A DNA stretch of 64,000 bases from Herbiconiux sp. L3-i23 (GTDB lineage Bacteria > Actinomycetota > Actinomycetes > Actinomycetales > Microbacteriaceae), in contig NZ_AP025737.1 in assembly GCF_023734115.1 (NCBI RefSeq), positions 1,612,001 through 1,676,000 on the forward strand, in the 5' to 3' direction. Position 1 is the stretch's first letter, and the number at the start of each line of letters is the position of its first letter. Positions 1-64,000 of the stretch are shown here, piece by piece. The notes under the pieces were generated by a model. The model did not search any database and had not been told where the DNA came from. It worked only from the letters and a program-made list of their open reading frames with translations. The translations under genes were made by a program, and so were the position numbers.

Positions 1-458
1 ACGACTTCGCCGACGAAGACCTGGCGGGCGGGGTTGTCGACCACGGTCACGAGGCCGGAGAGCAGCGCGAGCACGTAGATGTGCCACACCTGGATGGTGC
101 CGGTGAGCGCGAGCACAGCGAGGGTGGCGCTGAGGATCGCGCTCAGCGTCTGCGTCGCGAGCAGCAGGTTGCGCTTCGGGAAGCGGTCGGCGATGAGTCC
201 GCCGACCATGCCGAGCAGCAGCATGGGGGCGAACTGCGCCGCCACGGTGATGCCGACGGCGGAGGCGCTGCCCGAGAGTTCGAGGACGAGCCAGTCCTGT
301 GCGACGCGTTGGATCCACGCCGCCGTCATGGCGACGAAGTGCGAGATCGCGAAGAGGCGGTAGTTGCGCACCGACAGGGCGATGAGGGTGTGCCGCCACG
401 GTGGGCGGGCTCGGAGGACGGGAAGCGGTGCGGTTCGGCTGTCGGTGTAGGCGGTCAC
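1..458 (-). CDS. MFS transporter, N-terminal part (runs off the window)
   Basis: Only the first ~152 codons are present; the 3' end lies beyond base 1. The minus strand reads V-T-A-Y-T-D-S-R from a GTG at 458, then a basic stretch and hydrophobic helices with the motifs NYRLFAISHFVA, WIQRVAQDWLVLELSG, GGLIADRFPKR (the MFS loop 2-3 signature) and DNPARQVFVGE. The last is typical of the EntS/DUF894-like exporter branch of the major facilitator superfamily, usually 12-helix proton-driven effluxers. The substrate is unknown. The gene is divergent from a LysR regulator, which suggests local control. The GTG start is chosen because it is the first start ahead of the first helix; its ribosome binding site is weak, so the start is uncertain. 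Confidence 0.8.
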   Translation of the reverse strand, partial: MTAYTDSRTAPLPVLRARPPWRHTLIALSVRNYRLFAISHFVAMTAAWIQRVAQDWLVLELSGSASAVGITVAAQFAPMLLLGMVGGLIADRFPKRNLLLATQTLSAILSATLAVLALTGTIQVWHIYVLALLSGLVTVVDNPARQVFVGEV

Positions 459-600
459 GTGTGTGGTGCTCGTTCGATTCTTCTTGCGTTCCGTATCTCG
501 CCGGGAGACCCCGGCGGCGTCTTCGACGGTACTCGCCGTATCGCTATTGAGCGACTAGATTCCTACTATCAGTTCTATTGGCTTCTCGAATGGAGTCGTC
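459..600. promoter_or_regulatory. Divergent promoter region between MFS gene and lysR
   Basis: This 142-base spacer is clearly more AT-rich than its surroundings between about 540 and 590 and contains two CTATTG words about 30 bases apart, as expected for overlapping promoters and a LysR-type operator. GGAG at 592-595 is the ribosome binding site of the LysR gene. I could not pin down a convincing T-N11-A operator or -35/-10 pair. Confidence 0.4.
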
Positions 601-1449
601 ATGCTCGATCCGGTCCTCCTCCGCACCTTCCTCGCGGTCGCCGATACGGCCAGCTTCACGGCCGCCGCCGCGCGTCTCGGCATCAGTCAGCCCACCGTGA
701 GCCAGCACGTGCGCCGACTCGAGGAGTCGGTGGGCAGGCGCCTCTTCACCCGCGACACCCGCGACGTGCGCCTCACCGACAACGGGGACGCGATGACCGG
801 GTTCGCGCGCAGCATCCTCGCCGCGCAGGCCGCGGCTGAGAACTATTTCGGCGGTGCGGCGATGAGCGGACGGCTGCGATTCGGCGCGGCGGACGACCTC
901 GCGATCACGCAGCTCCCCCGCATCCTCCGGCAGTTCAGGGCTCTGCACCCGCGGGTGAACCTCGAACTGACGGTCAACCAGAGCGACGTGCTGAAGCGCC
1001 GCCTCGCGGCCGGGCATCTGGATCTGGTGTTCGTGAAGGACTTCGTGGGGGCGACCGAGGGGACGTTCGTCGGACGCGACTCACTCGTCTGGGTGGCGGA
1101 GGAGCGCACCGAGATCGACCCTTCGGGTCCGGTGCCGCTCATCGTCTATCAGGCGCCGAGCTTCAGTCGCACGCTCGCGATCGAGGCTCTCGAGGCCGAG
1201 GGGCGGACCTGGCGGATCACCTGCAACGTCCGCGAGGTCAACGGTCTCCTCGCGGCGGTCAGGGCAGGTCTCGGCGTGGCGGTGTTCCCGCACTCACTGC
1301 TGCCGGCGGATCTCGTGAAGGTGAGCCGCCGGTTCGAGCTGCCCGAGCTCGGCGACATCGAGTACCGCCTGCACTCGAACCCGCTCGCGGCGAAAGAGCC
1401 GCTCGAGGCGCTCACCGCGGCGATCACCGCGCAGCCCATCCTCCGCTGA
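601..1449 (+). CDS. LysR-family transcriptional regulator
   Basis: A 282-residue protein of normal LTTR length. The N-terminal winged helix-turn-helix (about residues 4-62) shows LRTFLAVADTASFTAAAARL followed by SQPTVSQHVRRLEE and LFTR, the standard LysR signature. From about residue 90 comes the two-lobed periplasmic-binding-type co-inducer domain (GRLRFGAADDLA onwards). The start is the ATG preceded by GGAG at 592-595. It is divergent from an MFS transporter gene, the classic arrangement in which a LysR protein controls its own promoter and the neighbour. The inducer cannot be read from sequence. It converges on rpsA and probably shares the hairpin terminator at 1487-1514. Confidence 0.93.
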   Translation: MLDPVLLRTFLAVADTASFTAAAARLGISQPTVSQHVRRLEESVGRRLFTRDTRDVRLTDNGDAMTGFARSILAAQAAAENYFGGAAMSGRLRFGAADDLAITQLPRILRQFRALHPRVNLELTVNQSDVLKRRLAAGHLDLVFVKDFVGATEGTFVGRDSLVWVAEERTEIDPSGPVPLIVYQAPSFSRTLAIEALEAEGRTWRITCNVREVNGLLAAVRAGLGVAVFPHSLLPADLVKVSRRFELPELGDIEYRLHSNPLAAKEPLEALTAAITAQPILR

Positions 1450-1486
1450 GGCAGGTCCGCCGACGAGTCCCCCGGCGGAAGCCGAA

Positions 1487-1514
1487 CGGCCGGCCACCCG
1501 AAGGTGACCGGCCG
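1487..1514. terminator. Bidirectional hairpin terminator (lysR / rpsA)
   Basis: Arms 1487-1498 and 1503-1514 pair over 12 positions with a single C-A mismatch around a CGAA (TTCG on the other strand) tetraloop. It sits in the short gap between two convergent genes. There is no long T tract on either side, as is common in high-GC actinobacteria. Confidence 0.7.
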
Positions 1515-1532
1515 CTCGCTATCCGAATCGGA

Positions 1533-3011
1533 TCAGTTGTTGGAGCTGAGACGCTCGCGCAGGGCGGCCAGCGACTCGTCGTCGGCGAGGGTTCCGCCGC
1601 GGCTCTCGCTCGAGTACGAGCTGGAGCTCGACGACGAGGAGGACGAGTTGTCGGGAGTGATGCCCGCGGCCTCGTCGGCGATGCTGCGCAGGATCTGCTC
1701 CTTGTGCTGCTCCCAACGGGCCTGAGCGTCGGCGTACTGCTGCTCCCAGGTGGCGCGCTGCTCCTCGAAGCCTTCCTTCCACTCGCCGGTCTCCTGGTCG
1801 AAGCCCTCGGGGAACTTGTACTCGCCGCGCTCGTCGTACTCGGTCGGCATGCCGTAGAGGGCCGCGAGACCGGAGTCGAACTCCTGGTTGCTCGGGTCGA
1901 TCGCCTCGGTGGCCTGCTTGAGGCTCAGCGAGATGCGGCGACGCTCGAGGTCGATGTCGATGATGCGGACGAAGACCTCGTCACCCACCGACACGACCTG
2001 CTCGGCCAGCTCGACGTGCTTGTTCGAGAGCTCGGAGATGTGCACCAGACCCTCGATGCCGTCGGCCACGCGGACGAACGCACCGAACGGGACGAGCTTC
2101 GTGACCTTGCCCGGTGCGATCTGACCGATCGCGTGGGTGCGGGCGAAGACCTGCCACGGGTCCTCCTGCGTCGCCTTGAGCGACAGGGAGACGCGCTCGC
2201 GGTCGAGCTCGACGGAGAGCACCTCGACGGTGACCTCCTGGCCGACCTCGACGACCTCGCTGGCGTGCTCGATGTGCTTCCAGCTGAGCTCGGAGACGTG
2301 GACGAGACCGTCGACGCCGCCTAGGTCGACGAACGCACCGAAGTTGACGATCGACGAGATGACACCCTTGCGGACCTGTCCGGGGTGCAGGTTCGCGAGG
2401 AACGTGCTGCGGCTCTCGGACTGGGTCTGCTCAAGCAGGGCGCGACGCGACAGGACCACGTTGTTGCGGTTCTTGTCGAGCTCCAGGATCTTCGCCTCGA
2501 GCTCCTGACCCAGGTACGGGGTGAGGTCGCGCACGCGGCGCAGCTCGATGAGCGAGGCGGGGAGGAAGCCGCGGAGGCCGATGTCGACGATCAGGCCGCC
2601 CTTGACGACCTCGATGACCGTTCCGGTCACGACGCCGTCGGCTTCCTTGATCTTCTCGACGTCACCCCATGCGCGCTCGTACTGGGCGCGCTTCTTGCTC
2701 AGGATGAGACGGCCTTCCTTGTCCTCCTTCTGGAGAACGAGGGCCTCGACCGAGTCGCCGACGTTGACGACCTCGTTGGGGTCGACGTCGTGCTTGATGG
2801 AGAGTTCGCGGGAGGGGATGACACCCTCGGTCTTGTAGCCGACGTCGAGGAGGACCTCGTCGCGGTCGATCTTGACGACAGTGCCCTCGATCAGGTCTCC
2901 GTCGTTGAAGAACTTGAGGGTCTTCTCGACCGCGGCCAGGAAGTCTTCAGCAGATCCGATGTCGTTGATGGCGACCTGCTTGGCGGCCGGGGCGGTCGTA
3001 GTGGTTGACAT
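1533..3011 (-). CDS. rpsA: 30S ribosomal protein S1
   Basis: A 492-residue protein with four consecutive S1 (OB-fold RNA-binding) domains: about residues 37-106, 124-190, 211-280 and 297-366. Visible landmarks are GTVVKIDRDEVLLDVGYKTEG, ISSIVNFGAFVDLGGVDGLV and VTKLVPFGAFVRVADGIEGL. S1 helps the 30S subunit load mRNA. The four-domain form is normal for actinobacteria (E. coli has six). The C-terminal ~125 residues are acidic and low-complexity and include a run of ten serines (residues 456-465) encoded by mixed TCN/AGC codons. ATG start with GGAG about 11 bases upstream. In many actinobacteria rpsA lies directly beside polA; here five genes separate them. Confidence 0.97.
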   Translation of the reverse strand: MSTTTTAPAAKQVAINDIGSAEDFLAAVEKTLKFFNDGDLIEGTVVKIDRDEVLLDVGYKTEGVIPSRELSIKHDVDPNEVVNVGDSVEALVLQKEDKEGRLILSKKRAQYERAWGDVEKIKEADGVVTGTVIEVVKGGLIVDIGLRGFLPASLIELRRVRDLTPYLGQELEAKILELDKNRNNVVLSRRALLEQTQSESRSTFLANLHPGQVRKGVISSIVNFGAFVDLGGVDGLVHVSELSWKHIEHASEVVEVGQEVTVEVLSVELDRERVSLSLKATQEDPWQVFARTHAIGQIAPGKVTKLVPFGAFVRVADGIEGLVHISELSNKHVELAEQVVSVGDEVFVRIIDIDLERRRISLSLKQATEAIDPSNQEFDSGLAALYGMPTEYDERGEYKFPEGFDQETGEWKEGFEEQRATWEQQYADAQARWEQHKEQILRSIADEAAGITPDNSSSSSSSSSSYSSESRGGTLADDESLAALRERLSSNN

Positions 3012-3257
3012 GTAGTAGAAACTCCAGAGGTGGACAGGTAATCAGGTCGCGGCGAGGCAGGAGCCCCGGGAAGTCCACGACGAGCGGACAGGTGTTGTCG
3101 CGAACGCACGCCGAAGGCGCGACAGACGCAACACGACAGCTTACCGCGGAACGCCGCCGGGCATAAGCCTCGGCGAGCCGTGCTCGGCACGCGTGTCGTC
3201 ACATTAGGTAACGCCGATTCGACGCAGGACATTCCGGGCTGATTGGCTCGACGGACC
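3012..3257. promoter_or_regulatory. Divergent spacer, rpsA leader and metNIQ promoter region
   Basis: About 245 bases between the divergent starts of rpsA and metN. The minus-strand half is a long rpsA leader with GGAG near the start. On the plus strand an AT-richer patch (CACATTAGGTAACG, about 3199-3212) could hold the metNIQ -10 region, and a short CGTGC-TCG-GCACG dyad lies at about 3179-3191. I see no recognisable SAM riboswitch, T-box or McbR-type operator. Confidence 0.35.
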
Positions 3258-4256
3258 GTGATCACCGCATCCCACCTGTCCAAGTCGTATTCCACCGCCG
3301 ACGGCTCCGTCGTGCGTGCCCTCGACGACGTGAGCCTCGAGGTCGAGCGCGGTCAGATCTTCGGTGTCCTCGGACAGAGCGGGGCCGGCAAGAGCACGCT
3401 GATCCGCACGCTCAACCTGTTGGAGCGGCCCGACTCCGGCACGGTGACGATCGACGGCCAAGAGCTGACGGCACTGTCGGGCGGCGCCCTGCGCGCGGCG
3501 CGGCAGCGCATCGGCATGGTGTTCCAGCACTTCAACCTGCTCGGCAGCAGGACCGCTCGCGGCAACGTCGAGCTCGCGCTCGAGATCGCCGGGGTCGGTG
3601 GGGACGAGCGTCGCCGTCGCGGAGCAGAGATCCTCGACCTCGTCGGCCTGTCGGCGAGAGCCGACGCGTACCCGGCCCAGCTGTCGGGCGGCCAGAAGCA
3701 GCGCGTCGGCATCGCGCGGGCGCTCGCGGCGAAGCCATCGGTGCTGCTCTCGGACGAGGCGACCAGCGCCCTCGACCCCGAGACCACCGCCTCGATCCTC
3801 GACCTGATCAAGGGCATCAGCACCGAGCTCGGCCTTACCGTCCTGCTGATCACCCACGAGATGGATGTGGTGAAGCGGATCTGCGACGGCGTCGCCCTCA
3901 TCGACGATGGCCGCATCCTCGAGCAGGGCGGACTCGTCGACCTCGTCTCGACGCCGGGCTCCCGCCTCGCGCGCCAGCTGTTCCCGCTCGGTCCGCTGCC
4001 CGACGGCGACGCGGACACGGTCATCGACGTGACCTTCTCGGGCGGCAGCGCCGACCGTCCGGTGATCGCCCAGCTGGCCCGCACCTACGGTCTCGACGTC
4101 AGCATCCTCGGGGCGTCGATCGAGCATCTCGGTGGACGGCAGGCGGGGCGCACCCGTCTCGAGCTGCCGGGCGTCGCATCCACCCACCGGGCCGCGATCG
4201 CCGACCTGCGGTCGCAGGGGCTCCTCGTCGAGGTCGTCCGAGGAGGCGCCGAATGA
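3258..4256 (+). CDS. metN: Methionine ABC transporter ATP-binding protein MetN
   Basis: The ATPase of the D/L-methionine importer. From the GTG at 3258 the protein (332 residues) begins M-I-T-A-S-H-L-S-K-S-Y, matching the usual MetN N-terminus; an in-frame TTG at 3243 is an alternative. Walker A GQSGAGKST (39-47), Q loop in MVFQHFNLL, signature LSGGQKQR, Walker B VLLSDEATSALD and switch His in ITHEMD are all intact. The C-terminal ~85 residues form the NIL domain, which in this family binds methionine and gives trans-inhibition. It overlaps metI by ATGA, so translation is probably coupled. Upstream neighbour rpsA is divergent. Confidence 0.95.
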   Translation: MITASHLSKSYSTADGSVVRALDDVSLEVERGQIFGVLGQSGAGKSTLIRTLNLLERPDSGTVTIDGQELTALSGGALRAARQRIGMVFQHFNLLGSRTARGNVELALEIAGVGGDERRRRGAEILDLVGLSARADAYPAQLSGGQKQRVGIARALAAKPSVLLSDEATSALDPETTASILDLIKGISTELGLTVLLITHEMDVVKRICDGVALIDDGRILEQGGLVDLVSTPGSRLARQLFPLGPLPDGDADTVIDVTFSGGSADRPVIAQLARTYGLDVSILGASIEHLGGRQAGRTRLELPGVASTHRAAIADLRSQGLLVEVVRGGAE

Positions 4257-5014
4257 TCGACATCAACGCTCCGGAGTTCTGGCCCGATCTCATCGACGTC
4301 CTCTGGCTCGGACTGCTGCAGACGCTCTACATGGTCGGCGGCTCGCTGTTCTGGACGATCCTCATCGGTCTCCCCCTCGGCGTGCTGCTCGTGACCACCG
4401 AGAAGGGCGGGCTGCTCGCGAGCCCCTTCGGGTCGCGGGCGTTCGGCGCCGTCGTGAACCGGATCATCGACTTCGTCGTCAACCTCGGCCGCAGCGTGCC
4501 GTTCATCATCCTGATGATCGCGTTGATCCCGTTCACCCGGCTGCTCCTCGGACGCTTCATCGGCACCGACGCCGCCATCGTGCCGCTCTCGGCCGTCGCG
4601 ATCCCGTTCTTCGCCCGCATGGTCGAGATCGCGCTCAAGGAGGTCGACTCGGGACTCGTCGAGGCCGGCGAATCGCTCGGCGCCTCGAAGTGGCAGATCA
4701 TCCGCAAGGTGCTCCTGCCCGAGGCGATGCCGAGCATCATCCTCGGCACGTCGACCACGATCACCTCGATCATCAACTTCTCGGCGATGGCGGGGGTGGT
4801 CGCCGCGGGCGGTCTCGGCGACGTCGCCATCCGCTACGGCTACCAGCGGTACAGCTGGCCGCACATCATCGCGGTGATCATCGTGCTCTTCGCGCTGGTG
4901 ATGCTGCTGCAGGGGCTCGCCGCGCTGATCGCTCGTGCACTGGCGCACCGCGGTCCCGTTCGACGGATCACGCTCGGCCGACTCACCGATCCGCGCGCAG
5001 CCGTTCCCGACTGA
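4253..5014 (+). CDS. metI: Methionine ABC transporter permease MetI
   Basis: A 253-residue integral membrane protein with about five hydrophobic helices (for example LQTLYMVGGSLFWTILIGLP near the N-terminus and the C-terminal IIAVIIVLFALVMLLQ). The cytoplasmic EAA coupling loop is visible as EAGESLGASKWQIIRKVLLP, which contacts MetN. The start overlaps the metN stop by four bases. Length and helix pattern match the MetI family (~217-250 residues). It works with MetN and the lipoprotein MetQ as a methionine uptake channel in the cell membrane. Confidence 0.95.
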   Translation: MIDINAPEFWPDLIDVLWLGLLQTLYMVGGSLFWTILIGLPLGVLLVTTEKGGLLASPFGSRAFGAVVNRIIDFVVNLGRSVPFIILMIALIPFTRLLLGRFIGTDAAIVPLSAVAIPFFARMVEIALKEVDSGLVEAGESLGASKWQIIRKVLLPEAMPSIILGTSTTITSIINFSAMAGVVAAGGLGDVAIRYGYQRYSWPHIIAVIIVLFALVMLLQGLAALIARALAHRGPVRRITLGRLTDPRAAVPD

Positions 5015-5120
5015 CCCGCATCACTGACCCGTCCCGCATCACGCGCACGACGGTCTCCGCACGACCCGTACCACCGGCACCGCACCATCCGCACCGTTCC
5101 CAGATGAGATGAGACACAGC

Positions 5121-5963
5121 ATGTCCCGATTCAGCACCCGCACCGCCCTCGCGGCCGTCGGCGCCCTCGCCGTCGTCGCCTTCGGCCTCACCGCCTGCGC
5201 CCCTCCCGGGGAGTCGGGCGGCGCGCCCGCCGACGCCTCCGGCGACTCGCTCGGCACCGTCAAGGTCGGCGCGCTCGCGACGCCCGCCGGGGACATCCTG
5301 AACTTCGTGCAGGAGAACCTCGCCGAGGAGGCCGGGCTCACCATCGAGTTCGTCGAGTTCACCGACTACAACACGCCGAACACCTCGCTCGCCGAGGGGT
5401 CGACCGACGCGAACCTGTTCCAGAACTCGACGTTCCTCGCCAACTTCAACAGCTCGACGGGCGGCGAACTCGTCGACGCCGGCGAGATCTACCTGCCCAC
5501 CGCCGCGTTCTACAGCGACACGGTCGACAGCCTCGACGACCTCGAGGACGGCGCGACCATCTCCATCCCGAACGACCCGACCAACGAGGGACGCGCGCTC
5601 AAGATCCTCGCCGCCGAAGGCCTCATCGAAACCACCGACGAGCCCACCACGATCGCCGATGTCACCGACAACCCGAAGAACTTCCAGTTCGTCGAGATCG
5701 AGAACGCGAGCCTCCCGCAGGCGGTCGCCGACAGCGACGCCGCGTTCGTGACGCTGGCGTTCGCGCTGCCCGCCGGGCTCTCCGCCGACGAGGCGATCCT
5801 CGTCGAGGGCGCCGACAGCGACTACTACAACATCCTCGCCACCACCCCGGAGCTCGAGGACGACCCCCGTATCGCGAAGCTCAAGGAGCTGCTGCTCTCC
5901 GACGAGACGAAGGCCTTCATCGAGGAGACCTGGGGCGGCCTGGTGGTCCCCGCCGAGAGCTGA
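5121..5963 (+). CDS. metQ: Methionine-binding lipoprotein MetQ
   Basis: A 280-residue NlpA-family substrate-binding lipoprotein. A basic N-terminus and hydrophobic segment end in the lipobox GLTAC (Cys26 from the ATG at 5121), so the mature protein should be lipid-anchored outside the cell. The family hallmarks EFVEFTDYNTPN, ISIPNDPTNEGRAL and the C-terminal FIEETWGG are present. An in-frame ATG at 5109 would add four residues; 5121 gives the more usual signal peptide. It follows metI after 106 bases of proline/arginine-rich-looking, C-rich spacer in which I see no other gene. It ends 13 bases before a perfect hairpin. Confidence 0.94.
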   Translation: MSRFSTRTALAAVGALAVVAFGLTACAPPGESGGAPADASGDSLGTVKVGALATPAGDILNFVQENLAEEAGLTIEFVEFTDYNTPNTSLAEGSTDANLFQNSTFLANFNSSTGGELVDAGEIYLPTAAFYSDTVDSLDDLEDGATISIPNDPTNEGRALKILAAEGLIETTDEPTTIADVTDNPKNFQFVEIENASLPQAVADSDAAFVTLAFALPAGLSADEAILVEGADSDYYNILATTPELEDDPRIAKLKELLLSDETKAFIEETWGGLVVPAES

Positions 5964-5976
5964 CCCTTCGAGGTGC

Positions 5977-6019
5977 CGAGAAGGGGCGGGAGACGCGAGT
6001 CGTCTCCCGCCCCTTCTCG
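5977..6019. terminator. Perfect 19-bp hairpin, terminator for metQ and the convergent DUF885 gene
   Basis: Arms 5977-5995 and 6001-6019 are perfectly complementary around a 5-base loop. The position between convergent genes makes it a probable bidirectional terminator. Confidence 0.85.
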
Positions 6020-6041
6020 TTCCGCGGGGTCCGGGGCTCGG

Positions 6042-7724
6042 CTAGCCGAGCAGAACCGTCCTGAGCGTGTCGAGGCCCACTCCCCCGAGCTCCAGCGCCC
6101 CGCGGTGGAAGGCTTTCGCGTCGAATCCGGCGCCCTCACGTCGAGCCCGCTCCGCCCGGATCTGGCCCCACATGCGCTGACCGACCTTGTACGACGGGGC
6201 TTGGCCCGGCCACCCGAGGTAGCGGTCGACTTCGAAGCGCGTGGTCGAATCGTCGGTGTTCGAGTTCGCGCGCATGAAGTCGAGCGCGGAGGCGGCGTCC
6301 CAGACCCCGGCGCCGTCGGGCCGCTGCTTGCGGAGGTGCACTCCGATGTCGAGCACGACGCGCGCCGACCGCATCCGCTGAGCGTCGAGCATCCCGAGGC
6401 GGTCTGCCGGGTCGGTCAGGTAACCGAGTTCGTCCATGAGCCGTTCGGCGTAGAGGGCCCACCCCTCACCGTGCCCGGACACGAAGTTGTTGCGTCGCCA
6501 GCTGTTGAGCGCGGCGCGATTGTGGATCGCGATGCCGTTCTGCAGGTGGTGACCCGGGACGCCCTCGTGGTAGACGGTCGTCTTCTCGCGCCAGGTCGCG
6601 AAGCTCGTGACGTCGGTCGGCACCGACCACCACATCCGCCCCGGCCGTGAGAAGTCCTCGGTGGGCGGCGTGTAGTAGATGCCGCCCGTGTGGGTGGGGG
6701 CGATCAGGCACTCGAGCGCCCGCACGGCGACGGGGATGTCGAACTCGCTGCGACCGAGTTCGTCGATGGCGCGGTCGCTGAGGTCCTGCATCCATGCCTT
6801 CAGCGCGTCGGTGCCGTCGAGCATCCGCGAGGCGTCCGAGTCGAGGGAGGCGATCGCCTCTTGCACTCCCCCGCCGGCGACGATCTCGCGGGCGATGGCC
6901 TCCTGCTCGGCGGTGTCCCGGGCGAGTTCTTCGAGGCCCCATTCGTAGGTCTCGTCGAGGTCGACGCTCGCTCCGAGGAAGCCGCGCGACGCCAGTGCGT
7001 AGCGGTCGCGCCCGACGGCGTCGTCCTTGCCCGCCACCGGCGCGAGCTCGGTCTCGAGGAACTCGGTGAGCCGGGCGTACGCGCGCATCGCGAGGATGGA
7101 TCCGGCTTCGAGGTCGCGGCGCAGGGCGTCGCTCACCGGCACGCCGCCGACGCTCGCCCCGCTGGTCATCGAGGCGAAGAACCCGTCGCTCGCCGCGCTC
7201 TCCCGCGTTTGAGCGGCGACCGCCTCGACCTGTCGGATCGCCGGAACGACGCCCCGCTCGATGCCGGTGCGGAGGGTCGCGATGTAGCCGTCCACTGCTC
7301 CGTCGACCGCGGCGAGGCGCATCGCGATGTGCTCCCACTGCTCCGCCGTGTCGGTCGGCATGACGTCGAAGATCTCGCGGATGTCCTGCGCCGGAGAGGC
7401 GATGACGTTGAGGTCGCGCAGGTGCACCTCGGCGTCGTGGTTCTCGAGCGCCAGGTCGAGGTCGCGGAGCAGGTCGAGCTTTGTCACCTCGTCGACGGCG
7501 TCGACGGGCTCGGCGGCCTGCAACTGCGCCCGTGTGCGACGGGCGGCGTCGGCACGGGCGTCGTGGCCGGACGGCGACAGGTCGCCGTAGCGTCCCTCAC
7601 CGCCCGATCGGCCCAGCCAGACGGAGAACTCGGGCGAGAGTTCGACGACGGTGTCGATCCACTCGTCGGCGATGCGGTCGATCGGTGTGTCGCGGGCCGG
7701 CCGCGCGGTGCTGTCTTCGCTCAT
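6042..7724 (-). CDS. DUF885 family protein (metallopeptidase-like)
   Basis: A 560-residue cytoplasmic-looking protein with no signal peptide. The C-terminal half carries HEGVPGHHLQ followed by SGHGEGWALYAERLMDELG, the HExxxGHH-like and EGWALYAE motifs that define the DUF885 family and resemble zinc-peptidase ligands. Biochemical function of the family is mostly uncharacterised, so a hydrolase or peptidase role is an inference from the motif. It is convergent with metQ and shares the hairpin at 5977-6019. Start is an ATG giving M-S-E-D-S. The 43-base gap to the downstream-in-coordinate IIA gene suggests the two might be co-transcribed from upstream of the IIA gene. Confidence 0.88.
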   Translation of the reverse strand: MSEDSTARPARDTPIDRIADEWIDTVVELSPEFSVWLGRSGGEGRYGDLSPSGHDARADAARRTRAQLQAAEPVDAVDEVTKLDLLRDLDLALENHDAEVHLRDLNVIASPAQDIREIFDVMPTDTAEQWEHIAMRLAAVDGAVDGYIATLRTGIERGVVPAIRQVEAVAAQTRESAASDGFFASMTSGASVGGVPVSDALRRDLEAGSILAMRAYARLTEFLETELAPVAGKDDAVGRDRYALASRGFLGASVDLDETYEWGLEELARDTAEQEAIAREIVAGGGVQEAIASLDSDASRMLDGTDALKAWMQDLSDRAIDELGRSEFDIPVAVRALECLIAPTHTGGIYYTPPTEDFSRPGRMWWSVPTDVTSFATWREKTTVYHEGVPGHHLQNGIAIHNRAALNSWRRNNFVSGHGEGWALYAERLMDELGYLTDPADRLGMLDAQRMRSARVVLDIGVHLRKQRPDGAGVWDAASALDFMRANSNTDDSTTRFEVDRYLGWPGQAPSYKVGQRMWGQIRAERARREGAGFDAKAFHRGALELGGVGLDTLRTVLLG

Positions 7725-7767
7725 CGCGTCGAGCCTATGCCCGGCGTCTGGCGATGCGGCGGTGCGC

Positions 7768-8220
7768 TCAGGCGGCGAAGAGGGCGGTGATCTGCTCGGG
7801 TTCGCGTGCGGTGCGGAGGCGCTCGGCGAGATCGGGGTCGAGCAAGATCTCGGCGAGCCGCGCCACGAGACCCACGTGGCCGCCGGCGGGTGCCGCGATG
7901 CCGATGCAGACCGTCGCGCGCTCGCCGTCGCCCCAGTCGACCCCGTCGGGGAAGCCGAGGACGACCATCGCCGACCGCTTCACGGAGTCCTTGCCGCTCG
8001 AGGTGCCGTGGGGAATCGCGACGCCCTCTCCGATGAAGGTGGTCACCGCGCGTTCGCGTTCGAGCATCGACTCGACGTAGGCCTCGTCCACCGCACCCGA
8101 TGCGACGAGGGCCTCTCCGCACTGGGCGACCGCGTCGAAACGGTCGGTCGCGCTCAGTCCGAGACGGATCGACGATTCGCCGAGCAGCTCGGTGAGAGGC
8201 GTTCTGGTCGGTCCGGTCAC
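7768..8220 (-). CDS. PTS sugar transporter subunit IIA (mannitol/fructose type), orphan
   Basis: A 150-residue single-domain EIIA. The active-site histidine lies in GEGVAIPHGTSSGKD, and GIAAPAGGHVGLVARLAEIL is the conserved C-terminal helix region. EIIA takes phosphate from HPr and passes it to EIIB. No EIIB or EIIC gene is nearby, so it either serves a permease elsewhere or has a regulatory role. The start is the GTG at 8220, preceded by AAGGGGAGCACA; a longer reading frame to 8325 exists but its extension overlaps polA and looks non-family. Confidence 0.9.
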   Translation of the reverse strand: MTGPTRTPLTELLGESSIRLGLSATDRFDAVAQCGEALVASGAVDEAYVESMLERERAVTTFIGEGVAIPHGTSSGKDSVKRSAMVVLGFPDGVDWGDGERATVCIGIAAPAGGHVGLVARLAEILLDPDLAERLRTAREPEQITALFAA

Positions 8221-8248
8221 TGTGCTCCCCTTTTCAGTGCGCGCCGTC

Positions 8249-10942
8249 TCAGTGCGCAGCGTCATCCCAGTTGGCGCCGTGCCCGACCTGCACCTCGAGC
8301 GGGACGCGCAGCTCGGCCGCGTCACCCATGCGGGCCGTCACGATCTCCTCCACCGCGTCGCCCTCGCCGTCGGCGACCTCGAAGACCAGTTCGTCGTGCA
8401 CTTGGAGGAGCATCCGGGACTCGAGTTCGCGGGCACGCATGTCGGCGTCGATCGCGATCATCGCGAGCTTCATGATGTCGGCGGCGGAGCCCTGGATCGG
8501 CGCGTTCAGCGCGGCACGTTCGGCATTGTCCCGAAGCACGCGATTGGGGCTGTTGAGGTCGGGGAACGGACGACGACGCCCATGGATCGTTTCCGTGTAT
8601 CCGTCGGCCCGAGCCTGCTCCACGACGTTGCGCAGGTAGTCGCGGACCGCGCCGAAGCGGTCGAAGTAGTCGGTCATCAGCTGTCGCGCCTCGCTGGTGT
8701 CGATGCGCAGCTGCTTCGAGAGCCCGAACGCGCTGAGGCCGTACGCGAGCCCGTAGGACATGGCCTTGACCTTGGTGCGCATGCCCGGAGTGACGTCGGA
8801 TGGGTCGACCCCGAAGACACGGGAGCCGACGAAGCGATGCAGGTCCTCGCCGCCGTGGAACGCCTCGATGAGGCCCGCGTCGCCCGAGAGGTGCGCCATG
8901 ATCCGCATCTCGATCTGCGAATAGTCGGCGGTGAGCAGCGTCTGGAACTTCGGCCCGTGCACGAAGGCGGCGCGCATACGGCGACCCTCGTCGGCACGGA
9001 TGGGGATGTTCTGCAGGTTCGGGTCGTTCGACGAGATGCGCCCGGTCGTGGTGCCCGTCTGCACGTAGGTGGTGTGGATGCGCCCGTCGGAGCCGATGCC
9101 GCGCTCGAGGGTCTCGATGATCTGGCGCAGCTTGCTCGCGTCGCGGTGCTGCAGCAGCAGGTCGAGGAACGGGTGCGGATTCTTGTCCATGAGGTCGGCG
9201 AGCGAGTCGGCGTCGGTGGAGTAGCCGGTCTTCGTCGCCCGCGTCTTCGGCATGCCGAGCTCGTCGAAGAGCACCTGCTGCAGCTGCTTCGGCGAGCCGA
9301 GATTGAGTTCGTGCCCGAGCACCTCGAACGCCTCGGAGGCCAGGGCGTCGATGCGGGTGGAGAGGTCGGCGCTGAGGCCCTTCAGCAGCTCGGCGTCGAT
9401 GGCGACGCCGTCGAGCTCCATGCTCGCGAGCACCCGCAGGGTGGGGATCTCGATGTCGCGCAGCACTCGCAGGTCGCGGTCGTCGAGCACCTCGCGGAGG
9501 CCGTGCACCGCCCGAAGGGTGAACCAGGCGGTCGTCGCGGGCCCGGTGTCGGCGTCGTTCTCGGGGACCAGCTGGTTGGGGTCGGCTTGCGGCAGCACTT
9601 CGCCGAGGTAGCGCTGGACGACGTCGGCGAGCGTCTTGTCGACGCCGCTCGGACGGAGCAGCCATGCTGCGACGAGAGTGTCGAACGCGATGCCGTCGAG
9701 CTCGAGCCCGGCGCCGCGGAGCACCTTCAGCTGCGCCTTGGCGTCGTGCAGCACCTTCGGTCGGTCGCTCGCGAGCCACCGTTCGACCGGTGCGTAGTCG
9801 GCGCGGCCGGGGATCCAGTTGAGCAGCACCGACTCATCCTGCCCGGCGATGCCGATGCCGGTGAGCTGACCGCCCGTCGTCTCGACCGTGAGCCCGAGAC
9901 CGTCGGGGTTGGCGGCGTGCTGACGGTCGAGCCACGCGGCGAGCTCCTCGTCGAGGAGCTCTGTCTGCGGCGCGGGTGCGGGAGGCGCGGTGCTCGGCTC
10001 CTGCTCGATCGCGCCCTCGACGGTCGACGCGGAGGACTGATCACCGCCGCCCTCGAGCTTCATGACCCGTTCCAGCAGGGTGCGGAACTCGAGCCGCGCG
10101 AAGAGGTCGCGCACGGCGCGCTCGTCGATCGGCTTGCGCTCGAGGTCCTTCGGCCCGACCTCGAGCTCAACGTCGTCGATGAGCCGGTTGAGGCGCCGGT
10201 TGCGCTCGGCGCGTTCGCGCTGCTCGCGGAGGTTGTTGCCGACGACGCCCTTGATCTCATCGGCGTGCTCGAGGATGCCGGCGAGGCTGCCGTAGAGGCC
10301 GAGCCACTTCACGGCGGTCTTCTCGCCGACCTTGTCGATGCCGATCAGGTTGTCGCTCGACTCGCCGACGAGAGCCGCGACGTCGGGGTATTGGGCGGGC
10401 TCGATGCCGTACCGCTCGCGCACGGCGGCGGTGTCGTACCGCTTGAGGTCGGACACGCCGCCCTGTCGTCCCGACGGGTAGAGCAGGGTGACGTCGTCGC
10501 CGACGAGCTGGATGGTGTCGCGGTCGCCCGAGCAGACGAGGACGTTGAAGCCTTGTTCGCGACCCTGCCGGGCGAGGGTGGCGAGGATGTCGTCGGCCTC
10601 GAAGTCCTCTTTGGTGAGAGTGACGATGTTCATCGCCGTGAGCGCGTCCTGCAGCAGCGGCACCTGGCCGACGAACTCGTTGGGCGTCTCGCTGCGGGTG
10701 CCCTTGTACTCGGGGTACTCACGGGTGCGGAACGAGTGCCGCGAGATGTCGAACGCGACGGCGATGTGGGTGGGCTTCTCGCGCTGGAGCAGCAGCAGCA
10801 GCATCGACAGGAAGCCGTGGATGGCGTTCGTGTGCTGGCCGTCGGAGGTCTGGAAACTGTCGACCGGAAGGGCGTAGAACGCCCGGAACGCGAGCGAGTG
10901 GCCGTCGATTACGAGGAGGGTAGGCTTGTCGCTCTCTGACAC
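8249..10942 (-). CDS. polA: DNA polymerase I
   Basis: An 897-residue replication/repair polymerase. Residues ~1-295 are the 5' nuclease (LLVIDGHSLAFRAFYAL, VCSGDRDTIQLV, GIDKVGEKTA). Residues ~330-500 are a 3'-5' exonuclease-like fold whose first catalytic motif, normally with D and E, reads LTVETTGGQ (about 353) and lacks the Asp, so proofreading is probably lost. The polymerase domain has motif A DYSQIEMRIMAHLSGD (~671), motif B RTKVKAMSYGLAYGLS and motif C QVHDELVFEV (~849). GTG start. It is divergent from the thioesterase gene at 11012. Processes Okazaki fragments and fills repair gaps. Confidence 0.97.
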   Translation of the reverse strand: MSESDKPTLLVIDGHSLAFRAFYALPVDSFQTSDGQHTNAIHGFLSMLLLLLQREKPTHIAVAFDISRHSFRTREYPEYKGTRSETPNEFVGQVPLLQDALTAMNIVTLTKEDFEADDILATLARQGREQGFNVLVCSGDRDTIQLVGDDVTLLYPSGRQGGVSDLKRYDTAAVRERYGIEPAQYPDVAALVGESSDNLIGIDKVGEKTAVKWLGLYGSLAGILEHADEIKGVVGNNLREQRERAERNRRLNRLIDDVELEVGPKDLERKPIDERAVRDLFARLEFRTLLERVMKLEGGGDQSSASTVEGAIEQEPSTAPPAPAPQTELLDEELAAWLDRQHAANPDGLGLTVETTGGQLTGIGIAGQDESVLLNWIPGRADYAPVERWLASDRPKVLHDAKAQLKVLRGAGLELDGIAFDTLVAAWLLRPSGVDKTLADVVQRYLGEVLPQADPNQLVPENDADTGPATTAWFTLRAVHGLREVLDDRDLRVLRDIEIPTLRVLASMELDGVAIDAELLKGLSADLSTRIDALASEAFEVLGHELNLGSPKQLQQVLFDELGMPKTRATKTGYSTDADSLADLMDKNPHPFLDLLLQHRDASKLRQIIETLERGIGSDGRIHTTYVQTGTTTGRISSNDPNLQNIPIRADEGRRMRAAFVHGPKFQTLLTADYSQIEMRIMAHLSGDAGLIEAFHGGEDLHRFVGSRVFGVDPSDVTPGMRTKVKAMSYGLAYGLSAFGLSKQLRIDTSEARQLMTDYFDRFGAVRDYLRNVVEQARADGYTETIHGRRRPFPDLNSPNRVLRDNAERAALNAPIQGSAADIMKLAMIAIDADMRARELESRMLLQVHDELVFEVADGEGDAVEEIVTARMGDAAELRVPLEVQVGHGANWDDAAH

Positions 10943-11011
10943 CCTGCCAGCCTAGCCGCGAGCACCGACACGGGTTCTGCGAGGCTGCCGGGGCCGCGCG
11001 AAAGGACTCCG

Positions 11012-11437
11012 ATGACGAAGGTGCCCGACGATCTCCACCCCGAACTCCGGGAGCGGCTGCTCGAGACCGAGGGCGGCGCGCTCGCGCGGAAGATGGGCAT
11101 CGAATTCGTTGAGCTGTCGGCGTCGCACTCCGTCGCCCGGATGCCCGTCGAGGGCAACACGCAGGTGATCGGACTGCTGCACGGCGGCGCGCACGTCGTG
11201 CTCGGCGAGTCGCTCGGATCGGTGTCGTCGGCGATCCACGCGGGTCCCGGCCGATACGCGGTGGGCATCGAGATCAACGCGACCCATTCGCGCTCCATCA
11301 CCGAGGGCTGGGTGACGGCGACCTGCGACGCGCTGGTGCTCGGCCGCACTCTGGCGACGCACGAGATCGTGGTCCGCGACGACGAGGGCCGCCGCCTCTC
11401 GACGATCCGCATGACCAACATGCTCCGCGACCGGTAG
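11012..11437 (+). CDS. Hotdog-fold thioesterase (PaaI / YdiI-like)
   Basis: A 141-residue single hotdog domain. HGGAHVVLGESLGS is the conserved HGG...E catalytic region of the 4HBT/PaaI group, and GIEINATHSRSITEGWVTAT matches the following strand pair. Members hydrolyse acyl-CoA thioesters such as 1,4-dihydroxy-2-naphthoyl-CoA or phenylacetyl-CoA derivatives; the substrate cannot be assigned here. It lies divergent from polA and near pdtaR, an order also seen in mycobacteria, where a hotdog-like gene sits between pdtaR and polA. ATG preceded by GAAAGGA. Confidence 0.9.
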   Translation: MTKVPDDLHPELRERLLETEGGALARKMGIEFVELSASHSVARMPVEGNTQVIGLLHGGAHVVLGESLGSVSSAIHAGPGRYAVGIEINATHSRSITEGWVTATCDALVLGRTLATHEIVVRDDEGRRLSTIRMTNMLRDR

Positions 11438-11536
11438 GGCGTTCCGGGCGAGCGCGCACGTTCCGCCGGGCTCCCGCGCCGCAACGCACTCCCAGGATCC
11501 GATTGGGCCCCACGGCGCACGCTTGCGGCGAGGGAT

Positions 11537-11593
11537 GCGGGCACAGACGCACGTTTCGGCGGGCGCAGACGCCCGGAACGTGCGTTCTCACGG
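11537..11593 (+). repeat. Palindromic intergenic repeat, copy 1
   Basis: Outer arms ACGCACGTT (11547-11555) and AACGTGCGT (11577-11585) pair perfectly; inside them CGGGCG and CGCCCG form a second stem. The 57-base unit closely matches the reverse complement of 12717-12772 (shared GCGGGCACA-ACGCACGTT and CCCGGAACGTGCGTT blocks). It lies just after the thioesterase gene and may act as a terminator. Confidence 0.75.
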
Positions 11594-11615
11594 TGACGCG
11601 GGGACGCGGAGCGCA

Positions 11616-11655
11616 CGGTCTCGATACACCGCGCACGCGTGCGCGGCTCCTCGCC
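11616..11655 (+). repeat. GGTCTCGATAC-type actinobacterial intergenic repeat
   Basis: Begins CGGTCTCGATACACC and contains a perfect 18-base palindrome at 11629-11646 (CCGCGCACGCGTGCGCGG), followed by CTCCTCG. This layout resembles the widespread intergenic element of Microbacteriaceae and related actinobacteria that begins GGTCTCGATACGC. It lies between convergent genes. Confidence 0.6.
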
Positions 11656-11688
11656 CTGGTCATGGCGAAGCTCACGCGTCGCGCAGAA

Positions 11689-12297
11689 TCACTTCTTGGC
11701 GGCGGACAGCTGCTCGATGATGGCCTGGGCGACGTCGCGCATGGTGAGGCGACGATCCATGGAGGCCTTCTGGATCCAGCGGAACGCGTCGGGCTCGCTG
11801 AGCCCCATCTTCTCGTTGAGGAGGCCCTTGGCGCGGTCGACGAGCTTGCGGGTCTCGAAGCGCTCGACCATGTCGGCGACCTCGGCCTCGAGGGTGACGA
11901 TCTGCTGGTAGCGGCTCAGCGCGATCTCGATCGCGGGGAGCAGGTCGTTGGGCGTGAACGGCTTGACGACGTAGGCGAGGGCGCCGGCCTCGCTGGCCCG
12001 CTCGACGAGCTCCTTCTGGCTGAACGCGGTGAGGAGCACGACGGGGGCGATGTGGTTCTTGCTGAGCCGTTCGGCGGCGGAGATACCGTCGAGCTGCGGC
12101 ATCTTGATGTCCATGATGACGAGGTCGGGACGCAGCTCGGTGGCGAGTGCGACCGCGGTCTCGCCGTCTCCGGCCTCGCCGACGACCTCGAACCCGTTGT
12201 CGCGGAGGATCTCGACGATGTCGAGGCGGATCAGCGACTCATCTTCTGCGACGACGACGCGACGCGGCGCAACGGGAGTTTCGGCTTGCTCAGACAC
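11689..12297 (-). CDS. pdtaR: ANTAR-domain response regulator PdtaR
   Basis: A 202-residue two-domain regulator. The receiver domain (about 13-128) has the acidic pair E18/D19, the phosphorylatable Asp63 in LVIMDIKMPQ and the conserved Lys in YVVKPFTP. A coiled linker (ALSRYQQIVTLEAEVADMVE) leads to the C-terminal ANTAR RNA-binding domain (about 140-198, KLVDRAKGLLNEKMGLSE). ANTAR proteins act by antitermination on paired RNA hairpins. Ortholog of mycobacterial Rv1626; its histidine kinase PdtaS is normally encoded elsewhere, and none is seen here. GTG start. Convergent with the thioesterase gene and divergent from the tRNA-Leu gene. Confidence 0.95.
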   Translation of the reverse strand: MSEQAETPVAPRRVVVAEDESLIRLDIVEILRDNGFEVVGEAGDGETAVALATELRPDLVIMDIKMPQLDGISAAERLSKNHIAPVVLLTAFSQKELVERASEAGALAYVVKPFTPNDLLPAIEIALSRYQQIVTLEAEVADMVERFETRKLVDRAKGLLNEKMGLSEPDAFRWIQKASMDRRLTMRDVAQAIIEQLSAAKK

Positions 12298-12347
12298 CCC
12301 GCAAGCCTACGGTATTCTGACCGCGGCGACGGGCAACGGTCGCCCAT

Positions 12348-12430
12348 GCCGGTGTGGCGGAATGGCAGACGCGGAGCACTCAAAATGCTTTGTCCGAGAG
12401 GGCATGTGGGTTCGAGTCCCACCACCGGTA
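12348..12430 (+). tRNA. tRNA-Leu (anticodon CAA)
   Basis: An 83-nt class II tRNA. Acceptor arms GCCGGTG (12348-12354) and CACCGGT (12423-12429) pair with a G-T at the end; discriminator A at 12430. Anticodon stem GAGCA/TGCTT encloses loop CTCAAAA, giving anticodon CAA, which reads UUG. A long variable arm (TGTCCGAGAGGGCAT) and T arm GTGGG-TTCGAGT-CCCAC follow. CCA is not encoded. A hairpin terminator follows 4 bases later. Confidence 0.96.
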
Positions 12431-12434
12431 CGTA

Positions 12435-12471
12435 AAGAAGAGGCGCCGCCCGGAGGGTGGCGCCTCTTCTT
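12435..12471 (+). terminator. Terminator of tRNA-Leu
   Basis: Perfect 13-bp stem AAGAAGAGGCGCC (12435-12447) / GGCGCCTCTTCTT (12459-12471) with an 11-base loop, directly after the tRNA. Confidence 0.85.
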
Positions 12472-12477
12472 CTGTGA

Positions 12478-12554
12478 TGGCGGTGGATCGAGAAGACGCT
12501 GCCCGCCTGCGGCCGTCAAGGCCGCAGGACTGGGTTCGAGTCCCACCACCGGTA
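12478..12554 (+). pseudogene. Decayed tandem copy of tRNA-Leu
   Basis: The last 27 bases of the tRNA-Leu locus (12407-12433: TGGGTTCGAGTCCCACCACC then GGTACGT) recur exactly at 12531-12557, 124 bases downstream. That distance equals the length of the tRNA plus its terminator (12348-12471). The 5' part keeps only scraps of tRNA-Leu (TGGCGG, then AGACGC) and its middle is now a perfect hairpin CCTGCGGCC-GTCAA-GGCCGCAGG (12507-12529). The acceptor arm cannot pair fully, so it is not a working tRNA. It looks like a degenerated tandem duplicate; a past integration scar at the tRNA 3' end is the alternative. Confidence 0.7.
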
Positions 12555-12562
12555 CGTGAAGA

Positions 12563-12590
12563 GAAGGGCCGTCCTGATGGGCGGCCCTTC
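12563..12590 (+). terminator. Terminator-like hairpin after the tRNA-Leu remnant
   Basis: GAAGGGCCG (12563-12571) pairs with CGGCCCTTC (12582-12590). It sits at nearly the same distance from the tRNA-like 3' end as the first terminator does, which supports a duplication of tRNA plus terminator. Confidence 0.6.
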
Positions 12591-12629
12591 CTCGTGGGCG
12601 GGCTCGAGGCGCTGGGCCGGCACGGTCAC

Positions 12630-12656
12630 GCGCACGTTCCGGCGGAGGTTCCCGCC
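12630..12656. repeat. Partial GCGCACGTTCCG repeat
   Basis: GCGCACGTTCCGGCGG (12630-12645) is followed by AGGTTC and CCGCCG, giving a small hairpin. The first 12 bases match the arms of the palindromic repeats at 11537-11593 and 12717-12772; another half-copy lies at 11454-11469. Confidence 0.5.
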
Positions 12657-12716
12657 GAATCCTCCGCGCAAGGTGCGCGATGGGCCCAGTGCGCGTTGGC
12701 CCGGCGCGGCCTATAC

Positions 12717-12772
12717 GCGAAAACGCACGTTCCGGGCACAGGTGTGCGCCGGAACGTGCGTTTGTGCCCGCA
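12717..12772 (-). repeat. Palindromic intergenic repeat, copy 2 (probable pyk terminator)
   Basis: Outer arms 12722-12736 and 12750-12764 are perfect 15-bp complements; an inner GCACA-GG-TGTGC adds five more pairs. Read on the minus strand, the direction of pyk, the right arm ends in TTTT, so it is a plausible terminator 10 bases after the pyk stop. It is the inverted counterpart of copy 1 at 11537-11593. Confidence 0.75.
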
Positions 12773-12781
12773 ATATCGGAT

Positions 12782-14221
12782 CTAGGCCCAGGCGGGGGCG
12801 ACTCCGTTGACGGCGTCGCCGATGCGGTGCACGCGGACGTCGTTCGTGGAGCCGGGGATTCCGGGAGGGGATCCGGAGATGATGACGACCTTGTCGCCGA
12901 TCTCCGCGAGACCCTTGCCGAGGAGGATGTCGTCGACCTGCTGCACCATCTGATCGGTGTGCGTCACCCGGTCGACGACGAAGCTCTCGATGCCCCAGAT
13001 GACCGACATCTTGCGACGGGTGGCCTCTTCGGGCGTGAACGCCTTCATCGGGATGGACGAACGCAGACGCGACATGCGGCGGGCCGAATCGCCCGACTCG
13101 GTGAACACGCACAGGTACTTCGCCTCGACGAAGTCGGCGACCTCGGCGGCGGCGAGGGTCATCGCACCGCCCTGAGTGCGCGGCTTCGTGCCGAGCGGCG
13201 GGATGCGCTCGAGCCCGTGCTCCTCGGTGGACGCGACGATGCGCGCCATCGTCTGCACGGTCACGACGGGGTACTCCCCCACGCTCGTCTCGCCGGAGAG
13301 CATGACCGCGTCGGCGCCGTCGAGCACCGCGTTGGCGACGTCGGAGGTCTCTGCGCGGGTCGGGACGGGGCTGTGGATCATGGACTCGAGCATCTGGGTC
13401 GCCACGATGACGGGCTTCGCCATGCGGCGCGACAGTTCGACGGCGCGCTTCTGCACGATCGGCACTGCCTCGAGCGGCAGCTCGACGCCGAGGTCGCCGC
13501 GGGCGACCATGATCGCGTCGAACGCCTCGACGATGCCCTCGAGCGCGTCGACGGCCTGCGGCTTCTCGATCTTCGCGATGACGGGGACGCGGCGTCCCTC
13601 TTCGTCCATGATCTCGTGGACTCGTTCGATGTCCTCGGCGTTGCGCACGAACGACAGCGCGATCATGTCGGCGCCGATGCCGAGTCCCCAGCGGAGGTCG
13701 GCCTCGTCCTTCTCGGACAGAGCGGGCACGTTGACGGCGACGCCCGGCAGGTTGATGCCCTTGTTGTTCGACACCGGCCCGGCGACGATCACTTCGGTGG
13801 TGACGACGGTGCCGTCGGTCTCGAGGACCTTGACGCGCACCTTGCCGTCGTCGATCAGCAGGAAGTCGCCGGGGGCGACGTCCTGGGGCAGCCCCTTGAA
13901 GGTGGTGCCCACGATCTCCTTGGTGCCGAGGATGTCCTCGGTGGTGATCTTGAAGATGTCGCCCTGCGCGAGGTCGTGGGGGCCGTCGGCGAACTTGCCG
14001 AGGCGGATCTTCGGACCCTGCAGGTCGACGAGGATGCCGACGGCGCGTCCGCTGTCCTCGGCCGCTTGACGCACGTTCGCGTAGACGCCCTCGTGGACGT
14101 CGTAGCTGCCGTGGCTCAGGTTGAGCCGCGCGACGTCGACGCCCGCATCGATGATGGCGCGGATCTGGTCGTAACTTGACGTGGCCGGCCCGAGGGTCGC
14201 GACGATCTTGGCACGTCTCAT
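12782..14221 (-). CDS. pyk: Pyruvate kinase
   Basis: A 479-residue glycolytic enzyme (phosphoenolpyruvate + ADP to pyruvate + ATP). It starts MRRAKIVATLGPATSSYDQI at an ATG with GGAGGA upstream; the reading frame extends further but the extension is unlike the family. Visible motifs: NLSHGSYD near the N-terminus, IAKIEKPQAVD (catalytic Lys), MVARGDLGVELPLEAVP with the metal-binding Glu/Asp, and IVATQMLESMI. It follows gltD after 41 bases, so it may be read partly from upstream. A perfect palindrome 10 bases beyond the stop probably ends the unit. Confidence 0.97.
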   Translation of the reverse strand: MRRAKIVATLGPATSSYDQIRAIIDAGVDVARLNLSHGSYDVHEGVYANVRQAAEDSGRAVGILVDLQGPKIRLGKFADGPHDLAQGDIFKITTEDILGTKEIVGTTFKGLPQDVAPGDFLLIDDGKVRVKVLETDGTVVTTEVIVAGPVSNNKGINLPGVAVNVPALSEKDEADLRWGLGIGADMIALSFVRNAEDIERVHEIMDEEGRRVPVIAKIEKPQAVDALEGIVEAFDAIMVARGDLGVELPLEAVPIVQKRAVELSRRMAKPVIVATQMLESMIHSPVPTRAETSDVANAVLDGADAVMLSGETSVGEYPVVTVQTMARIVASTEEHGLERIPPLGTKPRTQGGAMTLAAAEVADFVEAKYLCVFTESGDSARRMSRLRSSIPMKAFTPEEATRRKMSVIWGIESFVVDRVTHTDQMVQQVDDILLGKGLAEIGDKVVIISGSPPGIPGSTNDVRVHRIGDAVNGVAPAWA

Positions 14222-14262
14222 TTGGGGGTTCTTCCTCCGGAGTTTCAGGTCGTTCGGGAGCG

Positions 14263-15712
14263 TCAGACCGCGATGGCCCGGTCGGTGGGCCGAACGGGGA
14301 ACGGCAGTTCCGTCTCGCCTTCGAGATAAGCGTCGACCGACGCCGCGGCCGCACGGCCTTCGGCGATCGCCCACACGATGAGCGACTGGCCACGGCCCGC
14401 ATCTCCGGCCACGAACACGCCGGGGAGACTGGTCTGGTAGTCGCCACCGCGCTCAACGTTACCGCGCTGGTCGAACGGAACTCGCAACTGCTCGGTCAGC
14501 TCGTGGCTTTCGGGGCCGGTGAAGCCGAGCGAGAGCAGCACGAGATCGGCGGGGATCTCCCGCTCGGTGCCCGCCTTGGGCACGCGACGACCGTCGAGGT
14601 ACTCGGTCTCGGCGACGCGCAGGGCGCGCACATTGCCCTCGCCGTCGGAGAGGAACTCGACGGTGGAGGCCAGGTATTCGCGCGCGCCGCCCTCCTCGTG
14701 GGCGCTGGCGACCTCGAACAGGGTCGGGAAGGTCGGCCACGGCTGCGCCTCGGGACGCTCGTGCGGCGGCTGCTTGCCGATGGCGAGGGTGGTGACCGAC
14801 GCCGCCTTCTGGCGGTGCGCGGTGCCGAGGCAGTCGGCTCCGGTGTCGCCGCCGCCGAGGACGACGACGTGCTTGTCCTCGGCGTCGATCTGGTCGGGCA
14901 CCTGGTCGCCGGCGACGGCCCGGTTGGCCTGCACGAGGTACTCCATGGCGAAGTGCACGCCGTTCAGGTCGCGTCCCGGGATCGGCAGGTCGCGCGGCAC
15001 CATCGCACCGGTCGCGATCACGACGGCGTCGTAGCGGGCGCGGAGGTCGTCCCAGCTGATGTCGACGCCGATGTTCACCCCGGCGCGGAAGCGCGTGCCC
15101 TCGGCCATCATCTGGCTGATGCGGGCGTCGATGTGCTTCTTCTCCATCTTGAACTCGGGGATCCCGTAGCGCAGGAGGCCGCCGATGCGGTCGTCGCGCT
15201 CGTAGACGGCGACCGTGTGACCGGCGCGGGTGAGCTGCTGCGCCGCGGCGAGCCCGGCCGGGCCGGATCCGACGACGGCGACGGTCTTGCCGGTGAGGCG
15301 CTGCGGCGGGTGCGGCTCGACCCAGCCGTTCGAGAACGCCTGGTCGATGATCGACACCTCGACCTGCTTGATGGTGACGGCCGGCTGGTTGATGCCGAGC
15401 ACGCAGCTCGACTCGCACGGGGCCGGGCAGAGGCGACCGGTGAACTCGGGGAAGTTGTTGGTCGCGTGCAGACGCTCGATGGCCTGACGCCCCTCGCCTC
15501 GCCACATGAGGTCGTTCCACTCGGGAATCAGGTTGCCCAAGGGGCAGCCCTGGTGGCAGAACGGGATGCCGCAGTCCATGCAGCGTCCGGCCTGGCGGCG
15601 GGTCTCGCCGCTCTGCTGCTGCTCGTACACCTCTTTCCAGTCCTGGATGCGGACGGGAACGGGTCGACGCGCGGGGAGTTCGCGCTTGCGGACCTTCAGG
15701 AAGCCTTTGGGA

Positions 15713-15720
<8 letters not shown>
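14263..15720 (-). CDS. gltD: Glutamate synthase small (beta) subunit
   Basis: A 485-residue NADPH-linked flavoprotein. The N-terminal part carries the two 4Fe-4S motifs: C47-x2-C50-x4-C55-x3-C59 ([17 protein letters not shown]) and C98-x3-C102-x3-C106. Two dinucleotide-binding folds follow: [14 protein letters not shown] (FAD) and [14 protein letters not shown] (NADPH). It passes electrons from NADPH to GltB, which converts glutamine and 2-oxoglutarate to two glutamates. Its start overlaps the gltB stop by eight bases, so the two subunits are translationally coupled and made in step. Confidence 0.97.
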
Positions 15721-20326
<4,606 letters not shown>

Positions 20327-20498
20327 CGGCGGGCCCTCCTCAGGGGGTCGATGGAGTGTGGTGCGGAACGGGACGCCGGTCCTGTGGGGAGAGCGGCGTG
20401 CGCACCAATTCTGTATCGGTACTGACGTGCAGAAGGTGGATCTGCACCGTGGGATGCGCTGAGTCGACGCAAGACGGCGGAAAAGCGCCGATGGAAGG
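20327..20498 (-). promoter_or_regulatory. gltB leader and probable promoter
   Basis: The 172 bases between lgt and gltB contain AGGAGGGC (ribosome binding site) and, on the minus strand, GATACAGAAT (about 20413-20422) as the best -10-like sequence in this GC-rich background. I see no riboswitch or gene here. Confidence 0.35.
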
Positions 20499-21479
20499 CT
20501 ACGGCCGGGGGTCGCTGCCGCTTGTGGCGGGCGTGCGGTCCGGAGTCTTCTCGGCATCATCGCCGTGCTCGAAGTCCGAGGCTGTGTAGGTGGAGTCTAC
20601 AGTCCCCGCAGCCTTGACCCACTCCCGACCGGGCCGGTACGGACTCGGTTCGATGCCGGGGTGGCGGCGGCTCTGCACGACGAAGACGATGACTCCGAGT
20701 GCGACGGCGAGGATCGCGCCCCACACGTTGCTGCGCAGTCCGAGGATGATCTCGCTGGGGTCGAGTCGGATGGACTCGAACCAGATGCGCCCCGCGCCGT
20801 ACCAGATCAGGTACAGCGCGAGCACCTTGCCCCACTGGAGGCGGAAGCGACGCTCGGCGAGCAGGATCAGCGCGGCGCCCGCGAGGTTCCAGATCATCTC
20901 GTAGAGGAACGTCGGGTGGAACAGCGTTCCGTCCTCGAGTCCGATGGGGATGGCGGGGTTGGGGGTGTCGATCTCGAGTCCCCACGGCAGGTCGGTGGGC
21001 TGGCCGAACAGCTCCTGGTTGAACCAGTTGCCGAGGCGTCCGATGGCCTGCGCGAGCAGCAGGCCGGGTGCGAGCGCGTCGGCGATGGTCCAGAACCGCA
21101 AGCCGGTGAACCGCGCCGCGAGGACGACGCCGATCGCGCCGCCGACGAGCGAGCCGAAGATGGCGTTGCCGCCCTCCCAGATCGCGATGATGCTCCAGAC
21201 GGTGTTCCAGAGGTCGCGTCCGGCGACGAAGAAGTAGTCGCTCGGGTGGGTGGCGACATGCCAGACGCGAGCGCCGACGATGCCGAGGGGCACGGCCCAG
21301 AGTGCGATGTCGATGATGACGCCCGGCTCTGCTCCGCGGCGGGTCAGCCGGCGCGAGGTGAGCGCTGCGGCGATCACGATGCCGATGAGGATGCAGATCG
21401 CATAGGTGTGGATCGTGAAGATGCCGAGGCTGAACGAGGCCCATTCGTCGGGCGGACTCGGAATACTGAGCGGCGTCAC
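20499..21479 (-). CDS. lgt: Prolipoprotein diacylglyceryl transferase
   Basis: A 326-residue membrane enzyme that moves diacylglycerol from phosphatidylglycerol onto the lipobox cysteine of prolipoproteins such as MetQ. About seven helices are visible. The signature [20 protein letters not shown] holds the essential Arg/Asn residues, and [11 protein letters not shown] and [12 protein letters not shown] complete the core. The polar C-terminal tail (~45 residues) is disposable in related proteins. I chose the GTG at 21479 (M-T-P-L-S-I-P-S-P), the usual family N-terminus; the ribosome binding site is weak. It follows trpA after 52 bases, an order conserved in actinobacteria. Confidence 0.95.
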
Positions 21480-21531
21480 GATGGTCGAATCTACTACAGT
21501 GCCGCGGCGGTGCCGCGCTCGGGGGCGCCGG

Positions 21532-22344
21532 TCAACCGCGGTGTCGCGTGCCCTCGGCGAGTCGCGCGGCCACCTCGCCGGCCGCGGAAACTCCGCCCTG
21601 GGCGAGAGCGCTGACGAGCGCAGAGCCGACGATCGCGCCATCGGCGTAGCCGAGGATCTCGGCGACCTGCTCGGCGGTGGAGATGCCGAGGCCGACGCAG
21701 ACGCTGTCCGCCCCTTGCGCGCGGAGCCTCTCGACGAGGACGCGGGCGGCGCGATCGACGTCGGCGCGCGCCCCGGTGATCCCCATCGTCGAGACCGCGT
21801 AGACGAAGCCGCGGCTCACCTCGGCGGTGTGCCACAGACGCTCGTCGGACGAGGACGGCGCCGCGAGGAACACGCGGTCGAGTCCTGCCCGCTCGGAGGC
21901 GGCGATCCACCGCTCCCCCTCGTCGGGGATGAGGTCGGGGGTGATGAGCCCCGCTCCCCCGGCGGCGGCGAGGTCGTCGGCGAAGCGCTCGACGCCGTAT
22001 TGCAGCACCGGGTTCCAGTACGTCATGAGCAGCACCGGAGCGTCGACCCGGGCGCGCACCTCGCGCACGGCCTCGAAGCCGTGCCGCAGCCGGAAGCCGT
22101 TCTCGAGCGCGGTCTGCGTCGCCGCCTGGATGACGGGTCCGTCCATCACCGGGTCGGAGTACGGCAACCCCAGTTCGAGCACGTCGACGCCGTTCTCGAC
22201 GAGGGCGACGGCCGCGTCGATGCTCGTGGCGAGGTCGGGGAAGCCAACCGGCAGGTAACCGACCAGCGCCCCGGCTCCTTCAGCTGTGCGGGCTGCGATG
22301 GCCTCGGCGACGGCGCTCGTGTTCGGTGTGCTCACGTCGCTCAC
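21532..22344 (-). CDS. trpA: Tryptophan synthase alpha subunit
   Basis: A 270-residue TIM barrel that splits indole-3-glycerol phosphate into indole and glyceraldehyde 3-phosphate. The catalytic Glu57 and Asp68 lie in [18 protein letters not shown] with the family's 11-residue spacing. YVSTMGITG-like loop reads [12 protein letters not shown], and GLGISTAEQ and GAIVGSALV form the phosphate site. GTG start overlapping the trpB stop by four bases, which couples alpha to beta subunit synthesis. Confidence 0.97.
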
Positions 22345-23567
22345 ACCTGCTCCGCGTCACGGTCGAGGAGGTCGAACCAGGCGCCGGCGGTCGCCATGTC
22401 CTTATCGCCGCGTCCGCTGAGGCTGACCAGGATGACGGAGTCGGGTCCGAGCTCGCGCCCGAGTTCGAGCGCTCCGGCCAGGGCATGCGCCGATTCGATC
22501 GCCGGGATGATGCCCTCGGTACGCGAGAGCAGCCGCAGCGCCGCCATGGCGTCGGCGTCGGTGACCGGACGGTAGGAGGCGCGGCCGATGTCGTTGAGCC
22601 ACGCGTGCTCGGGACCGACGCCGGGATAGTCGAGGCCCGCCGAGATGGAGTGCGACTCGAGGGTCTGCCCGTCCTCGTCCTGCAGCATGTAGCTGCGTGC
22701 ACCGTGCAGCACCCCGGGGCGTCCCTTGGTGATCGTCGCCGCGGTGCGGGGCGTGTCCGCCCCGTCGCCCGCGGCCTCGAAACCGTACAGCCCGACCTCC
22801 GCGTCGTCGATGAAGGCGGTGAAGATGCCCATCGCGTTGCTGCCGCCGCCGACGCACGCCGCCACCGCGGTCGGCAGCGCACCGGTCAGGGCGAGCACCT
22901 GCTCGCGCGCCTCGTCGCCGATGACGCGCTGCAGGTCGCGGACCATCGCCGGGAACGGGTGGGGTCCCGCGACGGTGCCGAAGAGGTAGTTGGTGGTCTC
23001 GACGTTGGTCACCCAGTCGCGCATCGCCTCGTTGATCGCGTCCTTCAGGGTGCGCGATCCGGCGGTGACGGGGATGACCTCGGCGCCGAGGAGACGCATC
23101 CGCGCCACGTTGAGCGCCTGACGTTCGGTGTCGACCTCGCCCATGTAGATCACGCAGTCGAGACCGAAGAGCGCCGCGGCAGTCGCGGTGGCGACGCCGT
23201 GCTGGCCGGCGCCCGTCTCGGCGATGACGCGGGTCTTGCCGATGCGCTTGGTCAGCAGCGCCTGCCCGAGCACGTTGTTGATCTTGTGCGAGCCCGTGTG
23301 GTTGAGGTCCTCACGCTTCAGGATGATGCGGGCGCCGCCGGCGTGCTCGGCGAACCGGGGTACCTCGGTGATGATCGAGGGGCGTCCGGTGTAGTCGCGC
23401 TGCAGCGCCTCGAGCTCGGCCCGATAGTCGGGGTCGGCCTTGGCCTGCTCCCACGCCGCGGTCAGCTCGTCGAGAGCGGCGACGAGCGACTCGGGTACGA
23501 AGCGTCCGCCGAACTCGCCGAAGTACGGGCCCGGCTCCTGCAGGTGCTGCGGCTGGTGGACGGTCAT
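22341..23567 (-). CDS. trpB: Tryptophan synthase beta subunit
   Basis: A 408-residue PLP enzyme joining indole and serine to give tryptophan. PLP-binding Lys95 is in [37 protein letters not shown] (phosphate loop) and SLSGRGDKD are intact. ATG start overlapping trpC by four bases. This is the standard TrpB1 form, preceded by [10 protein letters not shown] at the N-terminus, which pairs with TrpA. Confidence 0.97.
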
Positions 23568-24340
23568 ACGGAAAGGAACTCCTCGAGGCGGGCGGCGGGG
23601 TCGCCGGTCACGAGCGCCTCGCCGACGAGCACGACGTCGGCGCCGGCGCGGCGGTAGTGCGCGACGTCCTCCGCGCTCTTCACGGCGGACTCGGCGACGC
23701 GCACCACCGAGCCGGGGATGCCCTCGGCGAGGCGACCGAACAGGTCGCGGTCGAGCTCGAAGGTGCCGAGGTCGCGGGCGTTGACGCCGATGACGCTCGC
23801 ACCGACGTCGAGGGCCCGCGACACCTCGTCGGCGTCGTGGGTCTCGACGAGCGCGGTCATACCGAGATCGCCGACGAGCATGTGCAGGTCGTGCAGGCTC
23901 TGCTGGTCGAGCGCGGCGGCGATGAGCAGCACGATGTCGGCGCCCGCGGCGCGGGCCTCGAGCACCTGGTAGGGCTCGACGATGAAGTCCTTCCGCAGCA
24001 CGGGGATCTCCACTGCCGAGCGCACGCTGCGGAGGTCGTCGAGGCTGCCGCCGAACCGTCGGCCTTCGGTGAGCACGCTGATCGCGCTGGCCCCGGAGGA
24101 GGCGTAGACGCTCGCGAGCTCGGCGGGGTCCGGGATGTCGGCGAGGTGCCCGCGGGACGGGCTCGCGCGCTTCACCTCGGCGATGATCTTCACCGTGTCG
24201 GAGGGCTGCAGGGCCTCGACCGCGTCGAGGGCGGGGGCGACGTCGAGCGCGGCGCGTTCGAGGTCTTCAAGCGGTGTCTGCTCGCGACGGGCGGCAGCGT
24301 CGAGGCGCGCCCCGTCGACGAGGTCGCTGAGAATGGACAC
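23564..24340 (-). CDS. trpC: Indole-3-glycerol phosphate synthase
   Basis: A 258-residue TIM barrel converting carboxyphenylaminodeoxyribulose phosphate to indole-3-glycerol phosphate. Motifs: [13 protein letters not shown] (catalytic Lys and phosphate contacts), [26 protein letters not shown] with the second catalytic Lys, and [14 protein letters not shown] start, 6 bases after the small membrane-protein gene. Monofunctional: there is no fused TrpF domain, and trpD and trpF are not in the window. Confidence 0.97.
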
Positions 24341-24346
24341 GGCGGC

Positions 24347-24580
24347 CTAGTTGTGCGCCTTCGGCACGTACCGGGGACCCTTGACGCCGTAACCGGCCTT
24401 GCTGAGGATCCACCCGATGACGAAGCCGAGCACGATGACGCCGGCGGCGACGTAGACGACCGGGTACCAGTCGAGGAAGAGGGCCACGGTTCCGAGCGCG
24501 AAGCCGAGGAGGCTGATGACGACGGCGGTCCATGCCGCCGGGGAGTCTCCGTGGCCGGGCTCTGAGTGGTCGTTGGTCAT
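24347..24580 (-). CDS. Small trp-operon membrane protein (DUF6704-like)
   Basis: A 77-residue protein with a histidine/acid-rich N-terminus (NDHSEPGHGDSPAAW) and two hydrophobic helices (about 17-37 and 41-61) followed by GYGVKGPRYVPKAHN. Small proteins of this form, with an HG motif before the first helix, sit between trpE and trpC in many actinobacteria; their role is unknown. It lies 9 bases from the previous gene and 6 bases before trpC, so it is part of the trp operon. The ribosome binding site is weak. Confidence 0.85.
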   Translation of the reverse strand: MTNDHSEPGHGDSPAAWTAVVISLLGFALGTVALFLDWYPVVYVAAGVIVLGFVIGWILSKAGYGVKGPRYVPKAHN

Positions 24581-24589
24581 AGGAGGATC

Positions 24590-25195
24590 TTATCCGTTCG
24601 GTCTCGTGGGATCATCGCCGCGGGAGAGCGCGTCCCACTCGTCCTCGGCCGTCGGGCTCGCGGTCGGGGCGGCCTGGTCGGCTCCCGCGTCGGCGGGTGC
24701 GTTCGCGTAGCGGCGTCCCGGGGTCGGCCAGCGGCGCGCGGTGACGAGGACGACGAGTCCGAGGACGGCGCCGAGGGCTGCGACGATGAGCGCGAGCGTC
24801 GGCCAGGCCGTGATGTCCACCGAGTCGATGACGGCGCGCACCGACCGGTCGCCGTCGATACCCGTCGCCTCGGTCACGACCGACGCCGAGGCACCCGCCG
24901 GGTCGGTGAGGGCGGGCAGCACGGCGGCCGCCGAGACGGCGCCGAGCACGACCTGCAGGACGGCGAGCACGATCCGCAGGACGGTGCGGGCGAGGCTCAG
25001 CGCGCCGGCGAGGGCGACGCTCGCGAGCGCCAGCCCGCTGAGCGGCGGCACGGCGCTCTGGCCCTGCACCTCGATCGCGACGCCGTCGACGTGAGCGGTG
25101 AACCAGGTCAGGTTGCCGGCGATCAGGAGCACGCCGGCGAGGACGACAATCCCGGCCAGCGAGGTCGACTTCAGGCGGCGGCCGCGAGCGTTCAG
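24590..25195 (-). CDS. Trp region conserved membrane protein (TIGR02234 type), probable CTG start
   Basis: A ~201-residue protein with about four hydrophobic helices (LAGIVVLAGVLLIAGNLTWF, LSGLALASVALAGAL, VVLGAVSAAAVL, LALIVAALGAVLGLVVLV) and a polar C-terminal tail. NLTWF near the first helix and the position after trpE match the trp-associated membrane protein family; function unknown. No ATG, GTG or TTG lies in frame before the first helix. A perfect AGGAGG (25201-25206, minus strand) stands 5 bases from an in-frame CTG at 25195, which overlaps the trpE stop by four bases, so CTG is the likely start. Confidence 0.82.
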   Translation of the reverse strand: MNARGRRLKSTSLAGIVVLAGVLLIAGNLTWFTAHVDGVAIEVQGQSAVPPLSGLALASVALAGALSLARTVLRIVLAVLQVVLGAVSAAAVLPALTDPAGASASVVTEATGIDGDRSVRAVIDSVDITAWPTLALIVAALGAVLGLVVLVTARRWPTPGRRYANAPADAGADQAAPTASPTAEDEWDALSRGDDPTRPNG

Positions 25196-26721
25196 TTCAC
25201 CCTCCTGAGGGCGTTCGCGACCGCGACGGCGCGCAGCGGCGCGGCGGCCTTGTTCTGCGACTCGAGGTACTCGGATGCGGGGTCGGAGTCGGCGACGAGG
25301 CCGCCTCCGGCCTGGACCCGGGCGATGCCGCCGTCGAGGAGCGCTGTCCTGATCGCGATGGCGAGGTCGGCGTCGCCCGCGAAGTCGAAGTAGCCCACCA
25401 CTCCCCCGTAGACGCCGCGCTGGGCGGGCTCGAGCTCGTCGATGATCTCGAGCGCCCGGGGCTTGGGAGCGCCGGAGAGGGTGCCCGCCGGGAAGGTGGC
25501 GCGGAACACGTCGACGGCGTTGCGGTCGGGCCGGAGCTCGCCTTCGACGGAGGAGACGAGGTGCATGATGTGGCTGAAGCGCTCGATCCGCATGAACTCG
25601 GTGACCTCGACCGATCCGGCGCGGCACACCTTGGCGACGTCGTTGCGAGCCAGGTCGACGAGCATCAGGTGCTCGGCGCGCTCCTTCGGGTCGGCGAGCA
25701 GCGTGTCGGCGTTGGCGGCGTCCTCGTCGGGGGTCGCCCCGCGCGGTTTCGACCCGGCGATGGGGTGGGTGAACACGCGCCCGGCCGAGATCTTGACGAG
25801 CGCCTCGGGCGACGAGCCGACGATCGAGTACGCGCCGCCGTCGGGCTTCTCGAAGGCGAGCAGGTACATGTACGGGCTCGGGTTGAGCGAGCGGAGCACA
25901 CGGTAGACGTCGAGCGGGGCGGCGACGAGGTCGAGTTCGAAGCGCTGCGAGACGACGACCTGGAAGATGTCGCCGTCGCGGATGTACTCCTTCGCCCGGT
26001 CGACCGCGGCGAGGAAGTCGCCGCGCGGGGTCCGCAGACGCGGTTCGGCGGCGAGGGTCAGATCGGCGACCGACAGGTCGGCCTCCATCGGCTGAGCGAG
26101 CCGCCGCTGCAGGGAGTCGAGGCGCGTCTGCGCGTCGGCCCACAGTGCGTCGGCGCCGTCCTCGCCGTCGGCGAGAGCGGTGGCGACGAGGAGCACCGTG
26201 CCGGTCCGGTGGTCGACTGCGACGAGCTCAGAGACGAAGGTGAGGGCCTGGCCCGGGATGTCGAAATCCGCGGGAGGGGCGTCGGGAAGCCGTTCGATCT
26301 GCCGGATCGCCTCCCAGCCGACGAACCCGACGAGGCCTCCGGTGAGCGGCGGCATCCCCTCGATCCGCGGGGTCTTCCAGCGTTCGACGATGCCGGCGAG
26401 CGCGTCGAGGGGCGCGACGGCGGTGTCGCCGACGACGCGCTCGGCCGGAAGGCCGTAGTCCTGCCAGACCACCTGATCCCCCTGCTGGGTGAGCACGCCG
26501 AAGGAGGCGACGCCGATGAACGACCAGCGCGACCAGATGCCGCCCTGCTCGGCCGACTCGAGCAGGAAGGTGCCGGGGCGGGCCTCGCCGTTCGCGCGGA
26601 GGGCGAGCTTGCGGAAGATGCCGACGGGCGTCTCCTCGCCCGCGAACAGCTCGCGGACGACGGGGACGACGCGGTGGTCCTCGAGGAGGGTCTCGAACTG
26701 CTCCCGGGTGGTGTCAGTCAT
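25192..26721 (-). CDS. trpE: Anthranilate synthase component I
   Basis: A 509-residue enzyme turning chorismate to anthranilate with ammonia from a TrpG subunit (not in the window). The tryptophan feedback motif LLES appears as GTFLLESAEQGG near residue 50. The chorismate-binding domain has GDIFQVVVSQRFE, IAGSKPRGATPDED, ERAEHLMLVDLARND, TFPAGTLSGAPK and GGVVGYFDFAGD. It overlaps hisI by eight bases, so there is no room for a trp leader attenuator between them. Feeds trpC, trpB and trpA downstream. Confidence 0.97.
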   Translation of the reverse strand: MTDTTREQFETLLEDHRVVPVVRELFAGEETPVGIFRKLALRANGEARPGTFLLESAEQGGIWSRWSFIGVASFGVLTQQGDQVVWQDYGLPAERVVGDTAVAPLDALAGIVERWKTPRIEGMPPLTGGLVGFVGWEAIRQIERLPDAPPADFDIPGQALTFVSELVAVDHRTGTVLLVATALADGEDGADALWADAQTRLDSLQRRLAQPMEADLSVADLTLAAEPRLRTPRGDFLAAVDRAKEYIRDGDIFQVVVSQRFELDLVAAPLDVYRVLRSLNPSPYMYLLAFEKPDGGAYSIVGSSPEALVKISAGRVFTHPIAGSKPRGATPDEDAANADTLLADPKERAEHLMLVDLARNDVAKVCRAGSVEVTEFMRIERFSHIMHLVSSVEGELRPDRNAVDVFRATFPAGTLSGAPKPRALEIIDELEPAQRGVYGGVVGYFDFAGDADLAIAIRTALLDGGIARVQAGGGLVADSDPASEYLESQNKAAAPLRAVAVANALRRVN

Positions 26722-27124
26722 CGCCCGCCCCTTCAGCGTCGGCGCCGGGCTCGCCGAGCACGGGCGCGAGCGGATGCACGTCGAAGCAGGCGTGCGCGCC
26801 GGTGTGGCACGCGGGTCCGGTCTGGTGCACGGTCACGAGCAGCGCGTCGGAGTCGCAGTCGAAGGCCGCGGCCCGCACGTGCTGGTAGTGGCCGGACGTG
26901 TCGCCCTTGCGCCAGTACTCCTGGCGGCTGCGCGACCAGAAGGTCACCCGCCCCTCCGAGAGGGTGCGGCGCACCGCCTCGGCGTCCATGTACCCGAGCA
27001 TGAGCACGTCGCGCGTGCTCTCCTCCTGGATGATCGCGGGCAGCAGGCCATCGTCGCCGTACGTCGCGGAGGCGACGGCGCGCTCGATCTCGTCGGTAGA
27101 CATCTCCTCGGGCGACATCGTCAT
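26714..27124 (-). CDS. hisI: Phosphoribosyl-AMP cyclohydrolase
   Basis: A 136-residue zinc enzyme for step 3 of histidine synthesis. The metal ligands lie in [18 protein letters not shown] and [29 protein letters not shown] is the conserved core. It is the monofunctional form, with the HisE activity encoded separately at 28802-29074. Overlaps hisF by four bases and trpE by eight, bridging the his and trp genes. Confidence 0.96.
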
Positions 27125-27885
27125 GACCTGACCACCACTCCCTGCTCTGACAGTTCCCGCTTCACGTCGTCGATCGTCAGCTGACCGGAGTGGAAGACCG
27201 ACGCGGCGAGCACGGCGTCGGCGCCGGCCTCGACGGCGGGCGGGAAGTGCTCCACGGACCCCGCGCCGCCGGAGGCGATGACGGGGGCCGTGCTGATTTC
27301 GCGCATCGCGCGGATGAGTTCGAGGTCGAACCCGGCCTTGGTGCCGTCGGCATCGATCGAGTTGACGAGCAGCTCCCCCGCGCCGCGGCGGGTCGCCTCA
27401 GCCGCCCACTCGAGGGCGTCGAGGTCGGTGAGGCGCCGCCCGCCGTGCGTGGTGACGACGAATCCCGACGGGGTGTCGTCGCTGCGGGTGATGTCGAGCG
27501 AGAGGACGACGACCTGGGCGCCGAACCGGTCGGCGATCTCGTCGATCAGGCCGGGGCGGGCGATGGCGGCACTGTTGACGCCGATCTTGTCGGCGCCGCT
27601 CTCGAGCAGCCGTCCGACGTCGGCGGCCGAACGGACCCCGCCACCGACGGTGAGCGGGATGAAGACCTGCTCGGCGGTGCGACGCACGACGTCGTACATC
27701 GTGGCGCGCTCCTCGGTTGTCGCGGTGACGTCGAGGAAGGTCAGCTCGTCGGCGCCCTGCTCGTAGTAGCGGCGCGAGAGCTCGACGGGGTCGCCCGCGT
27801 CGCGCAGGTTCCGGAAGTTGACGCCTTTGACGACGCGCCCCGCAGCGACGTCGAGGCACGGGATGACGCGGACCGCGAGTGACAT
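27121..27885 (-). CDS. hisF: Imidazole glycerol phosphate synthase subunit HisF
   Basis: A 254-residue TIM barrel that cyclises PRFAR with ammonia from HisH. The catalytic Asp12 is in [15 protein letters not shown]; the second is in [34 protein letters not shown] and [11 protein letters not shown] are the two phosphate sites. HisH and HisA are not in this window. ATG start, 9 bases after hisG. Confidence 0.97.
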
Positions 27886-27894
27886 GCGGGCCGC

Positions 27895-28734
27895 CTAGAT
27901 CCTCGCCGCGTGGATGGGGCTCACCAGGATGGCCCGCGCGCCGAGCTCGTAGAGCCGGTCCATGAGCAGATTGGTGTCGTCGCGGGGAACCATGACGCGC
28001 ACCGCGACCCAGTCCCCGCCGCGCAGCGGGGAGACCGTCGGCGACTCGAAGCCGGGGGTGATGGCCGCGGCGGCGTCGATGAGGTCGGCGGGCAGGTCGT
28101 AGTCCATCAGCACGTACTGGTGGGCGACCATGACGCCTTGGAGTCGACGCAGCAGCGTGTCGATGCCGGGCGTCGCGGCGTCGGTCGCCGCGAGCACGGC
28201 GGTGGACTTCAGGATGACGGGCCCGAAGATCTCGAGCCCCTGCTTGCGCAGCGTCGATCCGGTCTCGACCACGTCGGCGACTGCGTCGGCCACGCCGAGG
28301 CGCACCGCCGACTCGACGGCGCCGTCGAGGTGGATCAGGTCGGCCGCGACTCCTTCGCGGGTGAGGAAGTCGCCGACGAGGCCGGTGTAGCTCGTGGCGA
28401 TGCGCTTTCCGGCGAGATCCGCGAGGCCGGTGAAGGCCCCGATGGGTCCCGCGAAGCGGAAGGTCGAGGCTCCGAAATCGAGTGCCTCGATCTCGCCGGC
28501 GGCCGATCGGGAGTCGAGCAGCAGATCGCGACCGGTGATGCCGACGTCGAGCGCACCCGACCCGACGTAGGTGGCGATGTCCCGCGGGCGGAGGTAGAAG
28601 AACTCCACCTCGTTGCGCGGATCCGACACGATCAGTTCCTTCTGGTCGCGCCGCACGGCGTAGCCCGCCTCGCGCAGCATCGCGACGGCGTTCTCACTGA
28701 GCGTGCCCTTGTTGGGCACCGCGATCTTCAACAT
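27895..28734 (-). CDS. hisG: ATP phosphoribosyltransferase (long form)
   Basis: A 279-residue enzyme for the committed step of histidine synthesis (ATP + PRPP). It starts MLKIAVPNKGTLSENAVAML at an ATG preceded by GAGGGAAAGAAAG. The substrate-binding core includes GITGRDLLLDS and the PRPP loop ADAVADVVETGSTLRKQGL. The C-terminal ~75 residues (from about 205) form the ACT-like regulatory domain of the long HisG class, which does not need HisZ and is inhibited by histidine. Followed by hisF after 9 bases. Confidence 0.96.
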   Translation of the reverse strand: MLKIAVPNKGTLSENAVAMLREAGYAVRRDQKELIVSDPRNEVEFFYLRPRDIATYVGSGALDVGITGRDLLLDSRSAAGEIEALDFGASTFRFAGPIGAFTGLADLAGKRIATSYTGLVGDFLTREGVAADLIHLDGAVESAVRLGVADAVADVVETGSTLRKQGLEIFGPVILKSTAVLAATDAATPGIDTLLRRLQGVMVAHQYVLMDYDLPADLIDAAAAITPGFESPTVSPLRGGDWVAVRVMVPRDDTNLLMDRLYELGARAILVSPIHAARI

Positions 28735-28801
28735 CTTTCTTTCCCTCTCCCACGTCTTCTCCATCGGCACCCGGTCGGCGCGGCGGGCCGGCCGCGCGTG
28801 C

Positions 28802-29074
28802 TCAGAGATGTCGGTAGACGTCGGCGGGTGTCAGGCCGCGCGCGAGCAGCATGACCTGCACGTGGTAGAGCAGCTGGGAGGCCTCTTCGGCGAATCGCTC
28901 GTCGGATTCGTGCTCGGCGGCCATCCACACCTCGGCGGCCTCTTCGACGATCTTCTTGCCGATGGTGTGCACGCCGCCGTCGAGCTCGGCGACGGTCGAC
29001 GAGCCCGCGGGCCGCCGCTTCGCCTTGTCAGCGAGCTCGGCGAACAGTTCGTCGAAGGTCTTCACGAGGATCAA
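28802..29074 (-). CDS. hisE: Phosphoribosyl-ATP diphosphatase
   Basis: A 90-residue all-helical MazG-like enzyme for step 2 of histidine synthesis. The metal-binding motif is [35 protein letters not shown] is the usual N-terminus. The TTG at 29074 is the outermost start; the GTG at 29065 (M-K-T-F-D) fits the family better. Neither has a strong ribosome binding site. A 67-base spacer with a 7-bp hairpin (28778-28784/28791-28797) separates it from hisG. Confidence 0.94.
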
Positions 29075-29114
29075 GGGTATCGGTACCGCGCCGCTGGAAC
29101 GCGGCGTGCCCTGG

Positions 29115-29783
29115 TCAGAGAGCGCGCGCCGCCTTCTCGGCCGTCTTTCGCAGCGAGGCGATCGCCTCGGCCGGGTCGTCGCTGCGGAACACGCTCGAGC
29201 CCGCGACGAACGTGTCGGCCCCGTTCTCCGCGGCCGTGCGGATGGTCGCGAGGGTGATGCCGCCGTCGACCTGCAGGTGCAGCGACCCGCCCCGCTCGGC
29301 GGCGAGCTCCGCGGCGGCGCGCAGCTTGTCCATCGTGGACGGCATGAACTCCTGACCGCCGAAGCCCGGTTCGACGGTCATCACGAGCAGCATGTCGATC
29401 TCGTCGAGCAGCGGGATCCACGGCTCGAGAGGGGTGCCGGGCTTCAGCGCGGCGCCCGCCCGTGCGCCCTTCGCGCGGATGGAGCGTGCGACGGCGACGG
29501 CGTCGGCCGCGGCCTCGACGTGGAAGGTGACCGAGTCGCCGCCGGCGGAGGCGTAGTCGGCCGCCCACCGGTCGGGGTCGTCGATCATCAGGTGGACGTC
29601 GAGCGGCACGGGGCTCACCTCGGCGAGCCGCTCCACCATCGGCAGTCCGAAGGTCAGGTTGGGCACGAAGTGGGCGTCCATGATGTCGACGTGGGCGCTA
29701 TCGGCCGTCGCGATGCGCTGCAGCTCCCGCTGGAAGTTCGCGAAGTCGGCGGCGAGGATGCTGGGGTTGATGCGGATCGACAC
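29115..29783 (-). CDS. rpe: Ribulose-phosphate 3-epimerase
   Basis: A 222-residue TIM barrel interconverting ribulose 5-phosphate and xylulose 5-phosphate. [16 protein letters not shown] and DVHLMIDDP hold metal ligands and a catalytic Asp; [14 protein letters not shown] and LQVDGGI the other ligand and Asp. GTG start. Its product balance affects PRPP supply, the precursor of the neighbouring his and trp pathways. Found next to rsmB/fmt in most actinobacteria; here a sugar-acid kinase gene lies between. Confidence 0.96.
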
Positions 29784-29819
29784 GCACTCGATCCTAGGGA
29801 AACCGCCCGGGCCGACCGG

Positions 29820-31172
29820 TCAGGCGCCGAGCGCGGCGATGCGCACGAAGTAGTCGGGTGCGCCGACCTGGCCGGACTTCAGGCACAGCTCCATGCCGTC
29901 GAAGGCCGAGTCGTCGCTCGAGACCCGACAGAGCGGCGCTCCCGGCGCGAGCGGCTGGATGATCCGCAGCGCGTCGATCGCGAGCGAGCGGGTGACGAAC
30001 CCCGAGGTGTCTCCCCCGGCGACGACGAGTCGACGTGCCGCGACCTCGCGCACGAGCACACCGGCGATGCGGCCCAGCGCGGATGCGAGGGCGATTCCGT
30101 CGACGTCGCCGTCGCCGGTCTTCTTCGGCGTGTGCACCAGCACGTGACCGCCGCCTCGGTACGCCAGGGCGGCGCGGTGCACCACGTCGGTGATCGCCGC
30201 GTCGGCGTCGGCACCGGTGACCGCGTGCGGGTCGACGAGGACGTCGGCGAAGCCCTCCGCACGGGCGGCGGCGATCTGCGCGTCGGTCGCGGGTGACCGG
30301 GACCCGGCGATCACCAGCGTCTGCTCGATCCTGCCGGGCACGTCGACGGCGGGGCGGGCTGCGGGCGGCGCGGTGCGGGCGAGCGCGTACTCGACCCCCG
30401 AGGAGCCGATCACGGCGAGCACAGCGCCGTCGGCGGTGCGTCGATGCGCGAGCCTCAGCAGTTGGCGCCCGGCCTGCCGCTGGCTGGTGGCGTCGAGCAC
30501 GTCGAGCAGCACGAGGTCGTCGTCGCCCTGCATCGCCGCGTCGGTCGCGGCGTCGGCGGTGTCGTCGTCGCTTTCGAGGGCGCGGATGTCGACGAGCCCT
30601 CCGCGCAGATCGGTCTGTCGTCCGAGGTGGACGAGGAGGTCGGCCTCGGTCATCGGGGTGGAGGGGTGCCGCATCATCGTCGGGTGGCGGTCGATGCGGT
30701 GCACGCGGCCGTCCGCCGTGGCGAAGAGCTGCCCGAACGCCGTGTACCGGCCGAGCTCCGGCACCCCGACGACCACCGGCACGGGCGCTGCCCCGAACGC
30801 GTCCCTCAGCAGTTCGGCCGCACGGCCGATGCTGCCGATGCGCGGCGACGAGTCGAACGTCGAGCAGACCTTGTAGTGGAACAGCGGGGCGCCGAGCGCG
30901 GCGATCCGTTCGAAGATCGGCGGGAGGGCCTCGTCCATTTCGTCGGGCGTCATGGCCCGGGCGATGCCGGCGACGCCGACGGCCAGCGCGTCGGGATGCT
31001 TCGCCAGCTGCTCGGTCGTCGGAGCCTCGAGGAAGAGCACGGTCGGCACGCCGGCGAGCTCGAGCGCCTCCATCACGTCGGTGGAGCCGGTGAAGTCGTC
31101 GCCGTAGAACGACAGGGCGAGATCCCGTCCGCCGCGCGGGCTGTCGGCCGCCCAGCCCTCTGCGCCGCTCAT
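29820..31172 (-). CDS. Four-carbon acid sugar kinase family protein
   Basis: A 450-residue two-domain kinase of the DUF1537 / four-carbon acid sugar kinase family. The N-terminal domain shows the signature SFYGDDFTGSTDVMEALELA; the C-terminal nucleotide-binding domain shows ARRLVVAGGDTSGFVTRSL and PGAPLCRVSSDD. Family members phosphorylate threonate, erythronate, 3-oxotetronate or 3-oxo-isoapionate. The exact substrate is unknown, as no aldolase, dehydrogenase or isomerase partner is adjacent. It overlaps the rsmB stop by ATGA, so it is translated with an rRNA methyltransferase, an unusual partner. 36 bases separate it from rpe. Confidence 0.9.
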   Translation of the reverse strand: MSGAEGWAADSPRGGRDLALSFYGDDFTGSTDVMEALELAGVPTVLFLEAPTTEQLAKHPDALAVGVAGIARAMTPDEMDEALPPIFERIAALGAPLFHYKVCSTFDSSPRIGSIGRAAELLRDAFGAAPVPVVVGVPELGRYTAFGQLFATADGRVHRIDRHPTMMRHPSTPMTEADLLVHLGRQTDLRGGLVDIRALESDDDTADAATDAAMQGDDDLVLLDVLDATSQRQAGRQLLRLAHRRTADGAVLAVIGSSGVEYALARTAPPAARPAVDVPGRIEQTLVIAGSRSPATDAQIAAARAEGFADVLVDPHAVTGADADAAITDVVHRAALAYRGGGHVLVHTPKKTGDGDVDGIALASALGRIAGVLVREVAARRLVVAGGDTSGFVTRSLAIDALRIIQPLAPGAPLCRVSSDDSAFDGMELCLKSGQVGAPDYFVRIAALGA

Positions 31173-32536
31173 GCGGTCTTCTCCAGAAGGGCGATGAACA
31201 TGCCGTCGGTTCCGTGTCGGTGCGGCCAGAGCTGCACGGCGTCGCCCGCTGCCGCCCGGGAGAGCGCACCGCCGGTGACCTCGTCGAGGACCGCCGGGGT
31301 GTCGAGGCTGCGCAGGCGGGGGTGGCGGGCGAGACCGTCGGCGACGACCTCGCGGGTCTCGGCGACGTGCGGCGAGCAGGTCACGTAGGCGAGGACGCCG
31401 CCCGGCTTCAGCGCGGCGACGGCGGCGTCGAAGAGCTCCCGCTGAAGGGGGACGAGCTGTTCGACGTCGGCCGGCTGCTTGCGCCAGCGCGCCTCGGGGC
31501 GGCGGCGGAGCGCGCCGAGGCCGGTGCACGGCGCGTCGAGCAGCACTCGGTCGAAAGTTTCGGGCTCGGCGGCGTATCGGCGACCGTCGCCCTCGACGAC
31601 CTCGGGCTCCCCCGGCAGGGCGTCGAGCGCGCCGCGTACCAGGCGGGCACGGGCGGGCACGACCTCGTTCGCGGTCAGGTGCGCCCCGCCCGCGTGCGCC
31701 TCGGCGGCGAGCAGGGCGGCCTTGCCGCCGGGGCCCGCGCACATGTCGAGCCAGCGCTCCCCCGCCTCGATCGGACGGGCGCGGGAGAGGGCGAGCGCCG
31801 CGAGCTGCGATCCCTCGTCCTGCACACGGGCTCGTCCGTCGCGCACCGCGGCGACCGTGAACGGGTCTCCGCCGCTCAGCACCGCGCCGAGCGGCGAGAA
31901 CTCGCTGTGCGGCAACGGTCCGAGGTCGGCGTCGCGGTCGGCGAGGCCGGGGAGCGCGACGACTCCGACCTTCGGCGGCGCGTTGTCGGCCTCGAGGAGG
32001 TAGATCAGCTCGGAGGAGGCGTCGTCGAGTTCGAGCACGTCGCGCAAGGCGTCGATGACCCAGCGGGGGTGCGAGTGCAGGACGGCGAGGTGGTCGGCGT
32101 CGTCGGCCGCGTCGCCGAGCACGCGGTGCTGCCACTCCTCCCGGTCGACCCGGGCGATCGAACGGAGCACCCCGTTCACGAAGCCCGTCGCCGAGCGCTT
32201 GCCCGACGCCTTCGCCTGTTGGACCGCCTCGTTGACGGCCGCGTGCGGCGCGACGCGCATCGACAGCAACTGGTGGGCGCCGAGGCGGAGGATGTCGCGC
32301 ACCGGAGGGTCGATCTTCGCGATCGGCCGGCCCGAGGCGAGCTCGATGATGCGGTCGTAGTAGCCGGATCGGCGGAGGGTGCCGTAGGTGAGCTCCGTCG
32401 CGAGCGCGGCGTCGGCGGTGCCGAGGCCCGATCGGCGGAGTCGGGCGGGCAGCAGCAGGTTCGCGTAGGCGTCGTCGGTGTTGACGGCGCGGATCACCGC
32501 GAGAGCGAGATCGCGTGCGGGCTGCACCGGGCTCAC
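31169..32536 (-). CDS. rsmB: 16S rRNA (cytosine-5) methyltransferase RsmB-like
   Basis: A 455-residue protein. The N-terminal NusB-like RNA-binding domain (about 6-140, ALAVIRAVNTDDAYANLLL, FVNGVLRSI) precedes a SAM-dependent domain: DMCAGPGGKAALLAA (SAM site), VLLDAPCTGLGALRRRPEA and YVTCSPHVAET, whose two cysteines are the release and nucleophile residues of the m5C family. GTG start overlapping the fmt stop by four bases. Methylates 16S rRNA by family; the exact site is inferred from E. coli RsmB (C967). Confidence 0.94.
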   Translation of the reverse strand: MSPVQPARDLALAVIRAVNTDDAYANLLLPARLRRSGLGTADAALATELTYGTLRRSGYYDRIIELASGRPIAKIDPPVRDILRLGAHQLLSMRVAPHAAVNEAVQQAKASGKRSATGFVNGVLRSIARVDREEWQHRVLGDAADDADHLAVLHSHPRWVIDALRDVLELDDASSELIYLLEADNAPPKVGVVALPGLADRDADLGPLPHSEFSPLGAVLSGGDPFTVAAVRDGRARVQDEGSQLAALALSRARPIEAGERWLDMCAGPGGKAALLAAEAHAGGAHLTANEVVPARARLVRGALDALPGEPEVVEGDGRRYAAEPETFDRVLLDAPCTGLGALRRRPEARWRKQPADVEQLVPLQRELFDAAVAALKPGGVLAYVTCSPHVAETREVVADGLARHPRLRSLDTPAVLDEVTGGALSRAAAGDAVQLWPHRHGTDGMFIALLEKTA

Positions 32537-33453
32537 TCGGGCACCTCGACCCGCACCGCTCCCGGACGGCCGCGCAACCAGTCCGCGCCGGGCATCGGCT
32601 TCCTGCCCGCCGGCTGCACGAGGAGCAGCTCGATCGCATCGGAGCCGGTGCCGAGCAGGGCGTGACGCCCGTCGGCGACGACATCGCCCGGCGCAACCCT
32701 CAGCTCGGACTGCGCCGCGGCCGCAGCGAGCACCTTCACACGGTCGCCCTCGATCGAGAGGGACGCGCCGGGCTCGGGCGTCGTGCCGCGGAACCTCTGC
32801 AGCACCTCCTCGGCGGAACGGCTCACGTCGAGCACGCCGTCGGTGACGGACAGCTTCGGGGCGTGCGTCGCCTCCCCCTGCTGCGGCACGGCGACGGCGG
32901 TGCCGTCGGCGAGCCGCGCGACGACGTCGGCGAGGAGACCGGCGCCGGAGCGGGAGAGCTCGTCGAGCAACTGTCCCGCGGTCTTGTCGGCGGTCGGGGT
33001 CTCGATGCCGCCGAACACCGGCCCCGTGTCGAGGCCCTCTTCGAGCTGGAAGACGTTCGCGCCGGTGATCTCGTCGCCGGCGATCACGGCGCGTTGCACG
33101 GGTGCGGCGCCCCGCCAGCGGGGCAGCAGCGAGAAGTGCAGGTTGATCCAGCCGAGGCGCGGGGTCTCGAGCAGCGGGCGGCGCAACAGCCCCCCGTAGG
33201 CGACCACGACCCCGAGCTCGGGCGCGAGGGCCGCGACCTCGGCGGTCAGAGCGTCGTCGGCCCGCGCCGACTTCAGCACTTTCAGACCGAGGGCTTCGGC
33301 GTGATGGGCGACGGGCGACGGGGTCAGGACACGCTTCCGTCCGACCGGGGCGTCGGGCCGGGTGACGACCGCAGCGACATCGTGCCCGGCGGCGAGGAGG
33401 GCGTCGAGACTCGGCACGGCGACGTCGGGGGTGCCGGCGAAGACGATCCTCAT
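32533..33453 (-). CDS. fmt: Methionyl-tRNA formyltransferase
   Basis: A 306-residue enzyme adding formyl from 10-formyl-THF to initiator Met-tRNA. It starts MRIVFAGTPDVAVPSLDALL at an ATG with GGGGAGG upstream. INLHFSLLPRWRGAAPVQRA contains the catalytic His and folate site; QLEEGLDTGPV and the C-terminal OB domain (ATHAPKLS onwards) are normal. Coupled to rsmB by a four-base overlap. No def gene in the window. Confidence 0.96.
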   Translation of the reverse strand: MRIVFAGTPDVAVPSLDALLAAGHDVAAVVTRPDAPVGRKRVLTPSPVAHHAEALGLKVLKSARADDALTAEVAALAPELGVVVAYGGLLRRPLLETPRLGWINLHFSLLPRWRGAAPVQRAVIAGDEITGANVFQLEEGLDTGPVFGGIETPTADKTAGQLLDELSRSGAGLLADVVARLADGTAVAVPQQGEATHAPKLSVTDGVLDVSRSAEEVLQRFRGTTPEPGASLSIEGDRVKVLAAAAAQSELRVAPGDVVADGRHALLGTGSDAIELLLVQPAGRKPMPGADWLRGRPGAVRVEVPE

Positions 33454-33507
33454 CGCGCGCCTCCCCTCAGCGGACCTCGGCATCGTGCCGTCGGATGGGA
33501 CGCGGCA

Positions 33508-35319
33508 TCACAGTGCATCGACGTCGTCCATCCGGACTCTGAGTGTAGGGGCCGGGCGGTATCCGCGCTCGTCGGTCGCGGGGCGCCGACGCCCCGAGGC
33601 GGCCGCGACGACCGCGGTGCGCAGCGCGCTCGCGACGTCGTGCCCGTGTCCGTAGTCGAACCGCATCAGGGTGCGCACCGCGCCGGATCCCGGGGCGTCG
33701 AGCGGCTCGGTGCTGAGCACCGACGCGCCCACCCGCTCGGCCGCGGCGACGGCCTCCGCGACGAGACGCGACGCGCCGCTGACGGACGCCAGCCGCACGG
33801 CGGGCGGGAGGCGCAGCTGCTTGCGTTCAGCCACTTCCCGCGCCAGGAAGTCGTCCTGACGCCAGGTCGCCATCGCGATCCCGAGTTCGCCGCCGATGCC
33901 GACGAGGTGCACGGGGGCTCCGGCGGCCGCCAGCGTCGCCGCGGCGGACCACCAGCGCAGGCAGTCCTCGGCGACGCGCAGCGACTCGCGGGCGAGCATC
34001 CGGCCGCCGTCGAGGAGCAGAACGGCGTGGTAGCCGCCGTCGGCGATCGGCTCGGCGCCGCGGGTGGCGATGACGAGCAATGGCTCGGATCCGACCCGCT
34101 CGACCGGGTGGTCGCCGTCGGCGAGCAGCACCTTCACCCGAGGGAAGGCCCGGGCGAGGTCGTGCGCGGTGCCGCCGGCGTCGGCCGCCATCGCCTCACC
34201 GCGTTCCCGCGCCTCGAGCGACGCGCTGCCCGGGCGCGCGACCTGGATGAGCACCGGCCCGGTGGCGAGCGCCTCGCTCGCGGCTTTCCAGGCGGAGGGC
34301 GGGATGCGCGGCGACGTCGGGTCGTCGGGGGTCAGGACGACCCGGGGTCCGCGGGCCCGGAGAGGGGCGACCCTGGTCAGCCAGCCGAGACGCACCAGGC
34401 GTTCGACCTGGCTCGACGGCGTGTGGGAGAGGAAGACGAGCGCGGCGCCCGACTGCTCCTGCCGGATCAGGGCGGCGTCGCGGGCGTGCACGTACGGGGC
34501 GAGCGGCTCGGCGAAGAGCGCGTCCCCGTCGTTCCAGAACGCGATGAGGCCCGGGTCGTGGGCGGGCGCGTAGACGACCGACCGGTTGCCGATCACGATG
34601 CGCGGCTCGGGCACGAGGGTGTCGAGGAACGCCCGATACCGCGACGCGGGCGTCTGCTTCGCGTCGAGGCGCAGCACGAACCGTTCGTCGACCAGCGCCG
34701 CGAGGGCGATCTCGAGCTGGTCCTGGTCGCGGTAGTCGGGCACCGCGAGAAGCGCGCTGCGGCCATCGGCGAGAGCGCGGACGGCGAGTTGCGCGAGGGT
34801 GAGCGCCCAGGCACCGATGAAGCGGCCCCCGACCTCCACCACGCCGACAGGTGCGGCGACCGCGAGCCGGCTGCCACCGAGCTGATCCGCCGCGTAGCCG
34901 TCGACCGCGCGGGCCTGAGGAAGAGCGAGCGGCTCTGCCTGCTCGCGCGCGAGCCACGCCTTCTCGACTCGGACGTGTCGGCGCGGCACCGCGAGCCGGA
35001 TGATGTCCGAGGCGCCGCCGGCCGCACGGTCGGCAGCGGCGCGAGTGAGGTCGAACACCTCACGGCGCAGCACCGAGATCTCGGAGACGAGCTCCTCGAT
35101 CTCGCTGAGCTCACCCGGCACCTCGGACGAGACCGCCGTCTCGACGACGTACGCATCGGCGATCCGGCGCGCGACCCGCAACGGGACCCGCACTCGCACC
35201 CCCTGGACGACCCGCCCCACGAGCGCGTCGGGGATGCGATAGTCGAAGAGGTGATCGAGCTGCGGCAGCGGCGAGTCGATGATGACCCGCGCGACGCGGT
35301 GCGGTTCTGCTGCGGCCAC
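33508..35319 (-). CDS. priA: Primosomal protein N' (PriA), helicase-inactive actinobacterial form
   Basis: A 603-residue PriA homologue. The N-terminal 3'-DNA-binding domain is recognisable (VARVIIDSPLPQLDHLFDY, VRVPLRVARRIADAYVV) and the C-terminal domain remains, but I find no GxGKT Walker A, no DEAH box and no zinc-binding cysteine cluster. The actinobacterial family is known to lack detectable helicase motifs, so it is more likely a fork-binding replication-restart factor than a helicase. GTG start. It lies between metK (upstream) and fmt (downstream), the usual order in the phylum. Confidence 0.9.
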   Translation of the reverse strand: MAAAEPHRVARVIIDSPLPQLDHLFDYRIPDALVGRVVQGVRVRVPLRVARRIADAYVVETAVSSEVPGELSEIEELVSEISVLRREVFDLTRAAADRAAGGASDIIRLAVPRRHVRVEKAWLAREQAEPLALPQARAVDGYAADQLGGSRLAVAAPVGVVEVGGRFIGAWALTLAQLAVRALADGRSALLAVPDYRDQDQLEIALAALVDERFVLRLDAKQTPASRYRAFLDTLVPEPRIVIGNRSVVYAPAHDPGLIAFWNDGDALFAEPLAPYVHARDAALIRQEQSGAALVFLSHTPSSQVERLVRLGWLTRVAPLRARGPRVVLTPDDPTSPRIPPSAWKAASEALATGPVLIQVARPGSASLEARERGEAMAADAGGTAHDLARAFPRVKVLLADGDHPVERVGSEPLLVIATRGAEPIADGGYHAVLLLDGGRMLARESLRVAEDCLRWWSAAATLAAAGAPVHLVGIGGELGIAMATWRQDDFLAREVAERKQLRLPPAVRLASVSGASRLVAEAVAAAERVGASVLSTEPLDAPGSGAVRTLMRFDYGHGHDVASALRTAVVAAASGRRRPATDERGYRPAPTLRVRMDDVDAL

Positions 35320-35375
35320 GCTGACCCGGTGCTCGTCGTCAGTGCTCGTCGTCGATGATGGTCGTCTCGCGACCG

Positions 35376-36581
35376 TCAGAGGCCGGCGGCGTCGCGGAGC
35401 GCGTCGACGCGGTCGAGACGCTCCCAGGTGAAGTCGGGCAGCTCGCGGCCGAAGTGGCCGTAGGTCGAGGTCTGCGCGTAGATCGGCCGCTTCAGGTCGA
35501 GGTCGCGGATGATCGCGGCCGGCCGCAGATCGAAGACCTCCTGGATGGCCTTGATGATCGTCTCGTCGGAGACGACTCCGCTGTCGAAGGTCTCGACGTA
35601 GAGGCCGACGGGCGCGGCACGGCCGATCGCGTAGGCCACCTGCACCTCGAGCCGCGTCGCAAGGCCCGCCGCGACGGCGTTCTTCGCGACCCAGCGCAGC
35701 GCGTACGCGGCGGATCGGTCGACCTTCGAGGGGTCCTTGCCGCTGAAGGCCCCGCCGCCGTGACGGGCGGCGCCGCCGTAGGTGTCGACGATGATCTTGC
35801 GGCCGGTCAGCCCGGCGTCGCCCTTAGGGCCGCCGATCTCGAACCGCCCGGTGGGATTGATCAGCAGCCGCACCGAGTCGGAGTCGAGGGGGCTCGCCTC
35901 CAGCACCGGGCGGATCACCGCCTCGGCGACCTCGCTCTGCAGCCGCGCGGTCTCGATGTGCGGCGCGTGCTGGGTGGAGAGCACGACGGTCTCGATCGAG
36001 CGGGGCGTGTGGCCGTCGTAGCCGACGGTGACCTGGGTCTTGCCGTCGGGGCGGAGGTAGTCGAGCACGCCCTCCTTGCGCACCGCGGCGAGCCGCTCGG
36101 ACAGCCGGTGGGCGAGCCAGATGGGCACGGGCATGAGCTCGCGCGTCTCGGTGGTCGCGAAGCCGAACATGATGCCCTGGTCGCCGGCCCCGAGGGTGCT
36201 GAGCGCGTCGACCTCGTCGCCCGACGCGTCGGCCTCGCGCGCCTCGAGGGCGCGGTCGACGCCGCCCGCGATGTCGGGCGACTGGGAGCCGATCGACACC
36301 GAGACGCCGCAGCTGTCGGCGTCGAAGCTCTTCTCGGACGAGTCGTAGCCGATCTCGCGGATGCGGGAGCGGACGATGCCGGGGATGTCGGCGTACCCCT
36401 CGGTCGTCACTTCGCCGGCGACGTGCACGAGGCCGGTCGTGACGAGGGTCTCGAGCGCGACGCGGCTCTCGGGGTCCTGCTCGAGCAGGGCGTCGAGGAT
36501 GCTGTCGGAGATCTGGTCGCAGATCTTGTCGGGGTGACCTTCGGTCACCGACTCGGACGTGAACAGGCGCAATGCTGCCAT
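35376..36581 (-). CDS. metK: S-adenosylmethionine synthetase
   Basis: A 401-residue enzyme making SAM from methionine and ATP. The ATG at 36581 with GGAG upstream gives [30 protein letters not shown] (ATP), [19 protein letters not shown] (phosphate loop) are intact. No SAM riboswitch is visible in the 103-base spacer before it. Its methionine supply could come from the metNIQ importer in the same window. Confidence 0.97.
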
Positions 36582-36684
36582 GGGAGCTCCAGAGGTACTG
36601 CGGGATTTCTCGGCCCGACCGGAAGGGCGACGCTCTCGCGCGTCGACCGTGCCGGTCCGCTCGTTCGCCGACCCGCAGACCGGC

Positions 36685-37917
36685 TCAGACGAGCAGGTCG
36701 AGTATCCGGTGGGCCACCGACACCTTGTCGCCCGCGGCCTCACCCACTATAGAGCCGGCCCGGTCGAGCACGATGACCTCGTTACCGGGGGTGCCGAAAC
36801 CTTCGTGCCACCCCACCCTGTTGAGGACCAGGTAGTCGACGCCCTTGCGCTCGGCCTTGGCGCGCGCGATCGCGAGGAAGCGGTCGTCGTCGGGCTCGGT
36901 CTCGGCGGCGAACCCGATGACACGCTGACCGGCGGCGCGGGTGGGCGTCAGCTCCCCGGATGTCAGCGAGCGCAGGATGTCGGGGTTCTGCACGAGCCGC
37001 ACGGTCACCGCGGTGCCGAGCGACTCCTTCTTGAGCTTGCCGTCGGCGACCGCCTCGGGCCGGTAGTCGGCGACGGCGGCGGCCATCACGACCACGTCGG
37101 CGTCGGCAGCGGAGTCCGCGACGGCGGCGGCCAGCTCGGCGGCGGTCTCGACGCGGACCAGGTCGATGCCGTGCGGCGGGTCGATCTCGAGGTGCGCGGC
37201 GATGAGGGTGACCTCGGCACCGCGGTCGCGTGCCGCTTCGGCGAGGGCGACGCCCTGTCTGCCGCTCGAACGGTTGCCGATGAAGCGCACCGGGTCGAGG
37301 GGTTCGCGGGTGCCGCCCGCGGTCACGAGCACGCGGAGACCCTCGAGGTCCTTCGTGGCGACGGCGGCGAGGGCGACGCGAACGATGTCGCTCGGCTCGC
37401 TCATCCGTCCGGGACCCGAGTCGGCGCCGGTGAGCTGCCCGACCGCCGGGCCGACGGTGATGACGCCGCGCTCGCGGAGGGTGGCGATATTGGCCTGCGT
37501 CGCGGCGTTCTGCCACATCTCGGTGTGCATCGCCGGAGCGACGACGAGGGGTGCGCGGCTCGCGAGCACGGTGTTGCCGAGCAGATCGCCCGCCTGACCG
37601 CCGGCGAGCTTCGCGAGGAAGTCGGCGGTCGCCGGGGCGACCACGATGAGGTCGGCGGCCTGGCCGAGGGCGACGTGGCGCACGTCGGCGACGCCCTCGT
37701 AGAGGTCGGTGCCGAGCGGGTTGCGGCTGATCGCCTCGAGCGTCGGCGCACCGACGAAGCGCAGAGCGGCCTCGGTCGCCACCACGTGCACGTCGTGGCC
37801 GGCGAGCACCAGCTCGCGCACCACCTGGACCGCCTTGTAGGCGGCGATCCCGCCGGTGATGCCCACGACGATGTTCAGTCGGGGCGCCTCACCCGCGGCG
37901 TGAGCCGCGTTCGCCAC
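36685..37917 (-). CDS. coaBC: Bifunctional phosphopantothenoylcysteine decarboxylase / phosphopantothenate-cysteine ligase
   Basis: A 410-residue fusion for two steps of coenzyme A synthesis. CoaC part (about 14-190): [19 protein letters not shown], catalytic His in [10 protein letters not shown], and PAMHTEMW, the actinobacterial variant of the PAMN motif. CoaB part: [29 protein letters not shown], and AAAVADYRP with the substrate Asn/Lys region. GTG start, 7 bases after rpoZ. CoaA/CoaD are elsewhere. Confidence 0.96.
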
Positions 37918-37924
37918 GGAAGGC

Positions 37925-38179
37925 TCAGAGCGCCTTCGAGACGAGCTTGTCCTCGTTGATCTCGTGCATCGCGATCGACAGCGGCTTCTGGTCGATCGGC
38001 GCGTCGACCAGCGGGCCGACGTTGTCGAACAGGCTGCCTTCGTGCAGATCGGCGTAGTAGTCGTTGATCTGACGGGCGCGCTTCGAGGCGAAGAGCACGA
38101 GCGCGTACTTCGAGTCGACCTTCGAGAGGAGGTCGTCGATCGGCGGGTCGATGATGCCTTCGGACTTCATGCTGCTCAT
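37925..38179 (-). CDS. rpoZ: RNA polymerase omega subunit
   Basis: An 84-residue protein with the conserved omega core [29 protein letters not shown] and [15 protein letters not shown]. It stabilises the beta' subunit in RNA polymerase. ATG start with AAAGGCG upstream; Met4 is an alternative. Sits between gmk and coaBC, the classical gmk-rpoZ-coaBC order. Confidence 0.96.
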
Positions 38180-38255
38180 GTGTGCGCCTTTCGTGGCGGT
38201 TGATGTGTCGGGCCGACCGGCAGGTGCCGAAGCCGAACGGAAGCGTGAGGGCGCG

Positions 38256-39152
38256 CTAATCGCGCGAGACCGCCATCAATTGTACGACTTCCCGGGCCGC
38301 GGTCTCCACGTCGGAGTTGACGACATGGAAATCGAACTCGTCCTGCGCGGCCAGCTCGATCTTCGCGGTGGCCAGCCGGCGCTCCCGTTCGGCCTCGTCC
38401 TCGGTGCCGCGGCCGACGAGCCGCCGCACCAGTTCGTCCCAGGACGGGGGCAGCAGGAAGACCAGCCGCGCCTCGGGGAACGCCTGTCGCACCTGACGCG
38501 CGCCCTGCAGGTCGATCTCGAGCAGGACGCTCTTGCCCTGGTTCAGGGCCGTGACGATCGGGGTGCGGGGGGTGCCGTAGCGGTACGCGTTGTGGACCGT
38601 CGCCCACTCGAGGAACTCGTTCTCCTCGACCATCGCGTCGAAGCGCGCGTCGTCGACGAAGTAGTAGGTCACGCCCTCGATCTCGCCCGGCCGCGGCGGC
38701 CTCGTCGTCGCGCTCACCGAGAGCAGGACGTCGGGGTGGTGGGTGCGGATGTGGCCTGCGACAGTGCCCTTGCCGACGGCCGTCGGACCCGCGAGCACGA
38801 CGAGACTGCCGGGGCGCAGCGGAGCGCGCCCGGCGGTGCCCTGGCGACGCAGCAGGAACTCGCGCAGCCGCACCTTCTGGTGGGCGCCGAGCCCGCCGAC
38901 CCGCTTCGACGGCGAGATGGCGAGGTCCTCCATGATGCGGGCGGTGCGGGTGGGTCCGAGCCACGGGATGCTGCCGATCAGCTCGCTGACCCGCAGGGTC
39001 GCCTCGGCGGGGTGCTCGTCGCCCGCGGAGTCGACCACATCGATCGCGAGGCGCTCCCCCGAGGCGATCTGCCGCTTGACCTCGGCGCGTGCACGACGCG
39101 CGGCGACGGCGGCGCGGGATCCGGCGATCCTGTCGACTTCGGGGGGTTTCAC
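38256..39152 (-). CDS. gmk: Fusion of actinobacterial integration host factor (mIHF) and guanylate kinase
   Basis: A 298-residue protein from a GTG at 39152 (GGAGG upstream) that overlaps the pyrF stop as GTGA. Residues ~8-100 match m[61 protein letters not shown], the S13-like helix-two-turn-helix DNA-binding domain. A linker ([14 protein letters not shown]) leads to a complete guanylate kinase: P-loop [43 protein letters not shown]. In mycobacteria mihF and gmk are separate neighbouring genes; here they are one reading frame with no internal stop. Phosphorylates GMP and presumably binds DNA. Confidence 0.93.
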
Positions 39153-40023
39153 GCGACGGCCTCCATGACCTGCTGCTTCTGCTGCCGCACCGCGGCGACG
39201 ATGCCGCTCGGGCCGGCGGCGAGGATGCTGCGCGACTCGGCGACGAGGGTGTTCGGCGCGGACGGGCCGAACAGGGTCTTGATGTCTTCGACGCGGGCAC
39301 CCTGATGCCCGAAGCCGGGAGCGAGGACCGGGACACCCGGCGCCTCGGCGAGGAGTTCGAGGTCGACTCCGAGGTCCGCGAAGTCGACGGTCGCCCCGAG
39401 GACGACTCCGATCGAGCCGAGCCGGTCGCCGTGGTAGGTCTCGGCGTCGTGGCGGGCGACGAGCTCGGCGATCGAGCCGGCCACCGTCGACCCCTCGGTG
39501 GACCCGCGCCGGACGGCGGAGGTCTGCAGCTCGGCGGCCTCCGGGTTCGACGTCGCCGAGAGCACGAATGCCCCCTTGCCGTGGATCCGCGCCGTCTCGA
39601 GGACGACCTCGAGCGAGCCGAAGCCGAGGTAGGGCGCGACCGTCACCGCGTCGGCCTCGAGCGGAGAGCCGGGCTGCAGCCATGCCGTCGCGTAGGCGGC
39701 GAGGGTGCTGCCGAGGTCGCCGCGCTTGGCATCGGCGAGGACGAGCAGCCCCGCCGACCGTGCGGCGGCGAAGAGGTCTTCGAGGGCCCGGTAGCCGGCG
39801 GAGCCGAACCGCTCGTAGAAGGCGACCTGCGGCTTGATGATCGCCACCTCGCCGACGCACGCGTCGAGCACCCGCATGCCGAAGTCGTGCGCGCCGATCG
39901 CGGTCGACGGCAGCGCCCACTCGTCGAGGAGGTACTCGTGCGGATCGATCCCGACGCACAGCGGCCCGTGCAGGGCGATCGCCTCGGCGAGGCGGTCCCC
40001 GAAGGCTGCGGTGACGGGATCGG

Positions 40024-40027
<4 letters not shown>
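39149..40027 (-). CDS. pyrF: Orotidine 5'-phosphate decarboxylase (type 2)
   Basis: A 292-residue enzyme for the last step of UMP synthesis. The catalytic D-K-D motif is in [29 protein letters not shown] and [14 protein letters not shown] mark the actinobacterial/myxococcal type 2 form, longer than E. coli PyrF. Overlaps carB by four bases and the mihF-gmk gene by four. Confidence 0.96.
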
Positions 40028-43352
<3,325 letters not shown>

Positions 43353-43353
<1 letters not shown>

Positions 43354-44615
43354 CAGGCGTGCTCTCCTGCGATGTCGGTGGTGGTGTCGGGAAGGGTGCC
43401 GGCCTTGCGGGCGCCCTCGAGGGGGTCGGCGCCGACGTCTTCACGGGCGGGTGCCGCCTCGACGGCGATCGCGGCGTCGACGCCATCGCGCGCGGCGAGC
43501 ACCATGTCGCGGAAGCGGTCGAAGAGGTACGACGAGTCGTGCGGGCCGGCGGCGGCCTCCGGGTGGTACTGCACCGAGAAGGCAGGGATGTCGAGGCAGG
43601 CGATGCCTTCGACGACTTGGTCGTTGAGGCCGATGTGGCTCACCTCGGCGCGACCGAATCCGGCCGGGGTGTCGACGGGTCCGTCGAGGGGGGCGTCGAC
43701 CGCGAAGCCGTGGTTGTGGGCGGTGATCTCGACGCGTCCGGTGCGCTTGTCGAGCACCGGCTGGTTGATGCCGCGGTGACCGAAGGGCAGCTTGTAGGTG
43801 CCGAAGCCGAGCGCGCGCCCGAGCAGCTGGTTGCCGAAGCAGATGCCGAAGAACGGGGTGCCGCGGCGCAGCACCTGCTGCAGCAGCCCGACGTGGTGCT
43901 CGGAGGCTTCAGGGTCGCCGGGACCGTTCGAGTAGAAGACCGCGCTGGGCTCGAGCGCATAGAGGTCGTCGACCGAGATCGACTCGGGAACGACATGGAC
44001 GTCGAAGCCCCGCTCGGCGAGGGCGTGGATGGTCGCCGCCTTGATGCCGAGGTCGAGGATCGCGACGGATCCGATGCGCTCGGTCGTGGCCGGCACGGTG
44101 TACGCCTCGTCGGTCGAGACCTCCGACGAGAGGCTGAGCCCGGTCATCTCGGGCGCCTCGCGCACCACCGCGAGCTGCTCGTCCTCCCCCAACGCCGCCT
44201 CGGTGCCCGAGAAGATCCCGGCGCGCATCGCGCCGCGGTCGCGCAGGTGACGGGTGAGCGCACGGGTGTCGATGCCGCTGATGCCGACGACGCCCTGCGC
44301 GACGAGGTCGTCGTCGAGGCTGCGGTTCGCGCGGAAGTTGGACACGACGCGAGAGGGGTCGCGCACGATGTAGCCTGCGACCCAGATGCGCTTCGACTCG
44401 GGGTCTTCGTCGTTCACCCCGGTGTTGCCGATGTGCGGCGCGGTCTGCATAACGATCTGGCCCGCATACGACGGGTCGGTCAGGGTCTCCTGGTATCCGG
44501 TCATGCCGGTCGCGAAGACGGCCTCGCCGAGGGCGCGGCCGGTGGCGCCGTAGGCGCGACCGCGGAAGCGCCGCCCGTCTTCGAGCACGAGCACGGCCGA
44601 TTCACGAGTTGTCAC
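43353..44615 (-). CDS. carA: Carbamoyl phosphate synthase small subunit
   Basis: A 420-residue glutaminase subunit that supplies ammonia to CarB. N-terminal domain: [36 protein letters not shown]. Class I amidotransferase triad: Cys in [16 protein letters not shown], His and Glu in [16 protein letters not shown]. The GNQ in place of E. coli's GHQ is usual in actinobacteria. GTG start overlapping the preceding membrane-protein gene by four bases. The C-terminal ~35 residues are an extension beyond the domain. Confidence 0.97.
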
Positions 44616-45148
44616 TGTTGGTTCTTCCCTTCGGGTGAAGCGGTCTTCGACGTTACCGAACCGCCGACGATGCTCTGCACCGCGCCCACGAGGGCGGTCT
44701 TCTCGGTTCCGGTCGAGGCGCGGAGGTAGGTGTCGACGCCGGTGTCCCCGAGCGTCCAGCTGATCACGGCGAGGCCGTCGGGTTCGACGACCCGGTCGAC
44801 GGCGAAAGTGCCGAGGCCCGCCGAGGCAATGGCGTCCGCGGCGAGGAACACCGGCTCGGTGCCGCGGATCGCGATGACCACGCCTTCGGGGTGCACGGCG
44901 ACGTCTGCCCGACCACGGACGCCGAGGCCGGCGACGGCGATCCGGTCGAGGGGGCGCTCGGCCACGGTGGTCGCGACGTAGAACACCTCGGCCGTGAGGA
45001 TCGGCGTCGACAGCGCGACGGGGACGGGAACGGCGGCGTCGAGGTGGCTCTGCCGGCGTCGTCGCGCACGCCAGCCGATCGCCATGCCGACGAAGGCCAG
45101 CACGACGAGCGCGCCGATGACGAGGAGCGGGATCGGTGAATCAGGCAC
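44612..45148 (-). CDS. pyrC-carA linked membrane-anchored protein
   Basis: A 178-residue protein with one N-terminal helix ([20 protein letters not shown]), a basic stop-transfer stretch RARRRRQS and a ~125-residue soluble domain predicted to face the cytoplasm. An equivalent single-helix protein lies between pyrC and carA across actinobacteria (Rv1382 in M. tuberculosis); some annotations call it PH-like or an export protein. Function is unknown. It overlaps pyrC by eight and carA by four bases, so it is made with the pyrimidine enzymes. Confidence 0.88.
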
Positions 45149-46454
45149 CCTGCACCTCCACTTCGAGGTCGACGACGGCGCCGTCGCGGACGGTCTGCCT
45201 GCCGGAATGGAAGGTCGCGACCACCGTGCCCGGCAGCGAACGGCCGAGATAGGGAGAGTTACGACTCTTCCCCGCGAGGTCGTCGACGTCGAAGTCGTGC
45301 CGCGTCGACGGGTCGTAGAGGGTGATCTCGGCGGGGGCGCCTACCGCGATGGGCACACCGTGTCCTGCGACGTCGCCGATCCGGGCAGGGGCGACGGAGA
45401 GCACGCGTTCGACGTCCTTCCAGCCGAGCATTCCGGTTTCGACCATCGTCTCCTGCACCACGGACAGCGCCGACTCGAGCCCCACCATGCCGTTCGCGGC
45501 GTCGTTCCACTCGCAGCGCTTCGCGTCGGCGCCGTGCGGGGCGTGGTCGGTCGCGACGATGTCGATCGTGCCGTCGGCGAGTCCTGCCCGCACCGCCGCG
45601 ACGTCCTCGTCGGAGCGCAGCGGCGGGTTCACCTTGTAGCGGGCGTCGTAGCCCTCGGCGAGCCGGTCGGTGAGCAGCAGGTGGTGCGGGGTGACCTCGG
45701 CCGTCACCCGGAAGCCGCGGCTCTTCGCCCAGCGGAGCACCTCGACACTGCCGGCGGTCGACACGTGGCAGACGTGCAGGCGCGCACCGGTGTGACCGGC
45801 GAGGAGCACGTCGCGCGCGATGATCGCCTCCTCCGCCACGGCGGGCCATCCCGCGAGGCCGAGCTCGGCGCTGACCGGCCCTTCGTTGAGCTGCGCGCCG
45901 ATCGTGAGCCTCGGCTCCTGCGCGTGCTGGGCGAGGACGCCGTCGAAGGTCTTGATGTATTCGAGCGCACGGCGCATGAGCAGCGCGTCGGCGACGCACA
46001 TGCCGTCGTCGCTGAAGACCCGGACCCGGGCGCGGGAGCGAGCCATGCCGCCGATGTCGGCGAGGTGCTCGCCCGCGAGCCCCTTGCTCACGGCGCCGAT
46101 CGGACGCACGGTCACGTAACCGGCGGCCTCGCCGAGCGCCTGCACCTGTTCGACGACGCTCGCCGTGTCGGCGACAGGGCTCGTGTTGGCCATCGCGTTC
46201 ACCGCGGTGAACCCGCCGGCGGCCGCCGCCCGCGACCCGGTGAGCACCGTCTCGGCGCCTTCGCCTCCCGGCTCGCGGAGGTGCGTGTGCAGGTCGACGA
46301 GGCCGGGCAGCGCCAGGAGGCCGTCGGCGTCGGTGACGCGCGCCCCGGCGGCGCTGACGGCACCGGTCTCGGCCACGACGCCGTCGCGCAGCAGCACGTC
46401 GGTGCGGGAGCCGTCGGAGAGCGTGACGCCCTTCAGCAGGTGGAGCTCGCTCAT
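45141..46454 (-). CDS. pyrC: Dihydroorotase
   Basis: A 437-residue amidohydrolase cyclising carbamoyl-aspartate. Metal ligands: [13 protein letters not shown] (two His), [10 protein letters not shown] and [10 protein letters not shown] (His), and [10 protein letters not shown] (Asp). [12 protein letters not shown] and GMVGLESAL are substrate contacts. Type I class as usual for Gram-positives. ATG overlaps the pyrB stop by four bases. Confidence 0.97.
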
Positions 46455-47398
46455 GCGGCACCTCCGGTCGCGGTGAGGTAGAGGGCGGCCATGCGGGTCG
46501 ATACACCCGCGGTGACCTGTTCGAGCACGGTGGAGCGCGGCGAGTCCGCGGCGACCGAGGCGATCTCGAACCCCCGGTTCATGGGGCCGGGATGCATGAC
46601 GACGCAGGCGTCGGGCAGCGCGGCGAACCGGGCGGCGGTGAGGCCCCAGAGCCCCGCGTACTCGCGTTCGCTCGGGAAGAAGGCGGCGTTCATCCGCTCG
46701 CGCTGGACGCGCAGCATCATGACGGCGTCGGGCCGCACCTCGGCGATCGCGTCGTCGAGGTCGTAGCGCACGGCGGCCGGCCAGTCGTCGATGCCGAACG
46801 GCATCAGGGTGGGCGGACCAACGAGTGTCACCTCGGCGCCGAGCGTGGTGAGCAGCCACAGGTTCGAGCGGGCGACGCGCGAATGCAGGATGTCGCCGAC
46901 GATGAGCACGCGCACCCCGTCGAGGCCGCGGCCGCGGCTGGCGTCGCCGTGGATGCGCCGACGCAGGGTGAACGCGTCGAGGAGCGCCTGCGTGGGGTGC
47001 TCGTGGGTGCCGTCGCCCGCGTTCAGGACGCTGGCCTCGATCCATCCCGATCGCGCGAGCAGCGCGGGCGCGCCGGAGGCCTGGTGCCGGATGACGATGA
47101 CGTCGGCGCCGATCGCCTCGAGGGTCTGCGCGGTGTCCTGCAGCGATTCGCCCTTCGACACGGACGAGCCCTTGGCGGCGAAGCTGATGACATCGGCCGA
47201 GAGCCGCTTCGCCGCCGCCTCGAAGGAGATGCGGGTGCGGGTGGAGTCCTCGAAGAACAGGTTCACGACGGTCTTGCCGCGCAGGGTGGGCAGCTTCTTG
47301 ACCTCGCGCTGCCCCGTGGCCGCCATGTCCTCGGTGATGTCGAGGATGCGGACGGCGTCGTCGCGGCCGAGGTCGCGGGTCGAGAGCAGGTGCTTCAC
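46451..47398 (-). CDS. pyrB: Aspartate carbamoyltransferase catalytic subunit
   Basis: A 315-residue enzyme joining carbamoyl phosphate and aspartate. Carbamoyl phosphate site [27 protein letters not shown] (80s loop), [10 protein letters not shown] and [16 protein letters not shown] are all present. There is no PyrI regulatory subunit, as expected where PyrR controls expression. GTG start overlapping pyrR by four bases. Confidence 0.97.
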
Positions 47399-47940
47399 GC
47401 GGCGCTCCCTTCTCCGATGCTCACGGAGTCGGCCTCGCCGTCGGTGGAGAGGAGTCGGACGTTCACGCGCTCGCTGGCCGCCGATGGCAGGTTCTTGCCG
47501 ACGAAGTCCGGACGGATCGGCAGCTCGCGGTGCCCTCGGTCGACGAGGACGGCGAGGCGCACCACCGCGGGGCGGCCGACGTCGGCGAGGGCGTCGAGGG
47601 CGGCGCGGATCGTGCGCCCGGAGTAGAGCACGTCGTCGACGAGGACGACGGTCTTGCCGTCGATGCCGGCTTCGGGGATCAGGGTCGGCGACGAGCCGCG
47701 CATGGGCTGCCGGTCGAGATCGTCACGGTACATGGTGACGTCGAGCGACCCCACCGGAACGGCGACGCCCGCGAAGTCGGTGAGCATCGCGCCGAGACGG
47801 TCGGCGAGTTCGACGCCGCGCGTCGGGATGCCGAGGAGGACGAGGTCGTCGGGGCCTTTGGCCGCCTCGAGGATCTCGTGAGCGATACGGGTCAACGCCC
47901 GCGTGATGTCGGCCTGGTGCAGCACGGTACGCGCCACCAT
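47395..47940 (-). CDS. pyrR: Pyrimidine operon regulator / uracil phosphoribosyltransferase PyrR
   Basis: A 181-residue RNA-binding regulator with a PRPP-binding loop [19 protein letters not shown] and [15 protein letters not shown]. With UMP bound, PyrR binds a pyr-leader hairpin and lowers expression. ATG at 47940 with AAGGAGG 6 bases upstream. It heads the operon pyrR-B-C-(membrane)-carA-carB-pyrF-gmk, where nearly every junction overlaps. A consensus PyrR-binding hairpin stands right before its ribosome binding site. Confidence 0.97.
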
Positions 47941-48108
47941 GAACGACCTCCTTCCCCGCCTCTCGGGACGGCACTTAAAGGATGTCTGGACTTCTCGTGA
48001 AGCCTACACTTGCCAGAGCCGGTCTCGGGGCCACTCGCGCCCCGTCGGCACGGCGACCGGTGCCGTCCGCACCTCGCCCGCACCTGCTCCTGACGAAGGA
48101 CCTCCTCG
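47941..48108. promoter_or_regulatory. pyrR-deoC divergent promoter region
   Basis: A 168-base spacer between divergent genes. A TACACT (plus, 48005-48010) and an overlapping TAGGCT (minus, 48006-48001) are the only -10-like words I see; neither has a good -35, so the exact promoters are unresolved. The pyrR side holds the PyrR hairpin; GAAGGA precedes the deoC start. Confidence 0.4.
47947..47971 (-). promoter_or_regulatory. PyrR-binding hairpin next to the pyrR ribosome binding site
   Basis: On the minus strand 47971-47955 reads CCGTCC-CGAGA-GGCGGG. This contains UCCCGAGAGGC, matching the PyrR RNA consensus core UCCNGNGAGGY, with the CC/GG closing pairs, the purine-rich loop and a mismatched internal bulge expected of a binding loop. 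The Shine-Dalgarno AAGGAGG (47953-47947) starts one base after the stem, so bound PyrR could block ribosomes. Confidence 0.7.
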
Positions 48109-48807
48109 ATGACCAACGCCCCCCATCTCACCGCCGCGCAGCTCGCCCGCTACATCGATCACACCCTCCTGAAGCCCGAGGCGACCGCGGCCGACGTCGC
48201 GGCGCTGGTCGCCGAGGGCGTGCGTCTCGGCACCTACTCGGTGTGCGTGTCGCCCAGCATGCTGCCGCTCGCCGTGCCCGAAGGCTCCGATCTGAAGGTC
48301 GCCGCGGTCACCGGCTTCCCGAGCGGCAAGCACCTCTCGCAGGTGAAGGCGAGCGAGGCCGCGCTCGCCGTCTCGGCCGGGGCCGACGAGATCGACATGG
48401 TGATCGACGTGGGCGCGGCGAAGGAGGGTCGCTTCGGCGACGTCCGCAGCGACATCGAGGCCGTGCGCGCCGCGGTGCCCGCACCGACGGTGCTGAAGGT
48501 CATCATCGAGTCGGCGGCGCTGACCGACGAGGAGATCGTCGCCGTCTGCGAGGCCGCGGTGGCCGCCGGGGCCGACTTCGTGAAGACCTCCACCGGATTC
48601 CACCCGACGGGCGGCGCCAGCGTGCACGCGGTCGAACTGATGGCGAAGACCGTCGCGGGACGCGCCAAGGTGAAGGCGTCGGGCGGCATCCGCACCCGCG
48701 AGGACGCCCTCGCGATGATCGCGGCGGGCGCCGACCGCCTCGGCGTCTCGGCATCCGCGGCCGTGCTCGGCGAAGCCCCCCAGACCTCGGGGCCCGCCGG
48801 CTACTGA
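48109..48807 (+). CDS. deoC: Deoxyribose-phosphate aldolase
   Basis: A 232-residue class I aldolase splitting 2-deoxyribose 5-phosphate into acetaldehyde and glyceraldehyde 3-phosphate. [11 protein letters not shown] at the N-terminus, [14 protein letters not shown], the Schiff-base Lys in [17 protein letters not shown] and the proton-relay Lys in [10 protein letters not shown] are present. ATG with GAAGGA upstream. Divergent from the pyrimidine operon, fitting nucleoside salvage. No other deo genes are nearby. Confidence 0.96.
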
Positions 48808-48906
48808 ACCGGGGAACGGGCGCCTCTCGTTCACTCGCCGTACACCGGCACTCAACGGTCGATGCATAGCGTCGAAGAGTCCCATCCGCTCTTCGAAAGA
48901 GATCCC

Positions 48907-50760
48907 GTGCGTCTTCCCAGACCTCTCCTGCCCTTGGGCGCCGCCGCAGCGGCGTGCACCGTCGCGCTTCTCGCGCCGTTCTCCGCATCGGCGGCCATCG
49001 TGGCCGCTCCGATCGTGTACTCGGCCGACGACGCCGCGCTCTCGCTCGCGCCCATGGGGTCGTTCGACTCCGGCGAGTTCGGTGAGAGCGCCGCCGAGAT
49101 CGTCGAGTACTACCCCGCAGCGAAGCGGCTGTTCGTCGTCAACGCCCTGCAGGGAGCGGCTCAGGTGCTCTCCCTCGCGAACCCGGCCGCTCCCACCGAC
49201 GAGGCGCTGATCACGGTGGGCGGCATCGTCGACACCGACGGCGTCGCGATCCCCGTCGGCGCGTCGGTGAACTCGGTCTCGGTCCGCGCCGATGGCCTCG
49301 TCGCCCTCGCGGTGCAATCCGACGTGAAGACCGACGCGGGCTGGGTCGTCTTCCTCGACGGCGACTCGCTGTCCGCGCTCGGCGCGATCCGGGTCGGAGC
49401 ACTGCCCGACATGGTGACCTTCACTCCCGACGGCACCCACGTCCTGGTCGCCGGCGAAGGCGAGCCGTCCGACGACTACACGATCGATCCGCTCGGCACC
49501 ATCGGCATCATCGCGACCCCGGCGGGCAAGACGCTTCCCGCGGGACCGGCCACGGTCGCCGACTTCACCGCGTTCGAAGGCGCCCTTCCCCCGGGCGTGC
49601 GCGTCTTCGGCCCGAACGTCGAGGCCGACTTCTACGAGGCACGCAATCTCGAGCCCGAGTACATCGCCGTGTCGGCCGACTCGTCGACCGCCTGGGCGAC
49701 GCTGCAGGAGGCGAACGCTCTGGCGACCATCGACATCGCCACGGGGACGATCACCGAGATCACCGCCCTCGGCACCAAGGATTGGTCCGACCCGGCCATC
49801 GCGGGTCTCGACCCGTCGAACGACGACAGCGGCATCGCAATCGCGAACTGGCCCGTGTTCGGCCTGTACCAGCCCGACGCGATCGCCTCCTACTCCGCCG
49901 GAACCGGCGACTACCTGGTCACGGCGAACGAGGGCGACGCCCGCGAGTGGGGGAACTACGCCGAGGATGAGCGCGTCGCGGACGTCGCGCTCTGCCCGGG
50001 CTTCCCGAATTGGACCACCGCCGACGGCACGGTCCTGACCCCCGCCGAACTGCAGGACGACGCCAACCTGGGTCGACTGAACATCTCCACCGCGAGCGGC
50101 TTCAACGCGGCCGACGGATGCTTCGAGGAGCTCTACTCGCACGGCGCCCGGTCGTTCAGCATCTGGGACGCGAACGGCGCCCTCGTGTTCGACTCGGGCA
50201 GCGACTTCGAGGAGATCACCGCGGCGGCCGTGCCGGACTTCTTCAACGCGACCAACGACGAGAACAACTTCGACAATCGCAGCGACGACAAGGGTCCTGA
50301 GCCCGAGGGCGTGGCGGTCGGTGAGGTCGACGGCCGCACCTATGCCTTCATCGGCTTCGAGCGCGTCGGCGGCGTCGCGGTCTACGACATCACCGACCCG
50401 GCTGCCCCGTCGTTCACGACCTATGTCAACAACCGCGACTTCTCCATCGACGACGTCGAGGCCGACCTCGCGCTCACCGGCGACCTCGGGCCCGAGGGAC
50501 TCGCCTTCATCCCCGCCGTCGAGTCGCCCACGGGAGCCCCACTGCTCGCGGTCGGCAACGAGGTGTCGGGCACGACCACGCTGTTCGGCATCACCGCGCT
50601 GACGAGCGGCGGCGGGACGACTCCCGTGGTCGATGGACCGGTCGAGACGCTGCCGGACACCGGCTTCGACGGTGATCTCGCCGGCGCCGTCGCGGGCCTC
50701 GTCGTCCTGGCGGGAGCCGCGGCCTTCGTCGGCGCACGGAGAAGCGCCGCACGCGTCTGA
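48907..50760 (+). CDS. Cell-wall anchored choice-of-anchor I family protein (LPXTG)
   Basis: A ~617-residue exported protein. The GTG at 48907, with GAAAGAG upstream, gives MRLPRPLLPLGAAAAACTV and a signal peptide ending near FSASAA; an in-frame ATG at 48862 lacks a good ribosome binding site. The body is a choice-of-anchor I type beta-propeller-like domain (DYLVTANEGDAREWGNY, SHGARSFSIWDANG, PEPEGVAVGEVDGRTYAF). The end has LPDTG (~582-586), a hydrophobic helix and ARRSAARV, a sortase sorting signal. No sortase gene is in the window. Ligand unknown. A 7-bp hairpin (48873-48879/48889-48895) lies just upstream. Confidence 0.88.
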   Translation: MRLPRPLLPLGAAAAACTVALLAPFSASAAIVAAPIVYSADDAALSLAPMGSFDSGEFGESAAEIVEYYPAAKRLFVVNALQGAAQVLSLANPAAPTDEALITVGGIVDTDGVAIPVGASVNSVSVRADGLVALAVQSDVKTDAGWVVFLDGDSLSALGAIRVGALPDMVTFTPDGTHVLVAGEGEPSDDYTIDPLGTIGIIATPAGKTLPAGPATVADFTAFEGALPPGVRVFGPNVEADFYEARNLEPEYIAVSADSSTAWATLQEANALATIDIATGTITEITALGTKDWSDPAIAGLDPSNDDSGIAIANWPVFGLYQPDAIASYSAGTGDYLVTANEGDAREWGNYAEDERVADVALCPGFPNWTTADGTVLTPAELQDDANLGRLNISTASGFNAADGCFEELYSHGARSFSIWDANGALVFDSGSDFEEITAAAVPDFFNATNDENNFDNRSDDKGPEPEGVAVGEVDGRTYAFIGFERVGGVAVYDITDPAAPSFTTYVNNRDFSIDDVEADLALTGDLGPEGLAFIPAVESPTGAPLLAVGNEVSGTTTLFGITALTSGGGTTPVVDGPVETLPDTGFDGDLAGAVAGLVVLAGAAAFVGARRSAARV

Positions 50761-50774
50761 TCCCACGATGCACC

Positions 50775-50814
50775 GAACGGCGTCGTCCGGCCTCCGGGTC
50801 GGGCGGCGCCGTTC
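50775..50814 (+). terminator. Terminator after the LPXTG protein gene
   Basis: Arms 50775-50792 and 50797-50814 form an 18-bp stem with G-T wobbles and a TCCG tetraloop, 15 bases after the stop codon. The remaining ~145 bases to the next gene hold no gene that I can support. Confidence 0.8.
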
Positions 50815-50960
50815 TCGTCCCGCGCCACCGCCCGAAAGTCCCGGGCGACGGCGGGACGCAGACGAGGACGACGGCCTCTGAGGCCTGGGACGGCGGGCTC
50901 CCTACCGTCGGAGACACCCCGGCGAACCCGCCGGTACGACTCCCTCGAAAGGTCCTTCCC

Positions 50961-51506
50961 ATGTACACCTCGACCCTCCCCCGCCCCGCCGACGTCGTCG
51001 AACACCCTCGTCCGACTCCCCATGTCGAACCCGTGCGACGCGGGCTGCTCGCCACCGCGGTCGCCACCGCGCAGGGCGCCGAACAGGCGACGCTGCGCCT
51101 GCTCCGCCGCTTCGCGGCACCCGCCCTGCGCATCGCCCTCGGCGTCGTCTACCTCTGGTTCGGCGCGCTGAAGATCATCGGCGAGAGCCCCATCGCCGAC
51201 CTCGTCGCCTCGATGGTGCCCTTCCTCCCCGCCGACGCCGTCGTCGTCTCCCTCGGGGTCGTCGAGGTGATCTTCGGAGCGCTGCTGTTGATCGGCAGGC
51301 TGGTGCCGTGGGTGTGCGCCGCGATCGTCGGCCACCTGCTCACGACCTTCCTCGTCGCGGTGGTGTTCCCCGCCGTCGTCTTCGTGGACGGCAACCCGCT
51401 GCTGGTCACCATGGAGGGCGAGTTCATCGCCAAGAACCTCGTGCTGATCGGCGCGGCCATGGCGGTCGCCGCCTTCTCCCGCTCGAGCCGCCGCTCAACG
51501 CGGTGA
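50961..51506 (+). CDS. DoxX-family membrane protein
   Basis: A 181-residue protein: a polar ~50-residue N-terminus followed by about four helices (APALRIALGVVYLWFGALKI, VSLGVVEVIFGALLLIGRLV, VCAAIVGHLLTTFLVAVVF, LVLIGAAMAVAAF). WFGALKIIGESPIADL resembles the DoxX / YkgB-DUF417 group, whose roles are poorly defined (quinone-linked or stress membrane proteins). ATG preceded by AAAGG. It is followed by a hairpin shared with convergent nusB. Confidence 0.83.
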   Translation: MYTSTLPRPADVVEHPRPTPHVEPVRRGLLATAVATAQGAEQATLRLLRRFAAPALRIALGVVYLWFGALKIIGESPIADLVASMVPFLPADAVVVSLGVVEVIFGALLLIGRLVPWVCAAIVGHLLTTFLVAVVFPAVVFVDGNPLLVTMEGEFIAKNLVLIGAAMAVAAFSRSSRRSTR

Positions 51507-51543
51507 CGCATCCGCGGCATCTCGCCGCTGCAGGAAAGGCTGA

Positions 51544-51571
51544 GAGGGGCGCCCCGGTCGGGGCGCCCCTC
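51544..51571. terminator. Bidirectional terminator (doxX / nusB)
   Basis: Perfect 12-bp stem GAGGGGCGCCCC (51544-51555) / GGGGCGCCCCTC (51560-51571) with loop GGTC, between convergent genes. Confidence 0.85.
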
Positions 51572-51592
51572 TTCGCACGTTCGCGGGGATAC

Positions 51593-52009
51593 TCAGGCGG
51601 TGCGCGAGCGGGCGACCGCCGCGAGCACGCCGTGCACGAATCCGCCCGAGTCGTCGGTGCTCAGCTCCTTGGCCGCCTCGACGGCCTCGTCGATCGCGAC
51701 GGCGGCGGGGATCTCGTCGTTGTAGACGAGCTCCCAGACGCCGATGCGCAGCAGCGCGCGGTCGACGGCGGGCATCCGGGCCAGCGTCCAGCCCTGCGCG
51801 TTCGACGAGATGAGCTCGTCGATCTCGGTGGCGTGGTCGCCGACCCCGTCGACGATCTCGCGGGCGTACAGCCAGCTCGCCTCGCGCTGCGGCTCGCTCG
51901 CCGCCCGCTTCGCCTCGGCCTCGAGGACCTCGGACACCGGAGTCTGACGGACATCCGCCGCGTACAGCATGTCCAGCGCGCGCTTGCGCGCCTTCGATCG
52001 GGCGCTCAC
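51593..52009 (-). CDS. nusB: Transcription antitermination factor NusB
   Basis: A 138-residue all-helical RNA-binding protein (SARSKARKRALDMLYAADVR at the N-terminus, VDRALLRIGVWELVYNDEIP and AVAIDEAVEAAKELSTDDSG in the core). It joins NusE/S10 on boxA of rRNA transcripts. GTG start, one base after the efp stop, so efp and nusB are a pair as in other actinobacteria. Confidence 0.96.
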   Translation of the reverse strand: MSARSKARKRALDMLYAADVRQTPVSEVLEAEAKRAASEPQREASWLYAREIVDGVGDHATEIDELISSNAQGWTLARMPAVDRALLRIGVWELVYNDEIPAAVAIDEAVEAAKELSTDDSGGFVHGVLAAVARSRTA

Positions 52010-52010
52010 G

Positions 52011-52574
52011 TCAGTCGTTGACGCGGCCGAGGTAGTCGCCCGTGCGGGTGTCCACCTTGACCTTGGTGCCGATGCCGACGAACAGCGGCACCTGCATCTC
52101 GTACCCGGTCTCGACCGTGGCGGGCTTGGTGCCCGCGTTGGAGCGGTCGCCCTGCAGGCCCGGCTCGGTGTACGTGATCTCGAGCACGACGGAGGCGGGA
52201 AGGTCGATGTACAGCGGGTTGCCGTTGTTCGTGGCCACGGTCACCGTCTGGTTCTCGAGCAGGAAGTTCGCCGCGTCGCCGACCGTCTCGGACGGGATGG
52301 TGATCTGGTCGTAGTCGCTCGTGTCCATGAACACGAAGCCGTCGCCGTCGCGGTACAGGTACTGGAAGTCGCGGCGGTCGACGTTCTCGATGTCGATCTT
52401 CGCGCCCGCGTTGTAGGTCTTGTCGACGACCTTGCCGGTGACGACGTTCTTCAGCTTGGTGCGCACGAACGCGCCGCCCTTGCCGGGCTTGACGTGCTGG
52501 AACTCGATCACGTTCCAGAGCTGGCCGTCGATGTTGAGCACGACGCCGTTCTTGATGTCAGCGGTAGAGGCCAC
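52011..52574 (-). CDS. efp: Translation elongation factor P
   Basis: A 187-residue three-domain beta-barrel protein that relieves ribosome stalling at polyproline. The GTG at 52574 gives [20 protein letters not shown]. The loop that reaches the peptidyl centre reads [15 protein letters not shown] with Lys32 at its tip; no EpmA/EarP gene is nearby. The C-terminal [18 protein letters not shown] and [17 protein letters not shown] are canonical. Followed by nusB after one base. Confidence 0.97.
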
Positions 52575-52675
52575 GAGGAGTATCCGTTCGTTCGATCGAG
52601 AGAGGCGTTGCGCGGAACGCCCCGGAAAGTTTACGGGATGCGGGTACCGGCCGGTCGGGGCGGCCTCCGCCTCCG

Positions 52676-53113
52676 TCAGGCGCGACGCAGGACGGCTTCG
52701 AGGGCGAGGCGGTACGAATCGACGCCGAGCCCCGCGATCACCCCGGTCGCAACGCCGGAGATGACGCTGGTGTGCCGGAACTCCTCCCGCGCGTGCGGGT
52801 TCGACAGGTGCACCTCGACGAGCGGAAGGCCCGCGCTCGTGACGATCGAGACCGCGTCGCGCAGAGCGTAGGAGTAGTGGGTGAACGCGGCCGGGTTGAG
52901 GACGACGGGGGACGCGGTGTCGACCGCCTCGTGCAGCCAGCCGATCAGCGTCGCCTCGTCGTCGGTCTGGCGCAACTCGATCTCGGCCCGCCCGGCGGCG
53001 TCCTCGACGAGTCGAGTGCGGATGTCTTCGAGGGTCAAGGTGCCGTACACGTCGGGTTCCCGCGTGCCGAGTCGGCCGAGGTTGGGTCCGTTGAGTACGA
53101 GCACACGCGTCAC
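52676..53113 (-). CDS. aroQ: 3-dehydroquinate dehydratase, type II
   Basis: A 145-residue dodecameric-type enzyme for shikimate step 3. [20 protein letters not shown] carries the flexible-loop Arg and active-site Tyr; [17 protein letters not shown] has the catalytic His; [15 protein letters not shown] completes the site. GTG start with TAGGGTGA upstream. It is separated from aroB by the RCC1-repeat gene. Confidence 0.96.
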
Positions 53114-53162
53114 GATCAGTCACCCTAGCGGGCGCAGGTCCGCGCGGCGCGGACCCTCGGGC

Positions 53163-55844
53163 TCAGCTGCGCGGCGCGAGGGTCACCGTGGGGCTCGCGG
53201 GCGAGCGCCACCTGGCGAGCGACTCGGTGGTCTTGATGCGGTAGTAGTACGTCGACCCCGCGCGCAGCGAGCAGGTGAGGTCGACGGTGTCGAGCTTCGC
53301 GCCGCGCGCGCAGCCGAGCGACACCGACGGGGTCGGGTTCTGCTTCGACGCGGTCGGGTAGATCACCGTCTGCGTCCACGCGTTGTTCGCGGCCGAGACG
53401 ATCTGGCTCCACTGGCTGCCCGAGCAGACGACCCGTTCGACGTTCACGATCACGCAGCCCGTGCTCCACGGCTTCGGGACAGAGACGGTCGTCGCCCCCG
53501 TGATGGTGATCTTCTCGAGCCTGCCGGACACGCCGCTCACGCCGGGCACGTCCTGGTGCCGCGTCGAATCGCCGTCGATGTAGCACCACACGGATTGGTC
53601 CGCCTTGCGGGCGCACCACTTGCCGAGCAGGCCCGCCTCGACATCCACCCAAACCGCATTGTTCGAGGCGGAGGGCGTCGTCACCGTCGTACCGGTGGGA
53701 GGCCAGCAGTACAGGGTCCCGCCCTGGGTGCGCACCGCGCAGGCGACGTCGCCGACCGACACGTCTCGGATCCCGGTGACGGCGATGGCTCGGAAGGTCT
53801 TCGTCACCCCGGTCCAGCACGTCACCTTCTGATCGGTCGTGAGCGCGCAGTACTGGTCGCCCATCCCGGAGATCTGGGTCGCCCCGGAGAGCACGAGCGC
53901 GGGGGTGGTGTTCGCACCCCAGCAGTACACGGACGAGTTGCGGATCGCGCAGGAGGTGGCGTCGTTCGCGACGACCTGCGTGACGTCGCCCGATCCGGGC
54001 AGTGCGACGAGTCGGGGGTAGGCGCTGTACGCGGTCGTCGACTTCGCGACGCCGATCTGCCCCGACGTGTTCTGTCCCCAGCAGTACGCCTGCCCCGCGC
54101 TCACGGCGCAGACGTGGCTGGAGTGCGAGAGGGAGATGTCGGTGACGGTGTCGCCGAGGAGGGTGATCGTCTCGGGCGTCCAGTGCACGGCCCCGTCGTT
54201 CGAGTAGCCGGTGCCCATCAGGTGGCTCTGCCCCATGCAGCGCGCCGATCCAACCTGCTGGTTCGGGTCGGTCCCGACGATGACGCACATGGCGTAGTTG
54301 TGGGCGACGACCTTGACCATCGACTTCACCGACCCGGCCGGGTGCTGGATGAGCGAGCCCGAGTCGGGCGCGGTGCTGGTCGTGCCCGTGCCGGTGCCCC
54401 AGCAGGAGACCCCCGAACCGTCCTTGCCGTCGATGGTGGCGGCGAGGACGGCGCAGCTGGCGATCCCGCCGCGGACGATGTGCTGGATCTTCTTCCCGCT
54501 GCCGCTGACGGCGACCGTCGTCGGCGTCGCCACGACGGCGCCGCCGGCCGCGATCTGCCCGTTGGCGTTCGATCCCCAGCACTTCGCGGTGTCGCCGGCG
54601 AGCCGCACGCAGCCGCCGCCGTCCGACATGGTGATGCTCTGCACGGCGCTCGACGCCGACGTGACCGTCGTGGTGACCGGGGTGGCGGACAGCGCCGACG
54701 CGGGGGCGGCGAGTTCCGCCGACGTGTTCTGACCCCAGCAGGAGATCGTCGTCGCGGCCGCCGAGCAGATCGAGTACGGGCCTGAGGCGAGCGCCTGCTG
54801 GCCGGTCAACGACGAGACCCTCGAGACGGCCAGGGCATCCGGTTCGTCGGCGCCCTGCACCACGCCGGTGCCCTTCTGGCCCAGCTTGTTCGCGCCGACG
54901 CAGTAGACGGCGCCCTCGCTGAGCACGCACGAGTGGTTGACACCCATCGCGACGGCGCTGATCGGCAGGTCGCCGAAGGCCGCCGCGCGAACCGCGAAAC
55001 CCTGGTTCGACGCGGTTCCGGTGCCGAGCTGTCCTCGGTCGCCGCGTCCCCAGCACCACATCTCGTCGAGGACGACGCACGCGCTGTCGTAGCCGACGGC
55101 GAGCGTCTGTGCGACCTGGCCGGCGGGAAGGCCCTGGACCTTGACCGGAGTGCTCCGGTTCACGGTGGTGCCGTCGCCGAGCTGCCCGAACTGGTTGCGC
55201 CCCCAGCAGTACACCGCGTCGGCGTTGACCGCGCACGCGAAGCGGTCGCCGACGGCGACGGTCGACACCTCGGACAGCCCACCGGCCACCGCGACCGGCG
55301 TCGCGCTGGAGCCGGACGCCGCGTTCCCGAGCTGCCCGAGGCCGCCCGCACCCCAACAGGAGACGCCCCGGAAGGCGTTGACCGCGCAGACCGGGCTCTC
55401 CGCCGTCGGGCCGATCGCGAGGGTCTGATTGAGCATCCGCGTCGCCGCGCTCTTGCCCGCGTCGGGGGTGCTCGTGGCGCGCCCGGAATAGACGGTCACC
55501 GGGTTGAGGAACTCCGGGGTCGAGGAACGCTCGAGTTGGTAGTCGAAGGCCCGGAGACCGTCGTTGACGGGCGAGTCGGCGGCGACGGCGGCCCAGCTCG
55601 CTTGAGCGTAGATGTCGTCGGAACTACGGGTGACCGCCAGCCCCGTCGGTGCGGGGACCGACGCGGCGCTCGCCGCGACGCCCTGCGCGTTCGGGGTGCT
55701 CGTGAAGTAGGCGCCGCTGCCGGCGACGCCGATCGGCACCGCGATGACCGCGGCGAGCAGCAGGAGCAGACCGCGCTTCAGCTGCACGGTCCGTTTCGAG
55801 TGCACGGACCTGCGCCGCGTGCGCGGACGCGTGTGCCTGTTCAT
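53163..55844 (-). CDS. Secreted RCC1-repeat protein with flanking Fn3 halves
   Basis: An 893-residue surface protein. An arginine-rich N-terminus and helix (about 24-46, LLLLLAAVIAVPIGVAGSGA then YFTS) form an unusual export signal like those of camelysin/pilin-type proteins. Residues ~64-120 (APTGLAVTRSSDD..ASWAAV..FDYQLERSS) look like the first strands of an Fn3 domain. Residues ~140-830 hold many RCC1 repeats (CAVN..VSCWGAGGLGQLG, VYCWGRNQFGQLGDGT), each with a Cys pair around CWG. The last ~45 residues (LRAGSTYYYRIKTTESLARW) look like the missing Fn3 strands. ATG with GGGGGAG upstream. Ligand unknown; sits inside the aro gene run. Confidence 0.88.
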   Translation of the reverse strand: MNRHTRPRTRRRSVHSKRTVQLKRGLLLLLAAVIAVPIGVAGSGAYFTSTPNAQGVAASAASVPAPTGLAVTRSSDDIYAQASWAAVAADSPVNDGLRAFDYQLERSSTPEFLNPVTVYSGRATSTPDAGKSAATRMLNQTLAIGPTAESPVCAVNAFRGVSCWGAGGLGQLGNAASGSSATPVAVAGGLSEVSTVAVGDRFACAVNADAVYCWGRNQFGQLGDGTTVNRSTPVKVQGLPAGQVAQTLAVGYDSACVVLDEMWCWGRGDRGQLGTGTASNQGFAVRAAAFGDLPISAVAMGVNHSCVLSEGAVYCVGANKLGQKGTGVVQGADEPDALAVSRVSSLTGQQALASGPYSICSAAATTISCWGQNTSAELAAPASALSATPVTTTVTSASSAVQSITMSDGGGCVRLAGDTAKCWGSNANGQIAAGGAVVATPTTVAVSGSGKKIQHIVRGGIASCAVLAATIDGKDGSGVSCWGTGTGTTSTAPDSGSLIQHPAGSVKSMVKVVAHNYAMCVIVGTDPNQQVGSARCMGQSHLMGTGYSNDGAVHWTPETITLLGDTVTDISLSHSSHVCAVSAGQAYCWGQNTSGQIGVAKSTTAYSAYPRLVALPGSGDVTQVVANDATSCAIRNSSVYCWGANTTPALVLSGATQISGMGDQYCALTTDQKVTCWTGVTKTFRAIAVTGIRDVSVGDVACAVRTQGGTLYCWPPTGTTVTTPSASNNAVWVDVEAGLLGKWCARKADQSVWCYIDGDSTRHQDVPGVSGVSGRLEKITITGATTVSVPKPWSTGCVIVNVERVVCSGSQWSQIVSAANNAWTQTVIYPTASKQNPTPSVSLGCARGAKLDTVDLTCSLRAGSTYYYRIKTTESLARWRSPASPTVTLAPRS

Positions 55845-55957
55845 ACTGCTCCCCCATGCCGGTCCGCGGATGGCGGGATCCCGGCTCCGAGTGAGCGTAA
55901 CGACGGCCGTGTCGGGCGCGCGAGCAGACGGCGGCCCGAACGTTCGCTAGGCGAAGG

Positions 55958-57034
55958 TCAGGACGCGATCTCCTGGTAGGCGGCGTACAGCAGCTGATCT
56001 TCGGGGCCCTGCAGCACGGTCGGCTTGCCGATGCCGTCGAGCACGATGAAGCGCAGCATCGAGCCGCGGGCCTTCTTGTCGCGGCGCATCGTCGCGAGCA
56101 GGGTCGCCCAGCGTCCCGCCGGGTATTCGAGCGGCAGTCCCAGCGACCCGAGGATCTCGCGGTGGCGATCGACCGCCGCGTCGTCGAGACGGCCGACGAG
56201 ACGGGCGAGTTCGGCGGCGAACACCATGCCGATCGAGATCGCGGCGCCGTGACGCCACTGGTACCGCTCGGCGTGCTCGATCGCGTGTCCGAGGGTGTGG
56301 CCGTAGTTGAGGATCTCCCGTCGGCCCGCCTCGGTGAAGTCCTCGGAGACGACGTCGGCCTTGACCGCGATGGCGAGCTCGACGCAGCGGCGGAACTCCT
56401 CGCTTGTCGGGTCGGTCGCGCGCAGCGCGTCCGCCTCGATCAGGTCGAGGATCTCGGGAGCGGCGATGAAGCCGCACTTGGCGACCTCGGCGAAACCGGC
56501 GAGGATCTCGTTGCGGGGCAGCGTCTCGAGGTGGTCGAAGTCGGCGATGACCGCGGAGGGGGCGTAGAACGACCCGACGAGGTTCTTGCCCTCCGCCGTG
56601 TTGATGCCGGTCTTGCCGCCCACGGCGGCGTCGACCATGCCGAGCACCGAGGTCGGCACCTGGACGAGCTTCACGCCGCGCAGCCAGGTGGCGGCGACGA
56701 ACCCGGCGAGGTCCGTGGTCGATCCCCCGCCGAACCCGATGACGGCGTCCGAGCGGGTGAAGTCGGACTGGCCGAGCACCTGCCAGCAGAACGCGGCGAC
56801 CTCGACCCGCTTCGCCGCCTCCCCGTCGGGGATCTCGGCGAGCAGGACCTCGAAGCGGTCGCCGAGCGCAGCGCGCAGCGACTCGGCGCGCGCGCCGAGG
56901 GTCGGCGGGTGCACGATGAGCACCTTCCGCACCCCGCTGCCGAGCGCCTCGGCGATCGCGCCGGTGAGGCCGCGTCCGACGAGGACGTCGTAGCCGTTCT
57001 CCCCGGTGACGGGGATGCGGGTGGGCTCGGTCAT
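55958..57034 (-). CDS. aroB: 3-dehydroquinate synthase
   Basis: A 358-residue NAD- and metal-dependent enzyme for shikimate step 2. From the ATG at 57034: IPVTGENGYDVLVGRGL, GFGGGSTTDLAGFVAATWLR, VPTSVLGMVDAAVGGKTGIN (substrate phosphate and Lys), EVAKCGFIA (metal Glu) and NYGHTLGHAIEH (metal His). Start overlaps aroK by four bases. Downstream lies the RCC1 protein gene after 113 bases rather than aroQ. Confidence 0.97.
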   Translation of the reverse strand: MTEPTRIPVTGENGYDVLVGRGLTGAIAEALGSGVRKVLIVHPPTLGARAESLRAALGDRFEVLLAEIPDGEAAKRVEVAAFCWQVLGQSDFTRSDAVIGFGGGSTTDLAGFVAATWLRGVKLVQVPTSVLGMVDAAVGGKTGINTAEGKNLVGSFYAPSAVIADFDHLETLPRNEILAGFAEVAKCGFIAAPEILDLIEADALRATDPTSEEFRRCVELAIAVKADVVSEDFTEAGRREILNYGHTLGHAIEHAERYQWRHGAAISIGMVFAAELARLVGRLDDAAVDRHREILGSLGLPLEYPAGRWATLLATMRRDKKARGSMLRFIVLDGIGKPTVLQGPEDQLLYAAYQEIAS

Positions 57035-57543
57035 CGGGTCTCCTCCAGCAGCCAGGCGACGACGCGCGCGGCGACGGTGTCCATCGGGGTGCTCGACGAA
57101 TCGAAACGGCGGGTGGCGAGGGACTCGTAGAGCGGCATCCGCTGCTCCACGAGGGTGCGCCAGGCGGCGACTCCCCCGGCGGCGAGCAGCGGACGTTTGC
57201 TGCCCGAGATGCGTGCTTCGACCGCGTCGGCCGACACGGTGATCAGTGCGACGGGCAGCGCCTCGAGGTCGGCCTGCGTCCTCGGGTCGAGGACGGCGCC
57301 GCCGCCGAGCGATACGACTCCGGAACTGCGCAGCGCCTCGGCGACCTCGGTGCGTTCCCACTCGCGGAATCGGCTCTCGCCGTGCTGGGCGAAGATGTCG
57401 GCGATCGGACCGTGCTTTGCGACGATGCGGTGATCGGTGTCGACGAAGCCGACCTCGAGTCGGCGGGCGACGCGCTTGCCGACCTTGGTCTTGCCCGCGC
57501 CGGGCGGGCCGATGATGACGACCTTGGGGCGTCCGTCAGTCAT
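57031..57543 (-). CDS. aroK: Shikimate kinase
   Basis: A 170-residue P-loop kinase for shikimate step 5. [20 protein letters not shown] (Walker A), VDTDHRI (shikimate Asp), FREWERTEV (Arg/Glu) and [10 protein letters not shown] are present. ATG overlapping the aroC stop by eight bases and aroB by four. Confidence 0.97.
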
Positions 57544-58774
57544 TCGCTCTGCCGTCGGCGACGACCGCCGCCTCGGTCTCGAGGATGTCGGTGGTGCGCA
57601 GCGCATCGGGGATCGCGGCGAGGAACGATTCGAGGTTGCGGCGGGTCTCGGGCACGGAGTCGCCGCCGAACTTCTCGAGCACCGCGTTCGCGAGCACCAG
57701 CGCGACCATCGCCTCAGCCACGACGCCGGCCGCGGGGACCGCGCAGACATCGGAACGCTGGTGGTGCGCCGACGCCGGGTCTCCGCTGGCGATGTCGATG
57801 GTGCGCAGCGCTCGCGGCACTGTCGAGATCGGCTTCATGCCCGCACGGACGCGGAGGACGGTGCCGGTCGACATGCCCCCCTCGATGCCTCCGGCGCGGT
57901 CGGTGACGCGCGCGATGCCGTCGGCGCCGTGCACCAGTTCGTCGTGCGCCTCGGAGCCGCGACGCGTCGTCGTCAGGAAGCCGTCGCCGACCTCGACACC
58001 CTTGATCGCCTGGATGCCCATCAGCGCGCCCGCCAGTTGGGCGTCGAGCCGACGGTCGCCGTGCACGTACGAGCCGACCCCGGGCGGCATGCCGTAGGCG
58101 AGGACTTCGACCACACCACCGAGCGTGTCGCCGGCCTTCTTCGCGTCGTCGACCTCGTCGACCATGCAGGCCGACGTCGCCGCGTCGAAGCAGCGCAGCG
58201 GATCGGCGTCGATCGTCGCCACGTCGTCGGGCCCCGGCAGCACGGCGCCCTCGGGTACACGGACCGGGCCGATCGAGAGCGTGTGACTCACGAGACGCAC
58301 CCCGAGCTGCTCGAGGAACGACCGCGCCACCGCGCCGAGCGCGACACGCGCCGCCGTCTCGCGGGCGCTCGCCCGCTCGAGCACCGGGCGGGCCTCGTCG
58401 AAGCCGTACTTCTGCATGCCCGTCAGATCGGCGTGCCCCGGCCGCGGCCTCGTCAACGGCGCGCCGCGACCCCGCGACTTCTCCGTCAGCGGCGTCGCCT
58501 CGGCGTTCATCACCTCGGACCACTTCGGCCACTCGGTGTTGCCCACTCGCAGCGCGACGGGGCCGCCGATGCTCACGCCCTGCACGACCCCGCCCGAGAT
58601 GGCGAGCTCGTCCTGCTCGAACTTCTGACGCGACCCGCGCCCGTAGCCGAGCTTGCGGCGCGCGAGGTCGTCGCGGATGAGATCGAGCGAGACGGGCACC
58701 CCAGCGGGGAGGCCCTCGAGGATCGCGACCAGCTCAGGGCCGTGCGACTCCCCGGCGGTGAGCCAACGAAGCAT
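57536..58774 (-). CDS. aroC: Chorismate synthase
   Basis: A 412-residue FMN-dependent lyase for the final shikimate step. It starts [68 protein letters not shown] and [12 protein letters not shown] are the family signatures. Chorismate feeds trpE elsewhere in the window. Overlaps aroK by eight bases; aroE ends 10 bases before its start. Confidence 0.97.
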
Positions 58775-58784
58775 ACGGTCGATC

Positions 58785-59636
58785 CTAGACGGCGGGCGGA
58801 ATCCGGCCGACGGCGGCGTCCATCGCCGCCAGCACGCGATCCTCGTCCGGGAGGGCGATGTCGACGTCGCCGCCCACGAACGCCCGGACCTGGAAGAGCG
58901 CCTGCTCGACGAGCATGTCGAGGCCGCTGACGACCACGGCGTCCGGAGCACCGGTACGCCACAGCGCGGGAAACGGACTCTCCGCGTAGGCGACGTCGAA
59001 GAGGGCGACACCCGGGCGCGGAACCGGAGCAGTCGTGATCGCGCCGCCCGGAAGCGTGCTGACCACGAGGTCGGCTGCGGTGGGCCACTCGGTGAGGGCG
59101 AGGCCGGCGGGGTGGATGTCGGCGCGAAGACCCACCTGTTCCGCGAAGCCCGCCGTCGCCGCGGCGCGTTCCGGCGAGCGGCCGACGACGCTCACCCCCT
59201 CGACGCCCATCCGGTGCAGGGCCACGAGGGCCGACCGTGCCGTCGCGCCCGTGCCGAGCAGCACCGCCTGCGAGAGTCCCGCGATCCCGCGCCGCTCGAA
59301 TGCGCGGACGATGCCCGGCACGTCGGTGTTCCAGCCCTTCCGGGCGCCGTCGAGCAGCACGGTGTTGACGGCGCCGGTCACGGAGGCGACCTCGTCGACC
59401 TCGTCGAGCAGCGGGCGGATCGCCTCCTTCAGCGGCATCGTGAGCGAAAGCCCGCGCCACGACCCATCGAGGCCGCCGACGAACCCCGCCAGTTCGTGCT
59501 CATCGACCTCGTGCCGGTCGTACGACCAATCGAGCCCGAGCTCCCGGTACGCCGCAGCGTGCAGCAGCGGTGACTTCGAATGCGCGACCGGCGAGCCGAG
59601 CACCGCGAGACGCCGCCCGGCCGTGACGGCGCTCAC
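58785..59636 (-). CDS. aroE: Shikimate dehydrogenase
   Basis: A 283-residue enzyme reducing 3-dehydroshikimate. The GTG at 59636 overlaps the mltG stop as GTGA. Substrate site: [29 protein letters not shown] (catalytic Lys), WNTDVPG (catalytic Asp). NADP fold: [17 protein letters not shown] and VVGRSPERA. Family members include quinate-using paralogues, but the operon position favours AroE proper. Confidence 0.95.
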
Positions 59637-60952
59637 TCGCAGTAGGCGGCGTTCGCGTCGCTCGCCGCGCACCACTCCTGCAGCCGCTCCACCGCGGCCT
59701 CGTGCTCATCCGAGGTCGCGCTGAAGACCGTCTCACCGGTCGCCAGGTCGATCGGCACGAAGAACAGCCAGTCGCCGTCGGCCGGGTGGATGGCCGCGTT
59801 CAACGCCGCCTCGCCCGGGTTGCCGATGGGGCCGACCGGCAGGCCGGGGTTCGCGTACGTGTTGTAGAGGTTGCCCGCATTCGCGCGCTCCTCGTCGGTG
59901 GTCCACACGGTGTGCGTGTTGCCGGTGCCGTAGGCGACCGTGGCGTCGGACTGCAGATTGATGCCCTGGTCGATGCGGTTGAGGAAGACGCGGGAGATCT
60001 TCGCCATGTCCTCGACGCTCGGACCGGACTCGCGCTGCACGATCGAGGCGAGCACCACGGTCGTCCAGCGCTGCTCGGGCGCGACGCCGAGGCCGTCGAG
60101 CACCTCGAAGCTGCGGTTCACCATCTGCTGCAGCGCATCGCGAGGCGCGGTTCCCGGATCGAACTGGTAGGTGGCCGGGAAGAGGAAGCCCTCGAGGGTG
60201 GTCGCCTCGGCGGGGAGGCCGAAGGAGGCGGGATCGGCACTCGCGGCCTGAACCTCCTCCACGGAGACCTGCAGGGCGCTCGCGAGCGAGACCTGGATGT
60301 CGGGCAGCGCCTCGCCCTCGATGACGAGGACCTCGTTCTCGAGCCGGTTCGCCGGGTCGAGCAGCGCGTCGAGCGCCGCCTGGGCGCTCATCTTCTGCTT
60401 CAGCTGGTAGGCGCCGGGAAGGAAGGTGACCTCGCCCTCCTGCTGCAAAAGGAGGTCGTAGAACGCCTCGAACGTCTTCGTGACGCCCGCCTGCTGGAGG
60501 GTGACCGCCACGTCCTGGCCGATGTCGCCATCGCGGATGAGGACCATCGCCTCGCCCTCACCGCCGCCCGTGTAGTCGAGCTCTTCGGGGCCCGCGAGGA
60601 GCTCCTGCACCCGCGACGGCCAGTCGGGGACGATCAGGAACGCGGCGGCGGCGCCACCGCCGCCGATGACAAGCAGCGCGACGAGCGGGGTGATGACCCA
60701 GGGCAACCAGCGGCGACGGCGTTTCGGCGGCCGGTCGGGCGTGAAGCCGAAGCTCGCCGACTCCTCGAGTCGGCGTCCGGTCGAGCGCACCGCCTCCTGC
60801 TCGCGCAGTTCACGACGCGACGTCGCGACGTGACCGGCGGGGACTGTCTCGCGTTCGCGGGCCCCCTCGGTGCCGAGCAGCTCGCTCCAGGTCGGCGGAG
60901 TGATCTCAGTACGGTCGTCGTCGTTCCCGTGCTGTGGTGGATTCTCTGCCAC
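59633..60952 (-). CDS. mltG: Endolytic murein transglycosylase MltG
   Basis: A 439-residue membrane-anchored enzyme cutting nascent peptidoglycan. A ~105-residue charged cytoplasmic N-terminus precedes one helix (WVITPLVALLVIGGGGAAAA), a LysM-like part and the YceG domain: TLEGFLFPATYQFDPG, catalytic Glu in VVLASIVQRESG, INLQSDATVAYGTG, YNTYANPGLPVGPIGNPG. GTG start 11 bases after ruvX. The gene string ruvX-mltG-aroE is the usual actinobacterial one. Confidence 0.95.
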   Translation of the reverse strand: MAENPPQHGNDDDRTEITPPTWSELLGTEGARERETVPAGHVATSRRELREQEAVRSTGRRLEESASFGFTPDRPPKRRRRWLPWVITPLVALLVIGGGGAAAAFLIVPDWPSRVQELLAGPEELDYTGGGEGEAMVLIRDGDIGQDVAVTLQQAGVTKTFEAFYDLLLQQEGEVTFLPGAYQLKQKMSAQAALDALLDPANRLENEVLVIEGEALPDIQVSLASALQVSVEEVQAASADPASFGLPAEATTLEGFLFPATYQFDPGTAPRDALQQMVNRSFEVLDGLGVAPEQRWTTVVLASIVQRESGPSVEDMAKISRVFLNRIDQGINLQSDATVAYGTGNTHTVWTTDEERANAGNLYNTYANPGLPVGPIGNPGEAALNAAIHPADGDWLFFVPIDLATGETVFSATSDEHEAAVERLQEWCAASDANAAYCE

Positions 60953-60963
60953 GTAAGCAACTC

Positions 60964-61425
60964 TCAGTCTGGCTCGGCGAGGCGACCGGGGAGCGCTCCA
61001 CCGGCGCGCTCGGAGTCGAGGGCGTGTTGCAGAAGTATAACGGCGGCCACCTGGTCCACGACGGAACGCGACGAGCGTGTGTTGCGCCCCGACTTGTGCA
61101 GCGCCGATTGCGCCGCCACCGTGCTGAGGCGCTCGTCGATGAGTCGGACGGGGACGCTCGACGCCCGCGCGATCGCGTCGGCGACGGCCCGCGCGTCGGC
61201 GGTCGACGGCGTGTCGGCTCCCGACAGCGAGATCGGCAGGCCGACCACGATCTCGATCGCCTCCCGTTCGGTCGCCTCGGCCACGATCCGCGTCACCACC
61301 GGTGCGATCTCGTCGGCGCGCGCGATCGTCTCGACCGGCGAGGCGAGGTAGCCGTAGGGATCGGATGCGGCGAGACCGACCCGGACCTTGCCGACGTCGA
61401 CCCCGATGCGAACGCCGTGCCGCAC
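60964..61425 (-). CDS. ruvX: Holliday junction resolvase-like protein YqgF
   Basis: A 153-residue RNase H-fold protein (GVRIGVDVGKVRVGLAASDP, IEIVVGLPISLSG, VRLIDERLSTVAAQSAL, VVDQVAAVILLQHAL) with the acidic residues of the family. Involved in pre-16S rRNA 5' processing in E. coli; a resolvase role is older and less certain. GTG start two bases after the alaS stop. Confidence 0.94.
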   Translation of the reverse strand: MRHGVRIGVDVGKVRVGLAASDPYGYLASPVETIARADEIAPVVTRIVAEATEREAIEIVVGLPISLSGADTPSTADARAVADAIARASSVPVRLIDERLSTVAAQSALHKSGRNTRSSRSVVDQVAAVILLQHALDSERAGGALPGRLAEPD

Positions 61426-61427
61426 GG

Positions 61428-64000
<2,573 letters not shown>

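Follow-up and report, generated by a model that had tools for sequence, protein, structure and literature searches.

In M. tuberculosis, the actinobacterial integration host factor mIHF and guanylate kinase (Gmk) are separate proteins encoded in the order mihF-gmk-rpoZ, and deletion of mihF required that gmk and rpoZ be supplied owing to polar effects (PMC6155035). According to a second paper, mIHF is essential in mycobacteria, and its Streptomyces counterpart sIHF is a monomeric DNA binder without sequence specificity, the mycobacterial protein being presumably alike (PMC10028186). In contrast, a homodimer is reported in another paper (PMC3724605). sIHF has 107 residues and is found in nearly all actinobacteria; the paper that lists it mentions neither guanylate nor gmk (PMC4255298). 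Gmk is a dimer whose contacts tune (p)ppGpp binding, and in several phyla (p)ppGpp inhibits the enzyme (PMC6783271).

Here, we describe a gene in which both proteins are joined. The window is a stretch of 64,000 nucleotides from Herbiconiux sp. L3-i23, and its relevant features are:

38256..39152, minus strand: fused mIHF-Gmk gene, 298 codons, GTG start at 39152-39150, TAG stop at 38258-38256
38859..39131, minus strand: actinobacterial IHF (H2TH) domain, residues 8-98 (NF041260, Pfam H2TH_5)
38811..38858, minus strand: linker, about residues 99-114, containing no start codon in the window gene
38274..38810, minus strand: complete guanylate kinase domain, residues 115-293 (TIGR03263)
39149..39164, minus strand: GGAGG (39164-39160) and GTGA overlap of the fusion start with the pyrF stop, read directly
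39149..40027, minus strand: pyrF (orotidine-5'-phosphate decarboxylase, sub2), upstream (TIGR02127, 265.6 bits)
40024..43353, minus strand: carB-like open reading frame, named by reading (large subunit of carbamoyl-phosphate synthase), preceding pyrF
37925..38179, minus strand: rpoZ (RNA polymerase omega), downstream (TIGR00690, 65 bits)
36685..37917, minus strand: coaBC, downstream (TIGR00521, 376.9 bits)

The 298-codon frame runs from 39152 to 38256 on the minus strand, which the original prediction had not specified, with zero internal stops, and the plus-strand reading of 38256..39152 matched no family. Residues 8-98 match the actinobacterial IHF family NF041260 with 70.3 bits, above its curated cut-off of 60, and residues 42-97 match Pfam H2TH_5 (47 bits, cut-off 27). 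The remainder matches TIGR03263 over residues 115-293 (216.7 bits against a cut-off of 160.45, model positions 1-178 of 180) and Pfam Guanylate_kin over residues 117-293 (136.3 bits, cut-off 25.2). Among PDB sequences, the best Gmk match was 1znw, the M. tuberculosis enzyme (3e-54), and the IHF-type matches were 4itq (sIHF) and 6tob (mIHF). These data bear out the original prediction of an mIHF and a guanylate kinase in a single reading frame, both domains scoring above their cut-offs. The fusion is present in a single copy and no spare free mIHF or Gmk was found in the genome of the window.

The gene order on the minus strand is carB-like, pyrF, fusion, rpoZ, coaBC and metK-like, carB and metK being named by reading the sequence. 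The mIHF half occupies the same position before gmk as in other actinobacteria, and the gene order is that of M. tuberculosis, where the proteins are separate. The GTG start at 39152-39150 and the pyrF stop, TGA at 39151-39149, overlap, and the GTG lies 7 bases downstream of GGAGG. By a loose test, a candidate start codon overlaps or touches a stop triplet in 78 of 104 fused loci. In two loci (L014 and L015), ATG, GTG and TTG are all absent from the usual start place near the pyrF stop, and another codon or an upstream position may be used. Compared with free mIHF, which has about 105 residues and stands alone, the window protein is homologous over residues 7-98, lacks about 8 N-terminal residues of the free form and is fused to Gmk; compared with a bacterial guanylate kinase, it has about 114 extra N-terminal residues.

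The fused architecture was then sought across the family. The sample (f1) comprised 249 genomes drawn evenly from a larger group, of which 245 gave a match (150 match rows, all spanning both halves, and 72 plus 23 further genomes); the four without a match are 59-88% complete. Both halves lie in one frame in 229 of the 245, Gmk occurs alone in 15, and in one genome (G009) the pieces overlap in two different frames, the pattern expected of a frameshift. The 229 include G147, where contig ends cut the gene and the N-terminal piece already enters Gmk in one frame, and G077, where a TGA falls within the match and both domains are nevertheless in one frame. About 90 distinct fused loci were translated (91 distinct N-domains) and the remainder was judged from the match rows. 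Named relatives identify the sampled family as Microbacteriaceae: six of seven named Microbacteriaceae records are fused (two Amnibacterium, two Subtercola, one Cryobacterium and one MAG), the other five of the 12 records being Gmk alone from other phyla. Hence the architecture is nearly fixed in the family, and since one-frame copies occur in 229 of 245 matching genomes, a sequencing error hiding a stop between the domains is excluded. In the seventh record, Naasia lichenicola (L034), the halves are set apart by a long linker that contains a TAG stop and a frame change (L034:2900-3660), and the match exceeds that of the window gene by about 190 bases. This reflects a genuine split or an error of the assembly.

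Beyond the family, f44 apart, the two genes are neighbours but separate in the translated loci that contain both, as the original prediction stated for mycobacteria. The order sample contained 139 genomes, 130 of them outside Microbacteriaceae; among the matches listed, all rows from outside the family that span both halves contain 1-2 stops. Of 46 order loci translated, 45 are separate, one has Gmk only (L124) and none is fused. The class sample comprised 138 genomes; among the matches listed from families other than f44, the two genes are separate in 30 of 30 loci that were translated and have both domains complete. A further locus (L200) is separate with a partial Gmk, and four (L192-L195) have Gmk only, gmk being kept and mIHF undetected within the stretch fetched. 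Several suspected fusions were rejected on translation. G250 had open frames of equal length, and both its loci (L064 and L161) are separate. Ten genomes (G371, G322, G298, G289, G465, G409, G463, G474, G441 and G424) with a stop-free match far upstream of Gmk, or with large open frames, proved separate, as did G369 and G338 (12 of 12 in all).

The exception is class family f44, where mIHF and Gmk are fused in 9 of 9 genomes (L183-L191; open frames of 291-321 residues). These genomes are small (1.2-2.2 Mb) and 8 of 9 encode a rhodopsin, so the family appears to be acI/Nanopelagicales-like. The f44 fusion has the same architecture as the window gene; in L185 its two neighbours are a shorter pyrF-like and an rpoZ-like gene, both named by reading. 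With the PyrF of the window as query, no neighbouring pyrF was detected in the three f44 loci searched. The f44 fusion is probably a second, independent event, because f44 belongs to another order, the genes are separate in the other translated families, its N-domain is, apart from the lost motif arginine, of the free type and its pyrF is different. In a tree of the N-domain plus Gmk (81 rows, 20 family fusions), the family fusions form one clade (SH-aLRT 98), and a tree joining f1 with f44 was 12.1 log units worse and not rejected (p-AU 0.295). In the tree of the Gmk domain only, the family fusions do not group together (six changes, weak support), and uniting f44 with f1, both its fused and its Gmk-only members, improved on the quick free tree by 9.44 log units (p-AU 0.587). 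The family fusion would have arisen in a family ancestor when the stop codon separating two neighbouring genes of an operon was lost; its N-terminal half would have been remodelled afterwards and later deleted in some lineages.

The guanylate kinase half is complete, as predicted, with an intact P-loop (GPTAVGKGT). Seventeen kinase-site positions were picked from conservation and structural knowledge. Sixteen of them are invariant in 88 of 88 fused proteins and position 129 is G in 86 of 88; at all 17 P-loop and GMP-site positions, the window gene agrees with the family. Judged from these residues, the active site of the fusions is untouched.

The N-terminal half is different. At positions 14, 28, 30, 52, 67 and 86, the fraction of basic residues is 0.09, 0.17, 0.18, 0.18, 0.11 and 0.01 in the f1 fusions (n=88), against 0.97, 0.80, 0.95, 0.97, 0.83 and 0.92 in separate mIHFs (n=66) and 0.89, 0.78, 0.89, 1.00, 1.00 and 0.00 in f44 (n=9). 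The f44 N-domain, basic at 14, 30, 52 and 67 in 8-9 of 9 proteins, is thus unlike that of the window and otherwise of the free type. The window gene has A, Q, A, T, P and G at the six positions and does not keep the basic residues of free mIHF. Conversely, positions 13, 34, 72, 93 and 95 became basic in f1 (0.78, 0.67, 0.81, 0.86 and 0.74, against 0.09, 0.03, 0.21, 0.32 and 0.09 in separate proteins and 0.00, 0.00, 0.00, 0.33 and 0.00 in f44; same n). R19, R22, K26 and R54, which the fusion shares with actinobacterial IHF, are invariant, as are G66, L88 and Q92. A fused domain less basic than free mIHF had been expected, but the net charge is higher when fused (+7.5 in 88 fused against +5.6 in 46 separate). 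Thirteen of 91 comparable columns are switched in the N-domain and 5 in the Gmk domain. The fused half also scores lower against NF041260, with 50-78 bits in 12 family genomes with a main match and 127-148 bits in six genomes of the order with separate genes; some fused relatives fall below the cut-off of 60 (G030, 55.3; G015, 57.8). Since basic positions were both lost and gained and the net charge was kept, the N-terminal half is neither decayed nor a plain mIHF. Its designation as mIHF therefore holds at the level of the family match over the cut-off, and not for the basic surface, which has been exchanged position by position.

The last arginine of the RRxRGLG motif (position 86) is found in 1 of 88 fused and 61 of 66 separate proteins, and in 0 of 9 from f44, which shares this loss with the window gene. 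The loss is not unique to fusions, because five of the 66 separate mIHFs lack the arginine and one fused protein (L060) has it. The window gene has K83, R84 and G86 and so does not keep all arginines of RRxR. From the 6tob alignment and an 80-190 numbering, the residues numbered R170, R171 and R173 in the old M. tuberculosis scheme would correspond to positions 83, 84 and 86. These mIHF arginines are reportedly required for DNA binding.

Together, these observations lead us to favour, as the somewhat more probable reading, a single bifunctional protein of about 32 kDa in which an altered H2TH module would anchor Gmk to nucleic acid. It would be a normal guanylate kinase, converting GMP to GDP as usual, whose N-terminal H2TH module derives from the adjacent mIHF gene. 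As Gmk is dimeric (PMC6783271), the fusion would present two H2TH modules, which might bind nucleic acid bivalently through the changed surface. The product would place Gmk on or near the nucleoid rather than serve as an abundant packaging protein.

Two products instead of one, by cutting of the chain or by restarted translation inside it, would give a separate mIHF and Gmk as in the relatives. The gap between the two HMM envelopes is short and variable (9-25 residues in 102 of 104 fused loci, a few genes among them fetched twice, and 41 in two), and 59 of 88 genes (67%) have an in-frame ATG, GTG or TTG in or just before the linker, the nearest one in the window gene being a GTG at residue 94 without a Shine-Dalgarno-like sequence. 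The stop and frame change in L034 also make two products possible in Naasia lichenicola. However, such start codons are rarer than in control windows (83%), and so are linker starts with a Shine-Dalgarno-like sequence (11 of 88, 12%, against 29% of 440 control windows inside Gmk) or a strong one (3% against 11%). ATG occurs there in 9 of 88 genes only, and no conserved linker motif was found in the consensus of the fused proteins. There is no sign of selection for an internal start, so that the suggested start of a free Gmk is not supported, and we regard two products as very unlikely.

A neutral gene fusion, in which mIHF and Gmk keep their separate old jobs and do not interact, would need little beyond the loss of a stop, since the genes are adjacent in relatives, and Gmk has indeed changed little. 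Codon bias, taken as an indicator of expression, does not differ between the N part and separate mIHF (the fraction of C-ending codons is 0.619 both in 59 fused and in 54 separate genes). The number of switched columns in the mIHF half and the drop in its NF041260 score argue against it; moreover, the fusion would force on the enzyme the mIHF level reported for M. tuberculosis (PMC6155035). We therefore think it improbable that the fusion is neutral.

The N-terminal half might also be a stabilising or regulatory appendage of Gmk that has lost DNA binding in vivo and shapes, for example, the dimer, the lid or the (p)ppGpp response. The loss of the free-mIHF basic positions, among them hairpin position 67 and RRxRGLG position 86, fits this possibility, and GMK dimer contacts are described as altering (p)ppGpp binding (PMC6783271). 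So does the rate of change. At a Gmk distance of 0.1-0.2, the median divergence of the N-domain is 0.40 in fused lineages (190 pairs) against 0.23 in separate ones (41). In all, mostly distant, pairs, where dS is unreliable, the median dN/dS is 0.46 for the N-domain and 0.26 for Gmk when fused (n=867), and 0.32 and 0.35 when separate (n=158, with the same limit on dS). In the 14 closest pairs shown, however, dN/dS is low in both halves (0.00-0.22 for the N-domain and 0.00-0.24 for Gmk), in keeping with the bifunctional protein. The higher dN/dS and divergence of the fused N-domain would fit relaxed constraint after fusion. Against an appendage speak the higher overall basicity and new conserved arginines, the invariant H2TH residues G66, L88 and Q92, and the Gmk domain, whose mere 5 switched positions do not point to a newly formed interface with the N-terminal half. 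We hold this alternative to be rather unlikely, and continue to prefer the tethered bifunctional enzyme.

An appendage would also suit the absence of the half from all sampled matching genomes of five genera (g11, g14, g66, g70 and g81). They account for the 15 Gmk-only genomes (G010, G092, G154, G204, G013, G095, G157, G207, G065, G070, G133, G186, G233, G081 and G144; loci L050, L052, L053, L057, L058, L061, L062, L065-L070, L163 and L164). With 15 of 245 matching family genomes lacking it, the mIHF half is not needed for Gmk. In a quick Gmk tree, g70 and g66 lie among fused relatives (fork 82) and g11, g14 and g81 beside the fused g31 (fork 82). The Gmk-only loci thus fall at two places, with modest support, and the half was probably deleted in two or more sublineages. 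A permissive profile search upstream of gmk gave no convincing mIHF remnant in the 15 loci (best E 0.56), and the PyrF match stops within about 100 bases of the Gmk match in 13 of them (in L052 only the first part of PyrF is matched, in L164 none), which makes deletion likelier than decay. In G186, a match starts at residue 17 and contains two TGA codons, and in G133, G065 and others the match extends slightly upstream of Gmk through a stop; we attribute these extensions to chance because, in G186, PyrF comes to within 45 bases of Gmk.

The reason why two lineages independently joined mIHF to Gmk and lost the same motif arginine might be that attachment to dimeric Gmk gives a bivalent nucleoid-bound enzyme whose DNA binding is coupled to GMP or (p)ppGpp occupancy. 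If true, the pool of guanine nucleotides and the state of the chromosome would be linked by a direct switch; we consider it quite unlikely. The earlier idea that the fusion ties nucleoid architecture to GMP/ppGpp is weakened, the RRxRGLG arginine being gone in both fused lineages and the whole half in five genera. The fusion is real; its purpose is still a proposal. The family-wide fusion, the second fused lineage and the lineages without the half form a ready comparative set for asking whether a nucleoid protein and an enzyme of guanine-nucleotide metabolism cooperate, and on which surface residues the function of mIHF depends. Both halves belong to known families and the order mihF-gmk-rpoZ is known; in open-licence PMC papers, neither the fusion itself nor its extent, second lineage, remodelling or losses were found in print. 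The equivalog_domain kind of NF041260 suggests that annotators already meet the domain inside longer proteins.

No NF041260 match above the cut-off was found in the 15 Gmk-only genomes, three of which gave 20-22 bits. Weak matches elsewhere (20-23 bits) occurred in G207, G233, G013, G162, G104 and G005. That of G207 was rejected, as it reads as ribosomal S13. In the Gmk-only genome G233, a 161-residue open reading frame (L122:1360-1845; 21.4 bits, cut-off 60) matched no phage family convincingly and is possibly a remote mIHF-like protein. NF041260 was matched in 0 of 10 genomes of order family f4, which appears Bifidobacteriaceae-like and keeps gmk, nor was it matched in G283, G325 and G296 of other families. 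Of 22 genomes tested, 20 have HU (the other two are 83-84% complete), which may therefore substitute for mIHF; Lsr2 was detected in 3 of 22. In the Gmk-only locus of G070 (L052), a long Ala/Pro/Thr-rich extension precedes Gmk, apparently in place of the mIHF half.
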